DNA of 64,000 bases. It comes from Bradymonas sediminis (GTDB lineage Bacteria; Myxococcota_A; Bradymonadia; Bradymonadales; Bradymonadaceae). The DNA is taken from contig NZ_CP030032.1 of assembly GCF_003258315.1 (NCBI RefSeq), positions 4,695,501 to 4,759,500 of the forward strand. Direction: 5' to 3'. A program made the translations under genes and the position numbers. The notes below the pieces were generated by a model. That model searched no databases, had not been told where the DNA came from, and worked only from the letters and a program-made list of their open reading frames with translations. This document shows positions 1 to 64,000 of the stretch, in pieces (position 1 is the first letter of the stretch; each line of letters starts with the position of its first letter).

Positions 1-2
1 AG

Positions 3-569
3 AACCAATTGCTCCACGAGGGCACCCGCCAGCTGGGCGGGCAGAAGGGTGAGTTCGAGGTGAATTGGCCGACGCACGCGGATGTCACCGGCGTGCGCCT
101 GACGGCCCATGACGTCGACGGGTTCTGGCAGAGTGTTTTACTCGAGCCCTTCTGGGTTGAAATCCCGCACAAAGAGATCATCTTCGAGTTCGGCAAGGCA
201 TCTTGGACGGCGGAGGAAGAGCCGAAGTTGGAGGCCACCTTGGCCACCATCCGCGACGCGATGGAGAAGTATAAGGATAAGGGGTTGCAGATGCAGCTCT
301 ATATCGCCGGTTATACCGATACGGTCGGCTCCAAGAGCGACAACCTTCGGTTGAGCACCGCGCGGGCGAAGGCGATCGCGACCTGGTTCCGCAAAAAAGG
401 TCTGAAGATTCCGCTTTATTATCAGGGGTTTGGCGAGTCGGTCTTGGCCGTGAAGACCGAAGATGAGACCAAAGAAGAGCGCAACCGCCGTGTCATCTAC
501 GTGCTCGGAAACTCGCGCCCGCCGACGTCTGAGACGCTGCCGAAGTCGAATTGGAAGGCGGTGCGTTGA
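3..569 (+). CDS. OmpA-family C-terminal domain protein (5'-truncated)
   Basis: The frame is open from base 3, so the N-terminus lies outside the window; 188 residues are visible. The last 120 or so carry the OmpA/MotB peptidoglycan-binding fold: an FEFGKAS strand, a long helix, then GYTDTVGS (the conserved G-x-T-D-x-x-G signature), NLRLSTARA, a GFGE turn and ERNRRV, where Asp and Arg normally grip diaminopimelate. The likely role is anchoring an envelope protein non-covalently to peptidoglycan. The part upstream of the domain is too short to classify; it might be the end of a beta-barrel or of an Ig-like module. An L,D-transpeptidase follows on the same strand, which fits a cell-wall setting. 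The TTG at 9 is not considered the true start. Confidence 0.85.
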   Translation, partial: NQLLHEGTRQLGGQKGEFEVNWPTHADVTGVRLTAHDVDGFWQSVLLEPFWVEIPHKEIIFEFGKASWTAEEEPKLEATLATIRDAMEKYKDKGLQMQLYIAGYTDTVGSKSDNLRLSTARAKAIATWFRKKGLKIPLYYQGFGESVLAVKTEDETKEERNRRVIYVLGNSRPPTSETLPKSNWKAVR

Positions 570-770
570 GGCGAGGCGCCGCCGGGCGGCGCGACCTGGA
601 GTCGACGGGGGAATTTTATCTCGTCGAAGCGACTTACCAAGAGGGGTTGCGCCGGCCGTAAGTGCTCGCCATTTCGGGCGATTAAATTGACGCCGGCGCG
701 TTCCAGATACAGAGTCAGATAGGCCAATGTGGCCGAAGTTTTCACGCCCCTTATTTAGCACCCACTACAT

Positions 771-3224
771 ATGAATCGACGATTGGACACCAGGCCCTTT
801 GCTGGGCATTTCTTATATTGCCTTTTAATCGGGGCGACCCTTTCGCTGGGCGTGGGGTGTGAAGAAGACACCACGATTCCCGTCGAGCAGGCCGAGCCTT
901 TTGTGGCGGAGTGGTCGAAGTCGGTTGAGAAAACACTGCGCGAGATGGCGGTGGCGCCGGCGGGTAAGCAGAGCTTCAAGCAGCGCCTCGAGAAGGCGCG
1001 GGCGGCCGATGAGAAGCGCACGCAGCGCGACCATGCGCCCTATGACCTCTTTGTGGATGAGGTCTATAAAGAGCGCGAATACGAGTTCGCGTTTGTGGGG
1101 ACGGATGGGCTGACCGAGCGCGGAGAGGCGGTGTGGGATGTGCTGAAGGTGGTCGATGAGCAGGCGGTCGACCCCAAGCCCTACGCTCTTCAGGAGATCG
1201 AGGCCAAGCTGGTCGAGCTCGCCGAAGCGAATGAGCGTTTTAAGGAATTAGCGAGCTTCGAGACCAGTGAGGCGGAGCGCGCCGAGGCGCTCAAATGGGT
1301 CGATTCGCAGCAGGCGGATGCCTTTGAGTTGAACGCCGAAAGTTACGAGAAGTTGACCCAGACGGTGCTCGAGTCCGACAGCGCCGCGCGTATGAAAGAG
1401 CGGCTGGCCGAGTATGAAACGGTCAGCAAGGGGATGGCCGAGATCGAGGCGCAGATCGAGCAGCTTTTGGCGCGCGATCTGGTGCGCTACGCCGCCGAGA
1501 TGAAGCATTTTCGCATCCGCGACGTCTTCATTCACCGCAAGAATTTCGACCGCTATAATACCGCGAATATCGACGAGCGCCGACCGCTTAAAGGCAAGGC
1601 CGCCTGGGAAGCTCAGTCGGTCTGGCGAAAGGCCGGTTTGATCACCGATACGATCGCCGAGAAGCACGAAACCGAGATCCTCTACGAGCGCACCCGCCAA
1701 ACCCTTCGCGACGCGCTCACCGGCGACGCCGCGCTCGCCATGGCCGATCTTCTGCCGGCCCAGCCGCAATATGCGAAGCTCCGAAAAGAATATCTTCGCT
1801 ATCGCTCGATCGTCGAAAACGGTGGCTGGGAGAAGGTTGAGCCCGCCAATGGACTGCGAAAAGGCCAGAGCAGCGCGACGGTCGCGAAGCTTAAAAAACG
1901 CCTGCAAATCGAGGGTTATTATCCGGCCGACGCCGCCGTCGACACGAAATTCGACGACGCGCTCGAAGCCGCGATTACCGACTATCAGAAGACCCATCAA
2001 ATGCAGGTGAACGGCAAGCCGCATAAGGGCTTCTGGGGCAGCCTGAATATCTCCGCGAAGCGGCGCATGGAGCAAATCGCGCTCAATATGGAGCGTTGGC
2101 GTGCGTCCAACGTGCGTCATAGCGACCGCATCTATGTCTTTATCAATATCCCCGACTTCACCGCCGAGGTCTGGGATAAGCAGCAGCGCGAGATGCGCTT
2201 TGGCGTCGTGGTCGGCAATAACGATATGGCGCTGGACGAAGAGAGCAATAAGCGGGTCCACGTCAACCAGACGCCCGTCATGAGCGCCTATATCGACCGG
2301 GTCATCTATAACCCCTATTGGAATGTGACGCCGCGTATTCGCGCGGACGAGATTCTGCCCAAGGTGCGCGCTTCGGTGGAGGCATCCTATCAGGCGAAGA
2401 TCCGGCGCATGGTTGAGACGAAGGCGCCTAAGGCAAGTTCCGGCGCGTCAATTTTGGGGAATCTCGGAGCCGCGCCCGGCGCAGCCAATGAGATGATGGG
2501 CACACTTACGAACACCGTGACCCAGGCCGGCCAGGCGCAACCTGCGACAAACCAACCGGACTCGGGCGCCGCCGCGCAACCCAAGCCGACGCCTGCTCCG
2601 GCTGGCAAAAAGGCCGAAGCCTATTGGCGAAAAAGTGGCAAGCAGGTTGTCTTCGACGTCGCTGCGCTGAAGCAATTGGTCGGCGAATCGGCGGGTGGCG
2701 AGGAAGGTGCGTCGCCGCTTAAGTCGAACTTCTTTTATCTCGACCCGGCCACCGGCACAGTGGACGTCAGCGTCACCGACAAGGACCATATTCCGGCCTG
2801 GTACGCGGATAACGAATACGAGGTCATGTACCCCGGAAACCTGCGCTGGGAGTACGTGCGTATGCTCCCGGGTGTGAAGAACGCCCTGGGCAAGGTGAAG
2901 GTTATCTTCCCCAATATGCAAGATATTTATCTGCACGATACCCCGGCGAAATCGCTATTCCGCCAGGATATCCGCTCGTTTAGCCACGGGTGTATTCGGA
3001 TGGAGGACCCGCTCGGATTTGCCGAGTATTTGATCCGCCAGGACGGTCTGTGGGATACGTATAATGTGCCGAAAATTCTGAGCGAAGAGACCTTCGAGGC
3101 GATCTTCTTCCAGCGCCAGATCCCGGTGCATATCGACTATTTCACCACCCGCGTGGACGATAACGGGCGCGCGAATTTCCTCGCCGACATCTACAAAAAA
3201 GACCGGTTTGACGACGCTGGCTGA
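771..3224 (+). CDS. L,D-transpeptidase, YcbB/LdtD type, putative lipoprotein
   Basis: An 817-residue protein that should form 3-3 cross-links in peptidoglycan or attach proteins to it in the periplasm. The N-terminus is basic, then hydrophobic, ending LSLGVGC near residue 30, a plausible lipobox. A helical scaffold fills about residues 40-350, a peptidoglycan-binding type 1 module lies around 365-415 (GQSSATVAKLKKRLQIEGYY), and the YkuD catalytic domain follows from about 435. The catalytic motif SHGCIRM places the nucleophile at Cys741, followed by the conserved arginine. Unusually, the lid region between the substrate strand NPYWNVTP and the active site contains a Pro/Ala/Gln-rich insertion at about 550-612. 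No clear Shine-Dalgarno precedes the ATG, but the signal sequence supports this start. Family assignment is secure; lipidation is inferred. Confidence 0.9.
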   Translation: MNRRLDTRPFAGHFLYCLLIGATLSLGVGCEEDTTIPVEQAEPFVAEWSKSVEKTLREMAVAPAGKQSFKQRLEKARAADEKRTQRDHAPYDLFVDEVYKEREYEFAFVGTDGLTERGEAVWDVLKVVDEQAVDPKPYALQEIEAKLVELAEANERFKELASFETSEAERAEALKWVDSQQADAFELNAESYEKLTQTVLESDSAARMKERLAEYETVSKGMAEIEAQIEQLLARDLVRYAAEMKHFRIRDVFIHRKNFDRYNTANIDERRPLKGKAAWEAQSVWRKAGLITDTIAEKHETEILYERTRQTLRDALTGDAALAMADLLPAQPQYAKLRKEYLRYRSIVENGGWEKVEPANGLRKGQSSATVAKLKKRLQIEGYYPADAAVDTKFDDALEAAITDYQKTHQMQVNGKPHKGFWGSLNISAKRRMEQIALNMERWRASNVRHSDRIYVFINIPDFTAEVWDKQQREMRFGVVVGNNDMALDEESNKRVHVNQTPVMSAYIDRVIYNPYWNVTPRIRADEILPKVRASVEASYQAKIRRMVETKAPKASSGASILGNLGAAPGAANEMMGTLTNTVTQAGQAQPATNQPDSGAAAQPKPTPAPAGKKAEAYWRKSGKQVVFDVAALKQLVGESAGGEEGASPLKSNFFYLDPATGTVDVSVTDKDHIPAWYADNEYEVMYPGNLRWEYVRMLPGVKNALGKVKVIFPNMQDIYLHDTPAKSLFRQDIRSFSHGCIRMEDPLGFAEYLIRQDGLWDTYNVPKILSEETFEAIFFQRQIPVHIDYFTTRVDDNGRANFLADIYKKDRFDDAG

Positions 3225-3227
3225 TGA

Positions 3228-3983
3228 TTAAGCGTCGCTTTGGGGCGGGGCGACGCGCGTCAGCCAGATAAGGTGCTCGATATTTCCTTTGGGGCCGTGC
3301 ACCTCGGAATCCACCGAGGTGACACGCTCCATGCCGAGCGTCTTCGCAAACTCGATGATCCCCGAGATTGCGCCCTGGCGCGTGTCTTCGTCGCGCACCA
3401 CGCCTCCCTTCCCAAGATTCCCCTTCCCGACCTCAAATTGCGGCTTGATCAGCGCGACAACATCGGCCTTCTCCTTCAGGAAGGTCATGGTGTTGGGGAG
3501 CACCAGCTCCAGCGAAATAAACGAGCAATCGATGACCGCGAGGTCGCATTTTTCGGGGAGACGGTCGGGCTCCATATGCCGAATATTGGTGCGCTCGATG
3601 ACGTCGACGCGCTCATCCTGGCGCAACTTCCAGGCGATCTGCCCGTACCCGACGTCGACCGCGTAGACCTTGGTCGCGCCGGCCTGAAGCACGCAGTCGG
3701 TGAAGCCGCCCGTCGACGCGCCCACGTCGATCACGACCTTGCCGTCCATCTCATAGCCGAAGGCCTTGAGCGCCCCGGCGAGCTTGAGCCCGCCGCGCGA
3801 AACATAGGGGTTCAGGTCGCCGTGCAGCTCGATCGACGTGTCCTCCGCCACCGAGGTCCCAGCTTTGTCTACGCGCTGCCCGTCGACGAACACCTTGCCC
3901 GCCATGATCAACGCCTTCGCGCGCGAACGTGACTGCACGATCTCGCGCTCAACCAGCAAAATATCCAGGCGTTTTTTGGCCAT
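3228..3983 (-). CDS. tlyA: TlyA family rRNA 2'-O-methyltransferase
   Basis: A 251-residue protein of typical TlyA length. An S4 RNA-binding domain occupies residues 1-65 (RLDILLVEREIVQSRSRAKA), followed by an FtsJ/RrmJ-type Rossmann methyltransferase with the S-adenosylmethionine motif DVGASTGGFTDC near residue 85 and CDLAVIDCSFISL near 150. TlyA enzymes methylate the 2'-hydroxyl of cytidines in 16S and/or 23S rRNA and affect capreomycin sensitivity; the old label 'hemolysin' is misleading. The gene converges on the L,D-transpeptidase with a 3-bp gap. Which rRNA is modified (TlyA I or II) cannot be told with certainty, but the near-absence of extra N-terminal residues resembles the shorter type. 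Confidence 0.92.
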   Translation of the reverse strand: MAKKRLDILLVEREIVQSRSRAKALIMAGKVFVDGQRVDKAGTSVAEDTSIELHGDLNPYVSRGGLKLAGALKAFGYEMDGKVVIDVGASTGGFTDCVLQAGATKVYAVDVGYGQIAWKLRQDERVDVIERTNIRHMEPDRLPEKCDLAVIDCSFISLELVLPNTMTFLKEKADVVALIKPQFEVGKGNLGKGGVVRDEDTRQGAISGIIEFAKTLGMERVTSVDSEVHGPKGNIEHLIWLTRVAPPQSDA

Positions 3984-4117
3984 TCTATGCTCTTTTTAAA
4001 AGTCGCAGGAAAATATTTGGACGGTACTCGTCAAGGTGCTCACTAAACCAGTGATTGGCTCGGCGCAACCCCTTCACGCGTTGCGACGGGCGAATGGTTG
4101 CGACGCCTAAATAGCAA

Positions 4118-4162
4118 TCGGCGCGAATAGCTCACCCCGAGAGGATAAGTTATTCGCGCCGA
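4118..4162. repeat. 12-bp inverted repeat between fghA and tlyA
   Basis: The arm TCGGCGCGAATA (4118-4129) is perfectly repeated in inverse orientation at 4151-4162, with a 21-base loop. It sits just downstream of the fghA stop codon and upstream of tlyA, both on the minus strand. It could be a transcription terminator or mRNA-stabilising hairpin for fghA, though no T-run follows. Confidence 0.5.
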
Positions 4163-4186
4163 ATCGCGCCCAAAGGTGCTCCTCAC

Positions 4187-5023
4187 TCACCCGCGCAGGG
4201 CCCGGGCGTGGAACTCGAGGTGCTCGCCGAGGAATGTCGAGATGAAATAATAGCTGTGGTCATAACCCTCATGCAGGCGAAGGTTGAGCGGTTGGCCGGC
4301 GGCCTTGCAGGCGTCGGCGAAGCGCTGCGGGCGCAATTGGGGTTCCAGGAAGTTGTCGGCTTTTCCCTGGTCGATGAGGATCTCGCGGTCTTTTTGTGCG
4401 TATTTCGCGACGAGTTTGGTCGGGTCGTAGGCCGCCCATTCGTCCTCGGATTGTAGGTATGCGCCGAGCGCGTCCTGGCCCCACTGGACTTCGGAGGGGG
4501 CTACAATCGGAGAGAAGGCCGAGATCGCGCGGTATTGCTCCGGGTTTCTCAGGCCGATGACCAGGGCGCCGAGTCCGCCCATCGAGTGGCCGGTGATGGA
4601 TTGGCGCGACAGGTCGACCGGGAAGTTGTCGGCGAGGACCTGGGGGAGCTCTTCGACGATATAATCGTACATTTGGTAGTGCTTCGACCAGGGTTCGGCC
4701 GTGGCGTTGACGTAGAAGCCGGCGCCCTTTCCGAGGTCCCAGCGGTCTGGGGTGTCGTGGACATCTTCGCCGCGAGGGCTGGTGTCGGGGGCGACAACCG
4801 CGACGCCCAATTCGGCGGCCAGGCGCTGAAAGCCGCCCTTTTCGGTGACGTTTTGCCAGGAGCATGTCAGCCCGGAGAGGAAATAGAGCACGGGGTGGGG
4901 ACCGTCGCCCGGGGGCAAAAAGATCCCGAACTTCATCGTGCCGCCGCAGGCTTTCGACTCGTGCTCTACGACCTGTTGACGACCACCAAAGCTCTTCCAA
5001 TCCGAAACAATATTAATGGACAT
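4187..5023 (-). CDS. fghA: S-formylglutathione hydrolase
   Basis: An esterase-D family enzyme that hydrolyses S-formylglutathione to formate and glutathione in cytoplasmic formaldehyde detoxification. With the start placed at the ATG at 5023 it has 278 residues, the usual family length; the longer open frame (to 5194) adds low-quality residues, and a GGAG ribosome-binding site lies just upstream of 5023. The alpha/beta-hydrolase triad is readable: Ser147 in GHSMGG, Asp223 in KADNF and His256 in YDHSYYF. The N-terminal oxyanion-loop motif LSGLTC is also present. No glutathione-dependent formaldehyde dehydrogenase lies nearby, so the pathway partner must be elsewhere. Glutathione synthetase (gshB) is in the same window at 43.5 kb, consistent with glutathione use. 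Confidence 0.93.
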   Translation of the reverse strand: MSINIVSDWKSFGGRQQVVEHESKACGGTMKFGIFLPPGDGPHPVLYFLSGLTCSWQNVTEKGGFQRLAAELGVAVVAPDTSPRGEDVHDTPDRWDLGKGAGFYVNATAEPWSKHYQMYDYIVEELPQVLADNFPVDLSRQSITGHSMGGLGALVIGLRNPEQYRAISAFSPIVAPSEVQWGQDALGAYLQSEDEWAAYDPTKLVAKYAQKDREILIDQGKADNFLEPQLRPQRFADACKAAGQPLNLRLHEGYDHSYYFISTFLGEHLEFHARALRG

Positions 5024-5363
5024 GCTCGAAATCTCCGTGTGACAAGAGGGGATGAATAGACGGGTGCCGGCGCGGTGGCCGGGTTCGTCTGGGCTGGGGC
5101 TACTAGCCTCACAGAGCGGTTGAGCGCTCCCTTTTATTCCAGCGGCGCGTCTGGAAACCAATTGCCGATATTTTGGCTTGGTTTTAGGGAACATATCAAG
5201 GTAATCTAGATGTTATAGAAGTATCGGGTCTAAGCGATCCGGCGGAAATCGCCATATCGAAAGTGAGCAGCGCCAGGAGAGCGCGGAACCGAATGCGACT
5301 AAGGTAAGTAGTCTGTGAACGTAGCTTTACACAATCTCACGTCCCAAAGATTAGGAGTCCCCA
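5024..5363. other. 340-bp divergent intergenic region (fghA / hpf)
   Basis: This region separates the divergently transcribed fghA and hpf genes and must carry both promoters. The hpf ribosome-binding site AGGAG is visible at 5352-5356. I see no convincing sigma-70 hexamers, hairpin or small gene; the reading frame that extends fghA to 5194 looks like non-coding read-through. Confidence 0.5.
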
Positions 5364-6023
5364 ATGAATGCCAATGTCTCTTTTCGGCACATGGAATCGT
5401 CGAGTTCGCTGCGCGAATATGCTGAGAGTAAGCTTGCGCGCACCTGTGATAAATACGTCCAGGGCAAAGTCGATGCCACCGCCGTGATGAGTGTTGAAAA
5501 GCACTGGCATATCGCCGATTTCACCCTGTATATCAAAGGGTTCACGGTGAAGGCGAAAGAGCGAAGCGAGGATATGTACAGCTCCATCGACCTCGCGTTG
5601 GACAAGATCGAGAAGCAGCTGCGTCGCCACAAGGATCGCCTCAAGGACCGTCAGCAGCGCAGCACCGGGCACTCGCGCCTGTTCCGCATGGGCGTCGTTG
5701 CCCCGCTGGATAACGACGGAGATTTCGAGGACTCGGATTTCGCCGAGGACTACGAGCTGTACCCGGCCCCCGAAGAGCCGAGCGAAGTGGCGGTCGACGG
5801 CACCGATGGCGCCGTGGAGGTCGAGGTCGAGGGCGGCAGCACCGTGAAGGTCCTGCGCAACCAGGAGTACTCGGCTCAGCCGATGTCCCTCGAAGAAGCG
5901 GTCGTGCAGCTCGACCTGCTCTCGGATCGTGAGTTCTATATCTTCACGAACGCAGAGAGCCAGAACATCAACATCGTTTATAAGCGTCACGACGGTAATG
6001 TCGGTTTGATCGAAACCGCTTAA
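5364..6023 (+). CDS. hpf: Ribosome hibernation promoting factor, long form
   Basis: A 219-residue long-type HPF. The N-terminal S30AE/YfiA domain (about residues 1-105) begins NVSFRHMESSSSLREYAESK and binds the 30S decoding channel; an acidic linker (about 110-160) follows. The C-terminal S30AE_C dimerisation domain (about 165-219) contains SLEEAVVQLDLLSDREFYIF and NINIVYKRHDGNVGLIE. Long HPF drives formation of inactive 100S ribosome dimers in stationary phase or stress. A good AGGAG site precedes the ATG. The gene stands alone; no rpoN or PTS genes, its common neighbours in proteobacteria, are adjacent. Confidence 0.95.
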   Translation: MNANVSFRHMESSSSLREYAESKLARTCDKYVQGKVDATAVMSVEKHWHIADFTLYIKGFTVKAKERSEDMYSSIDLALDKIEKQLRRHKDRLKDRQQRSTGHSRLFRMGVVAPLDNDGDFEDSDFAEDYELYPAPEEPSEVAVDGTDGAVEVEVEGGSTVKVLRNQEYSAQPMSLEEAVVQLDLLSDREFYIFTNAESQNINIVYKRHDGNVGLIETA

Positions 6024-6041
6024 GCCTCACGCTTTGATGGG

Positions 6042-6091
6042 TCGCGGGGCGCGGTGCGTTCGGTGGAACCGGCGCGCCGCGTTCCCCGCGA
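6042..6091 (+). terminator. Hairpin downstream of hpf, possible terminator
   Basis: An 8-bp GC-rich outer stem (6042-6049 with 6084-6091), extended by 5 more pairs across a two-base bulge, lies 18 bp after the hpf stop. The downstream T-run is weak (GTCTTT), so this is a possible terminator only. Confidence 0.4.
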
Positions 6092-6172
6092 GTCTTTGAC
6101 AATCCGGGACCCTCGATATTATAAGATGGCAACGTTTTTTCTATCGCGTCCATCGCGGTCTTGGAGCAATTC

Positions 6173-7246
6173 ATGGCAAAGTTGAAAGTCGGCATCGTGG
6201 GAGCGGGAAGCATCTCCGAACTGCACGCGAAGGGTTATGAAGGTGATCCGCGCGCAGAAATCGTCGCGGTATGTGATCTCGATGAGGATCGGGCGATTCA
6301 TAAATCGCTGGCCTGGGGCGCACGCTCCTATTATACCGATTTCGCCGAGATGCTGCGGGATCCAGAGATCGACGCGGTCGAGATTCTAAGCCCGCATCAT
6401 TTACACGCCAGTCAGGCGATCGCGGCGCTGCGCGCCGGCAAGCATGTGTGCGTGGAGCGCCCCATCGGGCTGACCCACGACGAGGCGAATCAGGTCGTGC
6501 GCCAGGCGCGCGAGTCCGGCAAGATCCTTCAAGTCTACGAGCCCTGCTTATTCTATAAGCCCCTGCTCGACGCGCGAAACCTCATCGACGCCGGTGAGAT
6601 CGGGCGCCCGACCAATATCCGAATCTCGGCCAATATCGGCAAAGCGACCAGCGGCGTGTGGGCCTTCGAGGAAGACGCCAGCGAGATGTGGCGCTTCGAC
6701 CCGAAGATGTCCGGCGGCTCGCCGATGCTCTTTGACGTCGGCTACCAGTCGTTTTGTATCTCGCTCTTTTTGATCGGCACCGTCGACAAGGTCGACGTGT
6801 GGCGAGGCGAAACCGAGGTCGGCCAGGGCCGGCTGCTCGACGCGCCCAGCGTGGCGATGTGGAAGCATTATCAGCAGGATTGCTTCGGCTCGCTGCACCT
6901 GAATTATGCCCCGGAGCGCCGCCTGCGCACCGACTACCACCCGCTGGAGATGCATATCACGGTGGGCGGAACCCGCGGCGATATTCATATCATTCGCAGC
7001 TCCGACCCGACCCAATTGGAGTCGCCGGTGGAGCTTCGCCGCGACAGCCGCAAGGTCTTCTACGGCCAGAAATCCACCGCCTTCGAGGATAGCTTTGTGC
7101 GCGCGACGCGCAACTTCATCGGGGCGTGCCTGGGCGAATGTGAGCCCCTGCTCGGCGGCCAAGAAGCCCAGCAATTATTGATGCTTACCCGCGCCTATCA
7201 CGAATCATCGCGCCGCGGCCGTGCGGTCCTCTTAGAGCACGGCTGA
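6173..7246 (+). CDS. Gfo/Idh/MocA family oxidoreductase
   Basis: A 357-residue NAD(P)-dependent oxidoreductase of probable sugar or cyclitol substrate. The Rossmann dinucleotide motif GIVGAGSISELHAKGY is at the N-terminus (residues 7-22), followed by VAVCDLDEDRA, HHLHASQAIAALRAGKHV and the C-terminal alpha/beta domain with FDVGYQ. The family motif E-K-P, whose lysine is catalytic in many members, reads E95-R96-P97 here. The start is set at the ATG at 6173 because TTGGAG at 6161-6166 is its ribosome-binding site; an upstream TTG would make four extra residues. No sugar-pathway gene is adjacent; the following gene, 20 bp on, is a lipid kinase homolog. The substrate cannot be predicted. Confidence 0.85.
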   Translation: MAKLKVGIVGAGSISELHAKGYEGDPRAEIVAVCDLDEDRAIHKSLAWGARSYYTDFAEMLRDPEIDAVEILSPHHLHASQAIAALRAGKHVCVERPIGLTHDEANQVVRQARESGKILQVYEPCLFYKPLLDARNLIDAGEIGRPTNIRISANIGKATSGVWAFEEDASEMWRFDPKMSGGSPMLFDVGYQSFCISLFLIGTVDKVDVWRGETEVGQGRLLDAPSVAMWKHYQQDCFGSLHLNYAPERRLRTDYHPLEMHITVGGTRGDIHIIRSSDPTQLESPVELRRDSRKVFYGQKSTAFEDSFVRATRNFIGACLGECEPLLGGQEAQQLLMLTRAYHESSRRGRAVLLEHG

Positions 7247-7266
7247 GCCGATAGCGTCGCTATTTT

Positions 7267-8424
7267 GTGACCTTTATCCGGGTTTTAATCGTGCCCAATC
7301 CCTTATCGAATTTTTCGTCGAAGCTTGGGGCCTCCCAAAAGGACGTGACGTCCGGGAGGCCCGACCGCGCCAGTGAGACACCGCTCAGCCGGACCCGCGT
7401 CGTGCGCGACCCGGGCAAATGCGCGGTGTTTCTCAACGCGCGTGCCAAAGGCTGGACCGGTGAGCTGCACCACGACATCCAACGCTTCGTCTCGCCCCAG
7501 GACCTCTTTTTATCCGACGACTTTCGCCAGGCGGATCGCACCGTCGACCGCCTCCTCGCCGCCGGCTATGAGGCGATCTTTACCGGCGGCGGCGACGGCA
7601 CGATTTGCTATTTGATGTCGGCCATCGAGAAGCGCATTCGCGACGGAAAGATCTCGCGCGAGGAGGCGCCGCCCGTGGGTGTGTTGCGCATGGGCACGGG
7701 CAACGCGATCGCGTCCTTTGTGGGCGCGGGCGAGGTCTCGGAAGACCTGCGCGCGCTGCGCGCCGGGGCGCCGTTGGTTGTCCACGAAGTCGATATGCTC
7801 CAGGGCCCGCACGTGCTCCCGGACGATGACGGACTCTACCCTTTCGCCGGAGTGGGCTGGGACGCCGAAGTGCTCAACGGCTATGAGTGGTTTAAGGACG
7901 TGGTGCATGGCACCGCGGTGGAGAATTACGCCACCGGGTTGGGCGGCTATGTCGCGTCATTGGCGCACACCATCCCAAAAACGATGCGCCAAGAACCGGT
8001 GCATGTTGTGATTAAGAATACCGGGCAGCGCGCCATGCAATTGGACGTCGCCGGCAATATTCTTCGACGCTTCGAGCCCGGCGAGACGATTTTTGACGGC
8101 AATATCAGCGTCTGCGCGGCGGCGACGATTCCCTTCTGGGGCTTTAAGATTCGTATCTTCCCCCGCGCGGCCCAATATCCGGGCCTCGCCCATCTGCGCG
8201 CCTATGACGGTTCGGTGCCATGGATTCTGCGCAATCTGCCGAACTTCTGGAAGGGGAAATTTCGCCCCGAAGACATCTATGATTTCCTGATTGAGAGCGT
8301 CAGCCTGACCGTGCGCGGTCGCGATATGCCCTACCAGGTGGCGGGCGACGGCGTCGGCTATGCCAGCGAGATCGAATGGGGCGTCGCGCCCTCGCCGGTG
8401 CGATTGGCCGTGCCGATGCGCTGA
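7267..8424 (+). CDS. Diacylglycerol/sphingosine kinase-like lipid kinase
   Basis: A 385-residue protein with the DAGK catalytic fold. The nucleotide-binding signature GGGDGTICYLMSAI lies around residue 103, and the second conserved block GVLRMGTGNAIASFVG around 138; NARAKGWTGEL near 60 is the usual N-terminal strand. The later GVGWDAEVLNGYEWF block matches the acceptor half of the fold. Members phosphorylate diacylglycerol, undecaprenol or other lipids at the cytoplasmic membrane face. The first 40 residues are low complexity and the GTG start is uncertain; a later GTG at 7291 is possible. A strong bidirectional terminator follows. It may be co-transcribed with the upstream oxidoreductase. 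Confidence 0.82.
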   Translation: MTFIRVLIVPNPLSNFSSKLGASQKDVTSGRPDRASETPLSRTRVVRDPGKCAVFLNARAKGWTGELHHDIQRFVSPQDLFLSDDFRQADRTVDRLLAAGYEAIFTGGGDGTICYLMSAIEKRIRDGKISREEAPPVGVLRMGTGNAIASFVGAGEVSEDLRALRAGAPLVVHEVDMLQGPHVLPDDDGLYPFAGVGWDAEVLNGYEWFKDVVHGTAVENYATGLGGYVASLAHTIPKTMRQEPVHVVIKNTGQRAMQLDVAGNILRRFEPGETIFDGNISVCAAATIPFWGFKIRIFPRAAQYPGLAHLRAYDGSVPWILRNLPNFWKGKFRPEDIYDFLIESVSLTVRGRDMPYQVAGDGVGYASEIEWGVAPSPVRLAVPMR

Positions 8425-8462
8425 GGATTTGGCGCCGTAAAGAACGCTATAGATCAGACATG

Positions 8463-8500
8463 AAAAAGGGCGCCGCGTATTTGTACGCGGCGCCCTTTTT
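8463..8500. terminator. Bidirectional rho-independent terminator
   Basis: A perfect 17-bp stem (8463-8479 with 8484-8500) closes on the tetraloop TTTG and is flanked by A5 and T5, so it can end transcription of both the lipid kinase gene and the convergent yqeY gene. Confidence 0.95.
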
Positions 8501-8527
8501 CATGTCGATGGCTCGCTCAGCGCGAGA

Positions 8528-8971
8528 TCAAAGCTTGCTCATCACCAGGTTTTTGACCTTGGAGCCGTCATAGCGGCCCTTGAGCTTCGGCATCACCGCG
8601 CCCATGACCTTGCCCATATCGCCTTTGGAGGTCGCGCCGGTCTGGGCGATGACCTCGTCAACCAGGGCTGCGGCTTCTTCGTCGGTGAGCGGCTGGGGAA
8701 GGTACCCCTGGATGACCTCCAACTCGGCGGCTTCCTGCTCGGCGAGCTCGGGGCGGCCGGCTTCGGTGTAGGCGTCGAGTGATTCGCGACGCTTCTTGGC
8801 CTCCGTGGAGAGGATGCCGAGGATATCGTCCTCGTTGAGCTCGTCTCCCTTGCTGATCGCGGCGTTCTTGAGGCTCGAGATCAGCGAGCGAATGGTCTGA
8901 AGCTTCTGTTTCTCGCGCGCGCGCATCGCGGCTTTCATGTCGTTGGTGAGTTGCTCGAGTGTCGTGGCCAT
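8528..8971 (-). CDS. GatB/YqeY domain protein
   Basis: A 147-residue single-domain protein matching the YqeY family throughout: an N-terminal helix bundle (TNDMKAAMRAREKQKLQTIR), then DILGILSTEAKKRRES and the tail DMGKVMGAVMPKLKGRYDGS, which resembles the C-terminal domain of GatB of the tRNA-dependent amidotransferase. In GatB this domain recognises tRNA; the role of the free-standing YqeY is not established, though tRNA binding is the usual suggestion. In many genomes yqeY sits beside rpsU or dnaG, which is not so here. The ATG is preceded by a short GGA site. Confidence 0.93.
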   Translation of the reverse strand: MATTLEQLTNDMKAAMRAREKQKLQTIRSLISSLKNAAISKGDELNEDDILGILSTEAKKRRESLDAYTEAGRPELAEQEAAELEVIQGYLPQPLTDEEAAALVDEVIAQTGATSKGDMGKVMGAVMPKLKGRYDGSKVKNLVMSKL

Positions 8972-9082
8972 GATTCTAGTCCGTTATAATAGTGAAAAAA
9001 TCATGCCCTTGTCGCGCGCGTTTGGCGACGACATGGGCATGGTGAGTTGCGAGCGTTAAGCTTTAACCCCAGCAGGGGTTTT

Positions 9083-9709
9083 TCAATTTGCGGTCTCAAT
9101 GAGCGTCTGGGCGATGCCCTGAATCTCGTCCTTTTTGGCCTCATACATCTCGGCCTGGCTGAAGATGAATAGCGTCGCGACCTGGTCGCCGGTGCGCTTA
9201 ATCGAGTAGCCGAGGAATTGAATCTCCTGGTCCATATCCGATTTGACCAGGACCGCGGTGCCCTGTCCGTGGGAGACGGCCATGCCGTTGATGATGGCCG
9301 GTGCGACCTTCTCGACCTCGAGCTCTTTGAACTTCAGGTCGGGGCGCAACTCGTTGAGCATCGTGCTGGTGAGGCCTTCGGATTTCGAGCCAACGAGCAG
9401 GAGCATCGTGGTGTCGTCCGGCGAGCTCGCCGACACGCCCTGATCATCCTGTTTGACGACCCAGTCTTCCGGGACGCGCAGCTTGAGTTCATAGGTCGGG
9501 ACCTCGATCCACTGCCCAGCTTCAGCCTCTTCGGCTTCGCCCTCGCCCTCGGCTTTTTCTTCGGCTTTGGAGTCGTCTGTGGCCTCAACGGCGCCCTTCT
9601 CGGCGGCAGCTTCGGTGGCCGGCTCTGCGGTTTCTTTCTTCGAATCACAGCCCGAGATGAGCACGAGCGCGCAGGACAACGCGATTAAATTGCTGAAAAT
9701 TTTCTTCAT
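9083..9709 (-). CDS. Acidic lipoprotein of unknown function
   Basis: A 208-residue predicted lipoprotein. The signal peptide ends in LVLISGC, a good lipobox, with the lipidated cysteine near residue 21. A Glu/Ala-rich, probably disordered tether follows (about 25-65). A compact domain then starts IEVPTYELKLRVPEDWVVKQDD; this resembles small domains of the PsbP/Mog1 or DcrB type, but I cannot assign a family. Aspartate follows the lipidated cysteine, which in enterobacteria signals inner-membrane retention; whether that rule holds here is unknown. The gene has its own GAGGCG ribosome-binding site. No functional partner is obvious next to it. Confidence 0.75.
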   Translation of the reverse strand: MKKIFSNLIALSCALVLISGCDSKKETAEPATEAAAEKGAVEATDDSKAEEKAEGEGEAEEAEAGQWIEVPTYELKLRVPEDWVVKQDDQGVSASSPDDTTMLLLVGSKSEGLTSTMLNELRPDLKFKELEVEKVAPAIINGMAVSHGQGTAVLVKSDMDQEIQFLGYSIKRTGDQVATLFIFSQAEMYEAKKDEIQGIAQTLIETAN

Positions 9710-9850
9710 ATGAGCGCCTCTATTATTACAAAAAAAATTACCGAGTTGTTATGCCCGGGGGAATATCATATTTGTCGAACGATCGAATGTTCGGCATAGT
9801 GCGGACTAATTTGTAGATCCTCGACTCCTTTGGTGCAAGCGGTAACACTC

Positions 9851-11356
9851 GTGAGTGACGATAGCCAGGTAATATGCCCCGAGTGCGAAACGCCGCAACC
9901 GGCTGGCGTACCGTTTTGTGAGAGCTGCGGGTTTCGCATCCGCTCGCAAAACGCGGCGCCGTTGGGGCGGCCGATGGTCACCGGCGACCGGGTGGCCCAG
10001 GCGCGGCTTAAGGCGAGCCGGGCGCGCGCTGATCGACTGGTCGCGCGCGCGAGCGCGGCGGCGGCGGCAGAGGCGGCGGGCGCCCGACCGGCGGCTGCTG
10101 GGAGCGTTGACGCGCCGGATGAAGTCGAGGACCCGTTCGCCGTGGAAGACCCTCGCTCGCTTAGCGCGGCCGCGACGACCGCGCCGGTGGATGATAACGC
10201 GCTTGAAGCCAGCGCGCCCAACCGCGCCCCGAAAGCCGCGCCGCCCGCGCGCCCCAGGCGCCCGGTGCAACCCAAGGCCCAGGCCAATACCTATATCGAG
10301 GGGCTCAAGGCCGTCGACGGACGAGGCGAATCGCCCCAGGGTTTGCGACCAAGCGATGGCGCGGCGGGGTCCGACGCTGGCGGCACGGACACGCCGCGCG
10401 CGCGCAGCGACGCTCCCGGGCGCACCCAACACATCCCGAACTACGCGGGCCCAGGCGTCGGCCGGCGCGCTCGCCTCCCGATCTTCGTGGCGATAACGCT
10501 GAGCCTCACCGGCCTCGCCGTCTTGTCGACTAATTATTGGACATCCCGCGCCCATCAGAATGCCCATGCCAGCGCGGTCGCGGATCTGCCGGCCCGCGTG
10601 CTGGTGGAGGGGGGCGCGTATAAGCGTGGGCTCGACGAGGGCGTGCGCTCGTTTATCATGCAGATATGCGACCGCACCGATAATGAGCCCGACGTGAATT
10701 GTAAGCATAACCGGCTATTTGAGGGGGAGTACCCGCAGGAGTCCGTCAGCGTGTCGAGCTTTGAGATCGACGCCGGTGAGGTCACCGTTGGGGCCTATCA
10801 GGACTGTGTGGACGCCGGGAAGTGCGCCGCGGTTAAATATAAATCCTGCCAGGTCTGGACCCACCAGGGGCTGCAGACCGCGCTGCGGGTGCCGCGCGAT
10901 CTGCAGAAGCCCGAGGCCGCCCAGACCTGCGTTAGCCAGGCCCAGGCGCGCGACTTTTGCGCGCACGCCGGCGGCGCCCTCCCCAGCGCCGACCAGTGGG
11001 AGAAGGCCGCGCGCGGCACCGACGCGCGCCTGTTCCCCTGGGGTAATAGCTGGTCGGTGGCGCGGGCCAATTGGGCCGAAATGGACCTTGTGCGCACCCC
11101 GATCGTCGGGCAACTCGACGGTTTCGAGCGCGTGGCGCCTCCCGGGCATTTTCCCGAGGGAAAAAGCCCCGCCGGCGCCTATGATATGGCGGGAAACGCC
11201 GCCGAATGGGTTGAGAGCAAAGAGGGCGAGGACGCGAGCGCCCGCGGGGGCTCCTGGACCAGCCGCCCCTTCGACCTGCGGGTGACACATCGGCTCAAAC
11301 TCGAGCCCGACACCGCGCGCACCGACGTCGGCTTTCGCTGCGTCTATCAACCCTGA
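9851..11356 (+). CDS. Zinc-ribbon, membrane-anchored SUMF1/FGE-fold protein
   Basis: About 501 residues. The N-terminus carries a zinc ribbon (CPEC and CESCG, residues 9-30), a long Ala/Pro-rich charged linker with Glu-Asp patches, one membrane span (LPIFVAITLSLTGLAVLS) near residue 215, and a C-terminal formylglycine-generating-enzyme-fold domain (about 245-501): EVTVGAYQDCVDAG, LPSADQWEKAARG, LFPWGN, YDMAGNAAEW, RGGSW, VGFRCV. The two closely spaced copper-binding cysteines of true formylglycine-generating enzymes are not seen in the RLKLEP segment, so enzymatic activity is unlikely. Such fusions are common in Myxococcota-like genomes and may serve as ligand-binding or scaffold modules. GTG at 9851 is preferred; TTG 9830 and GTG 9833 are in-frame alternatives. 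Confidence 0.8.
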   Translation: MSDDSQVICPECETPQPAGVPFCESCGFRIRSQNAAPLGRPMVTGDRVAQARLKASRARADRLVARASAAAAAEAAGARPAAAGSVDAPDEVEDPFAVEDPRSLSAAATTAPVDDNALEASAPNRAPKAAPPARPRRPVQPKAQANTYIEGLKAVDGRGESPQGLRPSDGAAGSDAGGTDTPRARSDAPGRTQHIPNYAGPGVGRRARLPIFVAITLSLTGLAVLSTNYWTSRAHQNAHASAVADLPARVLVEGGAYKRGLDEGVRSFIMQICDRTDNEPDVNCKHNRLFEGEYPQESVSVSSFEIDAGEVTVGAYQDCVDAGKCAAVKYKSCQVWTHQGLQTALRVPRDLQKPEAAQTCVSQAQARDFCAHAGGALPSADQWEKAARGTDARLFPWGNSWSVARANWAEMDLVRTPIVGQLDGFERVAPPGHFPEGKSPAGAYDMAGNAAEWVESKEGEDASARGGSWTSRPFDLRVTHRLKLEPDTARTDVGFRCVYQP

Positions 11357-11524
11357 TGCTCCCGAGGATTTGAGCTGACCTTGGCGCCGAGGCTTGAACC
11401 TCGGCCGGGATGGCTTATCTTCACACAGGCTTGTCTTTCTCAATGCTGCGTACATTCGCAGAGACTCGACTTCTGATGATTGACTTCAAATTACTGACCC
11501 TCAATTTATAGCCCAGGATCTACC

Positions 11525-11938
11525 GTGAAAATCGAAGCCATCATGACGCCGAATCCCGAACGCGTTCGCACCACCGACACCGTCTCGGATGCGGTCAATA
11601 AACTCTTCGAGCTCGACGTGCGCCATCTTCCGGTGGTCAACACCAGTGAAGAAGTCGTCGGCATGCTCAGCGACCGCGACCTTCGCTCGCATATCCTCAA
11701 CGGGCGCATGCAATACGAGGCGCCCGACGAGGTGTCCGAGGAGGATAATGTCGCGGTGAGCACGATTATGCAGGGCGACGTGATCTCGTTGGGCACCGAC
11801 GCGAGTATCAACGATGCGATCGAGCTGATGATCGAGCAGAAGATCGGCGCGATCCCGGTCGTCAACCCCCTCGACGGCACCCTGGTGGGCATCGTCAGTT
11901 ATATCGACGTACTGCGTTTTGCGGCCGAAGAACTTTAA
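11525..11938 (+). CDS. Tandem CBS domain protein
   Basis: A 137-residue protein made of two CBS motifs forming one Bateman module. The first runs from MTPNPERVRTTDTVSDAVNK to VVGMLSDRDL, the second from IMQGDVISLGTDASINDAIE to LVGIVSYIDVL. Bateman modules bind adenine nucleotides such as AMP, ATP or c-di-AMP and regulate a partner. This one has no fused effector domain, so it must act in trans. The gene lies just upstream of a tRNA promoter and no partner enzyme is adjacent. The GTG at 11525 starts a canonical CBS strand (MKIEAIMT) and is a reasonable start. Confidence 0.9.
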   Translation: MKIEAIMTPNPERVRTTDTVSDAVNKLFELDVRHLPVVNTSEEVVGMLSDRDLRSHILNGRMQYEAPDEVSEEDNVAVSTIMQGDVISLGTDASINDAIELMIEQKIGAIPVVNPLDGTLVGIVSYIDVLRFAAEEL

Positions 11939-11961
11939 TTGCACAAAAAGCAAAATAGTTG

Positions 11962-11990
11962 TTGACAGCCCTGCAAGTTGCAATTATAAA
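11962..11990 (+). promoter_or_regulatory. Sigma-70-type promoter of the tRNA-Leu gene
   Basis: A consensus -35 box TTGACA (11962-11967) is separated by exactly 17 bp from TATAAA (11985-11990). It lies about 38 bp before the tRNA, as expected for a stable RNA promoter. A 7-bp hairpin (11999-12005 with 12012-12018) follows in the presumed 5' leader. Confidence 0.88.
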
Positions 11991-12028
11991 CCGCCTCCCA
12001 CCCACTTGAATGTGGGTGTTTCACCACT

Positions 12029-12114
<86 letters not shown>

Positions 12115-12120
12115 CTCAAC

Positions 12121-12152
12121 AAAAAGGCCTCGCCATTTGGCGAGGCTTTTTT
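12121..12152 (+). terminator. Rho-independent terminator of the tRNA gene
   Basis: The 8-bp stem GCCTCGCC/GGCGAGGC (12127-12134 with 12139-12146) has an ATTT loop and is followed by six Ts. It starts 7 bases after the tRNA, so the tRNA is a single-gene transcript. Confidence 0.95.
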
Positions 12153-12291
12153 GCGTTTGGCCTGCGTTGCCCCGATGAATCCGCCTTGTTAGAGTCGCGC
12201 TCTAAGTCACTCGGAAAGCCCGGCGGCCATCCGCGTCATGCGTTCCATCGTCTCGGCTGCTCCTCGCCATTCACTCAAATCGAAAAGTTCT

Positions 12292-12738
12292 ATGCGTGTT
12301 CTATTACAGCGAGTCTCCCGGGCGTGTGTTCGGGTCGAGCAAGAAGTCGTCGGTGAGATCGGGCAGGGTTTGCTGATCCTTTTGGGCGCGGGCGAGGGCG
12401 ATGAGCCCGAGGATCTCGACTATGTGCTGTCGAAATCGCTGAATCTGCGTATCTTTGCCGATGACAACGGCAAGATGAACCGTTCGGTGCTCGATATCGG
12501 CGGCGAGGTCTTGGTGGTGAGCCAATTTACGCTCTATGCGCAGACCCGCCGCGGTCGGCGCCCGAGTTTCGTCGACGCGCTGGAGCCCGGGGCCGCCGAG
12601 CAATATTATGAGCAGTTCGTGGCGCGGGTGCGCGATGAGCTCGGCCACGTTGAGTGCGGCCGATTCGGCGCCGATATGGACGTCGAGTTGGTAAATGACG
12701 GGCCGGTGACCATCTGGATCGACAGCGCCGACCGTTGA
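12292..12738 (+). CDS. dtd: D-aminoacyl-tRNA deacylase
   Basis: A 148-residue DTD that removes D-amino acids (and glycine mischarged on tRNA-Ala) from tRNA, a translation proofreading step in the cytoplasm. The N-terminus MRVLLQRVSRACVRV is typical; the active-site motif SQFTL is at residues 77-81. The second conserved motif, the cross-subunit Gly-cisPro pair, appears in NDGPVTIW near the C-terminus. The start is fixed at 12292 because residues encoded upstream do not match the family. It lies 140 bp after the tRNA-Leu terminator and 54 bp before the HIT gene, with which it may be co-transcribed. Confidence 0.95.
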   Translation: MRVLLQRVSRACVRVEQEVVGEIGQGLLILLGAGEGDEPEDLDYVLSKSLNLRIFADDNGKMNRSVLDIGGEVLVVSQFTLYAQTRRGRRPSFVDALEPGAAEQYYEQFVARVRDELGHVECGRFGADMDVELVNDGPVTIWIDSADR

Positions 12739-12792
12739 GCTTCGGTGATCTCTAGATCGGAATAATTCTCTTCAAAATAAAGGACGGATGAT

Positions 12793-13140
12793 ATGGCTGC
12801 AGATGATATTTTTTGCAAAATCGTCGCTGCCGAACTCCCCTCGACCAAGGTCTATGAGGACGACGATGTGCTCGCGTTCCGCGACCTGCACCCGGCGGCG
12901 CCGACCCATATTCTTGTGATCCCCAAAGAGCATCTGACGAGCCTGTGGGAGGCCAAAGAAGATCAGGCCCAGCTGCTGGGGACGCTGATGCTGCGCGCCC
13001 GTGACGTGGCGCGCGAGCAGGGGTTAGAGGAAGACGGGTTCCGCCTGGTCATCAACAACGGCGCCGGCGCAGGCCAGACGGTCTTCCATCTTCACCTGCA
13101 TATCATCGGCGGCCGCTCGCTGGCGTGGCCTCCGGGCTGA
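12793..13140 (+). CDS. HIT family nucleotide hydrolase (HinT-like)
   Basis: A 115-residue histidine-triad protein with the signature HLHLHII, triad histidines at 99, 101 and 103, preceded by NNGAGAGQTVF. DDIFCKIVAAELPSTKVYED and PAAPTHILVIPKEH are the other family blocks. HinT enzymes hydrolyse nucleoside phosphoramidates such as adenylated lysine, including by-products of lysyl-tRNA synthetase. The position after dtd gives a pair concerned with aminoacylation by-products. A weak GGA site (GGACGG) precedes the ATG. It converges on the polysaccharide gene with a 15-bp gap. Confidence 0.93.
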   Translation: MAADDIFCKIVAAELPSTKVYEDDDVLAFRDLHPAAPTHILVIPKEHLTSLWEAKEDQAQLLGTLMLRARDVAREQGLEEDGFRLVINNGAGAGQTVFHLHLHIIGGRSLAWPPG

Positions 13141-13155
13141 GCGGCCACCGCGCTG

Positions 13156-15894
13156 CTACTTCGCCGCGCATCGGCGCGGCATCGACCGAAGCCGCCCCAG
13201 CCACCTCGTGGCTGGGCGCGAGCGGGTCTCTTTATGTTGGGCGATCAACTGATCGAGGGCGATACACTGGCGCTGGCGCACGAAAAACTCCCCCAGGGGC
13301 AGCGGGTTCTCGTAGTCGCTGGCGATGCGCTTCCACACCAACTCGGCGTCGTCGATATTTCCGCGTTGTTCGTCGAGCCAGGCCTCGGCCTGCCAGCACA
13401 GAAGCTGCTCGTTTCGCGCGCGTTGGTTGCGGCAATAGCTCTTGGACGCCCGGGCGATGAACGCGACCTCTTCTGGGGTCGCTTCGCTCGGCTCTGCGGG
13501 CAATAATTGCAGCGTGGTATAAACGACCTCATCGGCCAACTCGCCCGACTCCGGGACTTCGATACTGAGCAAATAGCGGCGGGCACCGTCGCGATCGCCG
13601 CTGCGCGAGATCGCATGAGCCACAAGGGCGAGGCTCGCGCTATGCGGGTCTTCGTGGTGTGAGTCGAAGGTTTCTTGCCCGACTTTTTTAAAGCGGGAGT
13701 CTAATTCTTGCGGCGCCGGGGACTCCGCGGGCCAATCTTTGGCGACCATCATCTCGGCCCAGAATTGGGCGATCAGAAATTCCTTGGCGCCAAGATACGC
13801 CTCCACGACGAGTCGATTGGCCAGGAAATTGTCGGGGTTTTGCTCGGCGAGCTCCAGCGCGAACTCAACGGCGCGGGTCTTATCATCAAGCCGTCGAATG
13901 TGGCTCAGCGCGTATGCCCAATGCGCCGGCGCCCCTTGAAGCGCCTGGACGCGCTGGGTCGTGTCCGTGATATCTTTGAGCAAATACTCCGAAACCCAGC
14001 CGCGCAGCGAGTGCATCGTATAGAGATATTCGGGGCTGAAGAGGCGCGTATAATAGTCGGCGGCCGTCGCTTTTTTGCCGAAATGCGCCTCGATATGGGC
14101 CAAGAATAAGAGCTCATTGGCGCGCGGCTCCAGCGCAAACGCGTGCTCAGCCAGGGCGATCGCGCGCGCGCCCTCGTCGGCCTGGGCTGCCTGAAACGCG
14201 AGCGCGGTAAAGATACGACTCTCGGTCGGCACCGCGCTCACCATCTGGCGAAGCTCCTCCTGGGACGCCGCCTGGGCGCGCGCGCCGATCTCGACGGCGC
14301 GGGTATCCTCCAGGTTGGACCACGTGAGGGCGAAAACACCGGCGGCCAAGACCGACGCGCCCAGCAGCCCAAGCGCGACCCGCTGGGACGCGAAAATATG
14401 CAGGTTTCGCACGCGCAGCCAGACCGCGCCCTCGGGCGGATTCTTCAGTCGCCCGCCCTTTAGCCCCACCTCAAAGACCACCACGATGCAGGTCGCCAAC
14501 CCCAGCGCAAAGAATGGGAAATGCATCTGAACCAACGTCCCCGCATAGATCGCGAAGGCCAAAAGCCCCAGATATCGCTGGGCGCTGCGCGGGGATTTGA
14601 TGGTGGGCGAGAAGATGCGCGTCTTCTTCGAGATGAAGGTGAATCCGCTTAAGAATAGCGCCAGCGCGGCGATGGTTGGCAGAAAGCCCATCCCCATAAA
14701 CCAGTCCGCGAACTGATTCTCCAGCGTCGGGATGCTCGCCGCGCGAATCTGCGTCCAGTCGATATAGGGCGCGATGGTGCGCTCTATCGAGCCGGCGCCG
14801 CTGCCCAGGATCGGATAATCAAGGGCGCCGCGCATGCCCGACTCGATCATCACCAATCGGGCCACCGCCTTATTTTCGACCCAGATGCCCACCGGCGTGC
14901 TCTGCACCCAGGGCCACAAAAAAGTGCGCGACAGCCACATGGGCAATGTGATGATGGCGCTCATTAACCCGAGGGTGACAAGGGTGCTGGCGCTCTGAAG
15001 AAGCCGCGTCTTGAGCTGCTCCTTCGACGAAGAGTCCTGCCCATCGGTCTGCATTTTTGGGTGCGCGACGCGGTAGACCATCCATATTGATTGCGCGATA
15101 TATAGAATCGACGCGAGGCTATAGGCGAGGTTTACGCCGCTGCTATTTAACTCGAGCATAAAGAGGACGAAGATAATCGCGCTCACCCCGCTCAAAAACG
15201 CCTCGATGGGCTTTGTTTTGAGGTTTCGGCGCGCGAGAATCAGCCCGGCGAGTGAGGCCAGCCCGTAAAACGCGGCGCCCTGGTTCGAGTTGACGAACAT
15301 TGTAAACGCCGGCCAATTGCCCAGCGGCTCGTAGACGCCGAAAAACGTGGTCGCGCCGAAGACATTATGCAGCCAGGAGACGCCCAGGTGCAGCCAGCCG
15401 AAGACCACGCCGGCCCGAAGCGTGTCGCGCCAGGCGTGGCGCTCGCGGCTCAGGCGCGCGCCCACCAGCGCCAGCAGCGCCAGCGCGATCCAGCGCAGCC
15501 CTCGGTCCGCGGTTTCGCGCGGGTCCAGCGACAGCGGGCGCCACAAATCCTCGGCAGCGCTCACCGCCTCGGCGCCCTCCAATACCGTGAGGCTTTCGAG
15601 GTATAACGCGCGCGCCTGGGGCGACAGGATCTCCTGAATTTGCGGGGGCAGTGGCAATATCTGCAAAAAGCAGATAAATGCGAATATTGAGAAGATGAGC
15701 GACGGCAGGGAGACTGATATTGGGGTCGAAGCGCCCGTTTTTTTATTCGGCTTCGCGCTCGAAATGATCACATAAAACACTGCCGGCAACGCCACCAACA
15801 CGACGGCAATGGCCACCTGTGTGTGTACGCCGCCCACGGCCATGACGCTGACGAGACATACCAACGCGGCGATAGTGCCCAATATATTTTTCAT
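13156..15894 (-). CDS. O-antigen ligase/polymerase-like membrane protein with C-terminal TPR region
   Basis: About 912 residues from the ATG at 15894. The N-terminal half contains many hydrophobic segments (two at residues 1-45, then at about 65-80, 145-160 and onwards to about 430) with the Wzy_C/WaaL-like pattern: a long periplasmic loop between later spans with PILGSGAGSIERTIAPYIDW. After a last span (VALGLLGASVLAAGVFALTW) the C-terminal 400 residues are helical repeats of TPR character (ALAFQAAQADEGARAIALAE, ANELLFLAHIEAHFGKKATA). Such proteins polymerise or ligate glycan at the periplasmic face of the inner membrane. The gene is divergent from the Wzc-type kinase, with 270 bp between their starts, so the two probably belong to one polysaccharide locus. 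Polymerase versus ligase cannot be decided. Confidence 0.8.
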   Translation of the reverse strand: MKNILGTIAALVCLVSVMAVGGVHTQVAIAVVLVALPAVFYVIISSAKPNKKTGASTPISVSLPSLIFSIFAFICFLQILPLPPQIQEILSPQARALYLESLTVLEGAEAVSAAEDLWRPLSLDPRETADRGLRWIALALLALVGARLSRERHAWRDTLRAGVVFGWLHLGVSWLHNVFGATTFFGVYEPLGNWPAFTMFVNSNQGAAFYGLASLAGLILARRNLKTKPIEAFLSGVSAIIFVLFMLELNSSGVNLAYSLASILYIAQSIWMVYRVAHPKMQTDGQDSSSKEQLKTRLLQSASTLVTLGLMSAIITLPMWLSRTFLWPWVQSTPVGIWVENKAVARLVMIESGMRGALDYPILGSGAGSIERTIAPYIDWTQIRAASIPTLENQFADWFMGMGFLPTIAALALFLSGFTFISKKTRIFSPTIKSPRSAQRYLGLLAFAIYAGTLVQMHFPFFALGLATCIVVVFEVGLKGGRLKNPPEGAVWLRVRNLHIFASQRVALGLLGASVLAAGVFALTWSNLEDTRAVEIGARAQAASQEELRQMVSAVPTESRIFTALAFQAAQADEGARAIALAEHAFALEPRANELLFLAHIEAHFGKKATAADYYTRLFSPEYLYTMHSLRGWVSEYLLKDITDTTQRVQALQGAPAHWAYALSHIRRLDDKTRAVEFALELAEQNPDNFLANRLVVEAYLGAKEFLIAQFWAEMMVAKDWPAESPAPQELDSRFKKVGQETFDSHHEDPHSASLALVAHAISRSGDRDGARRYLLSIEVPESGELADEVVYTTLQLLPAEPSEATPEEVAFIARASKSYCRNQRARNEQLLCWQAEAWLDEQRGNIDDAELVWKRIASDYENPLPLGEFFVRQRQCIALDQLIAQHKETRSRPATRWLGRLRSMPRRCAAK

Positions 15895-16164
15895 AGAGAC
15901 GTAACTTGTTGAGACGCGGCTGGATTTCGAAAAGCCGCGCGTTTTGTTTGCGCGCGATTTCGAGCAGCCAATAGCTAAGATATTGCCACGATAAGGCGGG
16001 AATGCGCATGCCGCAAGCATTGCTTATTTGAAAGCGCTTTCGTTTACGAGTATCAGACCACCTGCTAGAGTCCGGCACCGTTGTACCAACAGAAATTTGG
16101 TACTCATTTTACGATTAGGCGCGCCTTGTCCCGCCTTCCGTTGTATCCAGTAGTTGATTTGCCT

Positions 16165-18450
16165 ATGTCAGAATCAAATAATTTCAATGAGTTAAGGGCT
16201 CCCCTGCCCCAAGAGAATACCGAAGACCTGGGGGAGTTGTTGACCCATTATTGGCGCCTTCTAAAGCGCTATTATTGGGTAATCCTGCTCGCCTGCGCGC
16301 TGGGTTTGGTGGGGGCATTCTTCATCACCAAAGAGATGAAGCCCGTCTACCAGGCGCAGAGCCAGATTATCTTCCACCAATCTCAGTCCAATCTTTTCGG
16401 TAAGCAGATCGAGAAGGTCGAATTGTTGAACCCCGGCGACCGCTGGCAGTTCGAGCAATTCTGGAATACCCAGCGCGAAGTGCTGCGCTCGCGCTGGTTT
16501 GGCGGGCGGGTGGTCAAGAAGCTCGGGTTGATTGACGACTATGAGTTTTTGCCCAAGCCGGCGCCCGAGCTCGAGCAGCGCACGCCTGAGCAGCGCGAGA
16601 AGATCGTCATCGCCAAATTGCTGGGCTCCTATCAGGTGTCCCTGGCCCCCGATAGCCGGGTCGCCAACGTGGTCGCCAAGTCGAACGACGCCGAGCTGTC
16701 GGCCAAGATCGCCGACGCCGTCGCCGAGACCTATGTCGAGTATACCCAGGACTTCCAGTCCGGCGGCCTCGAAGAGATCGTGACCTGGTTCGACTCCTAT
16801 GTCGCCAGCAAGAAGAGCGAGCTTGAGGAGTCCCAGACGAAGCTGCAGCGCTTCAAGCGCGACCATAATATTTTGTCGCTCTCCTATGAGAACCGCCAGA
16901 ACCTCACCGCCAATAATATGGCCACCGTCAACGAGCAGTTGATGGAGGTGCGCGGAAAGCTGTCGGCCGAGAGCGCGCTGCTGAGCCAGATCCGCGAGAT
17001 GGAGAAGGCCGATAAGCGCAAGTCGGCCGGCGGCGGCGCCGAGAATGCTCAGGATGATATCGACCAGGCGCGGGTGAAAAAGCGCGCCATCGCCGATCTG
17101 ATCGACAATACTTCTCTCAAAGAGGCGTTCGGCCAGGAGGCCTTGCTTGAGCAAGAGCTCGCCGACCTTCGCACCCGCTACCTCGGCGATCATCCGCGCG
17201 TGCAGGCCGCCCAGGGGCGCCTGGACGTGGTGCGCAAGAATATCCGCGAAGAGATCAGCCGCGTGCATATCGGCGTGGCGAACCGCGTGTCGGTGCTCGA
17301 GAAGAATCGCGCCAACCTGGAGCAACAGCTCGAACAGCTCAAAAACGAGGTCTTCGCCCTCAACGAGCTCGGCGTCGAGTATAGCCAGCATATGGACCGC
17401 GCCGAGAACCTCAAAAAACTCTATAATACGGTGCTGATGCGCTCGGCCGAGATGGACCTGAGCTCGCTCTATAAGGGCGACACGATTCAGGTGCTGGAGA
17501 AGGCCGAAATCCCGGCCGGCCCGGTCAGCCCGCGCCTGCCGCTGAACCTCGCCGTGGGTCTGCTCATTGGCATCGCGCTGGGCAGCGCGACCATCGTGCT
17601 GATCGACGCGCTCGACACGACCATTAAGAGCGATGCTGATGTGTCGAATTACTCCGACAAGCCGCTGCTCGCGCTGCTGCCCCAGATCGACGCCTCCGCG
17701 CTGAAGTCGCTGGAGGTCATCGGCGAGACCGCTGCCGACACCATCACGTTCACGGCGCCCAAGAGCAGCTTTGCGGAGGGCATCCGCACGCTGCGCACCA
17801 ACCTGATGTTTATGGCGCCGGATAACCCGCCGAAGCTGCTGCTGGTGACCAGCCCGGGCCCCGGCGAGGGCAAGACGATGACCTCGGTCAATATGGCGAT
17901 TGCGATGGCGCAATCCGGCCAGCGCACCCTGATCATCGACGCCGATATGCGCCGCCCGCGCCTTCACAAGGCGCTGGGCATCGAGAATAAAAACCACGGA
18001 CTCTCCTCGATTATTTTGGGCAATGAGGAGCTCGACAACGTCGTGCAGCCCACGCGCGTCGAGAACCTCAGCGTGCTGGCCTGCGGGCAGATTCCGCCGA
18101 ACCCCTCTGAGCTGCTGCACTCCGAGCGCTTCGCGCAATTGGTCGAAGAAGTTCGCGAGAAATACGACCGCGTCATCTTCGACTCCCCGCCGCTCGGGGC
18201 GGTCTCCGACGCGCTGGTGCTCAGCCATTCGGTCGACGGCGCGCTGCTCATCTTGAGCTTCGGCAACACCCAGAAAGAGATGCTGCGCCGCTCGGTCGAC
18301 CAGCTTATGAGCATCGGCGGCCCGCTGATGGGCTTCGTGCTCAACGAGATTCGCGCCGACGCCTCGGGGTATGCGTACCAGTATTATTATCGCTATTCGT
18401 ACGATAATCGCGGCGACGCCGACGGCGACAAGCCGCGCATGGTGGGCTGA
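16165..18450 (+). CDS. Polysaccharide co-polymerase with bacterial tyrosine kinase domain (Wzc-like)
   Basis: A 761-residue fused chain-length regulator and BY-kinase. The N-terminal Wzz domain starts with a membrane span (YYWVILLACALGLVGAFFIT), continues as a long periplasmic coiled coil with the GNVR-like region, and ends with a second span (LAVGLLIGIALGSATIVLI). The cytoplasmic kinase has Walker A PGPGEGKT at about 564-571, Walker A' LIIDADMRRP and Walker B VIFDSPP. The C-terminus carries a tyrosine cluster (GYAYQYYYRYSYD), the site of autophosphorylation in this family. It controls length and export of exopolysaccharide or capsule together with an outer-membrane Wza protein, not seen here. 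The start at 16165 (MSESNNF) is preferred over an upstream TTG because the added residues are unlike the family. Confidence 0.92.
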   Translation: MSESNNFNELRAPLPQENTEDLGELLTHYWRLLKRYYWVILLACALGLVGAFFITKEMKPVYQAQSQIIFHQSQSNLFGKQIEKVELLNPGDRWQFEQFWNTQREVLRSRWFGGRVVKKLGLIDDYEFLPKPAPELEQRTPEQREKIVIAKLLGSYQVSLAPDSRVANVVAKSNDAELSAKIADAVAETYVEYTQDFQSGGLEEIVTWFDSYVASKKSELEESQTKLQRFKRDHNILSLSYENRQNLTANNMATVNEQLMEVRGKLSAESALLSQIREMEKADKRKSAGGGAENAQDDIDQARVKKRAIADLIDNTSLKEAFGQEALLEQELADLRTRYLGDHPRVQAAQGRLDVVRKNIREEISRVHIGVANRVSVLEKNRANLEQQLEQLKNEVFALNELGVEYSQHMDRAENLKKLYNTVLMRSAEMDLSSLYKGDTIQVLEKAEIPAGPVSPRLPLNLAVGLLIGIALGSATIVLIDALDTTIKSDADVSNYSDKPLLALLPQIDASALKSLEVIGETAADTITFTAPKSSFAEGIRTLRTNLMFMAPDNPPKLLLVTSPGPGEGKTMTSVNMAIAMAQSGQRTLIIDADMRRPRLHKALGIENKNHGLSSIILGNEELDNVVQPTRVENLSVLACGQIPPNPSELLHSERFAQLVEEVREKYDRVIFDSPPLGAVSDALVLSHSVDGALLILSFGNTQKEMLRRSVDQLMSIGGPLMGFVLNEIRADASGYAYQYYYRYSYDNRGDADGDKPRMVG

Positions 18451-18473
18451 GCGCGCGTCGCGCCGTGGCCTAT

Positions 18474-18510
18474 AAACGCCGCCCCCAGACCAGGTCTGGG
18501 GGCGGCGTTT
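18474..18510. terminator. Long GC-rich hairpin after the tyrosine kinase gene
   Basis: An 18-bp perfect inverted repeat (18474-18491 with 18493-18510) with A3 on the left and T3 on the right edge. It ends the exopolysaccharide transcript before the iron-regulated cassette. Confidence 0.8.
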
Positions 18511-18572
18511 GCGTTGCGCCCTGGCGTTTTCGCATCGCTATACAGTCCTTAAGGTATGTGTTAGACCATATT

Positions 18573-18597
18573 GACTTTGATAATGATTATCAAAGTC
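18573..18597. promoter_or_regulatory. Fur box (perfect 25-bp palindrome)
   Basis: Twelve bases, GACTTTGATAAT, are followed by a central G and their exact reverse complement. The core TTGATAATGATTATCAA closely follows the ferric-uptake regulator consensus (GATAATGATTATC). It lies 107 bp upstream of the DUF6607 gene. Repression by Fe-loaded Fur is inferred. Confidence 0.88.
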
Positions 18598-18703
18598 GTT
18601 TGTTGGCGGTCGACCTATTTCTTTGACTCAAGTGACCACTGCCCACGAACGGACTCCCTGAATAAATAAGTTATATCGAACCCCAAATATTGTAGGTGAA
18701 GTC

Positions 18704-19633
18704 ATGGCAGCAGCAGATTTCAAAACAGATGATTCAGCCCAGCAAGATCGAAAGTCGCTCGAAAGAGACCTGATTAAGTCGATGGCGGGATGCTATACGG
18801 TGGACTTTCAATTCGCCGAGACCTTCGCCCCCCGCGGTGATTACGCGTTCCGTGAGCGCTACCATGAGAGCGCGCGTGAGTATGTCTTTGTGCTCGAAGA
18901 GACCGACGATATGGTGTCGCTGCAGCATCTTCTGCGCGTGGGCAACCCGAAATTTGACGGCGTGCCCGGCAAGACCACGATGATCAAGCATTGGCGCCAG
19001 GACTGGGTCTTTGAGAACCGTGAGTTCATGTCCTACGTCAAGGATTTTGAGTGGGAAAAGCTCCACCTGCCCGAAGAGGTCGTGCGGGGAATTTGGACAC
19101 AGAAGGTCTATCAGGTCGACGACGCGCCGCGCTATGAGGCGCTGGGGCGCTGGGTGCACCAGCAGGGGCGCCACTATTGGGACGGCATGACGGACGCGCC
19201 CCTGCCGCGGCGAGACCGCACCACCCGCGACGACTATAATGTGCTCAAGCGCGACTGCCGCGTCGAGGTCTTCGCCGACGGGAGTTGGGAGATCGACCAG
19301 GATAACCGAAAGATCCAGCGAGACGACGCCGGCCGCGACCAGTTGATCTGCATGGAGAAGGGGTTGGAGACCTTCACCCCGACCGACTTCGAGCGCGCCC
19401 CATTCGACCGGTGGTGGAAAACGCAGGACAAATTTTGGGCGGACGTGCGCGCGTGCTGGGCCGAAGCGCGTGACGCGCGCGAGCGGCTTAAGTTTGCGCT
19501 CATCGTCGACGAGACCCTGATGTACGACGCGTTTTTTGCGTTGGCGCAGCGATTTAGCGTGGCCGACGCGTACGACCGCGAGGCGGCGCTGGCAGGGATT
19601 CGCGGAATTCTGGGCCGACACCTCGTCGACTGA
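18704..19633 (+). CDS. DUF6607 family protein, iron/heme-cassette member
   Basis: A 309-residue protein of unknown biochemical function. From memory of the family it matches DUF6607 along its length: GCYTVDFQFAETFAP (residues 29-43), a block around VSLQHLLRVG (71-80), IKHWRQDW (94-101), the segment from IWTQKVYQVDD to GRWVHQQGRHYWD (130-160), and APLPRRDRTTRDDYNVLKR (165-183). The conserved His, Trp and Tyr residues suggest a binding pocket. No signal peptide or membrane span is seen, so this copy is probably cytoplasmic. It is the first gene after a Fur palindrome and precedes a hemin ABC transporter on the same strand, 71 bp from its first gene, which argues for a role in heme or iron handling. 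A GGTGA site precedes the ATG. Confidence 0.82.
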   Translation: MAAADFKTDDSAQQDRKSLERDLIKSMAGCYTVDFQFAETFAPRGDYAFRERYHESAREYVFVLEETDDMVSLQHLLRVGNPKFDGVPGKTTMIKHWRQDWVFENREFMSYVKDFEWEKLHLPEEVVRGIWTQKVYQVDDAPRYEALGRWVHQQGRHYWDGMTDAPLPRRDRTTRDDYNVLKRDCRVEVFADGSWEIDQDNRKIQRDDAGRDQLICMEKGLETFTPTDFERAPFDRWWKTQDKFWADVRACWAEARDARERLKFALIVDETLMYDAFFALAQRFSVADAYDREAALAGIRGILGRHLVD

Positions 19634-19704
19634 GCTGCGATTGTTGACGCGCGCCTGCTGTGAGGCGCCCATTTGTTATGTGCAAAATGACCGAGGTATC
19701 TGAG

Positions 19705-20646
19705 ATGACCAAGCATCGCTATATAATGACCCTGTTGGTGAGCATCACTCTGGGCGGCGTCGGGCCCGTCGGCTGCGACAGGCCGGAGCCGCCGCCCGCC
19801 CAAAAAGCCGGCGCCACTGACGAAGTCGCCGCCGCGCCCGACGCCGATGCCCAGACCCCGCGGGTGGTCACCATCGGAGGCACCATCACCGAGATCGCCT
19901 TCGCCCTGGGGGCCGGCGAGCAGATCGTCGCGGCGGATAAATCGAGCGTATATCCTGAAGAGGTGAAGAAGATCGCCGTGCTGGATCTCTTCCGAAATAT
20001 CGCCGCCGAGCCGATCATCGCCCAGGACCCGACCTTGATTTTGGCCACCGACCAGACCAATCCCAAAGATGCCCTGGCGAGGGTAAAGGGCGCGGGGGTT
20101 GATGTGGTAGAGATCAGCGAAGACCCCGGCGTGGACCAGGCGCGCCAGCGCATCCGCGACATCGCCGACGTGCTGGGGCGGGCACAGCAGGCCGACGCGC
20201 TGATCGCGAAGATGGACCAGGACCTGGAGGCCGCCAGCCAGAAGGTCAGCGCGTGCAACAAGCCCGCGCGCACCCTCTTTGTTTACGCGCGCGGCCCCAA
20301 CACCGTGTTCGTCGCCGGGCGTGACACCGGCGCGCGCGCGCTGGTTGAGCTGGCCGGCGGCGAGCCGGTGCACGGCGACTTCTCCGACTTTAAGCCCATG
20401 AGCGCCGAGGCCATCGTGGCGGCGAATCCCGACGCAATCCTAATGACCGACGGCGGCCTGCGCAGCCTGGGCGGCCTCGAAGGGCTCCAGCGGGTCAAAG
20501 GCCTGGGCGAGACCGCGGCGGTCAAGAATAAACGGGTCATCACGCGCGAAGACCTGGCCCTGCTCGGGTTTGGCCCGCGCCTTGGACAGGTCGTGCTGGA
20601 ACTGACCGATGATCTTTGCCTCGACGCGGCGCCGAGCGACGAGTGA
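19705..20646 (+). CDS. hmuT: Hemin ABC transporter substrate-binding protein
   Basis: A 313-residue class III periplasmic binding protein. A hydrophobic N-terminus ends in GPVGC, a weak lipobox, so it is probably lipid-anchored. The mature domain begins RVVTIGGTITEIAFALGAGE and continues with IVAADKSSVYPEEVKK, the usual opening of HmuT-type proteins; a long backbone helix links the lobes, and the tail LALLGFGPRLG is also typical of the hemin branch. The start at 19705 has GAGGT eight bases upstream; in-frame starts further upstream (19660, 19678) lack this support. The following permease gene overlaps by four bases, so the genes are translationally coupled. Vitamin B12 binding is an alternative, but the DUF6607 neighbour and Fur box favour hemin. 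Confidence 0.85.
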   Translation: MTKHRYIMTLLVSITLGGVGPVGCDRPEPPPAQKAGATDEVAAAPDADAQTPRVVTIGGTITEIAFALGAGEQIVAADKSSVYPEEVKKIAVLDLFRNIAAEPIIAQDPTLILATDQTNPKDALARVKGAGVDVVEISEDPGVDQARQRIRDIADVLGRAQQADALIAKMDQDLEAASQKVSACNKPARTLFVYARGPNTVFVAGRDTGARALVELAGGEPVHGDFSDFKPMSAEAIVAANPDAILMTDGGLRSLGGLEGLQRVKGLGETAAVKNKRVITREDLALLGFGPRLGQVVLELTDDLCLDAAPSDE

Positions 20647-21704
20647 GACACCTGCGCAAAGCCCAGAAGCCTCAACCCGCGGGCGTGATGCTTCTGCTTG
20701 GTGGGATGCTCCTCGGGGCCATCTTGCTCGGTTGCGGGCAGGGGGCCACGGCGGTCGCCCCGTCCGAGATCCTGCAGGTCCTGGCCGCCAAGCTCGGGCT
20801 GCAGGCCTCGCCGGGGCGCCCGCTTGAGGCGATCGTCTGGTCGATCCGGCTGCCGCGGGTGTTGCTCGCCGCGCTGGTGGGCGCAAGTCTGGCGTTGGCT
20901 GGCGCGTCGCTGCAGGGGCTCTTTCGCAATCCGCTGGCCGACCCTGGGCTGATCGGTATTTCGAGCGGCGCCGCCAGCGGCGCGGCGCTAGCCTTGGTGG
21001 CCGGGTGGGTATTGCAGCCCGTACTATCGTGGGTTCCGGCCTGGCTCCTGGTGCCGCTGGCCGCTTTCGCCGGGGGCGTGCTGGCGACCTTCGTGGTCTA
21101 TCGCATCGCCACGTTTAATGGGCGCACGTCGGTGGCCACGATGCTGCTGGCCGGGATCGCGATTAACGCGCTGGGCGGCGCGTTGATCGGGTTCTTGACC
21201 TTCGCCGCCGACGAAGCCGCGCTGCGCTCGCTGAGCATGTGGATGCTCGGGAGCCTGGGCGGGGCGGGGTGGACGCAGGTGCTCGTCTGCGCCGGCGGCT
21301 TGCTGGTGGGAAGTTGTTTTTTGTTGCGGCGCACGGGCGAAATCGACGCCCTGATGCTCGGCGCGCGCGAAGCCCAGGACCTGGGCGTCGACGTGCAGCG
21401 CTTGGAGCGGCGCATCGTGCTGCTGAGCGCGTTTATGGTCGGGCTGGCGGTGGCTTTTACCGGGCTGATCGGGTTCATCGGGTTGGTCGCGCCGCATATG
21501 ATACGACTGTGGCGCGGCCCGTCGCACCGCGTCGTTTTGCCCGGCGCGATGCTGCTCGGCGCGCTGTTGCTGGTCCTGGCTGATGTGTTCTCCCGCACGC
21601 TGCTCGCCCCGGCCGAGCTGCCGATCGGCATCGTCACGGCGCTGGTCGGCGCCCCGTTCTTTCTCTTTTTGTTGATGCAGCGGCGCGAAGGAGGTTGGTC
21701 ATGA
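20643..21704 (+). CDS. hmuU: Hemin ABC transporter permease (FecCD family)
   Basis: A 353-residue integral membrane protein of the FecCD/BtuC family with about ten hydrophobic segments. Visible signatures are RLPRVLLAALVGASLALAGA, LFRNPLADPGLIGISSGAAS and GLIGFIGLVAPHMIRLW, the last being the cytoplasmic loop that contacts the ATPase. The start is placed at GTG 20643, which overlaps the hmuT stop as GTGA; an upstream TTG at 20616 would create a 31-base overlap and a charged extension. The following ATPase gene starts at ATGA overlapping this stop. The permease should pass hemin or a similar iron compound across the inner membrane. Confidence 0.9.
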   Translation: MRHLRKAQKPQPAGVMLLLGGMLLGAILLGCGQGATAVAPSEILQVLAAKLGLQASPGRPLEAIVWSIRLPRVLLAALVGASLALAGASLQGLFRNPLADPGLIGISSGAASGAALALVAGWVLQPVLSWVPAWLLVPLAAFAGGVLATFVVYRIATFNGRTSVATMLLAGIAINALGGALIGFLTFAADEAALRSLSMWMLGSLGGAGWTQVLVCAGGLLVGSCFLLRRTGEIDALMLGAREAQDLGVDVQRLERRIVLLSAFMVGLAVAFTGLIGFIGLVAPHMIRLWRGPSHRVVLPGAMLLGALLLVLADVFSRTLLAPAELPIGIVTALVGAPFFLFLLMQRREGGWS

Positions 21705-22555
21705 GCCTGTTGGCCAAAGATGTGAGCGTGCATGTTGGGTCGAAGACGCTGGTCGATCGCGCAAGCCTTGCGTGTCTCCCAGGGCAAGTCGTGGCGCTCC
21801 TGGGGCCAAACGGCGCCGGCAAATCCACGCTGCTCAGCGCGTTGACCGGCGAGCGCCTCGCCAAGGCACCCGCTACGGTCACCCTAAACGCTCGCGCCCT
21901 GGGCGCCTGGAGGCCGGCCGAGCTGGCCCGCCAGCGCGCGGTGATGCGCCAATATACCCAGGTCCCGTTCGCGTTCTCGGCGCTTGAGGTTGTCGAGTTT
22001 GGCCATCTTCCCTGGCAAGGGAGCGCAGCCAACCGAGCGCCTCTTGGACCCGGTCGATTTGGTCTCACGCGGCCCGACGCGCGCGATTATCTCGAGGCCG
22101 TGGGGCTTGGCGGCATGGGCGCGCGCAAATACCCTACGCTCTCGGGCGGTGAGGCCCGGCGGGTGCAGCTTGCGCGCGCGCTGATTCAAGTGCGCGCGCT
22201 GCGAGAGCTGCCCGCGCCGCCCAACGTTGCCGACCCCGAGGTGCCCGCCCGTTACTTGTTGCTCGACGAGCCGCTGGCGGGCCTGGATATCGCGGAGGCC
22301 TCGCGCGTGCTTGGACTAATCGCGCAGGTGAGCGCGCGAAATATCGGCGTCATCGCGGTCTTTCACGACCTCAACGCCGCTGCCCATATCGCCGATCATA
22401 TTGTGCTGATGCGCCGCGCCGAGATCATCGCGCAGGGGACGCCTGCGGCGTGCATGAGCCAGCAAAACCTCGAAGACTGCTTCCGCACGCCGATGTCGGT
22501 AACCTTGAGCGAGCGGGGGATCCCGAGGATCCAGCCCGACTTCTGCGCGAGATAG
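21701..22555 (+). CDS. hmuV: Hemin ABC transporter ATP-binding protein
   Basis: A 284-residue ATPase. Walker A is GPNGAGKST (about 35-43), the signature motif LSGGEARRVQLARAL is near 149, followed by the segment between signature and Walker B that is often enlarged in HmuV (RALRELPAPPNVADPEVPAR), and Walker B is YLLLDEPLAGLD, with FHDLNAAAHIADH as the switch histidine region. A strong AAGGAGG site inside the end of hmuU precedes the ATG, and start and stop overlap as ATGA. It energises hemin import with HmuTU. No TonB-dependent receptor gene follows; the next gene is on the opposite strand. Confidence 0.92.
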   Translation: MSLLAKDVSVHVGSKTLVDRASLACLPGQVVALLGPNGAGKSTLLSALTGERLAKAPATVTLNARALGAWRPAELARQRAVMRQYTQVPFAFSALEVVEFGHLPWQGSAANRAPLGPGRFGLTRPDARDYLEAVGLGGMGARKYPTLSGGEARRVQLARALIQVRALRELPAPPNVADPEVPARYLLLDEPLAGLDIAEASRVLGLIAQVSARNIGVIAVFHDLNAAAHIADHIVLMRRAEIIAQGTPAACMSQQNLEDCFRTPMSVTLSERGIPRIQPDFCAR

Positions 22556-22573
22556 CCACGCCCGCGCCCTTGC

Positions 22574-23062
22574 CTAGTTTTGTGGGACGCACTCCGCGTC
22601 GCGGGCGAAGTCCGGGGTGCACGCGCCGGGTTCGAAGTCCTCGAAGCAGGCGTCGGCCGCGGCCGCCGTGGGGCAGTCAAAGAATTGGCCGTTGAGGCAG
22701 CAATGCGCCTCGAAGGTGGTGGTGGCGGTGGTGGCGCTGCCCTGCTGCGCGGGCTGCTGTTGCTGGGCCTGCTGGAGCGCTCTTTGCTGCGCCTGTTGCG
22801 CCTGAAACTGGGCTTGTTGGGCCTGGAATTCGGCGCGCTGAGCCTCCAACTCGGCCTGGCGCAGCTTGTGCATATTGCGGGCCCGGGTGGACTGGGGGTC
22901 GTCCTGTTGATACCCCGGAAACCCCTCATTACCCTCGCAGGTAAAGCTGGCGCAGGCGCCCTCCGTGCCGATCGCTCCGGTGCCGCAGCCCGCCGTGAGG
23001 GAAAGCGCGAGGACTCCGCCCAAAAGCAGCCTCAAATGATTTGAGTGAAAAGAATTCAACAT
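22574..23062 (-). CDS. Gln-rich coiled-coil lipoprotein, unknown
   Basis: A 162-residue protein with signal peptide and lipobox (LSLTAGC). The mature part opens with a short cysteine pair region, then a Gln/Ala-rich helix of about 55 residues (residues about 65-120) with repeats of the QAQQAQ type, and ends in a compact Cys-rich tail with five cysteines (residues about 124-159: HCCLNG, FDCPT, ACFED, GACTPD). I do not recognise the family. It lies 4 bp downstream of the capD-like gene on the same strand and could be part of the polysaccharide locus, though it might simply share the transcript. The helix composition could reflect repeat expansion. Confidence 0.7.
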   Translation of the reverse strand: MLNSFHSNHLRLLLGGVLALSLTAGCGTGAIGTEGACASFTCEGNEGFPGYQQDDPQSTRARNMHKLRQAELEAQRAEFQAQQAQFQAQQAQQRALQQAQQQQPAQQGSATTATTTFEAHCCLNGQFFDCPTAAAADACFEDFEPGACTPDFARDAECVPQN

Positions 23063-23066
23063 AGAC

Positions 23067-25034
23067 TCAACCTCCCGACAACGCTTTGAATTTACCGCTC
23101 TGTATCGAGACGACCTTCTCGTCGGCCTGCGGGTGCGAATAGCTCGGCACGATGCGCTTGAGCAGCTGGCGCACCTTGATATCGTCGTCGGCGTGGGCGG
23201 CCTCGATGAGGGCCTCGTAGGCGTTGCGCAGCTTGTCGAAGTCGTCGCGATTTTGGTTGCCGATAAAGATCTTTTTGTGGCGGGTCTTCTGCAACTCCTC
23301 TTCGTCGAAGGAGAGCTCTTCGTAGAGCTTCTCGCCGGGGCGCGCGCCGCTGATGACGATGTCGATATCGTCGGAGGTCAGCCCCGAGAGGCGAATCATA
23401 TCCTTGGCCAGCTCCAGAATCTTCACCGGCTCGCCCATATCGAGCACGAATAGCTCGCCGCCGCGCCCGATGGCGCCGGCCTGCAGCACGAGCTGGGCGG
23501 CCTCGGGGATGGTCATAAAATAGCGGGTCATCTTGGCGTCGGTGACCGTGATGGGGCCGCCGCGCTGGATCTGCTCGCGGAAGATCGGCACCACGCTGCC
23601 GTTGGAGCCGAGCACATTGCCAAAGCGCACCGCGCAGAATTTGGTCTGCGGGCCGTCTGGCGATTGGCGGCGCGCCAGCGAGTCGACGTACAGCTCGGTG
23701 ATGCGCTTGGTCGTGCCCATGACCGAGGTCGGGTTGACCGCCTTATCGGTCGAGACCAACACGAAGGCGGAGACCTGATTTTCGCACGCGAGGTCCGCGA
23801 TGGTCTGGGTGCCGACCACATTATTGTGGACCGCTTCGGCCGGGTTCTTCTCCATCATCGGCACATGCTTATAGGCCGCGGCGTGAAAGACCACTTCGGG
23901 CTGCTGGGTGGCAAATACCGCGCTCATGCGCGCCTTGTCGCGAATATCACCGATGCATGCCACGAGCTGGTCGGGGTCCTGCTCGCCGCCGAGCGATGCC
24001 TGCTGCTTGGCGCGAAGCTCGCGCTCGATAAAGAAGAGCGGGGTCTCCGCCTGGTCGACCATGACGAGTCTTTTAGGGCCAAAGCGCAGCACCTGGCGGC
24101 ATAATTCCGAGCCGATCGACCCCGCAGCGCCGGTCACCAGCACCGTCTTTCCTTTTAGGAAATTGTCGACGGACTTCGTGTCGAGGCGCACCGGGGCGCG
24201 CCCCAACAGGTCCGAGATCGACACCTTTCGCAATTGGGTCAGCGCAACTTCGCCGCTGAGCATCGACTCCAGGGCCGGCAGGATCTGCACGTCTGCCTGG
24301 GTGGAGTGGGCGCGGTCGAAGATCAAACGCATCTGCTCGCGCGAGGCCGACGGCATCGCGATGATGATCTGCTCGATCTCGTGGGCCGCCACGATCGACT
24401 CGATTAACTCCATGCTGCCCAGCACCGGTACGCCGTGGATCCGAAGCTTATGCTTATAGGGGTCGTCGTCGAGGAAGGCGATCGGGCGAAAGGGCAGGTT
24501 TCGATTCTTATTGATCTCGCGCACCAGCGTCTCACCGGTGTCGCCTGCGCCGAGGATGAGCAGGCGCTTGGCGTCGGTGCGCGACGCTAAATTCGAGCGC
24601 ATCGACTCGCGAATCAGGCGCAGGCTGCCGCGGGTGGCGGCGAGTCCCAGAAACGACAGGCCGAAGTCGATCAGATAGACCGAGCGCGGGAATGAGCTGG
24701 GGGTCACCGCGAAGACATTGATGAGCACCAGGACCGTGCTGCTGATCATTAGCGCGCGCCCCAGTGCCATGACGTCATAGAGGCTGACGTAGCGCCACCA
24801 GCCGCGGAACATCTTCAGGGCCAGGAACACAACAAGCTTCACCGCGAGCACGATCGGCAAGAGCTCGATGATCGTCTCTTGATAGCTCGCCGGGATCTCG
24901 AAATCGAAGCGGATGGCGAACGCTCCCCAGAACGCCGCCGTAAAAAGCAGCAGGTGGAAAGTCGCGATCATGAAGACCCGCACCCCTCGGGGGAGCGTGG
25001 GCAATTCTAGAAACCAATCCGTCGGTTTATGCAT
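23067..25034 (-). CDS. Nucleotide-sugar 4,6/5,6-dehydratase, CapD/WbpM family
   Basis: A 655-residue membrane-anchored polysaccharide biosynthesis protein. The N-terminal region has four hydrophobic spans (residues about 20-125), a CoA-binding-like Rossmann domain follows (LLILGAGDTGETLVREI), and the catalytic SDR domain starts near 300 with VTGAAGSIGSELCRQ. The active-site region reads STDKAVNPTSVMGTTKR, with Met in place of the usual Tyr, as in the inverting FlaA1/WbpM-type dehydratases. The tail contains ARPGEKLYEEL. It should act on a UDP-GlcNAc-like substrate to make a deoxy-amino sugar for the surface glycan. It lies with the Wzc-like and O-antigen-ligase-like genes in a loose cluster interrupted by the heme cassette. 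Confidence 0.9.
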   Translation of the reverse strand: MHKPTDWFLELPTLPRGVRVFMIATFHLLLFTAAFWGAFAIRFDFEIPASYQETIIELLPIVLAVKLVVFLALKMFRGWWRYVSLYDVMALGRALMISSTVLVLINVFAVTPSSFPRSVYLIDFGLSFLGLAATRGSLRLIRESMRSNLASRTDAKRLLILGAGDTGETLVREINKNRNLPFRPIAFLDDDPYKHKLRIHGVPVLGSMELIESIVAAHEIEQIIIAMPSASREQMRLIFDRAHSTQADVQILPALESMLSGEVALTQLRKVSISDLLGRAPVRLDTKSVDNFLKGKTVLVTGAAGSIGSELCRQVLRFGPKRLVMVDQAETPLFFIERELRAKQQASLGGEQDPDQLVACIGDIRDKARMSAVFATQQPEVVFHAAAYKHVPMMEKNPAEAVHNNVVGTQTIADLACENQVSAFVLVSTDKAVNPTSVMGTTKRITELYVDSLARRQSPDGPQTKFCAVRFGNVLGSNGSVVPIFREQIQRGGPITVTDAKMTRYFMTIPEAAQLVLQAGAIGRGGELFVLDMGEPVKILELAKDMIRLSGLTSDDIDIVISGARPGEKLYEELSFDEEELQKTRHKKIFIGNQNRDDFDKLRNAYEALIEAAHADDDIKVRQLLKRIVPSYSHPQADEKVVSIQSGKFKALSGG

Positions 25035-25307
25035 ACAACAACCGCATTTAAGGAAAAAAACTCTTGAGGCACTTATTTGAGTCGATTTGGGGTGTCCTCT
25101 AACTCAGATCACCGGTGTCGAGTCCTTATAAATACGGGCCACCGGGCACGCATCGCGTTCCCCACGATACTCAAAATCGGCTTATGTTGCTCAGTTCCCA
25201 AACATAAGTCAATTCCAGCAAATCGTTCGACCTCTGAGGACCCACAATAAGCTTGGTTTTAATGGTTTTTCGGTGTTTTTTTAGTCGCTTTGCTAAGAAG
25301 GAACGCC

Positions 25308-26681
25308 CTAAAATGGAGAGACGTCCTGGAGGCGTTTCTCGAAGTGCCGGGCGAGCGCGGTTTGCTGGGTTTGGCGGTAGTAGTCGACGATTTTTTCCAG
25401 GGCAAAGGGGTGTCGGGGGGCGAGCGCCAGCATCTCGTGGAGGCGGGGGAGAAGGTCGGCGTCCACGCCCGCGCTGCGCTCAAGCGCGTCCTCGACCTCG
25501 GCGCGCAAGATGCGCAAGCGCCCGCCGATGGGCATGCCCCGGTTGAGGTCGCCGCGCGAGAACGCCGGCGCCAGGGCGCTGCTTTGGGGCTTCTGCGGCG
25601 ACGTGTCCGTCAGGGTGCCGGCGCCGCGGCTGCCACGCCGCGTCTTCGATTTTTTGCGCAGCGCGTAGGAGCGCGCGAGGCTCTGATTCATCGCCGAGAC
25701 GATCGAGGCGGTGGACTCCGGCGGTTGAGCCGGGGTGGGCGCCGCGGCTGGCGGCTGCTCGGCGGAAGTCGGCGGATTGAGCGCTTCGTCGAATTCGGAG
25801 AAGAGCACCACCATGGAGAGAATATCGAGGCGGTTATGCTCGAAAATGCCGAGCAGTGGGCGCGGGTTTTTGGCCTTCAGATAGCGACTCCACAGCCTCG
25901 GAATCTCGGCGCCCGGCACATCATCAACGCGCCCGAAGTCGAGAAGATCTTCCTCAAGTTTCGATAATTTATGGCTCTTTCGGTGCGCATAGAGTTTGCG
26001 CGAGATGCGCAGCAGGTCGATATGCGGGGCGGTGTCGAAGGGATGCGCGATGCCGTGGAGCTCGCAGCGGCGTTTGAGCATCGGAACATCGAAGGACGCG
26101 CCGTTAAAGGTGCAAAGCCCGTCGGTCTTTCGCAGCAAATCGACGCTCGCCGCGAGCACGGCGGGCTCGTCGTCGGCGTCGCGCATCAGGAAGTGGTAGA
26201 CCGAGAATATGCCGTCTTCCCACAGGCCGATGCCCACGCAAAATGGATAGCTCTTTTTGGACAGGCCGTTGGTCTCCAGATCGACGAAGGCCAGCCGATG
26301 CGGCGCGATTTCGGGCAGCCTGCGGGTCTGCTCGCCGGCAAAGAGGGCGGGGAATTTATCGCAGAACCCGTTAATTTCAATGTCGCGCCCCTGCTCAAGT
26401 CGCCACCTCCCGTGAGCGATGTTGCCCGAATGCGCCTGATGCAGGTAATAAGCGGGCCCACGTGCGCTCTTCTGGACTTTGGCGCCGACCTGCGCCCATG
26501 CGTCATATGCTTCGACCGTTGGCGTTTCGACCACCGGCGTCTCGGGCGTCTTTTGCGGCCCCGGCACATCGTCGGCCAAAAATACGCGTGATTCACCGTC
26601 ATCGGCTGCGCGCTCGGTCTGGCGCAGGCGTTGGCGCGAGGCGTGTAAACGGGTTAGGCGTTTTTTGAATCCTGATGGCAT
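25308..26681 (-). CDS. mrfB: RNase H-fold exonuclease, YprB/MrfB family
   Basis: A 457-residue protein resembling Bacillus YprB (MrfB). The exonuclease-type RNase H fold is readable: FVDLETNGL gives the D-x-E pair, CTFNGASFDVPMLKRR supplies the third acidic residue, and FEHNRLDILSMV the final H-x4-D. The C-terminal part is Pro/Ala-rich followed by a short helical TPR-like segment. MrfB acts with the helicase MrfA in nucleotide-excision-independent repair of mitomycin C damage in Bacillus. Here a MrfA homolog is encoded 23 kb away rather than next door. The start at 26681 (MPSGFKKRL) is chosen because the 13 residues upstream are Cys/His-rich and unlikely. It is divergent from the M23 peptidase gene. 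Confidence 0.82.
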   Translation of the reverse strand: MPSGFKKRLTRLHASRQRLRQTERAADDGESRVFLADDVPGPQKTPETPVVETPTVEAYDAWAQVGAKVQKSARGPAYYLHQAHSGNIAHGRWRLEQGRDIEINGFCDKFPALFAGEQTRRLPEIAPHRLAFVDLETNGLSKKSYPFCVGIGLWEDGIFSVYHFLMRDADDEPAVLAASVDLLRKTDGLCTFNGASFDVPMLKRRCELHGIAHPFDTAPHIDLLRISRKLYAHRKSHKLSKLEEDLLDFGRVDDVPGAEIPRLWSRYLKAKNPRPLLGIFEHNRLDILSMVVLFSEFDEALNPPTSAEQPPAAAPTPAQPPESTASIVSAMNQSLARSYALRKKSKTRRGSRGAGTLTDTSPQKPQSSALAPAFSRGDLNRGMPIGGRLRILRAEVEDALERSAGVDADLLPRLHEMLALAPRHPFALEKIVDYYRQTQQTALARHFEKRLQDVSPF

Positions 26682-26804
26682 GATAAGACACGTTCGAGTG
26701 CAGTGTGGTTCGAGCATCATTCAGACGATTCGCGACCTCGCATTATTTCCTCAACGTCATAATCAAAACTCTCAAGCATTGCAGCTATAGCGCAGGATAA
26801 AACG

Positions 26805-28280
26805 ATGGCGAAGTACCCGCCGATGAACGATTTGTTGCGAAATCAACGCCGCAGATCGCGCCGACGCAGATCTCGCAGACATGGCAGGGGGCCCGGAAAG
26901 CTTATCTTTGTGCTGATGATGCTGGCAATCGGCGCGGGCTTGTGGTGGTGGTTCGCCGAGCGCGACCCGGAGGGCGACAAACGCCTGGAGCAGGAGGTTC
27001 TGCTGGCGCGCGCGAGCGCGGTGGTCGGCGAGAGCGTGCTGGCGGCGCGCGCCCCGCTTGAGGTCGAAGAGGCCGACCCCGAGCTCGGGACCAGCAAACG
27101 CGAAGAGCAGCTCAACGCGGTCTGGGTCGAGGGCGAAGAGGTCGAGATGCGCGGCGTGCTCAAGTCTGGCGAGTCGATCTCGGGGGTCTTAAACGCCCGA
27201 AATATCTCTACGCAGTCAATTCACTCGGTGGTCAGCGCGACCGCTAAGGAGTTCAACTTCCGCCGAAGCCGCCCGGGCGACGAGTGGTTCGTGCGGGTGG
27301 GCGCCGACGGAAAGATCAATCTTTTGCGTTATCAGAGCTCCCCGGAAGACATCTGGGAGACCACCCGAAGCGGCGATGACACCTACCAATGCGTCAAGTT
27401 AGAGGTCGCGGTGCAGGTTCGCGAAGAGGTGATCGGCGGCGTCGTTAAGAGCAGCCTGTGGCAGGCGGTCGCCGACCAGGGCGAGGACGGCTCGCTGATC
27501 TATAATTTCGCCGATATCTTCGCCTATACCATCGACTTTAACGCCAATACCCAGCCCGGCGACCGCTTCGCGTTGGTGTTCGAGAAGGTCTATATCGAGG
27601 ACCAATTCTTGCGCTACGGGCGGGTCTTGGCCGGCGCGTATACCAGCGAGGGCCGCGTCTATCAGGGGTTCTACCACCAGGGCGCCGAGGACGAGGGCGA
27701 TTATTACGACGAAAAAGGCGAGAATATGAAGCGCCAATTTCTCAAAAGCCCGCTGGCGAGCGTGCGCGTCACGAGCAGCTACGGCCGGCGATTCCACCCG
27801 GTGCTCAAAAAGGGAAAGATGCATAATGGGGTCGACTATGGCGCGCCCATCGGCACCAAGATCCGGGCCGTCGCCGACGGAAAGGTCGTCTACGCCGGGT
27901 ATAAAGGCGCCAACGGCAACCTCATCGTGCTCAGCCACGCCAATGGCTATCGGACCATCTACGCCCATCTATCGAAGATCAACAAACAGGTGCGGCCCGG
28001 AAAACGCGTGAGCAAAAAGCAGATCATCGGGCGCGTCGGCAACACGGGGCGCTCCACCGGCCCGCATCTGCATTTTGGGATGAAGCATAACGGGCGCTAT
28101 ATTGACCCGAGCAAGGTCGACGCCGAGCGCGGCGAGCCGCTTAAGGGTTCCGAGCGGGCGCGATTCCTCGACGATATCGTCGAGCCGCTCTCCAAGCGGT
28201 TGAATAAGGCGCTGGAGAAGACCGGTTATAAATTAGAGGCCGCGCCGATCAACGACCAGCCGAGCATCTCGGCGCGCTAA
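26805..28280 (+). CDS. M23 family metallopeptidase (LytM/OapA-like)
   Basis: A 491-residue membrane-anchored endopeptidase. An Arg-rich cytoplasmic N-terminus (30 residues) precedes a span (LIFVLMMLAIGAGLWWWF). The middle is an OapA/LysM-like substrate-access region (SISGVLNARNISTQSIHSVV). The peptidase domain starts GRRFHPVLKKGKMHNGVDYGAP, giving the zinc H and D ligands, and continues with YAHLSKI and GPHLHFGM, with the H-x-H motif. All the catalytic residues are present, so it should cleave peptidoglycan cross-bridges rather than act as a pseudo-enzyme activator. An AGGA site lies upstream. The next gene starts 28 bp downstream on the same strand. Confidence 0.92.
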   Translation: MAKYPPMNDLLRNQRRRSRRRRSRRHGRGPGKLIFVLMMLAIGAGLWWWFAERDPEGDKRLEQEVLLARASAVVGESVLAARAPLEVEEADPELGTSKREEQLNAVWVEGEEVEMRGVLKSGESISGVLNARNISTQSIHSVVSATAKEFNFRRSRPGDEWFVRVGADGKINLLRYQSSPEDIWETTRSGDDTYQCVKLEVAVQVREEVIGGVVKSSLWQAVADQGEDGSLIYNFADIFAYTIDFNANTQPGDRFALVFEKVYIEDQFLRYGRVLAGAYTSEGRVYQGFYHQGAEDEGDYYDEKGENMKRQFLKSPLASVRVTSSYGRRFHPVLKKGKMHNGVDYGAPIGTKIRAVADGKVVYAGYKGANGNLIVLSHANGYRTIYAHLSKINKQVRPGKRVSKKQIIGRVGNTGRSTGPHLHFGMKHNGRYIDPSKVDAERGEPLKGSERARFLDDIVEPLSKRLNKALEKTGYKLEAAPINDQPSISAR

Positions 28281-28307
28281 CCCAGCATCCCACTCGCCGC
28301 GATCGCT

Positions 28308-30089
28308 ATGACTCGATGGAAACACAGACTCACCGGCCCGCTGGCGCGCAACGCGGCGATCGCGCTCTATGTGATCTGCGTGGCCGGGCTGATCATGGCC
28401 TATATGTCGGTGTCGCTGCGCAAGGTGGATTACGCGGCGTATGCGCGGGCCCAACCGGCGGCGGCGCCCGGCGCGCCGGTGGCGATGCGCGGCGTGGTGC
28501 TCGACGCGCGGCTGGGTGTGCCGCTGCGCCGCGGCGAAGTTCAATTCGACCTGGTCGATGCCGCGGCAAAAGCCACTGCCGAAGACGCCCCCCAGGGCGT
28601 CGCCTGGGCGCGCACCTCGATTCAACCCAACGGCTTCTTCCACCTGAGCGCCCCGCTGCCCGCGGGCGCTGAGCCCGGCGACTATCGCCTGCGCATGCAG
28701 ACGAAGATCGATCCTCGGGCCACCGACGCCGCCCCCGAATTCACAACCGATGCTCCTTTTAATGTCCTGCCACCCCCGACCAACTTCGATTATTGGCCCG
28801 CGCCGACCGAGCGCCGCGAGGCCGATAAAAACGAGGCATCCGGCGGCGTAAAATCCTCCGACGGCCCGATTCAAATCGCGCTTTGGCCGGCGGATGGCGA
28901 GGTCGCGCGCGGGCTAAAGAGTACGGTATTTGTCCGCACGACGCGGCGCGAAGACGGCGCGCCGGTGTCGGCAAAACTCCATATTTCTCAGATAGATGGC
29001 ATTAGCGAGGCTGCGGTCCCGGCGACGATTCAGACCGACTCCCTGGGGCTGGCCATCGTGCCGGTTTCGGCCGGCACGGACCTCGTCTGGGAGCTCAGCA
29101 CCGAGGCGCCCGGGCGCCTGGGCGCCGAGGATTTGGCAGCGCCCCGCGCACCTTCGCCGGTCGAAAGCACGGGCGAAGACGGCGCGGGCGCGTCTTCGCA
29201 GGTCAGCCGGGCGCGGCTCGTGCTGAGCACCGTCCCCAGCCAGGTCTCACTGCGCATGAGCGAGCCGCTGGCGGTCCCCGGCCGCAGCGCCGACGGCGCG
29301 CTGCACAGCCTCTTTCGCGACGGCGGCGTGATGGTCGACCTGTATCAGGCCGACCGCTGGGTGGACGCCAAGGTCTTTGGCCTGGGCGAAAAGGGGGGCG
29401 GGATTCGGGTCGATATTCCGAAGTCGCGCGCCACCGCCAAGGCCGGCGCTGCGGGCGAAAAGGCGCCGCTGCAGCTCTATCGCGTGCAGGTCTATCGCAG
29501 CGTCTACGGCGTCGAAAACGCCTGGGATATCGACTACCTCGTCGGCGCCTCGGGCGCCCAACTCGACGATTATCAGCAGGCCGCCCGCGCCCTGGCCGAA
29601 TATATCACAGCCCACGTCGACGACCCGTATTTCGACCAGATTCTGGCCGGCGATGCCTTCGAGTCGAGCACCAGCAAGCGCGAGCTGAGCGGCTGGATTC
29701 GCGCGATGACCGAGGTCCTGCCGCGCCACCTCGACGTGCCGGCGCCCCTGATAAATAGCCGCGAAGCCTCCATCGCCAAGCTCGACGCCGAGACCGCCGA
29801 GATCCAAAATAAGCTGCGCCTGCTGACCATCATCGCCCTGCTGATCGGCATGGCCGTGGTGGGGTATCTGGTGCTGCTCGGCATCGGCGCCTACCGCGAG
29901 CAGGGGCGTCTTTTGCAGGATGTAGACCTCGAGATGGACGAGGACCCGGCCGATGACGAAGGCGGCGCGATGGCCCTTTCGCGCAATATTCAGCGCGAGA
30001 ACCTGATCTTCGGCGCCCTCATTTTTATCGTCGTCGGCACCCTGTCTTTGTTCGTCCTTGGACTTCTGATGGTATTAAGCTATTTCTGA
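28308..30089 (+). CDS. Large membrane protein with periplasmic domain, unknown
   Basis: A 593-residue protein. One span near residue 20 (AIALYVICVAGLIMAYMSV) leads into a long Ala/Pro-rich extracytoplasmic region with beta-rich segments (AMRGVVLDARLGVPLRRGEV, and ATIQTDSLGLAIVPVSAGTD) that look like Ig- or macroglobulin-like repeats. Two more spans lie near the C-terminus (LLTIIALLIGMAVVGYLVLL and IFGALIFIVVGTLSLFVL), with an acidic cytosolic loop between them. I cannot assign a family. It lies 28 bp after the M23 peptidase gene and may be co-transcribed, suggesting a cell-envelope role. No Shine-Dalgarno is seen before the ATG. Confidence 0.75.
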   Translation: MTRWKHRLTGPLARNAAIALYVICVAGLIMAYMSVSLRKVDYAAYARAQPAAAPGAPVAMRGVVLDARLGVPLRRGEVQFDLVDAAAKATAEDAPQGVAWARTSIQPNGFFHLSAPLPAGAEPGDYRLRMQTKIDPRATDAAPEFTTDAPFNVLPPPTNFDYWPAPTERREADKNEASGGVKSSDGPIQIALWPADGEVARGLKSTVFVRTTRREDGAPVSAKLHISQIDGISEAAVPATIQTDSLGLAIVPVSAGTDLVWELSTEAPGRLGAEDLAAPRAPSPVESTGEDGAGASSQVSRARLVLSTVPSQVSLRMSEPLAVPGRSADGALHSLFRDGGVMVDLYQADRWVDAKVFGLGEKGGGIRVDIPKSRATAKAGAAGEKAPLQLYRVQVYRSVYGVENAWDIDYLVGASGAQLDDYQQAARALAEYITAHVDDPYFDQILAGDAFESSTSKRELSGWIRAMTEVLPRHLDVPAPLINSREASIAKLDAETAEIQNKLRLLTIIALLIGMAVVGYLVLLGIGAYREQGRLLQDVDLEMDEDPADDEGGAMALSRNIQRENLIFGALIFIVVGTLSLFVLGLLMVLSYF

Positions 30090-30208
30090 GCGCGTCCGCC
30101 GATCTGGCTAAAATGACCGATTATCTGCGCCCAAAATCCCCGCTGAAACGCTGCTTGGGGGCGCCGATAGATGGTCTCAATTGATCTTCTAAAATCCCAC
30201 ACATTTTT

Positions 30209-33031
30209 ATGTCTGAGAATAAAACGCTCTATATTGTCGACGGTTCCTCCTATATATTCCGCGCGTTTTACGCGATCCGGAGCTTGTCGACCGCCGCAGG
30301 TTTTCCCACCAACGCGATTTACGGCTTCACTCAGATGCTGATGCGCCTTTTGCGCGATGAGAACCCCGAATATATCGCGATGACCTTCGACGTGTCGGAC
30401 GTCGATGTGCCGAATTTTCGCAAAGTTTTATACGATGATTATAAGGCGAATCGCTCGGCGATGCCCGACGAGCTGCGCGAGCAAATGCCATATTTTAGCA
30501 AGGTGGTTGAGGCGCTGCATATCCCGATTAAAACCCAGGTTGGCGTGGAGGCCGACGATGTCATCGCGACCCTGACCCGCCAGGCGCGCGCCGAGGGCTT
30601 TGAGGTCTGCATCGTCAGCGCCGACAAGGACCTGATGCAACTTCTGGCCGACGAAGTCCGCATGCTCGACACCATGCGCGACAAGACCTACACCCCCGAA
30701 GAGGTCCAGGAGCGCTTCAACGTCACGCCCGATAAGGTCAAATATGTGCTCGCTTTGGCTGGCGATAGCTCCGACAATATCCCGGGCGTGCCGGGCATCG
30801 GCGAGGTCACCGGCGGGCGGTTGATCGAGGAGTTCGGCGACCTGGAGAACCTGCTGGCCAATATCGACAAGGTCAGCGGAAAGAAGCGCAAGGAGAACCT
30901 GGAGAACTTCGCCGACCAGGCGCGCCTGTCGCTGGAGTTGGTGACCTTGCGCGATGATTGCGACGTGGAGTTTCAGCCCGAAGACCTGGTGCTGAGCAAG
31001 CCGAATTTCGCCGAGCTGGACGCCCTCTTTACCGAGCTTGAGTTCGGCTCGCCGCTTCGGGACGTGCGCAAATGGATGGAGGCAAAGGGCTGGCTCGAGC
31101 CGGAGCCGGAGAAACCCAAAAAGGCCAAAAAAGCCAAGAAAAAGCCGTCAGACCAGCTCGATTTTTTCAGCAGCGCCGCCGGCGCCAACAGCGCCGCCGC
31201 GGAGCAAAATGACCACACCAATAGCGGCAAAAACTACCGCGCCATCCGAAGCGTCGAGGCCTTCGAAGAAGTCCTCGCCAAGCTCGCCGAAGTCGACCGC
31301 TTCGCCTTCGATTTGGAGACCACGAGCCTCAACCCGCTGGACGCGCAGATCTGCGGCATGAGCTTCGCCTGGCAGCCCAACGACGCGGTCTATATCCCGT
31401 GCGCCCATTCTTATGAGGGCGTCGGCGAGCAGCTGGACCTGGATTATATCCTGGAGAAATTGCGGCCGTTTCTTGAGAGCGAGGACGCCAAAAAGGTCGT
31501 CGGCCAGCACCTTAAATACGAATGGTTGGTGCTTCAAAAATACGACATCGACCTGCGCGCCATCCTCTATGACACCATGCTTATGAGTTATCTGCTCGAC
31601 CCGAGCAGCAATAAACATGGCATGGACGCGATGGCCATGCAGTGGCTCAATTATCAGACCATCAGCTACGAGGACGTCGCCGGAAAGGGCAAAAGCCAGG
31701 TCACCTTCGACAAGGTGCACCTGGACGCCGCGGTCCCCTACGGCGCCGAAGACGCCGACATCACGCTGATGCTGTGCAACCTGCTCGAGCCGATGTTGAT
31801 CGAGGCGGGGCTCAAAGAAATCCACGACACGCTTGAGGTGCCGCTCACCCGTGTGCTGGCGATCATGGAGGCCGAGGGCATCCAGATCGACCCGGAGATG
31901 CTCGGTGTTCTGAGCGTCGAGTTCGACCAGGAGCTCGGCGAGCTGCAGGACCAGATCGACGAGCTCTCGGGCGGGCCGACCAACCCGAATAGCCCCAAGC
32001 AATTGCGCGAAGTGCTCTTTGAGCGCCTCGGCCTGCCGGTCAAAAAACGCACCAAGACCGGCCCCTCGACCGCGGCGAGTGTCCTCGAAGAGCTGAGCGA
32101 ATTGCATGAATTGCCGGCGCTTATCCTGGAGTACCGCTCCTTCTCCAAGCTCAAAGGCACCTATGTCGACGCGCTGCCGCTGCTGATTCGCGAGGACACC
32201 GGGCGCATCCACACCAGCTTCAATCAGGCGGTGGCGGCGACCGGACGGCTGTCTTCGTCGAACCCGAACTTGCAGAATATCCCGATGCGCACCGCCCGCG
32301 GCCGCCAGATCCGCAAGGCGTTTGTGCCGGCGCCGGGCTATCAGTTATTGGTGGCGGACTATTCGCAGATCGAGCTTCGTATCGTGGCGCATATGTCCCA
32401 GGACCCGCTGCTTTTGGACGCGTATAAACGCGGCGCGGATATCCACCGCCTCACCGCCTCGCAGATCTTCGACGTTGATTTTGAAGAGGTCACCTCGGCC
32501 CAGCGCGGTGCCGGAAAGACGATTAATTTCGGGGTGTTATACGGCATGGGTGCGCGCCGGCTCGCCGCAAGCCTGCGCATCTCGCAGGGCGAGGCGACGC
32601 AATATATCGACAATTATTTTGAGCGCTACGCCGGGGTCAGCGCGTTCTTCGACAAGCTGGTCGCCGACGCCACCCACAGCGGCTACGCCGAGACGATGTT
32701 TGGGCGAAAACGCCAGATCGCCGATATGGGGACGCTGGGTCGGCGCGAGCAGGCATTCGCCGAGCGCGTCGCCATCAATACACCGATTCAGGGCAGCGCC
32801 GCCGATATCATTAAATTCGCGATGGTGAATTTACAGGCCAAGATCGAGGCCGAGGAGTTGCCGATGCGCATGCTCCTTCAGGTGCACGATGAGCTCGTAT
32901 TCGAGGTCGAGGATGCCTTCGTCGACGCGGCCAAGACGATCGTGCGGGAGGCGATGGAAGGCGTGTGCGAGCTGGACGTGCCGCTGCTGGTCGACCTCGG
33001 GTGCGGCGACAATTGGCTCGACGCCAAATAA
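30209..33031 (+). CDS. polA: DNA polymerase I
   Basis: A 940-residue full-length enzyme with all three activities. Residues 1-290 form the 5'-3' flap exonuclease (VDGSSYIFRAFYAI, VGVEADDVIATLTR, SADKDLMQLL, GDSSDNIPGVPGIG). A Lys-rich linker (about 295-315) leads to the 3'-5' proofreading domain with the intact Exo I motif FDLETTSLNPLDAQ. The polymerase domain has motif A DYSQIELR (Asp717), motif B RGAGKTINFGVLYG and motif C HDELVF (Asp894). It replaces Okazaki primers and fills repair gaps. The gene is free-standing, 119 bp after the membrane-protein gene. Confidence 0.98.
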   Translation: MSENKTLYIVDGSSYIFRAFYAIRSLSTAAGFPTNAIYGFTQMLMRLLRDENPEYIAMTFDVSDVDVPNFRKVLYDDYKANRSAMPDELREQMPYFSKVVEALHIPIKTQVGVEADDVIATLTRQARAEGFEVCIVSADKDLMQLLADEVRMLDTMRDKTYTPEEVQERFNVTPDKVKYVLALAGDSSDNIPGVPGIGEVTGGRLIEEFGDLENLLANIDKVSGKKRKENLENFADQARLSLELVTLRDDCDVEFQPEDLVLSKPNFAELDALFTELEFGSPLRDVRKWMEAKGWLEPEPEKPKKAKKAKKKPSDQLDFFSSAAGANSAAAEQNDHTNSGKNYRAIRSVEAFEEVLAKLAEVDRFAFDLETTSLNPLDAQICGMSFAWQPNDAVYIPCAHSYEGVGEQLDLDYILEKLRPFLESEDAKKVVGQHLKYEWLVLQKYDIDLRAILYDTMLMSYLLDPSSNKHGMDAMAMQWLNYQTISYEDVAGKGKSQVTFDKVHLDAAVPYGAEDADITLMLCNLLEPMLIEAGLKEIHDTLEVPLTRVLAIMEAEGIQIDPEMLGVLSVEFDQELGELQDQIDELSGGPTNPNSPKQLREVLFERLGLPVKKRTKTGPSTAASVLEELSELHELPALILEYRSFSKLKGTYVDALPLLIREDTGRIHTSFNQAVAATGRLSSSNPNLQNIPMRTARGRQIRKAFVPAPGYQLLVADYSQIELRIVAHMSQDPLLLDAYKRGADIHRLTASQIFDVDFEEVTSAQRGAGKTINFGVLYGMGARRLAASLRISQGEATQYIDNYFERYAGVSAFFDKLVADATHSGYAETMFGRKRQIADMGTLGRREQAFAERVAINTPIQGSAADIIKFAMVNLQAKIEAEELPMRMLLQVHDELVFEVEDAFVDAAKTIVREAMEGVCELDVPLLVDLGCGDNWLDAK

Positions 33032-33056
33032 GGTCGACTCAGCAGGGCGCGCGGGG

Positions 33057-34112
33057 TCAATCGAAGGGGAGCAGCCCCACCTCGGCGCCCCGGGCGAGCG
33101 CGTCGAAGCCCGGCAGGTCGGGCAGGTTGATCTCGGCGCCGCCCTCGGCGAGTCGATAATCGCAGTAGACGGCCTGAAAGCGCGGCTTCATCTCCGCGTC
33201 AGGCTGCTCTTTGTCGAGGGTGTCCAGCGCGACGAGCGCCTGGCCATCTGGCGCCGCGTCCTGGGCGATCGGCCCAAGGTAGGCCAGCCGGCGGGTGTTG
33301 ATGATCGGCGCGCAGTCGTCGGTCTTGACCGCGAAGGTCGGCCCACCGTCGAAGGGGTCGATGGAATTATCCCACTCAAACCCAATCTTCTCGAGCATCC
33401 GGCGCGCCGGCACGGTCTTCTCGCCGACCACGCCGATGATCTTGCGCACATGCTCGGGCAAGAGCGCGGTATAGATCGGCTTGCTGGGGAAGAGGTTGCG
33501 GATGAACTCGACATTGTCGCGGCTGAGAAGATCCGCCTCGCGGTAGTTGAGGCCGGTGAAATTTCGCCCCAGACAATCCCACAGATCACTGGTCCCATCG
33601 TCGTTGAGCGGCGGCAATAACTCGGCGACCACCTCGTCGCGAAAAAGGTCGCGGTGCAGGCCGATAAATAGAAAGCGCACGAAGCTTAAGATGCGCCCCA
33701 ATTTAAGCGGATGCGCGCGGTATTCGGGGGCAAGGATCAGCCCGCCGATCTCGGTGGGACCGTCATAATCAAAGCGCAACTGCAGCACACGGTGGATGAT
33801 CAATTTGTCGAGGGTCGACGAGTATTTTTGCTCATTATGCACGTCATAATACACCGCCGGGCGCTCGTGGGTGCCGTGCTGAGCGATGATCAAGCAACTC
33901 CCAATCAGTCGCTTCTCGGCGACATCTTCGAGCACAAATAGATAGTCGCGAAAGCGCGGCTTTCGGTAGGTCCCGTCGAAGCTCTCGCGGCTGATCTGCA
34001 CGAGTCTTTTGAGCCGCGCGGAATCATCCGGCAGGTTCAATGTGTTTAAGGTACGTGCGAGGCCTCGCAATTGGTCGAGGTCGGTAGGCAATGCTTCGCG
34101 TAAAAGGAACAT
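33057..34112 (-). CDS. astA: Arginine N-succinyltransferase family protein
   Basis: A 351-residue protein of AstA type, the first enzyme of the arginine succinyltransferase catabolic pathway, which transfers succinyl from succinyl-CoA to arginine. Recognisable blocks are LREALPTDLDQLRGLARTLN at the N-terminus, YRKPRFRDYLFVLED, GGLILAPEYR, LGRILSFVRFLFI, VVAELLPPL and ALLPEHVRKIIGVVGE. The start at 34112 (MFLLRE) removes a 22-residue extension not seen in the family. None of astB, astC, astD or astE is in the window, so a complete pathway cannot be assumed; the enzyme could act on another amino group. It converges on polA. Confidence 0.85.
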   Translation of the reverse strand: MFLLREALPTDLDQLRGLARTLNTLNLPDDSARLKRLVQISRESFDGTYRKPRFRDYLFVLEDVAEKRLIGSCLIIAQHGTHERPAVYYDVHNEQKYSSTLDKLIIHRVLQLRFDYDGPTEIGGLILAPEYRAHPLKLGRILSFVRFLFIGLHRDLFRDEVVAELLPPLNDDGTSDLWDCLGRNFTGLNYREADLLSRDNVEFIRNLFPSKPIYTALLPEHVRKIIGVVGEKTVPARRMLEKIGFEWDNSIDPFDGGPTFAVKTDDCAPIINTRRLAYLGPIAQDAAPDGQALVALDTLDKEQPDAEMKPRFQAVYCDYRLAEGGAEINLPDLPGFDALARGAEVGLLPFD

Positions 34113-34366
34113 AGGGCTAATTTCTCGATGATGATGACTCCAATTCGCCGCGATAGAGTCGCGAATTGGACGCGACATTTTCGATCCGCCGGCAGGCTAC
34201 ACCAAGTTGGGTTGCGCAGAAACACGCGACTTCGGCGGACGTCCGCTGCGGGCTAGGTCTGCGGGCCGGTGTGCTTGTATTTGTCACAGCCGCCTTAGTT
34301 GTCTATCTTTGAGGAAGCCGAACGGTTTTATCCACGCTGAACTAACCCGTCTTGACGAGAAAAATT

Positions 34367-34972
34367 ATGAGCCGCTCCATCAATAAGTTAATTTCGGGAC
34401 TCGGGCGCCGCGCGGCGCAACAATTGGGCCGCACTGCGGGCGCCTCCGTGGACACCTTTCAGCGTAACCCGGCCGCCGGGACCCTGAACCACGCCTATTG
34501 GGCCGCCAAGCAAACCCAGCAGGGCCGCTTTATGATGGGCGCGATGCGCACCATCGCCTCGGGGCCGGTGCTCGAATTGAGCAAAATGTGCGGGCGCGCG
34601 GGCGTCGCCGGCGCGGTCATCGACGGCGCGCTGGGCGGGCAACAGGCCTATAAATTTATGCGCAGCGGGCAGATCGACGGGGCGCAGGCCGCCAAGCACG
34701 TCGCCGCCGAATCCGGCTGCGGGTTCGTAACCTCCGCGTCAGGCACCGCCGGCACCATCGCCGTCTATATGATCACCGGCTCGATGGGACCCACCGCGAT
34801 GGTCATCGGCATGGGCGCCTCGATGGGCTCGCGTATGGCCTATCGTAAGCTCGTCGGCGAGACCCTGCCGCAGCCCGAGAAAGCCGCCCAGGCTGTCCCT
34901 GATACCGCGGCGAAGACGGACTCCGCCGAAGAAGATGTCATCGAAGATATCGGGCCGAAGTCGGGCGAATAA
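34367..34972 (+). CDS. Small Gly/Ala-rich helical membrane-associated protein, unknown
   Basis: A 201-residue protein without a recognised family. It opens with a basic amphipathic stretch (SRSINKLISGLGRRAAQQLG). In the middle, small-residue hydrophobic segments occur (GRAGVAGAVIDGALGGQQA, and TSASGTAGTIAVYMITGSMG extending to GMGASMGSRMAY), which look like glycine-zipper helices. The tail is acidic. This arrangement resembles small proteins that insert into or bridge membranes, but function is unknown. The ATG at 34367 is preferred over TTG 34352. A strong terminator follows, so it is a monocistronic unit. Confidence 0.7.
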   Translation: MSRSINKLISGLGRRAAQQLGRTAGASVDTFQRNPAAGTLNHAYWAAKQTQQGRFMMGAMRTIASGPVLELSKMCGRAGVAGAVIDGALGGQQAYKFMRSGQIDGAQAAKHVAAESGCGFVTSASGTAGTIAVYMITGSMGPTAMVIGMGASMGSRMAYRKLVGETLPQPEKAAQAVPDTAAKTDSAEEDVIEDIGPKSGE

Positions 34973-34990
34973 ATCCAGCGTTGATTTTCC

Positions 34991-35023
34991 AAAAAGCCCG
35001 GGCGTCATTCGCCCGGGCTTTTT
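34991..35023. terminator. Rho-independent terminator
   Basis: A perfect 14-bp stem (34991-35004 with 35010-35023) has a TCATT loop, with A5 and T5 at its ends. It ends the gene at 34367-34972 and could work in both directions. Confidence 0.95.
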
Positions 35024-35175
35024 GGTGTCTGGCGACGCAAAAATCAAGACGCCGAAAAGGTCGCAATCTCCCCGGAACAAAGGGCGATATTCGCTTGATT
35101 TCTTTACTTAAGACCCTCTGGCCCATATACTCGCGCCGTGGCTTTTGCATTAAATTAAAACAATGAGCGACTGCG

Positions 35176-36375
35176 ATGTACAAAAAGAAAATGTTTTTTA
35201 TTCAGGCCCTCGTCGCGACGCTGTTTTTATGGGGCGTTTCGGCGAATATCGCGTTCGCACAGGACAATGACGAAGCGCTCAATGTGGCGGTTTTGAACCT
35301 CGAAGGCACCGGCGTTGACCCCCAATTATTGGACACGTTGACCTCGGTGCTGCGAAACGAAGCCCAGCAATTTTCCTCCTACGATATCGTCAACCAATCC
35401 CCGATTAACCTCTCCGAAGTCGCCATCGTGCTGGGGTGCTCCAGCGATAGCCTGCCCTGCCTGGGGCGCGCTGCGGACCAGCTCGACGCGCGGGTCCTGA
35501 TCTTTGGGCGAGTAGCGAAGGTCGAAGATACCCACCGGGTCACGGTCGTTATTTTCGACGCCCAGAGCCAAAAGATCGTCCGCCAGCTAGTGCGCACCCT
35601 GGCCAGCGAAACCAAGACGAGTCAGGGGCGCTCCGCTGACCCGGTGAGCGCGTTCCGAAAGGAAGTTCAGAGCCTGTTCCCGCGTGACGCGAACCCGGTC
35701 GCCGAAAACCAGGCCACGCTCCTGCAGATTGAGTCGAACGTCGATAATACCGAGATTAAGTTGAACGGCACGATGGTGGGCGTCGCGCCGATCAAACGCT
35801 CTTCGCTGCCGCCGGGAATCTACCGAATCGAGGCGTCGCGCCAAGGATATACGACCTGGAAGACCAACGTTGAGCTGATCGCCGGCGCGGACGTGCGCGT
35901 GTGGGCGCCGATGAAGCGGGCGCCTGGGGCGAGTGATAAGGTCGCGGCGAAGGCACCCGTCAGCGGGCGTAAGACGGTGACCCCGCCGCCGATGCCGGCG
36001 TCCTCGGGGCCGAATTGGGGCGCCTGGAGCGCGATCGGCGTGGGCGGCATCGCCCTGGCCGGCAGCGGCGTGATGGCGCTGATGATCTTCGACACCGAAG
36101 ATGAATTAAAGGCGCTCGACGCGAATCGAGATCCCGCCCCGGCCAAACGTGAGGCCTATCTTAACGACCGGCAGGGCCTGCTCGACAAAGGCGAGAGCTA
36201 TGAGTTGGGCCATCGCGTGCTGCTCGGCGTCGGCCTGGTCAGCGTGGCAGCCGGCGTCGTCTGGTTGGTCCTCGACGACGGCGGCGAAGCGCAGCAACGC
36301 GCCCAAAAGATCGACGACTCGAATTGGGATGTCGGCCTGTCAACGCGCGGCGTCCAGGCGCAGTGGAGCTGGTAA
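35176..36375 (+). CDS. Exported PEGA-domain protein with CsgG/TolB-like N-terminal domain
   Basis: A 399-residue protein with a Sec signal peptide (cleavage likely after AFA-Q, about residue 28). The first domain (about 35-150) has the pattern NVAVLNLEGTGVDPQLLDTL and ARVLIFGRVAKVEDTHRVTV, as in CsgG/TolB-N-like domains of predicted envelope proteins. A PEGA domain follows (VDNTEIKLNGTMVGVAPIKR, with PPGIYRIEASRQGY, about 190-235). Two hydrophobic segments (about 285-300 and 345-362) flank an acidic loop and may be membrane spans. Proteins of this layout are common in Myxococcota-like bacteria; function is unknown. A clear terminator follows. Confidence 0.8.
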   Translation: MYKKKMFFIQALVATLFLWGVSANIAFAQDNDEALNVAVLNLEGTGVDPQLLDTLTSVLRNEAQQFSSYDIVNQSPINLSEVAIVLGCSSDSLPCLGRAADQLDARVLIFGRVAKVEDTHRVTVVIFDAQSQKIVRQLVRTLASETKTSQGRSADPVSAFRKEVQSLFPRDANPVAENQATLLQIESNVDNTEIKLNGTMVGVAPIKRSSLPPGIYRIEASRQGYTTWKTNVELIAGADVRVWAPMKRAPGASDKVAAKAPVSGRKTVTPPPMPASSGPNWGAWSAIGVGGIALAGSGVMALMIFDTEDELKALDANRDPAPAKREAYLNDRQGLLDKGESYELGHRVLLGVGLVSVAAGVVWLVLDDGGEAQQRAQKIDDSNWDVGLSTRGVQAQWSW

Positions 36376-36387
36376 ATATTCGCGATG

Positions 36388-36417
36388 ATCGGCGCCCCCG
36401 ACGGGCGCCGATTTTCT
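36388..36417 (+). terminator. Rho-independent terminator after the PEGA gene
   Basis: A 10-bp stem ATCGGCGCCC/GGGCGCCGAT with a short loop is followed by TTTTC. It starts 12 bp after the stop codon. Confidence 0.88.
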
Positions 36418-36476
36418 TGCTCCCTCTCCTCAATTCTCATCCATCCCTTCTTTCTGTTCCCCCATTATTCTCAATT

Positions 36477-38186
36477 ATGAAGTATTTCTCCACGAAGCCT
36501 GGCCATCGGCGATGGATGCAATTTCTGCTGATGGCGGGGCTCCTGAGCACCTTCCTCTGGGCCCCCGCGGCGCAGGCGCAGCAGCGCGGGCTGACCGCCG
36601 CCGACCGCCTCGGAATCCTCTACGCCCCGCAGCTTAACTTCACACCCGAAGGCGACCCGATCATCCGAGTCGCGGTCATCGAGGGCGCCAAAAAAGTCGC
36701 GTTTACGCCCACCGAGACCATCCGCGTGCTCCCGCAGGGAGAGTCCGGCCCGGAGATCGTTTTGCCCGGAAATAAGACCTATACGGTCGAGATTTCGCAG
36801 GCGCGGCCGGGCGAATATAAGCATTGGGTGGTCGTCGAGAGTCTTCCTGTCGCGCGGCGCGCGCAGCTTGAGGCGGTGAAAGACCAGTGGATGAAACGTG
36901 GCTATCTGCCCGACACCTTCGAGGTCGGCGGGCTCTTCGGGATTCGCGGTAAGGTCTTTGATTCGCGCCAGATTCTGGTGGCCATCGGCGGGTCGAAAGA
37001 TCTGAAGCAGGCCAAGAAACTTCAGCGCGACCTCGAGACCAAATACGGCCTGGAGGGCCGGATTCATAGCGAGATTACCCGGTTCCCCTCGGGCATGATC
37101 TCGCTGACCGGGCAGGGCTTGTCGATGGAGATTCACTCCCCGGACACCCTCTGGGTCGCCCCCAAAAAGGGGCGCGACGAGGATATTCGCTATACGATTC
37201 CGGGCGTAAAGAAGAGTTATAACGCCGGCACTGAGACCCGCACCTACCTCGGTAAGCTGGTCTTCGCGCCCGACAAAGATGGCAGCCTGGTCGCCATGAC
37301 CAGCCTGGGCGCCGAGCGTTTGCTGCGCGGCGTCGTCCCCTCCGAGACCTACGCCAGCGCCCCCAAAGAGGCGCTGATGGCCCAGGCGGTCGCCGCGCGA
37401 AACGAGATCTTCGCCGCCCTCGGCGTGCGTAACCTCGCCGACCCCTATATGCAGCGCGCCGATATCTACGACCAGGTTTATGGCGGCGTGGGCGCGGAGG
37501 ACCCGCGCGCCACGCGCGCCGTCAAGGCCACCCGCGGCCAGGTGATGTTCTACAAGCAGCAGATCGTCGAGGCCGTCTATAGCTCGAACGCCGGCGGCTT
37601 CACCGAGAATAATAATAATGTCTGGGACGCCAAGGCGCGGCCCTATCTTCGCGGCAAGGCCGACGTGCCGGCCGAGGATGTGCCTGCCGAGTTCCGAAAC
37701 GGCATCACCACCCAAAACCTCGAGGCCTTCCTAGCCAGTGATATGCCCGCCTATTCGAAGACCTCGCCGATGGGCAGCACGAAATATTATCGCTGGCAAG
37801 ACTCGGCGAGCATCGCCGAGGTCGAGGCCTGGCTTGGGAAGCAGGGCTATAAATTAGGCAAGATTCGCGGCGCAAAGGTCTTGAGCCGCGGGGTGAGCGG
37901 GCGGGTGATTCGTCTCGAGCTCACCGGTCAAAAGGGCAAGGCGGTCATTGAGCGCGAGCTCAACGTGCGCCGGCTCTTCGGGGGGCTAAAGAGCGGGCTC
38001 TTCGTGATGGATTATCAGACCGACTCGGCCGGAAATATCACGAAATTTACGTTCCGCGGCGCCGGCTTTGGCCACGGCGTTGGCATGTGCCAGACCGGCG
38101 CGATGGGCATGGCCGCCCAGGGCAAGAGCTTCCAAGATATCCTTGGCCACTATTATTCGGGCATCGATATCCGAAAGCTCTACTAA
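36477..38186 (+). CDS. SpoIID/LytB domain protein with SPOR-like region
   Basis: A 569-residue exported protein. The signal sequence runs through FLLMAGLLSTFLWAPAAQAQ. A SPOR-like segment (about 150-215) contains KVFDSRQILVAIGG and LKQAKKLQRDLETKYG. The SpoIID domain (about 265-569) has the conserved GVVPSE, ALMAQAVAARNEI, YSSNAGG and GFGHGVGMCQTGAMGMA blocks. SpoIID-type enzymes are lytic transglycosylases acting on denuded glycan strands; non-sporulating bacteria use homologs in wall remodelling and division. Together with the SPOR-like region, which binds the same denuded glycan, a septal role is plausible. The ATG at 36477 is chosen; the frame remains open upstream into the preceding gene. 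Confidence 0.88.
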   Translation: MKYFSTKPGHRRWMQFLLMAGLLSTFLWAPAAQAQQRGLTAADRLGILYAPQLNFTPEGDPIIRVAVIEGAKKVAFTPTETIRVLPQGESGPEIVLPGNKTYTVEISQARPGEYKHWVVVESLPVARRAQLEAVKDQWMKRGYLPDTFEVGGLFGIRGKVFDSRQILVAIGGSKDLKQAKKLQRDLETKYGLEGRIHSEITRFPSGMISLTGQGLSMEIHSPDTLWVAPKKGRDEDIRYTIPGVKKSYNAGTETRTYLGKLVFAPDKDGSLVAMTSLGAERLLRGVVPSETYASAPKEALMAQAVAARNEIFAALGVRNLADPYMQRADIYDQVYGGVGAEDPRATRAVKATRGQVMFYKQQIVEAVYSSNAGGFTENNNNVWDAKARPYLRGKADVPAEDVPAEFRNGITTQNLEAFLASDMPAYSKTSPMGSTKYYRWQDSASIAEVEAWLGKQGYKLGKIRGAKVLSRGVSGRVIRLELTGQKGKAVIERELNVRRLFGGLKSGLFVMDYQTDSAGNITKFTFRGAGFGHGVGMCQTGAMGMAAQGKSFQDILGHYYSGIDIRKLY

Positions 38187-38198
38187 GCCCGGCGGTCT

Positions 38199-38816
38199 TT
38201 AGAACGAGCCGGCGGCGGCCATCTTCGCCCCGGCCTGCGTCATCTCGGCCACGGCCTTTTCGATATCGCCCGGGCTCACGATGACGCCGCGGCATGCGTC
38301 GATAATCACCGTGGTGTCGAAGCCGTCCGCGCAGGCGTCGAGCGCGCTGAATTTCACGCAATAGTCCGTCGCGATCCCCACCAAAAACACCTGCTCGACG
38401 CCCTGCTCGCGCAGGTACTCGGTCATGCCCGTCGCGCTGTGGTGGCCGTTATCATAGAAGCCGCTATAGCTGTCGTAGCGCGCGTCGCTGCCCTTGCGAA
38501 AGACCCGCTCGATGCGCGCGGTGTCCAGGCCTTCGGCGAACTCTGCGCCCGGCGTATCCTGCACGCAATGGTCTGGCCACAAGACCTGGGTCAACCCCTC
38601 CACCTCGATGACCTCGCCGGGCTCTCTCCCCGCGTGATTGGAGGCGAAGCTCGCGTGGTCGCTCGGATGCCAATCCTGGGTCGCCACGACCAGGTCGAAT
38701 CGCCCCATTAATTTGTTGATGGGCTCGATGACATCGAATCCGCCCGCCACACCGAGCGCGCCACCGGGCAAAAAGTCATTTTGGATATCGATGACGATCA
38801 ACGCACTTTTTGACAT
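38199..38816 (-). CDS. pncA: Nicotinamidase
   Basis: A 205-residue nicotinamidase/pyrazinamidase that converts nicotinamide to nicotinate in NAD salvage. The triad is readable as Asp10 (VIDIQNDFLPGG), Lys108 (RVFRKGSD) and Cys153 (GIATDYCVKFSALDA). Metal ligands are in ATQDWHPSDHASF. A GGAG ribosome-binding site precedes the ATG. The gene converges on the SpoIID gene with a 12-bp gap and is upstream-adjacent to the nsrR-like gene on the same strand. No other NAD gene is nearby. Confidence 0.95.
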   Translation of the reverse strand: MSKSALIVIDIQNDFLPGGALGVAGGFDVIEPINKLMGRFDLVVATQDWHPSDHASFASNHAGREPGEVIEVEGLTQVLWPDHCVQDTPGAEFAEGLDTARIERVFRKGSDARYDSYSGFYDNGHHSATGMTEYLREQGVEQVFLVGIATDYCVKFSALDACADGFDTTVIIDACRGVIVSPGDIEKAVAEMTQAGAKMAAAGSF

Positions 38817-38896
38817 GATTTACTCCGCTTCTCGAGAAAAATTCCAATCGGGCGAGGCGCATCGCGTGCGCGAACGCGTCGCCTGTGGGCCTTGAG

Positions 38897-39349
38897 TTAG
38901 CCCGTTTCATGACTGCGCGCAACGCCATCAGCGCTGGCCAAATCAAGGGAATGTGGGGATTGCAAATCGGCGATGCACACCTGGTCGAGCGAGCGCAAAA
39001 AAGCCTGGCGCGCCAGCTCTAATTGCGCGCGCAATCTGCAATGACCGCTGAGTTGGCAGCAATTTTGGGAGGGGTTAAAGCACTCCACCAGCTCGAAAGG
39101 CTCCATTTTTCGCACGACATCGCCCACGCGCAACGCCTCGGGGTCGGCGCGCAATTGGGTGCGACTTCCGCGCCCACGGCTGGTGTGCAGCCAATCATGC
39201 CCGCTCAACTCGGCGATGATCTTGGCCGTATAGGTCGGTGAAATCTGATGCGCCTCGGCGGCCTCGGCCGCGGTCGCGCCGGCTTCGCCCCGGTCGGCAA
39301 AATAGACCAGCAAGCGAATCGAAATATCTGTTTTTCGGGTCAAATTCAT
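38897..39349 (-). CDS. nsrR: Rrf2-family Fe-S regulator, NsrR type
   Basis: A 150-residue Rrf2 winged-helix regulator. MNLTRKTDISIRLLVYFADR opens the DNA-binding domain, with the recognition region ISPTYTAKIIAELSGHDWLH and the wing RGRGSRTQL. Three conserved cysteines at 90, 98 and 104 (spacing x7 and x5, with an extra Cys97) match the cluster-binding spacing I recall for Bacillus NsrR. NsrR senses nitric oxide through its Fe-S cluster and represses detoxification genes. The divergent neighbour, a truncated hemoglobin, is a classical NO-scavenging target type. The start at 39349 fits the family; the frame open to 39502 would run into the globin gene. Confidence 0.88.
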   Translation of the reverse strand: MNLTRKTDISIRLLVYFADRGEAGATAAEAAEAHQISPTYTAKIIAELSGHDWLHTSRGRGSRTQLRADPEALRVGDVVRKMEPFELVECFNPSQNCCQLSGHCRLRAQLELARQAFLRSLDQVCIADLQSPHSLDLASADGVARSHETG

Positions 39350-39399
39350 CGCGATTCGCCTATTTACACTGGCCAGTAGATGCGGGATTCTGTAAATGT

Positions 39400-39414
39400 G
39401 GACTCTGAGAGTCC
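39400..39414. promoter_or_regulatory. 15-bp palindrome in the nsrR/globin intergenic region
   Basis: GGACTCT-G-AGAGTCC is a perfect inverted repeat located between the divergent starts (39349 and 39501). A shorter palindrome CTGGCCAG lies at 39370-39377. Either could be the operator of the Rrf2 regulator, though neither looks like the E. coli NsrR box. Confidence 0.5.
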
Positions 39415-39500
39415 TATTTGTTTCTATGATCTTTATAGAGCAGCTTGAATTTGAATGCACGAGCATTCGGAACCATCCGCTATAATGCACGGAGAGTACC

Positions 39501-39926
39501 ATGTCCTTTGCGACGCGAGAGCATAATCTGCAAATGCAGGGGCCGCGCCCCGAGTTTAGCCGCGAAGATATCGAGACCTTTGTCCACGCGTTTTACGGCC
39601 GCGTGCAGGAGGACGAGCTTATCGGCCCGGTCTTCGACCTCTATATACTCGATTGGGGTCCACATCTGAAGCGCATGGTCGGGTTTTGGAGCGCCGTGCT
39701 TCGCGGCGAGCGCAGCTATACCCAGAGCCCCAAGGGGCCGCCGCCGGTGATGCATTGGAATATGCCGGAGCTTGAGCACGCCCATTTTGTGCGCTGGCTC
39801 GACCTCTTTAAGCAGACCCTCGAAGATGTCCTCGAGCCCGACCAGGCTGCGTGGCTGGCGGGGCGCTCGCGCTTTATGGCCGACGCGTTGTCGCGAAATC
39901 TTGGGCCCTACGAGGGTGAAACCTGA
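39501..39926 (+). CDS. Group III truncated hemoglobin
   Basis: A 141-residue globin. SREDIETFVHAFYGRVQEDE starts the B-helix region, LDWGPHLKRMVGFWSAVL the CD/E region and MPELEHAHFVRWLDLFKQTL the F helix, with proximal heme ligand His95. The Trp in HWNMP and the absence of the GG motifs of group I place it in group III. Group III globins are little studied; roles in nitric oxide or redox chemistry have been proposed. Control by the divergent NsrR-like regulator would support NO scavenging or nitrosative stress defence. The ATG has a GGAGAG site upstream at 39491. Confidence 0.9.
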   Translation: MSFATREHNLQMQGPRPEFSREDIETFVHAFYGRVQEDELIGPVFDLYILDWGPHLKRMVGFWSAVLRGERSYTQSPKGPPPVMHWNMPELEHAHFVRWLDLFKQTLEDVLEPDQAAWLAGRSRFMADALSRNLGPYEGET

Positions 39927-40034
39927 TGTGAATATGTTAAGGTGCCCCAGGGCATCACAATACACCCGGTTTTTGGGGAAATGCCTCTGTATTTTAAGTT
40001 GAATTGCTAAAAATATGTAGTGTTTGAGGCGATG

Positions 40035-40889
40035 ATGAGTGACCCGAAAATCTCTTCGAGTAATCAACACTCGATCGTGGTGGATGGCATCAGCAAAACC
40101 TACGGGGATTTCAGCGCGCTGAATCAGATCAGCTTTAAGGTTCGGCCCGGCGAAATTGTCGGCTTTCTGGGCCCCAACGGGGCGGGGAAGTCGACCACGA
40201 TGAAGATCTTAACCTGCTTTATGGACGCGACCGCGGGGCGCGCGTCCGTGGCGGGTTTTGATGTTGGCACCCAATCAAAACAGGTGCGCAGTCGGGTGGG
40301 CTATCTGCCCGAAAACGTGCCCCTTTATGACGATATGATCGTCTACGATTACCTCAACTTCATCGCCGAGATGCGCGAAATCCCGCGCAGTGAGCGCCGT
40401 CGAAGCCTCGACGAGGCGGTCGAGCGAACGGGGCTGAAGTCGGTCATTCACCGCGAAATCCGCGAGCTCTCCAAGGGCTATCGCCAGCGCGTCGGGCTCG
40501 CCCAGGCGATTATCCATCGCCCGAAGGTGCTCATCCTCGACGAGCCCACCACCGGCCTGGACCCCAACCAGCTCATCGAGATCCGCGATGTAATCAAAGA
40601 TCTGGGGCGCGAAAATACCATCATCCTCTCGACGCATATTCTCCAGGAAGTCAGCGCGGTTTGCGACCGAATTATCATCATCAATCGCGGCGAACTCGTC
40701 GCCGATGACACGCTCGACGGGCTAAAGCAGGAGCTGCCCACGCGCTTCCCGGACTGGCAGAACGCCCTGGGTGAGGGCAGCCCCCCGGACGCCCCGAAGG
40801 AGCCCACGCTCGAAGATATCTTCCGCGTCTATACCGCCGGCTCGACCGAGGAAAATCGCGACGCCGCACCCTCCCTGGCCGAGGTCTAA
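40035..40889 (+). CDS. ABC transporter ATPase, GldA-like
   Basis: A 284-residue ATPase of the ABC-2 export class. Walker A GPNGAGKST, then the D-loop side features: signature LSKGYRQRVGLAQAI, Walker B VLILDEPTTGLDP and the switch histidine in ILSTHILQEV. The C-terminal region, TLEDIFRVYTAG, is typical of GldA-like and NodI-like ATPases. It is followed by a permease fused to a GldG-type domain, starting 6 bp later, so the two form a transporter. GAGG at 40026-40029 supports the ATG at 40035 (40032 is also possible). The substrate is unknown; in Bacteroidota GldAFG is needed for gliding in some species. Confidence 0.9.
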   Translation: MSDPKISSSNQHSIVVDGISKTYGDFSALNQISFKVRPGEIVGFLGPNGAGKSTTMKILTCFMDATAGRASVAGFDVGTQSKQVRSRVGYLPENVPLYDDMIVYDYLNFIAEMREIPRSERRRSLDEAVERTGLKSVIHREIRELSKGYRQRVGLAQAIIHRPKVLILDEPTTGLDPNQLIEIRDVIKDLGRENTIILSTHILQEVSAVCDRIIIINRGELVADDTLDGLKQELPTRFPDWQNALGEGSPPDAPKEPTLEDIFRVYTAGSTEENRDAAPSLAEV

Positions 40890-40895
40890 ACAACG

Positions 40896-43268
40896 ATGAA
40901 TAAGATCGGATTTATCTTCAAACGCGAAGTCAGCGCCTATTTCAACTCGGCGGTCGCCTATATCGTCGTGATCCTATTTTTGGTGATCACAGGCTCCCTC
41001 TTCTGGCTGAATTACTTCCAAGATATCAACGTCTTATCGCTGCGCGGGTTCTTCGCGCAGGCGCCGCTCTTTTTGGCGTTCTTCGCCCCGGCGATCACGA
41101 TGGGACTGTTCGCCCAAGAGAAGCGCTCGGGCACGCTTGAGTTGATGATGACCCTGCCGGTCAGTGATTTTCAGATCGTCGCCGGCAAGTTTTTGGCGGC
41201 CGTATTTTTGCTCGCCACGGTCTTCGCGGTGACGCTGGTCTACCCCTATAGCCTGTCGCTGCTCGGGCCGCTGGATTGGGGCGCGGTGTGGTCGGGCTAT
41301 ATCGGTTTGCTGCTGCTCGGCGCGACCTACGCGGCCATCGGGCTGATGGCTTCGAGCTGGAGCACCGACCAGGTCGTCTCAATTCTGGTGGGCTTCTCGC
41401 TATGCATTTTTCTCTATCTTATCGAACAATTGGTCGCCCACCCCACCGGCACGACCGCTCAGATCATCGAGTATCTGTCGACCGGCTATCATTTCCGAAA
41501 TATCGCGCGTGGCGTCATCGATAGCCGCGATATTATCTATTATTTCTCGCTGATCGGCGTCTGCCTGGTCGTGGCGAAGACGAGCATTGCTGCGCCGCGC
41601 AGAAAACACCGATGGGTCAAGGGAGCCAGCGCCGCGCTGATGATCGTGGCGGCCGTGGCGAGCGCGCTGCTCATAAACGTGATTTCCAGCCAATTCTTCG
41701 CGCGCGTCGACCTCACCGATAACCAGAGCTACACCCTCTCCGAGGTCAGCCTTGGCGCCGCGCGAAACCTCAAAGAGCCGGTGCATGTGAAAGCGGTGAT
41801 TTCGCCGGACCTTCCCCCGCCGATGCATAATTTGGCCCAATCGGTGGCCGACAGCCTCGACGAATATGTCAGCGCCAGCGCGGGCAAACTGACCTATGAG
41901 ATCGTCTCACCGAGCGACGACGCGAAGCTCGACGAGGACGCTCGAAGCGTGGGGTGTGAGAAGGTCGGGATCAGTCGGCGCAGCGCGGATGAAGTGACTG
42001 TTCGCGCAGTCTATAAATGCGTGGCCTTTGCGATGGGCGAAGACCTTGAAGTCGTCGGGGATCTGCGCCCGGCGGCCGGCGGCGCCCTGGCCGATTTCGA
42101 ATACGATTTCACCCGCGCGTTGCTGAATTTGCAGGTCACCCAGCCGCGCAAGGTCGCCTTCGTTTCGGGTTACGGCGGCCCGGTTTCTTATCCGCGATTC
42201 TTGGATACGGTGAAGCCGGTATTCGAGCAATTATACGGAAAACTCATCGAGGTTCAGACCATCGACCTCGCCGCGAAATCCCCAACCATCGGCGATGATA
42301 TCGCGGCGTTGGTCATCCTCAACGCGGACGAGCCATTCTCGGAAGATGCAATCTTTGCCCTCGACCAATTCATCCAGCGCGGCGGCAACGTCGGCTGGTA
42401 TCAGTCCGCGACGGCGGTCGATCTGCAGGCGCATCGACAATATATGCAGCAGTTCCCGGACCGCCAGCCCCCGCCGTTTCGCCGGGCGATCGACCCGGGG
42501 CTCAGCAAGGTGTTTGATAGCTACGGCCTTGAGCTTCGCCCTGACCTGGTGCTCGATCCCGAGCGCGGGGTCGACGCGCTTGCCATGACCGCGCAGGGCA
42601 TCGCCGAGGTCCGCCACCCCGCGACATTTATGATGGATAACCTCGACCAGACGCTGCCCTTTATGCGCAATTTCAGCGCCCTCGCCATGCCGGCGCCCTC
42701 AACGATTGCCCTAAAGCCCGAGGCGGTTGAGAATAAGTCGCTCAAAATACACCGGGTGATCCAGACCGAGGCGAGCGCCAGGCGGCGAAGCAATATACCG
42801 AGCGCCTTTCAATACGAGGTGCTCGCGCAGCCGGAGTCATTGGATAGCCCCGGCCCCTGGACCGTCGCGGTGGCCGTGGAGGGGACGCCCCCGAGTTATT
42901 TCGACACGCACCCGCTGCCCGCCGGGCGCACGAGCGCCGACCTCAAGCGTGATCCGGCGAGCGCGCGCATATTCATAGTTGGCAGCGGCAACTTCTTTCA
43001 GGCGATGCCCGAGATTGGGTATGGGCAAGGCCTGGCCGAGCTCGGCGTGCATTTTCTCATCGCCAGCATTGAGTGGTTGGTGCAAGACTCGGCGCTCAGC
43101 GAAATCCGCTCGAAGTCCATGCCGCGCCTGATCGGCAAGGTGGACGCCGAGTCGCGCTACTCGCTGCAATTTGTGAATATAGCGGTCGTCCCGGCGCTCT
43201 TTGCAGGTGTCGGTGTGCTGATGATGCGGCGACGCCGTCGCCGCAAAGAGGCGCTGCAGCGGGACTGA
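40896..43268 (+). CDS. Fused ABC-2 permease and GldG-type auxiliary protein
   Basis: A 790-residue fusion. Residues 1-235 form an ABC-2 permease (GldF-like) with about six spans, starting KIGFIFKREVSAYFNSAVAY and containing FAPAITMGLFAQEKRSGTLE, the conserved motif of this branch. A seventh span (GASAALMIVAAVASALLINV) leads into a GldG/ABC_transp_aux extracytoplasmic domain from about 270 to 745 (RVDLTDNQSYTLSEVS at its start, YGGPVSYPRF and INPADEP-like NADEPFSEDAI later), and a last span near the C-terminus (VNIAVVPALFAGVGVLMM) followed by a basic tail. In Flavobacterium GldF and GldG are separate. The fusion partner ATPase is directly upstream. Confidence 0.87.
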   Translation: MNKIGFIFKREVSAYFNSAVAYIVVILFLVITGSLFWLNYFQDINVLSLRGFFAQAPLFLAFFAPAITMGLFAQEKRSGTLELMMTLPVSDFQIVAGKFLAAVFLLATVFAVTLVYPYSLSLLGPLDWGAVWSGYIGLLLLGATYAAIGLMASSWSTDQVVSILVGFSLCIFLYLIEQLVAHPTGTTAQIIEYLSTGYHFRNIARGVIDSRDIIYYFSLIGVCLVVAKTSIAAPRRKHRWVKGASAALMIVAAVASALLINVISSQFFARVDLTDNQSYTLSEVSLGAARNLKEPVHVKAVISPDLPPPMHNLAQSVADSLDEYVSASAGKLTYEIVSPSDDAKLDEDARSVGCEKVGISRRSADEVTVRAVYKCVAFAMGEDLEVVGDLRPAAGGALADFEYDFTRALLNLQVTQPRKVAFVSGYGGPVSYPRFLDTVKPVFEQLYGKLIEVQTIDLAAKSPTIGDDIAALVILNADEPFSEDAIFALDQFIQRGGNVGWYQSATAVDLQAHRQYMQQFPDRQPPPFRRAIDPGLSKVFDSYGLELRPDLVLDPERGVDALAMTAQGIAEVRHPATFMMDNLDQTLPFMRNFSALAMPAPSTIALKPEAVENKSLKIHRVIQTEASARRRSNIPSAFQYEVLAQPESLDSPGPWTVAVAVEGTPPSYFDTHPLPAGRTSADLKRDPASARIFIVGSGNFFQAMPEIGYGQGLAELGVHFLIASIEWLVQDSALSEIRSKSMPRLIGKVDAESRYSLQFVNIAVVPALFAGVGVLMMRRRRRRKEALQRD

Positions 43269-43522
43269 GCCCCGCGTTAGGATTGTCGATGGTGTTATAG
43301 GGCCCCATATTTTAACTCTCTGCGACGCCCGGTGCGCGCGGCGATGGAGCGACGCGCGGTTTGACGTCGGCCCTATCTTTACTCTAAGCCAGACCATCGG
43401 CGAACGGCTGCTGCCGGCTGCCGAATCATTGCGAAAACTACCGGCCAAAGAAGCGTTATTCGAGACTTTCGAAGCGGCGGCTATTTGCGCCAAATAATTC
43501 CAGATTTGATATCGAGGCGAAT

Positions 43523-44464
43523 ATGAAGATCGGTTTTGTGATGGACCCCCTGGATTCGGTAAATATCGACGCCGACACGACCTTCGCGTTTATGCTCGCC
43601 GCACAGGAGCGTGGCCACGAGGTCTTCTATCTGCGCATGCAAGATATGGCGGCCGAGGGCGACGTCGCCTGGGGCGTGATGCAACCCTGCGAAGTGCGCC
43701 GAAAAGCCGGCGACCACTTTACGCTCGGGGAGGCCGAATATGCGCCCATTCACAGCCTCGATGCGGTCTTTATGCGCAAAGATCCGCCCTTCGATGTCGA
43801 CTATTTGCACGCCGCCCATCTGCTTGAATTGGCAGAGGAAAAGGGCTGCTTCGTGATGAACAAGCCCAACGGATTGCGCGCGGCGAACGAGAAATTATAC
43901 GCCCTGCATTTCGCCGACTTCATCCCCGACACCATCGTGACCCGCGACGCCAAACGCATCCTCGAATTTGTGGATGCCCACGGCGGTCGCGCCATCATCA
44001 AACCCGTCGACGGCCACGGCGGGTCGGGAATTTTTATGCTCGAAAAGGGCGACAAAAATATCAACGCGATGATCGAAGTATCGACCCGCGTCGGCACCGA
44101 GCGGGTGATCTGCCAGAGCTATATCCCCGAGATTCGCAAGGGCGACAAGCGCATCCTGGTGCTCAACGGTGAGCCGATCGGCGCGATTATTCGCGTCCCG
44201 GCTGAGACGGAGCATCGCGGCAATATCCACGTCGGCGGCACGGTCGAGAAGGTGGTCTTAAGCGAGCGAGATCGAGAGATCTGCGCGGCGGTCGGAGAGC
44301 GCTTGCGCCGCGACGGCATCTGGTTCTCAGGGGTCGACGTCATTGGCGATTACCTCACCGAGGTCAACGTCACGAGCCCCACCGGCATCCAAGAGATGAG
44401 CCGTCTGGACGGCGTCGACGGCGCCGGCATGGTCATCGAATTTATTGAGAGTCAAATCTCGTGA
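43523..44464 (+). CDS. gshB: Glutathione synthetase
   Basis: A 313-residue ATP-grasp ligase that joins glycine to gamma-glutamylcysteine. MKIGFVMDPLDSVNIDADTT is the usual GshB opening; YAPIHSLDAVFMRKDPPFDVD, KPNGLRAANEKLYAL, IIKPVDGHGGSGIF (ATP-binding loop) and DVIGDYLTEVNVTSPTGIQE (metal-binding end) follow. A GAGGCG site precedes the ATG. gshA is not in the window. The 254 bp before it show no clear promoter. Its presence fits the S-formylglutathione hydrolase found at 4.2 kb. Confidence 0.96.
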   Translation: MKIGFVMDPLDSVNIDADTTFAFMLAAQERGHEVFYLRMQDMAAEGDVAWGVMQPCEVRRKAGDHFTLGEAEYAPIHSLDAVFMRKDPPFDVDYLHAAHLLELAEEKGCFVMNKPNGLRAANEKLYALHFADFIPDTIVTRDAKRILEFVDAHGGRAIIKPVDGHGGSGIFMLEKGDKNINAMIEVSTRVGTERVICQSYIPEIRKGDKRILVLNGEPIGAIIRVPAETEHRGNIHVGGTVEKVVLSERDREICAAVGERLRRDGIWFSGVDVIGDYLTEVNVTSPTGIQEMSRLDGVDGAGMVIEFIESQIS

Positions 44465-44481
44465 GGCCGGAGGCGCTGAAA

Positions 44482-45429
44482 TTAAATCAGCGCCAGCGTC
44501 AGCATGACCGCACACCACAATAAAATATTGATGATGAAGATGCGGTCATGCAGCAGCAAATCCGTGGGGCTTTCGGGAGAATCCTTTTTTATCAATTGAT
44601 AGAATCGGGTGATCCCGAAGACCGCGAACGGAATGGTAATCGGCAGCCATGGCGAGGCGAAGGGCGTGTGTTGGCTGCGCAGGGGTTGGGCCGGCAGCGC
44701 CGAGGTGAGGGTATAGATCGTGTAGATCGCGATGGTCATGCCGGCGACGAAAAGCACCGCAAAATCAAGGTGTTCCTCGCGGTAGCGCTCCAGGACTTTG
44801 CGCGAGTTTTCGACCTCTCCGCGGATCTTCATCTGAAGCTCGTGGTCCCGTTTTCCCAGCCCCAAATACAGCGCCAAGAAGAACGTACACGCGATCAGCC
44901 ACTCCGAGATAAACACATCAATCGCAAACGCCCCGGCGAGCACGCGCAACACGAAGCCGGTGGCGATGATGCTGACGTCGAGGAATGCGATATTTTTGAG
45001 CGAGAAGGAATAGGCGAAGTTCATCACCAGATATAGCGTCACGGTGATGCCGACTGGGACACCCAGCGCAAACGAGCCAGCGATGGTTCCAACCCCCAGC
45101 ACAATCGCCGCTACGCGCGCCACCGAAATCGGCAATTCCCCCGAGGGAATCGGGCGCAAGCGTTTGGTCGGGTGGCGGCGGTCCTTTTCAATGTCAAAAA
45201 TATCGTTAAAAAGATAGACTGTGCCGGCGGCCGCGCAAAATAAGAGCGCCGCAGCCAGCGCGAGCACCGCTTTGTCGGGCGCCATAAACGATTTTGAGAA
45301 GAATAGCGGCGCGAGGACGAAGAGGTTTTTGACCCACTGATGCGGTCGCAGCGTTCCTAGTATCCCGAGCGCCATCCCCTTAAAGCTCGGGGAGACCGTA
45401 TCGGTCGATGTCGTTTTGCTCTGGGTCAT
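44482..45429 (-). CDS. UbiA-family decaprenyl-phosphate phosphoribosyltransferase homolog
   Basis: A 315-residue integral membrane prenyltransferase with eight or nine spans. The first Asp-rich motif is NDIFDIEKDRRHP (residues 75-87) followed by TKRLRPIPSG; LRPHQWVKNLFVLAP opens the family domain, and SLKNIAFLDVSIIATGFVLR is the second motif. This pattern closely follows mycobacterial Rv3806c (UbiA), which transfers phosphoribose from PRPP to decaprenyl phosphate for arabinan synthesis, rather than the quinone-forming UbiA enzymes. A GT2 and a GT-C enzyme are encoded divergently upstream, 239 bp away. A lipid-linked pentose pathway is inferred. The family is also found in bacteria lacking arabinogalactan, where its role is uncertain. 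Confidence 0.85.
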   Translation of the reverse strand: MTQSKTTSTDTVSPSFKGMALGILGTLRPHQWVKNLFVLAPLFFSKSFMAPDKAVLALAAALLFCAAAGTVYLFNDIFDIEKDRRHPTKRLRPIPSGELPISVARVAAIVLGVGTIAGSFALGVPVGITVTLYLVMNFAYSFSLKNIAFLDVSIIATGFVLRVLAGAFAIDVFISEWLIACTFFLALYLGLGKRDHELQMKIRGEVENSRKVLERYREEHLDFAVLFVAGMTIAIYTIYTLTSALPAQPLRSQHTPFASPWLPITIPFAVFGITRFYQLIKKDSPESPTDLLLHDRIFIINILLWCAVMLTLALI

Positions 45430-45668
45430 AGGTTTTTACCGCGTCTCAACAATTCGACGAGAAAGTCATAAGAGCCTGAGCACGCCCGGTGAACCCCGGA
45501 GCGCCCCTGCCATTCGGCTCACCTTAAATTGAAAGGCATTTCGGAGCAAATAGGTTCTGAACGGCGTCCACGATAGCGCGCCGCCAGTCTTCAGTTATGT
45601 AGATATTTCAAGCACCTACACATGTTTAGCGCCTTTACCTCTCAGTTATAGTGGGCAGTATTCAAACC

Positions 45669-47186
45669 ATGTTCGAGTTCAACGACCTTAGCACACTTCA
45701 AATCGCGGTCCTGGTCGCCTACTTCGCGATTTTGCTCATCTTGTCGTTTTACGGCGCGCATCGCTACCGCATTGTGCGCCTTTATCGCAAATACGCCAGC
45801 GGCCCGGACCCCGAGCCGGCGCAGCGTTTCGCGCCGGCCCAGTTGCCGATCGTGACGGTTCAATTGCCTCTGTTTAACGAGCGCTATGTCGCCGAGCGGT
45901 TGATCCGCGCGGTATGCGCGCTCGACTATCCCGCCGACCGCCTCGAGATCCAGGTGCTCGATGATTCAGCCGACGATACCACCGAGATTTGCGCGAAATT
46001 AGTGCAGGAAATGCAGGCGCTTGGGCACGATATCGTCCTGATTTATCGCGAAAATCGAAGCGGCTACAAAGCCGGCGCGCTCGAAGCCGGACTCGCCCAG
46101 GCTCGCGGCGAATTTGTGGCGATTTTTGACGCGGACTTTGTCCCGAAACCTGATTTTTTGCGCGCGACCGTCGACTATTTTACCGACGAAAAGATCGGCA
46201 TGGTGCAGGCGCGCTGGGATCATATTAACCGCGAGCATAGCCTGCTGACCCGCGCCCAGGCGATCCTCTTGGACGGTCATTTTGTGCTCGAGCATTGCGC
46301 GCGAAACCGCGCCGGGCTCTTCTTTAATTTCAACGGTACGGCCGGCATTTGGCGCGCCCAGGCGATCTCGGACGCCGGCGGCTGGGAGCATGACACCCTC
46401 ACCGAAGATCTCGACCTGAGCTACCGCGCCCAGATGGCCGGCTGGGATTTTCTATTTCTGCGCGACCTCACCGTTCCCAGCGAAATCCCGGTCGAGATGA
46501 ACGCCTTTCGCACCCAGCAACATCGCTGGGCCAAGGGCTCGATGCAGACGGCGATTAAGCTATTGCCGCGCGTCCTCAAGAGTGATCTTCCGCGGGACGT
46601 AAAATACGAGGCATTCCATCACCTTAGCTCCAATTTCGCCTACCTATTAATGGTGATATTGGCCGTCCTAATGCCGTTGGCGACCATGATTCGCATCCAT
46701 CAGGGCTGGCACGAAGCGCTGTTTTTGGATCTGCCCATCTTCTTATCGGCGACCTTCTCCATCTGCTATTTTTATTGGGTTTCGCAGCGAGAGATCGGTC
46801 GCAGCGCCGGCGAGGTTATCGGGCTTATCCCTGGAGTCTTGGCGCTCGGAATCGGCGTGTCTCTCAATAATGCGAAGGCGGTATTAGAGGCGATCGTTGG
46901 GCATCAAACCCCGTTCGTGCGAACGCCCAAATACGCCATCTCTCAGAATAATAAATCCTGGAGCTCAAAGCTCTATATTAATAAGTCGATCATGTTGCCG
47001 GTCGTGGAGTTCGCGTTGGGGGCGTGGTTTAGCTACGCGATCGTCGTGGTGCTCATCGGCGAGCGCCAGAGTCTATTTAGCATCCCCTTTTTGATGCTCT
47101 TTCAATGTGGGTTCTTCTATGTTGCGCTGCTTAGCCTGACGCAGAGTTTCCGGGGCATCCTGGGTCGTGTTGAGCCCCAATCATGA
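45669..47186 (+). CDS. Cellulose-synthase-like family 2 glycosyltransferase
   Basis: A 505-residue processive-type GT2 with an N-terminal span (LQIAVLVAYFAILLILSFYG). Catalytic elements are VQVLDDSADDTTE-like QVLDDSADDTTE, DADFVPKPDFL (D-x-D), TEDLDLSYRAQ and QQHRWAKGSMQ (Q-x-x-R-W). Several spans follow in the C-terminal third (FAYLLMVILAVLMPLATMI; FLSATFSICYFYWVS; GVLALGIGVSLNNA). It resembles the bacterial glucomannan/cellulose-synthase-like (CslA-type) enzymes, which use nucleotide sugars at the inner membrane. The ATG at 45669 is preferred to a GTG at 45651. Its stop overlaps the next start (ATGA), so the two genes are coupled. The product sugar is unknown. Confidence 0.88.
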   Translation: MFEFNDLSTLQIAVLVAYFAILLILSFYGAHRYRIVRLYRKYASGPDPEPAQRFAPAQLPIVTVQLPLFNERYVAERLIRAVCALDYPADRLEIQVLDDSADDTTEICAKLVQEMQALGHDIVLIYRENRSGYKAGALEAGLAQARGEFVAIFDADFVPKPDFLRATVDYFTDEKIGMVQARWDHINREHSLLTRAQAILLDGHFVLEHCARNRAGLFFNFNGTAGIWRAQAISDAGGWEHDTLTEDLDLSYRAQMAGWDFLFLRDLTVPSEIPVEMNAFRTQQHRWAKGSMQTAIKLLPRVLKSDLPRDVKYEAFHHLSSNFAYLLMVILAVLMPLATMIRIHQGWHEALFLDLPIFLSATFSICYFYWVSQREIGRSAGEVIGLIPGVLALGIGVSLNNAKAVLEAIVGHQTPFVRTPKYAISQNNKSWSSKLYINKSIMLPVVEFALGAWFSYAIVVVLIGERQSLFSIPFLMLFQCGFFYVALLSLTQSFRGILGRVEPQS

Positions 47187-48760
47187 AGTCGGGCGCCGCA
47201 CCAGCAGGCCGCAACTGGGCGAACGCCCACGGCAAATCTCTTGGCCTGGGCGCGCTGATCTCAATGATCCTATTGAGCGCGCTCCTCGCGCTGATGAACT
47301 CCCCGCTGCTCAATGCGCGTCTTTCTGACAGCGCCGTGCTCGCCCTGTACGGCGCGCTCTTTCTTCCCTGGGGCCTTCTCATCTGGCGCTCAGGGGCGGG
47401 CTCGACTGAGCCGAAATTTCAAATCCGCTGGCCGCATCTGATCGCCACCGGCATCATCGTGCGCGTCCTATTTTTGGCCGCAGAGCCGCTGCTCTCCGAT
47501 GATATCTTTCGCTATGTCTGGGACGGTCGCGTCGCCGCACAGGGGATCAACCCTTTCCTCTATCCGCCCGATTCCGACGCGCTGAGTCATCTTCGCGACG
47601 CGTCGATCTGGCCACATATCAACCATGGTAGCGTCTCGACGATCTACCCTCCCGGCGCGCAATTCATCTTCCACCTTAACGCCTTGCTGGGGGGCGGGAC
47701 TCATCTTTTACGCGCGATTTTCCTCGTCATCGAGGCCGTCGCCGTCGGCAGCGCCGGCTGGATTTTGAGCCGAATGAGCGCAGGCTTCGATACCGCCCGT
47801 CTTAAATTGGCGTTCTCAACCTACGCCCTATGCCCGCTGGTCTTCGTCGAGACCGCATGGAGCGGCCACCTCGATGTCGTCGCCTGGATGACCCTCATCC
47901 TCGCCCTCATCTTAATGATGCGCGCGTCCACCAAACGCGCGCTGCTGCTTGGCGGCGCGCTTTTTGGCGCCAGCATCGCCACGAAATTCCTCGGCATTCT
48001 CGCGATCCCCCTCATCCTGCTCGGCGCCCGAAGCGCCCACGAGCCGAACTTCGCCGCCGCGTGCATACGACGCCTGAGCTTTCTCGCGGTCGCCGCGGCG
48101 ATCATCGCCGCGTGTTATCTTCCCTATATGAGCGCCGGTCCCAAATTATTCTCCGGTTTTGGCACCTACGCCAGCTCCTGGCAGAGCAACGCCGGCCCCT
48201 TTCGCCTCGGGGCCGATCTCGGTGAGTACACGCTCCTTCAACGCGCACCCGAGGCAAATAGCGACAGACTGACCCGCAGCGAAGATAAGATCATCCTCCA
48301 CTTTTCGCGCCTCGATGAGCCGGCCAAACGCCTCGGCTTCACCCGAATGTGGCAAGGCCAGGAGGTGCCCGCGACCAGCTTTGCCGCCGAGCAAGTCAAC
48401 CACACCCTCACGAAATTGGTCGCGGCCTTCCTCGTCGGGCTCGCGATGCTCTGGGCAATACTCGTGCGCCGCGATCTCCTCGCCGGCACACTTCTCATTT
48501 TATTGACGCTCTTCTTCGTCGCCCCGGTCGTACACCCCTGGTACGTCGCCTGGTTATTGCCCTTCGCCGCGCTTCGCCGCTCCCCTGCATCCTTAACCTT
48601 CGCGCCAGCCGTCCTCCTCGCCTACCTCGCCTGGATCGCGGCTCGAAGCGGCGCCTCCTGGCAGGTGCCTGCCTGGGCGCTCGTCCTGGAGTTTGGCGCG
48701 GTTGGGCTCGTCGCCTGGTGGTTCGCCGGCGATGATTGGGGTGGCGCTAAGTTGATGTAA
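47183..48760 (+). CDS. GT-C-type membrane glycosyltransferase
   Basis: A 525-residue polytopic protein with about eleven or twelve hydrophobic segments. LSDDIFRYVWDGRVAAQGIN near residue 95 is the D-D motif region of the first periplasmic loop, followed by NPFLYPPDSD and HGSVSTIYPPGAQFIF, as in polyprenyl-phosphate-dependent mannosyl/arabinosyl transferases (GT87/DUF2029-like). Such enzymes take a sugar from a polyprenyl-phosphate donor at the outer face of the inner membrane. It overlaps the GT2 gene by four bases. With the divergent decaprenyl-phosphate phosphoribosyltransferase homolog it suggests a lipid-linked sugar pathway. The acceptor is unknown. Confidence 0.82.
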   Translation: MKSGAAPAGRNWANAHGKSLGLGALISMILLSALLALMNSPLLNARLSDSAVLALYGALFLPWGLLIWRSGAGSTEPKFQIRWPHLIATGIIVRVLFLAAEPLLSDDIFRYVWDGRVAAQGINPFLYPPDSDALSHLRDASIWPHINHGSVSTIYPPGAQFIFHLNALLGGGTHLLRAIFLVIEAVAVGSAGWILSRMSAGFDTARLKLAFSTYALCPLVFVETAWSGHLDVVAWMTLILALILMMRASTKRALLLGGALFGASIATKFLGILAIPLILLGARSAHEPNFAAACIRRLSFLAVAAAIIAACYLPYMSAGPKLFSGFGTYASSWQSNAGPFRLGADLGEYTLLQRAPEANSDRLTRSEDKIILHFSRLDEPAKRLGFTRMWQGQEVPATSFAAEQVNHTLTKLVAAFLVGLAMLWAILVRRDLLAGTLLILLTLFFVAPVVHPWYVAWLLPFAALRRSPASLTFAPAVLLAYLAWIAARSGASWQVPAWALVLEFGAVGLVAWWFAGDDWGGAKLM

Positions 48761-48777
48761 TATAATATGAATTGACG

Positions 48778-49053
48778 CTATTCGGGGACGGAGAACACCA
48801 CGTCGCTGAACCGGGCTCCCGGGGTCAGCACCTGCATCCGCGCCAGCGAGGTCAGCTCGATCTGCTCATCGCCGGAGTCGGTCTCGAGGAGCACATATTC
48901 GCGTTTTTCGGCATCACTAACGATGTCTTTGACCCTGCCCTCAACGGACTCTTGCGTCTTTAGGGTCAAGTTCACCGCGTAGCCGAAAAGACAGGCTACC
49001 TCGATATAGTCATGCAAATGGCAGGATATGAGTTGCTTGGTCATGGTGGCCAT
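48778..49053 (-). CDS. rof: Rho-binding antiterminator (Rof/YaeO family)
   Basis: A 91-residue Sm-like-fold protein. ISCHLHDYIEVACLFGYAVN matches the Rof opening (inside, the D-Y-x-E-x-A-C pattern), followed by LTLKTQESVEGRVKDIVSDA, EYVLLETDSGDEQIELTSLA and RMQVL. Rof in E. coli binds Rho termination factor and inhibits its RNA binding. It lies 46 bp downstream of the MrfA-type helicase gene on the same strand, an arrangement worth noting. An AGGA ribosome-binding site precedes the ATG. The identification rests on remembered pattern and length rather than a database search. Confidence 0.78.
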   Translation of the reverse strand: MATMTKQLISCHLHDYIEVACLFGYAVNLTLKTQESVEGRVKDIVSDAEKREYVLLETDSGDEQIELTSLARMQVLTPGARFSDVVFSVPE

Positions 49054-49098
49054 CCTTTAATCCTAAGTGACGAAAACGGGCTCGATGAACGCGCTGCT

Positions 49099-51564
49099 CT
49101 AGGCCGCGCCGGCGATCAGCTTTGTAAGGAGCTCGCCGACCTTCGATTTTATTTCGCTTCGGCTCGCGTCGGGCGGGCCCACACACGTCGGGCAGCCGGA
49201 TTCGCAGGCGCAACTTCGCACCAATTGTTGGGCCAATTCGAGGAACGCGCCGTGGTGGTTGAAGAGACCTTCGCCAAAGCCCACGCCGCCAGGATATTGG
49301 TCGTAGATAAAGATCGTGGGGTCATAGAGCACGGGGCCGACCTCGCCGGGACCAAAGTCGGAGTCGCCCCCGACGAGGACCTCGCCGGCGCCCTGTCCGC
49401 TTCGCACGCTCAGGCCGTCAAAGCCCTCGCTTAGCCATTGGTCGTCGCTCTGCGAGCCGATGCACAGGTCCAGGTCGCGCGCGTCGCACATCAGCCGCAG
49501 GGTCGCCGCGGTCTGCAGCACCTTACCCACCCCGAAGACGATGCGCGCCCATTGCTCGGGGTTATTCGCCAATTTGGGGAAGTTGTCGGTCGGCAGCTCC
49601 AGCCAATAGGCCATCGTATGTAGGTCCAACTCCGGCAGGTTAATCTCGCCATATCCGATATTCTCGCCGGTGCCGAATTTGATCTTTTTATAGCCCACGA
49701 ACCTCTGCGTGACGCGGATTTCGCCGAAGCCGATGCGCCCCGGCAGCACGTCGCGCTCGTCGAAGATATCCAGCACGTGGACCGCGCTAAAATGCATCGC
49801 GGTGGTATAATAGCCGTCGTCGCTCTTTCGCACATAGGCGCGGCGCTCGTCATAGTCCAGGCGCTCAACCCGGTAGGGCTCGCCAGATATCTGGTAGACC
49901 GCGTTGGGATAAAGCGCGGTGTGCGCCCCCTCGAAGTCCACTTCGGCGACCACATTCGATGCGTTGTGAGTCTGGTCGATGACGACGAAATTCTCCTCGG
50001 CGATATTGCGCAAATTCACCGTTATGGCCGGGTAGGTCTGGTCGGACCACTTCCACAGCCCGCCCGCCTGGGTGAGCATGCCCGTCTCGCCGGCCAAAAA
50101 CTCGAGCGCCTCGTCGGTCTCGGTCGCCGACAGGTCCCCGAAGCCCTCGCCGACCTTAAACTCGAGCTCATAAGCCGCGCATTTAAGATGCTCCACCGCG
50201 ATCAGCAGGTTTTTGGGGTCGATGCGCGCCTCTTCGGGCGATTGGCCGATAAAATACTCGGGGTGCTGGATGATAAATTGGTCGACCGCGGAGTCGCCGG
50301 CCACGATGACCGCCAGGCTCGTGCCGCCGGAGCGCCCCGCCCGTCCGACCTGCTGCCAGGTCGAGGCGACCGAGCCCGGGTAACCCGCCAGAATGCAGAC
50401 ATCGAGGCTGCCGATATCGATGCCGAGTTCAAGGGCGTTGGTCGAGATCACGCCCAGGATAAACCCGTCGCGCAGCCCCTTTTCGATCGAGCGGCGAAGC
50501 CCCGGCAAGTACCCGCCGCGGTAGCTCGCGATGCGATTCTCGAGGTGATTTTGCCCGCGCTGGCGGCTCAATTTGCTCTTGAGCCGGTGGACCACCACTT
50601 CGACCGATTGGCGACTTCGGGCAAATACAATCGTGCCGCAGCCCATCGAGATGGTCTTGCGGGCCACGCGCTCCGCGGCGCTCAGCGGGCTCTGCCGACG
50701 CATCTGCTGCGGGTCAACGATCGGCGGATTGAAGAAGCAGAGATAGCGCTCCGAGGCCGGCGCCCCGTTATTGTTTACCAGCGAAAACTTCTTATTTGTC
50801 AGGGTGTTGGCCAGCTCAGAAGGGTTCGCGATGGTGGCGCTGGTGGCGATAAAGGTGGGGCTGGCGCCGTAGTGCGCGCAGATGCGATTGAGCCGGCGAA
50901 TGACGTTGGCGACGTGGCTGCCGAAGACCCCGCGGTAGGTATGAATCTCGTCGACGATCACATATTCGAGGCTGCGGAAAAAATTCGCCCACTTGCTATG
51001 ATGCGGCAAGATGCCGGAGTGCAGCATATCGGGGTTGGTGACGACCAGGCGAGCGCTCCGGCGGATGCGCCGGCGCACGTCGGCCGGGGTGTCGCCGTCG
51101 TAGACCTGGGCTTCCCAGACCGCCTCTTTTTGGCTCGGGTCGCGGTGGGCGTCGATAAACTGAGACGCGGCGCCGAGCAATTGGTTGAGCTCGGCGGTCT
51201 GGTCCTGGCTGAGCGCCTTGGTCGGGAACAAAAAGAGCGCGCTGCCATTGCGCGCTATCGCGTCGATCACCGGCAGATTATAGCATAGGCTCTTGCCGCT
51301 GGCCGTGGGGGTCACCACCACGACATTGTCGCCGTTGAGCGCGTGGCGAATCGCCTCGGATTGGTGGCTATAGAGGCGCTCGATGCCCCGGGCGCGCAGC
51401 ATCTTTTGCAGGTCGGGGCTTAAGCCCTGGGGGAAGTCGGCGTAGGTCGCCTCCCGCGCCTTAATATGCTTGATCGAGGTCAGGTGGCGGCCGATCCCGC
51501 GGCCATTTTGCCAGCCTTCAATCAGATCTTTTAGATTGCCTTGCGGTGTGTTGATATTGCGCAT
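49099..51564 (-). CDS. mrfA: DEAD/DEAH-box helicase with DUF1998 domain, MrfA/YprA family
   Basis: An 821-residue superfamily 2 helicase. LYSHQSEAIRHALNGDNVVV opens the motor, with motif I PTASGKSLCYN, motif II DEIH, motif III ATSATIANP, motif V in NALELGIDIGSLD and motif VI QQVGRAGRSGG. The C-terminal DUF1998-like region includes FIYDQYPGGVGFGEGLF and the cysteine cluster SCACESGCPTCVG, as in MrfA, where four cysteines bind zinc. MrfA is a 3'-5' DNA helicase acting with MrfB in mitomycin C repair in Bacillus. The start at 51564 (MRNINTPQGN) is chosen; the frame open to 51777 would overlap the divergent cysteine-rich gene. Rof follows on the same strand. Confidence 0.9.
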   Translation of the reverse strand: MRNINTPQGNLKDLIEGWQNGRGIGRHLTSIKHIKAREATYADFPQGLSPDLQKMLRARGIERLYSHQSEAIRHALNGDNVVVVTPTASGKSLCYNLPVIDAIARNGSALFLFPTKALSQDQTAELNQLLGAASQFIDAHRDPSQKEAVWEAQVYDGDTPADVRRRIRRSARLVVTNPDMLHSGILPHHSKWANFFRSLEYVIVDEIHTYRGVFGSHVANVIRRLNRICAHYGASPTFIATSATIANPSELANTLTNKKFSLVNNNGAPASERYLCFFNPPIVDPQQMRRQSPLSAAERVARKTISMGCGTIVFARSRQSVEVVVHRLKSKLSRQRGQNHLENRIASYRGGYLPGLRRSIEKGLRDGFILGVISTNALELGIDIGSLDVCILAGYPGSVASTWQQVGRAGRSGGTSLAVIVAGDSAVDQFIIQHPEYFIGQSPEEARIDPKNLLIAVEHLKCAAYELEFKVGEGFGDLSATETDEALEFLAGETGMLTQAGGLWKWSDQTYPAITVNLRNIAEENFVVIDQTHNASNVVAEVDFEGAHTALYPNAVYQISGEPYRVERLDYDERRAYVRKSDDGYYTTAMHFSAVHVLDIFDERDVLPGRIGFGEIRVTQRFVGYKKIKFGTGENIGYGEINLPELDLHTMAYWLELPTDNFPKLANNPEQWARIVFGVGKVLQTAATLRLMCDARDLDLCIGSQSDDQWLSEGFDGLSVRSGQGAGEVLVGGDSDFGPGEVGPVLYDPTIFIYDQYPGGVGFGEGLFNHHGAFLELAQQLVRSCACESGCPTCVGPPDASRSEIKSKVGELLTKLIAGAA

Positions 51565-51706
51565 ATTGCTTTCCCGCTGGAGTCGCAAACCGGTGAAATA
51601 CTCGCCGGAGTATGCCACGATTGCTGAAATAATATATAGTAGTTTCTGGGATGAGTCGCGCGCCGAATAGTCGCGCGCGAAGATCAATCGATAATAGGGA
51701 GTGGTG

Positions 51707-52150
51707 ATGGCCGAAGGTATTCCGTTGGATAAGTCGGGTTTTGAGCGCGCGCTTCGCGCATTGAGCAAGGAAGTCAAAGCTACTCGCGAGAACCCGGACT
51801 CCTATAAATGCGAGGGCTCCCAGCGCTGCTACGGCTGCACCTTCACCACCGATAGCGTGGACTGCTTTAGTTGCACCTATTGCGTGGAGTGCAAGGAGTG
51901 CAGCGAGTGCACCCATTGCGTGCGCTGCGAGAACCTGCACGCGTCGAGCTATTGCGTCGACTCGCGCAATTGCTCGAACTCCTCTTATCTGGTGATGAGC
52001 GAGGATTGCTCGGATTGCGTCTTCTGCTTTGGGTGCGTGGGCCTGGTGAAGAAGGAATTTCATATTCTTAACCAGAAATTTCGCCGCGATGAGTATTTTA
52101 AGAAGATCAAAGAGCTCGAGGCCGAGTTTGGGCTCAAGCGGGGGCGTTAA
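51707..52150 (+). CDS. Cysteine-rich protein of unknown function (17 Cys)
   Basis: A 147-residue protein whose central 80 residues (about 35-115) contain 17 cysteines, many in C-x2-C spacing: YKCEGSQRCYGC, DCFSCTYCVECKECSECTHC, YCVDSRNC and DCSDCVFCFGCVG. The ends are simple helices: an N-terminal amphipathic helix and a C-terminal segment, KKEFHILNQKFRRDEYFKKI, that resembles a terminal motif I have seen in uncharacterised cysteine-repeat proteins of candidate phyla, sometimes mislabelled CaiB/BaiF. The spacing suggests a repetitive beta-fold or a metal or Fe-S scaffold, but no known cluster motif fits. It is divergent from the MrfA gene with 142 bp between starts. ATG 51707 is preferred over GTG 51701, with an AGTGGTG stretch upstream. 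Confidence 0.75.
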   Translation: MAEGIPLDKSGFERALRALSKEVKATRENPDSYKCEGSQRCYGCTFTTDSVDCFSCTYCVECKECSECTHCVRCENLHASSYCVDSRNCSNSSYLVMSEDCSDCVFCFGCVGLVKKEFHILNQKFRRDEYFKKIKELEAEFGLKRGR

Positions 52151-52196
52151 ATACTGCCAAGTCGAGGCGAGTGAATCTGGCTGCACTGGCTATTAA

Positions 52197-52994
52197 TTGA
52201 GGCTTGTTTTGAGCGAACCCGAGAAAACTCCACCCGATTCACTCTACGGTCGCGAGTACCTCATTCGGCGCGGTTTTCTGGCCGTGGTCGGCGTGTTGTG
52301 TGGCTTGGGTTATGTGCTTTTTTGGGACACAGCGGATACGCCATCTTCGTCGGACTCCTCCTCGGAATTTCGGGCGTCGCATGACGACTCGCCGCAGGCA
52401 GGCCAAGACGCCGAGCCCCTGGACGCCGGCGTCGCCTATGTCTGGAAGAGGCGAGGGGATTCAAAGGGGTTGGGGGCACCGGTCGAGGAAGCGAGTCCGC
52501 GTCGGGTCGTCATGCGTCCCGATATTATCGAGGCGTCCGCGCCGGATACTGGCGCCAGCGTTGGGGCCGATGCCTCCGAGTGGGTCGACCCGGTGAATCA
52601 GCGGGTGCTCGGCCGCAAGGCGTGGATGGCCGAGGTTCCCGAAGATGAGGAGGCCGCCATTGAGGCAATGCTGGACGCCCCCGCGCCCGCGCGCTATCCC
52701 ATCGACCTGGGCGTGCGCGAGTGGAGCGTCGATATCGCCGCGGAGGTGGTGAGGACCTGTTTTGGCGAAGATGAGCCCAGCGGCCGATTCGCGCTGAACT
52801 ATACGCTGGCAGCCGACGGCTCTCGCGCAACCTTCGAGGACGTGCGCCTCTCGCATATCTATAAAATGGAGACGCCGTCTCTGGGCGATTGTGTCGCTGA
52901 CACGCTCAGCCAGCGCAGCTTTCGCAGCACCGAAGACGGGCAGATGCGTGTGTCTCGACCGTTCTTTTTCGACGGCACCCAGGCGCCCAAATAA
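52197..52994 (+). CDS. Single-span protein with AgmX/PglI-like C-terminal domain
   Basis: A 265-residue protein. A membrane span (GFLAVVGVLCGLGYVLFW) lies near residue 38 and a Ser/Asp-rich linker follows. The C-terminal 85 residues (from DIAAEVVRTCFGEDEPSGRF) show the pattern of AgmX/PglI C-terminal domains: a conserved Cys, a beta sheet (FALNYTLAADGSRATFEDVR), a second Cys (LGDCVADTL) and RPFFFDG at the end. These TonB-C-like modules are characteristic of Myxococcota; AgmX of Myxococcus is linked to gliding motility. Function here is not known. Start codons TTG 52197 and TTG 52209 are both possible; no ATG is available before the span. Confidence 0.68.
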   Translation: MRLVLSEPEKTPPDSLYGREYLIRRGFLAVVGVLCGLGYVLFWDTADTPSSSDSSSEFRASHDDSPQAGQDAEPLDAGVAYVWKRRGDSKGLGAPVEEASPRRVVMRPDIIEASAPDTGASVGADASEWVDPVNQRVLGRKAWMAEVPEDEEAAIEAMLDAPAPARYPIDLGVREWSVDIAAEVVRTCFGEDEPSGRFALNYTLAADGSRATFEDVRLSHIYKMETPSLGDCVADTLSQRSFRSTEDGQMRVSRPFFFDGTQAPK

Positions 52995-53180
52995 TCCGCG
53001 ACGTCAAAGAGGGGCAGACTCCTGTGCGCGCCAATTTGTCGGCGTGCGCTGCGTGACTGCTTGATTTTTAGAAGGAATCTAATTAATAGCACGCTGTCAG
53101 CGGCGACGCCGGAAGTTATTGGTCGCCCTGAATTACTTATCGATAATCGAATTATTTTTTTTGAATCAGGGGAGTACGAA

Positions 53181-54704
53181 GTGAGTAAAATCAATAGAGC
53201 GAAGTCATTGAGTGTTGCAGGTCTTGTCGGTCTGGGGATGGTCTGTGCAGCGGGCTCCTCGGCCGTGGCCCAAGAGAAGGTCGACATGACCGAGTTCGTG
53301 ACCGCCGATCAGATCGTCGCGCCACCCGCCGAGCCGACCTATGAGCCGATGCTGTCGCTGAACGCCGGCGCCGCGCTGACCCAGAATAAAGACGTGGTCG
53401 GCGCGATCGACGGCGTCTCCACCCTCTTTAGCCTGGGCATCTCCGGTGGGCTTCTGTACTCCAACGGAAACCATACCTGGAAAAACAGCCTCACCGTCGA
53501 TGAGAGCTGGGCGCGCACGCCCGCGCTGGAGCAATTCGTTAAGAATAACGACCAGTTCGAGATCGAAAGCCTCTATAATTATTTCGTGCTGGACTGGTTT
53601 GGACCCTTCGCGCGTCTTTCGTTGAACACCGCGATTTTCGACACCGAGATCGTCACGGCGGAGCCGGTCGTCTACGACATCACGCGCCTCGACGGCAGCG
53701 TCGACACCCAGACGGCCACGAGCCTGAAGTTGGGCGATTCGCTTGAGCCGCTGTCGCTCAACCAGTCGATCGGCCTGTTCGCCGAGCCGATCCGAAGCAA
53801 GCCGCTCACCTGGAAGCTGCGCATTGGCGCGGGCGCGCGTGAGACCTTCGCCGAGGGCGTGCTCGCGGTGAACGATGACGCCGATACCGCCAATGTCGTC
53901 GAAGTCATCGAGCTCGACAACGTCTATCAGGCTGGTCTTGAGGCGTTCACCGGCGCCGAAGGCCGCTTTGACGGCGGACGCTTCACCTACGCCGTCGGCG
54001 GAACCGCGCTGATGCCGTTTTTGAACAACGATGACCAAGACCGTACCGCGGTCGACCTGCTCCGCTGGGGCTTGAAGGCCGACGTCACCGTCGCCGTCAC
54101 CGAGTGGATGGGGCTTAATTACGGGCTGAAGATTCTCAATGACCCGCAATTGCTCGACGCCGTTCAGATTCAAAACAACCTGCTTCTGACCTTCAAATAT
54201 ACCTTCATCGAGCCGGATTCGAAGGATCTGACGCCGTCCGAGAAAGCTGCTGAGCTTCGCAAAGAGGCTGACGAGGCCGAAACCAAGGCCAAAGAGCTGC
54301 GCGAGCAGGCGATCGAAGAAGACAAGAAGGCCGAGGAGTTGAAGGCCGCCCGACGCGCCAAACTCAGCGCGTTGAACAAAAAAGCCGTCCAGGACGCCGA
54401 AGCCGAGCGCGACGCGATGGCTGCTGAGGCCGCTGCCGCGAAAGAAGAAGCCGCCAAAGAGAAGGCCGAAGCCGAGAAAGCCAAGGAAGAAGCTGCCAAG
54501 GCAAAAGCTGACGCTGAGAAAAAAGAAGCCGCTCTCGCCGAAGCAAAGGCTGAAGAAGAGAAGGCAAAAGCTGAAGAGGCCAAGAAGAAAGCCGAAGAGG
54601 CCGAGAAGGCCGCTGCTGAGGCCAAAGAGAAGGTCGAAGGAGCCGCTGGCGAGAGCGCCGAGAACACCGCCGTTGAGGGTGAGTCGGCTCCCGCCTCGGA
54701 ATAA
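53181..54704 (+). CDS. DUF3078-like outer-membrane protein with Ala/Lys/Glu coiled-coil tail
   Basis: A 507-residue exported protein. The start is GTG 53181, preceded by CAGGGGAG and giving an ordinary signal peptide (SLSVAGLVGLGMVCAAGSSAVA-Q). The mature N-terminal 320 residues alternate as a beta-barrel (SLNAGAALTQNK, NHTWKNSLTVDESWARTPAL, GPFARLSLNTAIFDTEI, YNLLLTFKYTFIEPD-like LLLTFKYTFIEPD), similar to DUF3078-type outer-membrane proteins. The last 150 residues are an Ala/Lys/Glu coiled coil with heptad-like repeats (KEEAAKEKAEAEKAKEEAAK), TolA-like in look, ending in a small acidic tail. The barrel plus periplasmic rod suggests a tether between membranes or to the wall; this is inference. 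Confidence 0.78.
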   Translation: MSKINRAKSLSVAGLVGLGMVCAAGSSAVAQEKVDMTEFVTADQIVAPPAEPTYEPMLSLNAGAALTQNKDVVGAIDGVSTLFSLGISGGLLYSNGNHTWKNSLTVDESWARTPALEQFVKNNDQFEIESLYNYFVLDWFGPFARLSLNTAIFDTEIVTAEPVVYDITRLDGSVDTQTATSLKLGDSLEPLSLNQSIGLFAEPIRSKPLTWKLRIGAGARETFAEGVLAVNDDADTANVVEVIELDNVYQAGLEAFTGAEGRFDGGRFTYAVGGTALMPFLNNDDQDRTAVDLLRWGLKADVTVAVTEWMGLNYGLKILNDPQLLDAVQIQNNLLLTFKYTFIEPDSKDLTPSEKAAELRKEADEAETKAKELREQAIEEDKKAEELKAARRAKLSALNKKAVQDAEAERDAMAAEAAAAKEEAAKEKAEAEKAKEEAAKAKADAEKKEAALAEAKAEEEKAKAEEAKKKAEEAEKAAAEAKEKVEGAAGESAENTAVEGESAPASE

Positions 54705-54789
54705 GCCAACCCGCTGGTTTGCTTATGCGGCGATAATATTTGGTGACCGATCGAAAATGAAGATCCCGGTCTCCCGCGCCCAGAAAGAC

Positions 54790-54812
54790 CCGCCCCGAGA
54801 TCATCGGGGCGG
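54790..54812. terminator. Hairpin after the outer-membrane protein gene
   Basis: A 9-bp stem CCGCCCCGA/TCGGGGCGG with a GATCA loop lies between the barrel gene and mscS. No T-run follows, so termination would have to be partial or factor-aided. Confidence 0.5.
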
Positions 54813-54867
54813 CCCATCTGGGTGTGTTATATAGTTCAATGTTTATTTATTTTTTGGAGCGTAATTT

Positions 54868-55692
54868 ATGGAAGATCTTCTTAAAGAGTGGGGCGTTAGT
54901 CCCGAAATCTTCAGCATGGCCATTGATTGGGGCATGCGCATCATCGGCGTCATCGTCATTCTCTTCGTGGCGTTCGTGCTCGCCAAGATTCTGCAGTCCA
55001 AGGTGCGCGATCGCCTGGAGAAGTCGAAGGTCGACAAGACCCTCGCTCGCCTGATGGGCACGCTGGTTCGCTGGGTCATCCTGATCCTCGCGTTTATCGG
55101 CTGCCTGGGGCTCTTCGGCATAGAGACCACCAGCTTCGCCGCCATTATTGGTGGTAGTGCATTGGCCATTGGTTTGGCGTTCCAGGGAACCCTGTCGAAC
55201 GTGGCAGCCGGCGCGATGTTGCTCGTCTTCCGCCCCTACCGCGTTGACGATTGGGTCACCATTGATGGCGTCAGCGGTACCGTTTATGAGTTGGGTCTGT
55301 TCACGACCACGCTCGATACGCCTGCTGGCACCCGCTATATCGTGCCGAACACGAAGGCATTCGGCACCACCATCGAGAACGTCTCGATTCTGCCGGAGCG
55401 CCGCGTTGAGATCCCGGTCGGCGTTGGCTACGACGCCGATATCGATCAGACCCGTCAGGTCCTGATGGACGCGGTCTCCAAACTCGACCATATCGTCGGT
55501 GAGCCGATGGTCGTTCTGTCCGGCCTGGGCGGCTCCTCGGTGGATTGGAAGGTCCGCGTGGTCTGCAAGAACGAGCATTTCTGGGGACTTCACGAGGATA
55601 TCATTCGTGCGATCAAGATCGCCCTGGATGATGCCAATATCGACATCCCCTATCCGCATCTTGTGGTGGATGGTGTGGGCAAAGATCAGTAA
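54868..55692 (+). CDS. mscS: Small-conductance mechanosensitive channel MscS
   Basis: A 274-residue channel of the classical length. Three transmembrane helices: residues about 18-40 (MRIIGVIVILFVAFVLAKIL), 65-85 (VRWVILILAFIGCLGLFG) and the pore helix TM3, FAAIIGGSALAIGLAFQGTL, with its small-residue packing pattern. The beta domain follows (FRPYRVDDWVTIDGVSGTVY) and the cytoplasmic vestibule (GVGYDADIDQTRQVLMDAVS). It opens under membrane tension to release osmolytes during hypo-osmotic shock. A terminator follows, so the gene is monocistronic. Confidence 0.95.
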   Translation: MEDLLKEWGVSPEIFSMAIDWGMRIIGVIVILFVAFVLAKILQSKVRDRLEKSKVDKTLARLMGTLVRWVILILAFIGCLGLFGIETTSFAAIIGGSALAIGLAFQGTLSNVAAGAMLLVFRPYRVDDWVTIDGVSGTVYELGLFTTTLDTPAGTRYIVPNTKAFGTTIENVSILPERRVEIPVGVGYDADIDQTRQVLMDAVSKLDHIVGEPMVVLSGLGGSSVDWKVRVVCKNEHFWGLHEDIIRAIKIALDDANIDIPYPHLVVDGVGKDQ

Positions 55693-55715
55693 GGTGGCAT
55701 AGACGATGCTCCTTT

Positions 55716-55748
55716 AAGGCCCGGTGCATATTTGCACCGGGCCTTTTT
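55716..55748 (+). terminator. Rho-independent terminator of mscS
   Basis: A perfect 13-bp stem AAGGCCCGGTGCA/TGCACCGGGCCTT with a TATT loop is followed by TTT. Confidence 0.95.
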
Positions 55749-55786
55749 ATTGATGGACTCATGAACTGTTAGAAGTTGGTCATAGC

Positions 55787-56692
55787 GTGAATAAGCCTCA
55801 AGAAACGAACGCGCCCTGCGCCGAAAAATCGCCTCTAAAAAAGACGGATTCGCGCCCCATTGGTGTCTTTGACAGCGGCGTAGGCGGGCTGACCGTGATG
55901 CGCGCGGTGAGTGAATTATTGCCCGATGAAGATATCATCTATCTCGGGGATACCGCGCGCGTCCCCTACGGCAATCGCGCCGCTGAGACGGTGCGCCGCT
56001 ATGCGCTTAACGCCACGGATCTGCTGGCAGAGCGCGGGGTTAAGGCGATCGTGATCGCCTGCAATACCGCGACCTCCTACGCCCTCGACGCCGTGCGCGC
56101 CCACCATGACGCGCCGGTGTTCGGCGTGATCGAGCCGGCCGCGCGCCGGGCGGTCGGCGCGACGAAGTCCGGGCATATCGCGGTCATCGGCACGCGCGGC
56201 ACCGTGCGCAGCGGCTGTTATCCGGCAGAGATCGCGCAGATTGGCAAAGATTTAGTGGTGCACCAAAAGGCGTGTCCGCTCTTCGTGCCGCTGGCCGAAG
56301 AGGGCTGGACCGAAGGTGGGGTGCCCCGAGAAGTCGCGAAGAAATACCTGGAGGAGTTTGCGGGCGCCGAGGTGGATACGATGATCCTCGGGTGCACGCA
56401 TTATCCGCTGCTGCGCACGGTCATCGCCCAGGCGCTGGCGGACGCCGGCGCCGGCCCGATCACGTTGGTCGACTCCGCCGAGACGACCGCCCACGAGCTG
56501 CGCGCACACCTGAGGGAGCAGGGTCTGTTGCACCCCGAGCGCGCCGATAAGGACGCGTCCGCGAGGCGCCTGCACTTCTTGCTCACCGATTTCCCCGACG
56601 GCTTTCAGGTCACCGCGGAGCGCTTCTTTGGCGGGCCGATCGGCTCCTTTGAGCACGTCGATATTCCGGTGGGCGCCGACCCAAAGCCTTAG
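55787..56692 (+). CDS. murI: Glutamate racemase
   Basis: A 301-residue cofactor-independent racemase making D-glutamate for peptidoglycan. Conserved motifs are GVFDSGVGGLTVM (residues 26-38), YLGDTARVPYG, ACNTATS with catalytic Cys92, and LGCTHYPLL with catalytic Cys203. The first 24 residues are a low-complexity extension; the GTG at 55787 is the assumed start, but a shorter protein could begin closer to residue 20. The gene overlaps the rimK-like gene tail-to-tail by four bases. Confidence 0.95.
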   Translation: MNKPQETNAPCAEKSPLKKTDSRPIGVFDSGVGGLTVMRAVSELLPDEDIIYLGDTARVPYGNRAAETVRRYALNATDLLAERGVKAIVIACNTATSYALDAVRAHHDAPVFGVIEPAARRAVGATKSGHIAVIGTRGTVRSGCYPAEIAQIGKDLVVHQKACPLFVPLAEEGWTEGGVPREVAKKYLEEFAGAEVDTMILGCTHYPLLRTVIAQALADAGAGPITLVDSAETTAHELRAHLREQGLLHPERADKDASARRLHFLLTDFPDGFQVTAERFFGGPIGSFEHVDIPVGADPKP

Positions 56693-57573
56693 GCCATCGA
56701 CTCGGCGCATTGGATGATATCGCGCGCGATGTCGCGCCCGGTCGCCGCTTCGATCCCTTCAAAGCCCGGCGAGGCGTTGACCTCGATGACCAGCGGCCCG
56801 CGCGAACTTGGCAGGATATCGACGCCGGCCACGCGCAGGTTGAGCGTGGCGGCCGCGGCCAGCGCGATCTCGCGGGTCGCGTCGTCGACCTTGATCTTGC
56901 GCGTGCTCCCCCCGCGATGCACATTCGCCCGGAACTCGCCTTCTTTCGCCCGCCGCTCCATGGCGGCGACCACCTTGCCATCCACCACAAAAATACGCTG
57001 ATCGGCGCCATCGCTGTCGGCGATAAACTCCTGGATCAGCACGTCTTCGCGCAGGCTCCACAGCGCCTCGAGCGTCGAGACCGCCGACTCGATCGTGTCG
57101 ACCTTGATGACGCCAACCCCTTGCGTTCCCTTGAGTAATTTGAGGATCGCCGGTGGCCCGCCGACGCGTCGAATGAGGTCGGCGACGTCTTCGGGTTCTT
57201 TGCTCTGCACGCACAGCGGGGTGCGCACGCCGGCGGCCGCCAATTGCTGCAGGGAGTGGACCTTATCGGCGGCGACCATGGTGCCAAACGCCGAGTTAAG
57301 CACCGGGATGCCCTGCAACTCGATCTGGCGCAGCAGCGTGAGCCCCCAAGAGCTTGAGCCGCCGCCGATCCGCGGGATCACACAGTCGAACCCCTCCAGG
57401 CTTAAGCCGTCGCGGTCTGTCGCCAGGGCCGCTTCGCTGCTCTTTGGGAAGATCGAGATGGCACATTGGTGGGGGTTAATTACCCGCATATCATGATTTC
57501 TACGCCGCCCGACTTCGGCGAGCCGCGCGGTGCTATAAAGCGTGCGACCACGCGACAAAATAGCGATTTTCAT
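56689..57573 (-). CDS. RimK-family ATP-grasp ligase (glutamate ligase type)
   Basis: A 294-residue ATP-grasp enzyme. MKIAILSRGRTLYSTARLAE opens the RimK fold; CVIPRIGGGSSSWGLTLLRQ, GVRTPLCVQSKEPEDVADLI, AILKLLKGTQGVGVI (ATP-binding loop) and VIEVNASPGFEGIEAATGRD (metal-binding end) follow. RimK in E. coli adds glutamates to ribosomal protein S6; relatives modify other peptides or cofactors such as F420 or glutathione-like molecules. The exact acceptor is unknown. The ATG at 57573 is preceded by a GAGGG site. It lies 60 bp downstream of a Ser/Thr kinase gene on the same strand and may share its transcript. Confidence 0.9.
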   Translation of the reverse strand: MKIAILSRGRTLYSTARLAEVGRRRNHDMRVINPHQCAISIFPKSSEAALATDRDGLSLEGFDCVIPRIGGGSSSWGLTLLRQIELQGIPVLNSAFGTMVAADKVHSLQQLAAAGVRTPLCVQSKEPEDVADLIRRVGGPPAILKLLKGTQGVGVIKVDTIESAVSTLEALWSLREDVLIQEFIADSDGADQRIFVVDGKVVAAMERRAKEGEFRANVHRGGSTRKIKVDDATREIALAAAATLNLRVAGVDILPSSRGPLVIEVNASPGFEGIEAATGRDIARDIIQCAESMA

Positions 57574-57633
57574 CTTCGCCCTCACAACGATAGCGATGCG
57601 TTATTCCGGTTTAATGACGGGCAATAGAGGCCC

Positions 57634-58884
57634 TTATCCGGAGAGGTTCTGCCACAAAAAGATCAAAAGTAGAATCAGCACGAAGCTGCCGAGGGTCGCG
57701 ACGAGCGCGGACGCGATCGACGTCGATTTGGCGGGGGGCTCCGGTGGCGCCGGCTCGGGCGGGCGGGCGAAGGTTGAGGAGATATCTGCCGGGGGGGAGT
57801 TTGGGGCGAGTGATTGCCCGGCGGCAATCTGTGGCGTCGGTGGGTTGGCAGCTGGGCGCTTGAATTCTTCGAAGTCCGGCAACTCTCGCACGCAGGTGTC
57901 GGCGGTATCTGAGACGAAGTCTGGGCTGGAGTCTGCGCCGAGGGCGGCCGCGGCGCCCAGGATATCGGCGCTGCTTGGCTCAACGAGGCGCTCAAACTCC
58001 GCCAGGGCGACCTCGGCAGATGGGTAGCGATCGAATGGCGCCTTGGCGATCATTTTGGCCAGCCAGGGTTGCCAATTCTCGGGGCAATCCGAGACATCGA
58101 GCGCTTCGGGGCGCAGCAAAATGGCCAGGGCCTGGTTTTGTTTGCTCGCGTTGATTCGTTCTTTGCCGGTAAGCCATTCGGCGAGCACCAGGCCCAGGCT
58201 GAAGATGTCGGCGCTGGGCTCGGCCGGGTCGCCCACCACGATCTCGGGGGCGCAGTAGCGCGGCGTTCCTAAAAAGCCGCCGCCCCGGGTCTTGACCAGC
58301 GTGACCCCATCATCGTCGCTCTCGTAGACGGTGTCCTGGGCCTTGGCGATGCCAAAGTCGAGCAACTTCGCCTGCTCGGCGTCCGCATCTTGGGAGTTCA
58401 CGAGGATGATATTCTCGGGCTTTAGATCGCGGTGGAGCACGCCCTTGGCGTGCGAGGCGATCAACGCCGAGAGCAGTTGGCGAGCCGCGCGCGCGACCCG
58501 CGCCGGCGCGGCGACGCCCTGGGCGACCAATAATTGGTCGATCGATTTCCCTTCGAGCAGCTCCATGACGATAAAGAGGCCGTCGGGGCTCTCCTCGACC
58601 GCGTGCACCCCGACGATATTGGGGTGTTCGATGGCGTCGAGAATTTCGGCTTCCTGGCGCAATCGGGCCAGGGCGTCGGGATCTCGGTTGGCCGCGTTGG
58701 CGCGCAAGATTTTGATGGCCACGCGGCGCCCAAGCTTCGTATCTTCGGCCGCGAAGACCTGCCCGAACGCACCGCTGCCCAACTTCTCTTCGAGCCGGTA
58801 GCGCTCCGCGAGGAGGTATCCGGGCATCAGCGAGCTGGCGGGTGATTGGTCCAATTCGTTTTGGGGGCTCAGCTCAGACACCAT
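57634..58884 (-). CDS. Membrane-anchored Ser/Thr protein kinase
   Basis: A 416-residue Hanks-type kinase. The kinase domain (about 30-290) has the glycine loop LGSGAFGQVF, the catalytic Lys58 in VAIKIL, Asp153 in HRDLKPENI and Asp176 in LLDFGIAK, and GTPRYCAPEIVV in the activation segment. A Pro-rich linker (about 330-388) leads to a C-terminal span (ALVATLGSFVLILLLIFLW) with only a few residues outside, so there is no extracellular sensor and signal input must come through the membrane or partners. Such kinases are numerous in Myxococcota. The RimK-like ligase gene follows on the same strand. Confidence 0.95.
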   Translation of the reverse strand: MVSELSPQNELDQSPASSLMPGYLLAERYRLEEKLGSGAFGQVFAAEDTKLGRRVAIKILRANAANRDPDALARLRQEAEILDAIEHPNIVGVHAVEESPDGLFIVMELLEGKSIDQLLVAQGVAAPARVARAARQLLSALIASHAKGVLHRDLKPENIILVNSQDADAEQAKLLDFGIAKAQDTVYESDDDGVTLVKTRGGGFLGTPRYCAPEIVVGDPAEPSADIFSLGLVLAEWLTGKERINASKQNQALAILLRPEALDVSDCPENWQPWLAKMIAKAPFDRYPSAEVALAEFERLVEPSSADILGAAAALGADSSPDFVSDTADTCVRELPDFEEFKRPAANPPTPQIAAGQSLAPNSPPADISSTFARPPEPAPPEPPAKSTSIASALVATLGSFVLILLLIFLWQNLSG

Positions 58885-59335
58885 CTTCTGTATCGCAAAA
58901 ATAGATTAGGCAGGACATTGGAAACAAAGACGGGCGAGCATCGGGCGCTGGGCCGGCCCGGTTGCTCGGGCTCAAACGGCGCAGGTTCAACGGGATGCAC
59001 ATCGCGCGCATCGACTGGGCCAGCATGGCCCGTATTGTATTGAGTTTCAAGATATCATTATTGCGATCGGCTTGTCGCGCCTGCTTTGCCATGCGCGCGG
59101 CCGGGGCGCCCCGCGCGCTAAAAATTTGCTCCCCCTGCCCGACGCGATATGATGCGGAGCCCGCCGTGTTTTCAAAGAGCCTCCAGCGCATTCGGCTATC
59201 GGGGTGCTGTATTGTTGACCATGTTGGCGAAACCGTGTTATTTCCTAAAGCGGCAATATCACGCTTAATTTAAGCGCAATCGCGGCCCTTAATTAGTGGG
59301 TCAATGCTGCCATTCATTCGTTGCAAGGAGTCTGC
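58885..59335. other. 451-bp divergent intergenic region (kinase / response regulator)
   Basis: This region lies between the divergent Ser/Thr kinase and response regulator genes. The regulator's ribosome-binding site AAGGAG is at 59324-59329. A 103-codon open frame at 58962-59273 (+) has no family resemblance and no ribosome-binding site, so I do not call it a gene. TTGACC at 59214 followed 17 bp later by TTATTT is a weak promoter-like pair. Confidence 0.45.
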
Positions 59336-60322
59336 ATGAGTCCGACGGTTCTGGTCGTCGATGACAGCCGAACAATTCGCAAAGTTGTCGAGATGGCACT
59401 TAAAGCGAGTCCTTTTGAGGTCTTGGGTGCGTCGAACGCACGCGAGGGTATGCAAGCCGCTCAGCGGTTGCCGGCTGTTATTTTACTCGACTATTATATG
59501 CCCGACGCGAGCGGCTACGAAGTCTGCCGCGCGCTCAAAGGGAATCCGTCCACCGCGCATATTCCCATTGTGATGCTCGGCGGCAATGCTCGCCAGTTTA
59601 GCGAAGTGGACGCGCGCCAGGCGGGTGCTGATGACGTGGTGATGAAGCCGTTTTTGACCGACACGCTGGTCAGCGCGATTGAGCGTTTGGCCGACGGCCA
59701 GGTCACCTCGGCGGCGCCGACGCCGGCGCCGGCCTTCCAGCCGCCCAAGCCCGTCGCACCTGCAGTGGCGCCACCGGCTCGTCCGGCGCCGCCACCCTTC
59801 GCGACCAAACCACAACCGCCGACCCCGCAGCGCCAGCGCGTTGAGACGCCGACGCCGGAACCCCAGCGCGTCGAGCCCTCAGGCCCGCAGCGCATTGAGC
59901 AACCCGCCGCGGCGAGCGCGCCTGCCCAGCCGCGCACCCCGGCGACCAGCACCCCTGGGCGCCTTGGCGGGAGCCAGCCGCGCATCGCGACCCCCGACGT
60001 TAACGCGTCGACCCGCGCCCAAGACGTTGCCGCGAGCGCGCCTGTTGCGCCCTCAACGACCAGTGACTCCGGAGTCTCTAATATCGGCATGAGCCGTGCC
60101 GAGATCGAGACCGTGGTCAAGGAAGAAGTCCAGAACGCGGTCAAAGAGCAGCTTCCCGGGCTCCTTCGCACCGTTATGGGCGAAGTCTTCCAGAAGAAGG
60201 TTCTGCCGAAATTGGTCGAGCATGGTGAGCAGCGGGTTAATTCGATCGTTGAGAATAGCCTCAACGAGAAGATCGCCGACGTTGTGCGCCTTGAGATTGA
60301 AAGACTGCTCGCCGAAGACTGA
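59336..60322 (+). CDS. Response regulator with Pro-rich linker and helical C-terminal domain
   Basis: A 328-residue protein. The receiver domain (1-120) has acidic residues D9-D10 (VVDD), phospho-acceptor Asp52 (ILLDYYMPDASG) and the conserved Lys in VMKPF. A Pro/Ala/Gln-rich stretch of about 130 residues (about 125-245) is low in hydrophobics and likely disordered. The last 75 residues form a charged amphipathic helical region (EIETVVKEEVQNAVKEQLPG, extending to VRLEIERLLAED). There is no DNA-binding domain. The arrangement resembles RomR and related polarity or motility proteins of Myxococcus, but the C-terminal segment is not obviously homologous. A good AAGGAG site fixes the start at 59336. 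A terminator follows, before a Ser/Thr kinase gene. Confidence 0.85.
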   Translation: MSPTVLVVDDSRTIRKVVEMALKASPFEVLGASNAREGMQAAQRLPAVILLDYYMPDASGYEVCRALKGNPSTAHIPIVMLGGNARQFSEVDARQAGADDVVMKPFLTDTLVSAIERLADGQVTSAAPTPAPAFQPPKPVAPAVAPPARPAPPPFATKPQPPTPQRQRVETPTPEPQRVEPSGPQRIEQPAAASAPAQPRTPATSTPGRLGGSQPRIATPDVNASTRAQDVAASAPVAPSTTSDSGVSNIGMSRAEIETVVKEEVQNAVKEQLPGLLRTVMGEVFQKKVLPKLVEHGEQRVNSIVENSLNEKIADVVRLEIERLLAED

Positions 60323-60346
60323 GTCTTCCCGAGTATGAAGATTGTG

Positions 60347-60380
60347 AAAAGCCCGCCATCTATTTGGCGGGCTTTTTTTT
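60347..60380 (+). terminator. Rho-independent terminator of the response regulator gene
   Basis: A 12-bp stem AAAAGCCCGCCA/TGGCGGGCTTTT with a TCTATT loop is followed by further Ts (eight in all), a strong signal. Confidence 0.95.
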
Positions 60381-60460
60381 GTCTAACGGGGGATTTGAGC
60401 AGGAAATTTGCTCATTCGTCCAGATGTATTACACTGGAGCCTATTACCCAGTGAGGCCAT

Positions 60461-62308
60461 ATGGCGAAGGACCCACATTTAGACTCTCGCACACTCGACC
60501 CGGGGACGGTCGTGATGGGCCGTTATGTGGTCGAAGAGAAGATCGCCGAAGGTGGAATGGCGTCGATTCATCGAACCTTCGACCGAAAGACCGGCCGCTA
60601 TGTGGTGCTCAAGGCGCTCTATCCCTTCTATTGTGAGCAGCCGGTGGTGTGCACCCGCTTTCTCGATGAGGGGCGCATCCAGCGCTACCTTGCCCACCCC
60701 AATATCATCGACGTCTTTGATATTGTGGAGACCTCGCCGCTTGCGATCATCATGGAATATATCCAGGGGCCGACCCTGGAGGACTACCTCGCCGAGCGCG
60801 GCCCGCTGAATACGTTGGAGTTGCTGAATTTGATGCTCCCGGTGCTCAGCGCGGTGGGTTTTGCCCATCGCAAGGGGATCATTCACCGGGATATTAAGCC
60901 CTCCAATATCTTGCTCAAGGAGACGGACGCGGCGCTGGTGCCGAAGGTGATGGACTTCGGGGTCGCCAAAGTTGTGCGCGGCCAGGATCTCACGGCCGAT
61001 GGGACCACCGTCGGGACGCTTCATTATATGAGCCCCGAGCAAATCGTTGGGTCCAAGGGGATCGACGGGCGCGCTGATATCTACAGCCTGGGGGTCACCC
61101 TCTATAAGCTATCCACCGGCGAGGTGCCGTTTAACGCCGCCACCGAGTTCGCGCTGATGATGGCCCAGGTCGAGGCGGCGCCGACCCCGCCGCGCCAACT
61201 TCGCCCCGAGATCCCCGAGGCGCTCGAGGCTATCATCTTGCGCACGCTGGCCAAAAAGCCGGAGGGGCGTTTTCAGAATATCGGCGAGTTGACCGGGGCG
61301 TTGCTCGAGCTGAAGCGAAATATCGAGGCCGGCGACAATAGCGACGATACCCTGACGTTGCGGTTTTCAGACGAGCTATTGCTCCACGCGATGATGGCCA
61401 ATGAGGTCGCCGTTGACCGAACCAGCGAGCTCAATATTCTCGAGAGCGCCGAGCTGGCCAATTTGATCGTGCGCACCTCGTCTGAAGGCGAGACGATCGA
61501 GCTTGATATGCCCGGCTCCTCGGAGCCGACGATGCAATTGGACCGCGCCCGGTTGAGAGCGAAGATGCGCGCCGACCGGGACGAGTCGCTTGCGCTTCAC
61601 GGCGACGACTTGCTGCGCATCCAAGAATCCGGGGCCGACACGAAGGACACGCGTCCGATCGAATTGGAGACGACGCGGGAGCAGAATAGTCCGGATTCGC
61701 GGGCATTTACGCGTCCTTTCACGCGCCGCAAGGTGCCGGGTGCGCCAGCGAAGGCCGCGGAGGCGAATGCGCTCGCCGCGTCCGACGACCCGACCACCGA
61801 AGCGCCGCGCCCGCCGGATCTGCACGCCTCCGGGGCCCACGCGCGTGGGCTGTTGGAGGAGTCTGCCCCAGGCACCGCCGAGCCCTCGGCGCGTCTCAGT
61901 GATTCGTTTTACGAAGTCGATCTGTCCGCGCGGGTTTCGCGTGAGCTGGAGGTGCCACGGCGCACTCCGCATACGCCGCAGCGCGCCGCTCAGCCACACG
62001 GGCCCCGGCGCGCCACGTTGCCCATGGGGAGCGGCGGAAGCGGTGCGCCGAAGATCGGCCCCGAAGATATCGTCGATGGTTTTAATAGCCCGGAATTTGC
62101 CGAGCTACGCGCCCGCGCCTCCGGCGGGCATTCACAGACCAAATTGTCGCGCGACGAAGTCCTTGAGGAGTTCGGCCGACAACTTCAATCCGAGCCGCCC
62201 GCGAAAAAAGAGGCGGTCTCGACCTTGCTACGGGTGCTCATCGGGGTGTTGCTCGTCTTATTTGTTGGCCTGCTGCTGGCGCTGGCCTGGAGCCTTCTGG
62301 GCAAATAA
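60461..62308 (+). CDS. Membrane-anchored Ser/Thr protein kinase
   Basis: A 615-residue Hanks-type kinase. Kinase domain (about 20-290): the loop IAEGGMASIH is less glycine-rich than normal, the catalytic Lys51 is in YVVLKAL, Asp144 in HRDIKPSNILL and Asp165 in VMDFGVAK, with GTLHYMSPEQIVG in the activation region. The next 290 residues are low-complexity and mostly charged, including several possible phosphorylated patches (SEGETIELDMPGSSEPTMQL), ending in a span near 590-612 (VLIGVLLVLFVGLLLALAW). There is no extracellular domain. The response regulator gene is directly upstream. The gene starts at ATG 60461. Confidence 0.95.
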   Translation: MAKDPHLDSRTLDPGTVVMGRYVVEEKIAEGGMASIHRTFDRKTGRYVVLKALYPFYCEQPVVCTRFLDEGRIQRYLAHPNIIDVFDIVETSPLAIIMEYIQGPTLEDYLAERGPLNTLELLNLMLPVLSAVGFAHRKGIIHRDIKPSNILLKETDAALVPKVMDFGVAKVVRGQDLTADGTTVGTLHYMSPEQIVGSKGIDGRADIYSLGVTLYKLSTGEVPFNAATEFALMMAQVEAAPTPPRQLRPEIPEALEAIILRTLAKKPEGRFQNIGELTGALLELKRNIEAGDNSDDTLTLRFSDELLLHAMMANEVAVDRTSELNILESAELANLIVRTSSEGETIELDMPGSSEPTMQLDRARLRAKMRADRDESLALHGDDLLRIQESGADTKDTRPIELETTREQNSPDSRAFTRPFTRRKVPGAPAKAAEANALAASDDPTTEAPRPPDLHASGAHARGLLEESAPGTAEPSARLSDSFYEVDLSARVSRELEVPRRTPHTPQRAAQPHGPRRATLPMGSGGSGAPKIGPEDIVDGFNSPEFAELRARASGGHSQTKLSRDEVLEEFGRQLQSEPPAKKEAVSTLLRVLIGVLLVLFVGLLLALAWSLLGK

Positions 62309-62325
62309 GGGCGCCGGGCGCTTGC

Positions 62326-63006
62326 TCACCACCCTCCACGCAAAAACGGGTTGAGCTTCTTTTCGCGGCCGATGCTCGTCTCGGGGCCGTGTCCTGACAG
62401 CACGCGGGTGTCGTCGGGGAGTTGCTTCATGCGCTCGAGCGATTTGCGCATCGCGTTGGGATCGCTGCCGGGAAGATCGACGCGGCCCATGCTGCCTGCG
62501 AAGAGCACGTCACCGCTGAGCACCAGCGCGTGCTCGGCGAAATAGAAGGCCACGCTGCCCGGGCTATGCCCCGGCACAAAGATCACCTCACACTCCAATT
62601 CGCCGACTTTGATGCGCTGCCCGTCGCTTAGTTCGTGCTCATAGTCCGGCAGCGGCTCGACCTGAATGCCAAAGCGCATGCCCTGCTGGGGCGCGACTTG
62701 CCACATGAATTGGTCGGCGGGGTGCAGGTAGATCGGGGCCTGGGTGGCGCGCTTGACCTCGGGGATCGCCGCGACGTGGTCGATATGGGCGTGGGTCTGC
62801 AAGATGCTCTCGATCGTAAGTTCGTGCTTCTCGGCGAGCTTGAGCAACCGGGCGGCGTTGCCCCCGGCGTCGACGATCGCGCCGCGGCGGGTTTTGGTGC
62901 AACCGATCACGTAGACGTTGGTCTGCAGCGGTCCGACGACAAGCGACTCGACGATCATGTTCGAGGCGCCCTGGGGATTGTCTGTGCTCTCAGTATTTGT
63001 GCTCAT
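62326..63006 (-). CDS. MBL-fold hydrolase, glyoxalase II-like
   Basis: A 226-residue metallo-beta-lactamase-fold enzyme. The HxHxDH motif is TQTHAHIDHV-like (HAHIDH), then FVPGHSPGSVAFYF with the bridging-ligand His, SGDVLFAGSMGRVDLPG with the bridging Asp and VLSGHGPET with the last His. The pattern resembles YcbL-type glyoxalase II homologs, which hydrolyse S-lactoylglutathione or other thioesters. The start at 63006 (MSTNTES) is preceded by GAGAGG; the residues further upstream do not fit the family. It converges on the kinase gene with a 17-bp gap. Confidence 0.9.
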   Translation of the reverse strand: MSTNTESTDNPQGASNMIVESLVVGPLQTNVYVIGCTKTRRGAIVDAGGNAARLLKLAEKHELTIESILQTHAHIDHVAAIPEVKRATQAPIYLHPADQFMWQVAPQQGMRFGIQVEPLPDYEHELSDGQRIKVGELECEVIFVPGHSPGSVAFYFAEHALVLSGDVLFAGSMGRVDLPGSDPNAMRKSLERMKQLPDDTRVLSGHGPETSIGREKKLNPFLRGGW

Positions 63007-63328
63007 AAAAACCTCTCTAGGACGATTAAACTCGGGATCACATCGTCTTCTTAGCCAATTCGACGCAGCGCGCATAGCCCTAAATCCAGGCGGGTAGCGC
63101 CGATCGGGCCGACTGAATCCTTGACTGTTAGGGGGCGAATGTTAGTCTTAGGGCTGGTCGGTGCCTAAACTTGTTAGGGATCTTCCGACGCACCCGCTCC
63201 GATGACCATCGTGCGAAATCAATGGTGAACTTTTGTAGTTGATGAGGACTCGAAGGTCGCCAGTTATTGACTCGCCCCAAGCATTTCCCTTGCTGATTTA
63301 TGGTTCGTCGCGATAAGTGGGGCCGCGA
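63007..63328. other. 322-bp intergenic region (MBL hydrolase / lipoprotein)
   Basis: This divergent spacer between the hydrolase and the terminal lipoprotein gene must contain promoters for both. TTGACT at 63121-63126 is the only hexamer close to a -35 consensus, but I find no convincing -10 at the right distance. No hairpin, RNA gene or small ORF with a ribosome-binding site stands out. Confidence 0.45.
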
Positions 63329-64000
63329 ATGTATAACACTGGATTCAGAATGGCGTTTTTGCAGCGAAAAATACGAACGCAAGGCGCGGCGCGCGCGGGG
63401 TTGATCTTGCTGGCGGCGACATGGCTGGCGGCCTGCTCGACCGAGGAACCGTTGCCGCAGGTGGAGGTCGACAATCCTCCGGTCGCCGAAGAAACCCGCG
63501 CGGGCACCTTGCTCGCCGAGTACGCCTCGCCGCGCGCGGCGGGCGTGAGCGGTGTGCGGGTTCACGCGCAATTTTTGGACGTTTATGGGATCCATTACGC
63601 CCGCGCGCTCGAAGCACTCGAGGTGTGGAGCCCCGACTATGAGCTCGACCTGGATGCCTGCAGCATGCACTCCGCACGGGCGGTGGAGTCGGGGCGAAAT
63701 GGCCAGATTCGATTGGAATTGCTGGACGTCGGCCCGATCACGGTGCACGGGCCTGATGCGTCGATTCGCCTCGAAGCCCGGCGCCTGCCGGATCTTCTGA
63801 GCGCCTTCTCCGGTGTTATCTATGGCACCGAGCAGGGGCTCGGCACCGAGCCGCTTCGCGTGGGCTATCACTCCGGCGCGCGCTATGATTTCAGCGCCCC
63901 GGGTCAGACGGAGAGCGCCGGATTCTCGGTGGCGATGCGCGCCCCCGAGCCGATTCACATCACACGCGTTGGCGCGTACGACGCGGCCAATGGCCCGCGG
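63329..64000 (+). CDS. Lipoprotein of unknown function (3'-truncated)
   Basis: The reading frame is open from the ATG at 63329 to the window edge, giving 224 codons without a stop. A basic segment (FLQRKIRTQGAARAG) is followed by LILLAATWLAAC, a good lipobox with the lipidated cysteine near residue 36. Mature sequence starts STEEPLPQVEVDN and continues with beta-rich stretches (SGVRVHAQFLDVYGIHYARA, and YELDLDACSMHSARAVESGR). ATG 63350 is an alternative start, which would make a shorter and more typical signal peptide. I cannot name the family; the protein looks like an outer-membrane-associated beta protein. The end lies beyond the window. Confidence 0.75.
   Translation, partial: MYNTGFRMAFLQRKIRTQGAARAGLILLAATWLAACSTEEPLPQVEVDNPPVAEETRAGTLLAEYASPRAAGVSGVRVHAQFLDVYGIHYARALEALEVWSPDYELDLDACSMHSARAVESGRNGQIRLELLDVGPITVHGPDASIRLEARRLPDLLSAFSGVIYGTEQGLGTEPLRVGYHSGARYDFSAPGQTESAGFSVAMRAPEPIHITRVGAYDAANGPR

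Follow-up and report, generated by a model that had tools for sequence, protein, structure and literature searches.

A family of cysteine-rich bacterial proteins with a predicted 12-residue solenoid repeat and a member in Bradymonas sediminis

The gene and its relatives

The window analysed here, a 64,000-nucleotide stretch of the Bradymonas sediminis genome, contains an open frame on its forward strand (51707..52150, stop codon included) that encodes a protein of 147 residues. Its translation holds 17 cysteines, spanning residues 35–110. The N-terminal part (residues 1–31; 51707..51799) carries a helix predicted at residues 9–24, and shows no hydrophobic, signal peptide-like stretch, as judged by hydropathy only. 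Residues 32–113 (51800..52045) form a predicted solenoid of 12-residue turns in which every third residue is an inner position, mostly Cys, Ser or Leu. The last turn, residues 104–113 (52016..52045), is near-invariant in the alignment (C104, C107, G109, C110, G112 and L113). It is followed by a conserved C-terminal cap, residues 114–147 (52046..52147; KEFHILN ... YF), which includes a helix at residues 130–139 and is modelled with low confidence. All of these parts are read from the plus strand. A divergent mrfA-type helicase gene with an MZB domain lies upstream as a linked neighbour (49099..51564, minus strand). The next gene downstream (52206-52994) has only a sub-threshold match, to an AgmX/PglI C-terminal domain, and does not recur next to the solenoid gene in the relatives searched.

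The solenoid gene is single-copy in its own 5.05 Mb genome. Protein searches place it in 20 of the 21 genomes of its family and in 38 of the 57 genomes of its class; of 282 genomes in the phylum, 91 give some profile match at E ≤ 0.001, with some of these being weak and partial. Against the closest relative (80% identity), dN is 0.14 and synonymous sites are saturated; the gene is therefore real and constrained, and this comparison indicates that it is under purifying selection. The cysteine-rich frame singled out in an earlier, sequence-only reading is thus a genuine and conserved gene.

A scan of a species-genome collection returned 116 relatives, from which 80 loci were kept, comprising 64 short-form and 16 long-form loci. 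The short-form loci are mostly titled Myxococcota, Myxococcales or Deltaproteobacteria and include Sorangium cellulosum and Polyangium. Most long-form loci belong to candidate phyla, such as Peregrinibacteria, where homologs without known function had been suspected from the outset. A profile of the candidate-phylum proteins recovers the window gene at E 7e-17, and both groups share a solenoid module followed by the cap motif CFGCVGL...N..Y....Y. In contrast to the window protein, the candidate-phylum proteins mostly have two modules and a length of about 310–610 residues, the longer ones with zinc-finger-like ends. Their genes also often stand in multi-copy arrays, unlike the single-copy window gene: at least three paralogs are present in 12 of the 16 long-form loci, with up to nine in 20 kb (tandem arrays, e.g. 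L109, L101, L106, L110 and L102). Eight candidate-phylum genomes of 0.6–1.6 Mb hold 8–46 module matches each, a heavy investment for reduced genomes; a Sorangium genome has two such matches and a Polyangium genome one. In a draw of 145 genomes from one candidate phylum, near-full-length members were found in eight, and 32 others had any match, mostly to the C-terminal finger alone.

Matches were also found in viruses. Foldseek matched a Mimiviridae protein (E 5.5e-11) and a Campylobacter virus protein (1e-6), the latter named ‘Caib/baif family protein’ in BFVD, and PHROG 15341, a group of unknown function, matches at 1.5e-6. Viral contigs yielded no relative with query A1 and one partial relative with query A3, and phage records gave no match to the candidate-phylum query. 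A match in Flavobacterium phage FL-1 was dropped, as the annotated ORF beneath it is a low-complexity frame. Selenocysteine was considered and rejected: TGA codons reported inside the matches of some relatives were terminal stops in the loci checked.

None of the nine short or long forms scanned matched a Pfam or NCBIfam family above cut-off, and an NCBIfam thymidylate synthase match on a relative (E 0.012) is attributed to chance. Literature searches returned nothing on these proteins and no characterised member. The cysteine-solenoid family thus has no Pfam or NCBIfam entry.

Repeat register and predicted fold

All 17 cysteines of the window protein lie on a single register modulo 3. An exact calculation puts the chance of such a shared register, for 17 cysteines placed in residues 32–113, at 2.4e-10. 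Written in lines of 12, the protein resolves into the repeats CTFTTDSVDCFS, CTYCVECKECSE, CTHCVRCENLHA, SSYCVDSRNCSN, SSYLVMSEDCSD and CVFCFGCVGLVK. The repeated C-x2-C spacing noted in the sequence-only reading holds, and can be refined into a 12-residue repeat that comprises more than C-x2-C alone. A simple geometric rule, a chain that probably winds into a small coil with every third residue turned inward, would account for the puzzling cysteine array.

The pattern extends across the family. The alignment omits seven of the 64 short-form loci, which were truncated or nearly identical to others, as well as 12 of the 16 candidate-phylum loci. Over the window protein and 57 aligned relatives, Cys or Ser predominates at turn positions 1 and 7 and Cys or Leu at positions 4 and 10, and position 3 is aromatic or His in 79–100% of rows. 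For the covariation counts, six of the 58 rows were removed as more than 80% alike; the 52 non-redundant rows contain four cysteines in total off the inner register, and their short-form members have 13–23 inner cysteines each.

The AlphaFold2 model of the window protein, built on a 62-sequence alignment, has short strands at regular steps, with a mean pLDDT of 79.9 that rises to about 92–97 over residues 41–100. Its best match in VIA-align is the Tenebrio-type antifreeze protein TmAFP (1ezg_A; Z 10.1, rmsd 2.8, 81 of 82 residues), the next row having a Z of 6.5. For this model, Foldseek by itself gave no match to a solved structure at E ≤ 0.001, with 1ezg appearing only at E 0.18, and a sequence profile search of the PDB ranks 1ezg first at E 0.0025 but with a large composition bias. 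The model of a candidate-phylum relative of 561 residues (pLDDT 89.4, pTM 0.88) contains two stretches of regular short strands. Its best structural matches (Z no higher than 5.1) are hexapeptide solenoids, a left-handed class, and the rows of its fold search do not include TmAFP. On these models, the window protein is probably a β-solenoid with 12 residues per turn, of either hand. A stacked β-structure had been proposed from the cysteine spacing, and the prediction agrees with it, showing a regular β-solenoid with the cysteines on the inner register that VIA-align matches to TmAFP.

PMC8038014 gives the TmAFP consensus repeat as TCTxSxNCxxAx, with residues 2, 5, 8 and 11 of each 12 facing inward in an out-in-out-out-in pattern and each turn bridged by a disulfide joining residues 2 and 8. 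The antifreeze protein (1ezg, 1l1i) resembles the window protein as modelled in having 12 residues per turn, an inward-facing residue at every third position and a Cys-rich core. The fold match, together with a Vibrio phage relative annotated ‘insect antifreeze protein’ (IPR016133), would be compatible with ice binding, the function implied by that database name, but we give this explanation hardly any credence. The window family lacks the TxT ice-binding face, TxT flanks occurring in 1 of 1623 turn-faces, and its repeat differs from the TCTxSxNCxxAx consensus. In further contrast to its insect counterpart, the window protein is bacterial, shows no export signal by hydropathy and has an additional conserved C-terminal cap. 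The family may represent an antifreeze-type solenoid, apparently without ice-binding features, placed inside bacterial cells.

State of the core cysteines

The register shared with TmAFP would be in favour of paired cysteines. In TmAFP, the bonds are formed between C2 and C8 (PMC8038014), and in the window protein six of the seven turns carry the same residue, Cys or Ser, at both positions 1 and 7. A disulfide-ladder protein like TmAFP, with one disulfide across each turn, could have such an arrangement, either as an exported, oxidised protein or as a reversible redox switch. The family as a whole makes this improbable. Across-turn cysteine pairs lack covariation (mean correlation −0.03 for positions 1–7 and −0.11 for 4–10). 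These figures are indicative only, since one stack, at turn position 4, does covary along the axis (mean +0.41, four pairs) and related sequences share ancestry. The number of cysteines is odd in 31 of the 52 non-redundant rows, and the window protein has no signal peptide-like stretch. Unpaired variation and frequent odd counts speak against C2–C8 bonding of the TmAFP kind in the window family.

The inner cysteines are, moreover, replaceable. In the candidate-phylum modules (110 of 118 used, eight being too short), inner positions are 38% Cys and otherwise mostly Ser, Leu, Val, Ala, Ile or Gly, outer positions are 0.5% Cys, and each module has between 0 and 19 inner cysteines. Because pairs do not covary, counts are often odd and inner cysteines can be replaced, the thiols most likely serve mainly as a reduced packing core, in preference to a disulfide ladder or a fixed array of metal ligands. 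The sequence-only reading suggested that the cysteines might bind several metal ions; as the function of the array in its entirety, this finds no support in cysteines that are replaceable and unpaired. Some features count against a core of packing alone. The 13–23 inner cysteines of the short-form members seem more than packing would need, and the near-invariance of the last turn, together with two phage proteins that have Cys at nearly every inner position, that is, every third residue (L111:3953-4327 and L112:2995-3366, one annotated as an insect antifreeze protein), is indicative in the same direction.

The chief alternative to the scaffold role discussed below is metal binding at the last turn. 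Zn, Cu or Fe-S would be held by the inward cysteines of successive turns, above all by C101, C104, C107 and C110 with H119, whether in a single cap site or spread along the core. C110 is present in all 62 rows, C107 in 61, C104 in 58 and C101 in 57; H119 is kept in 58 and replaced by Cys in three others. The turn at residues 56–65 of the window protein has four inner cysteines, and the two phage relatives with Cys at nearly every inner position would fit the same explanation. Opposing it, most other inner cysteines give way to Ser, Leu, Val or Ala, some candidate-phylum modules have only 0–5 inner cysteines, and candidate-phylum relatives can also carry Tyr, Phe, Leu, Ala, Ser or Glu at the H119 position. 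No curated metal-site profile matched the window protein: NCBIfam gave no match, and Pfam gave one below cut-off (Stap_Strp_toxin, E 0.49), which we ascribe to chance. Neither database contained a zinc ribbon or ferredoxin match, consistent with the initial view that the protein is neither. Overall, a metal-binding solenoid appears unlikely, and conservation in the alignment leaves a single cap metal site at the near-invariant last turn as a possible component. A more extreme form, in which several turns of the core would form a cytosolic, protein-sheathed thiolate column binding metal ions (Cu, Zn or Fe-S) in single file, is distinctly improbable in our estimation. If true, it would make an antifreeze-type fold into a one-dimensional store or wire of metal, present in many copies in some candidate-phylum genomes.

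Gene neighbourhood and possible role

The start of the solenoid gene lies 142 bp from that of mrfA (ATG at 51564, minus strand). Of the 20 genomes with the solenoid gene in the window's family, 12 have mrfA no more than about 6 kb away from it, 11 have a MoCF-domain gene and 8 an Smr-domain gene at that range, with at least one of the three in 16 and none in four; these counts are lower bounds, as some contigs end close to the solenoid gene, and are also inflated by shared ancestry within one family. The order and strand of the three genes vary between genomes. Smr, MoCF (molybdopterin-binding-type) and mrfA genes repeatedly cluster around the solenoid gene, at L115 (G013), L044, L033, L116 and L117. 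Of 14 further genomes from outside the family, one has any of these neighbours, namely Smr; a fifteenth row, from another contig without assignment, stands outside this count.

The sequence-only reading had proposed that the solenoid gene and mrfA may share a control region. Their divergent arrangement and 142 bp spacing stand, as does the linkage, but a shared control region does not emerge as a conserved feature: mrfA is divergent in only two of the 20 family genomes, the window genome and one relative with a gap of 457 bp. Two sigma-70-like sites were found in the region against 0.6 expected, both on the plus strand and with no terminator, and this candidate shared promoter was not counted as evidence.

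A different neighbour occurs among the short-form loci, in 16 of 64 of which a gene of unknown function, with the N-terminal motif TKVWHNP in most cases, lies directly upstream. It overlaps the solenoid gene by 4 nt in 11 of the 16 (examples are L051:9249-10004, L067:9369-10013 and L068:9390-10007, with 13 other loci).

The linkage to mrfA, Smr and MoCF genes suggests a nucleic-acid-processing context, as far as gene order can indicate one. We infer a cytosolic 12-residue solenoid of about seven turns with a mainly reduced thiol core that serves as a small scaffold for interaction with a partner, either protein or nucleic acid, a proposal to which we assign an even chance of being correct. Because every third residue would face inward, Cys, Ser and Leu would fill the narrow core, with the thiols mainly as reduced packing residues. 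Together with the N-terminal helix and the C-terminal cap, the outer faces, on which turn position 3 contributes a ladder of aromatic or His side chains, could then provide a rigid surface for binding. In the window's family, candidate partners would be the recurrent neighbours, that is, the Smr-domain protein, the MrfA helicase or the MoCF-domain protein, and the role is possibly linked to nucleic-acid processing. In Sorangium- and Polyangium-type genomes, the candidate partner would be the product of the overlapping upstream gene.

Pentapeptide repeat proteins would be comparable, being narrow β-solenoids with small inward residues that have cytosolic binding or mimic roles. They have five residues per face and 20 per turn, compared with the 12 per turn predicted for the window solenoid. 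Short-form members in cultured Sorangium and Polyangium strains make the family accessible at the bench.

As a separate observation, TrwB/HerA-type ATPase genes lie upstream of a solenoid gene at two candidate-phylum loci, at distances of 11 bp (L103:8050-9513) and 4 bp (L104:6394-8598).
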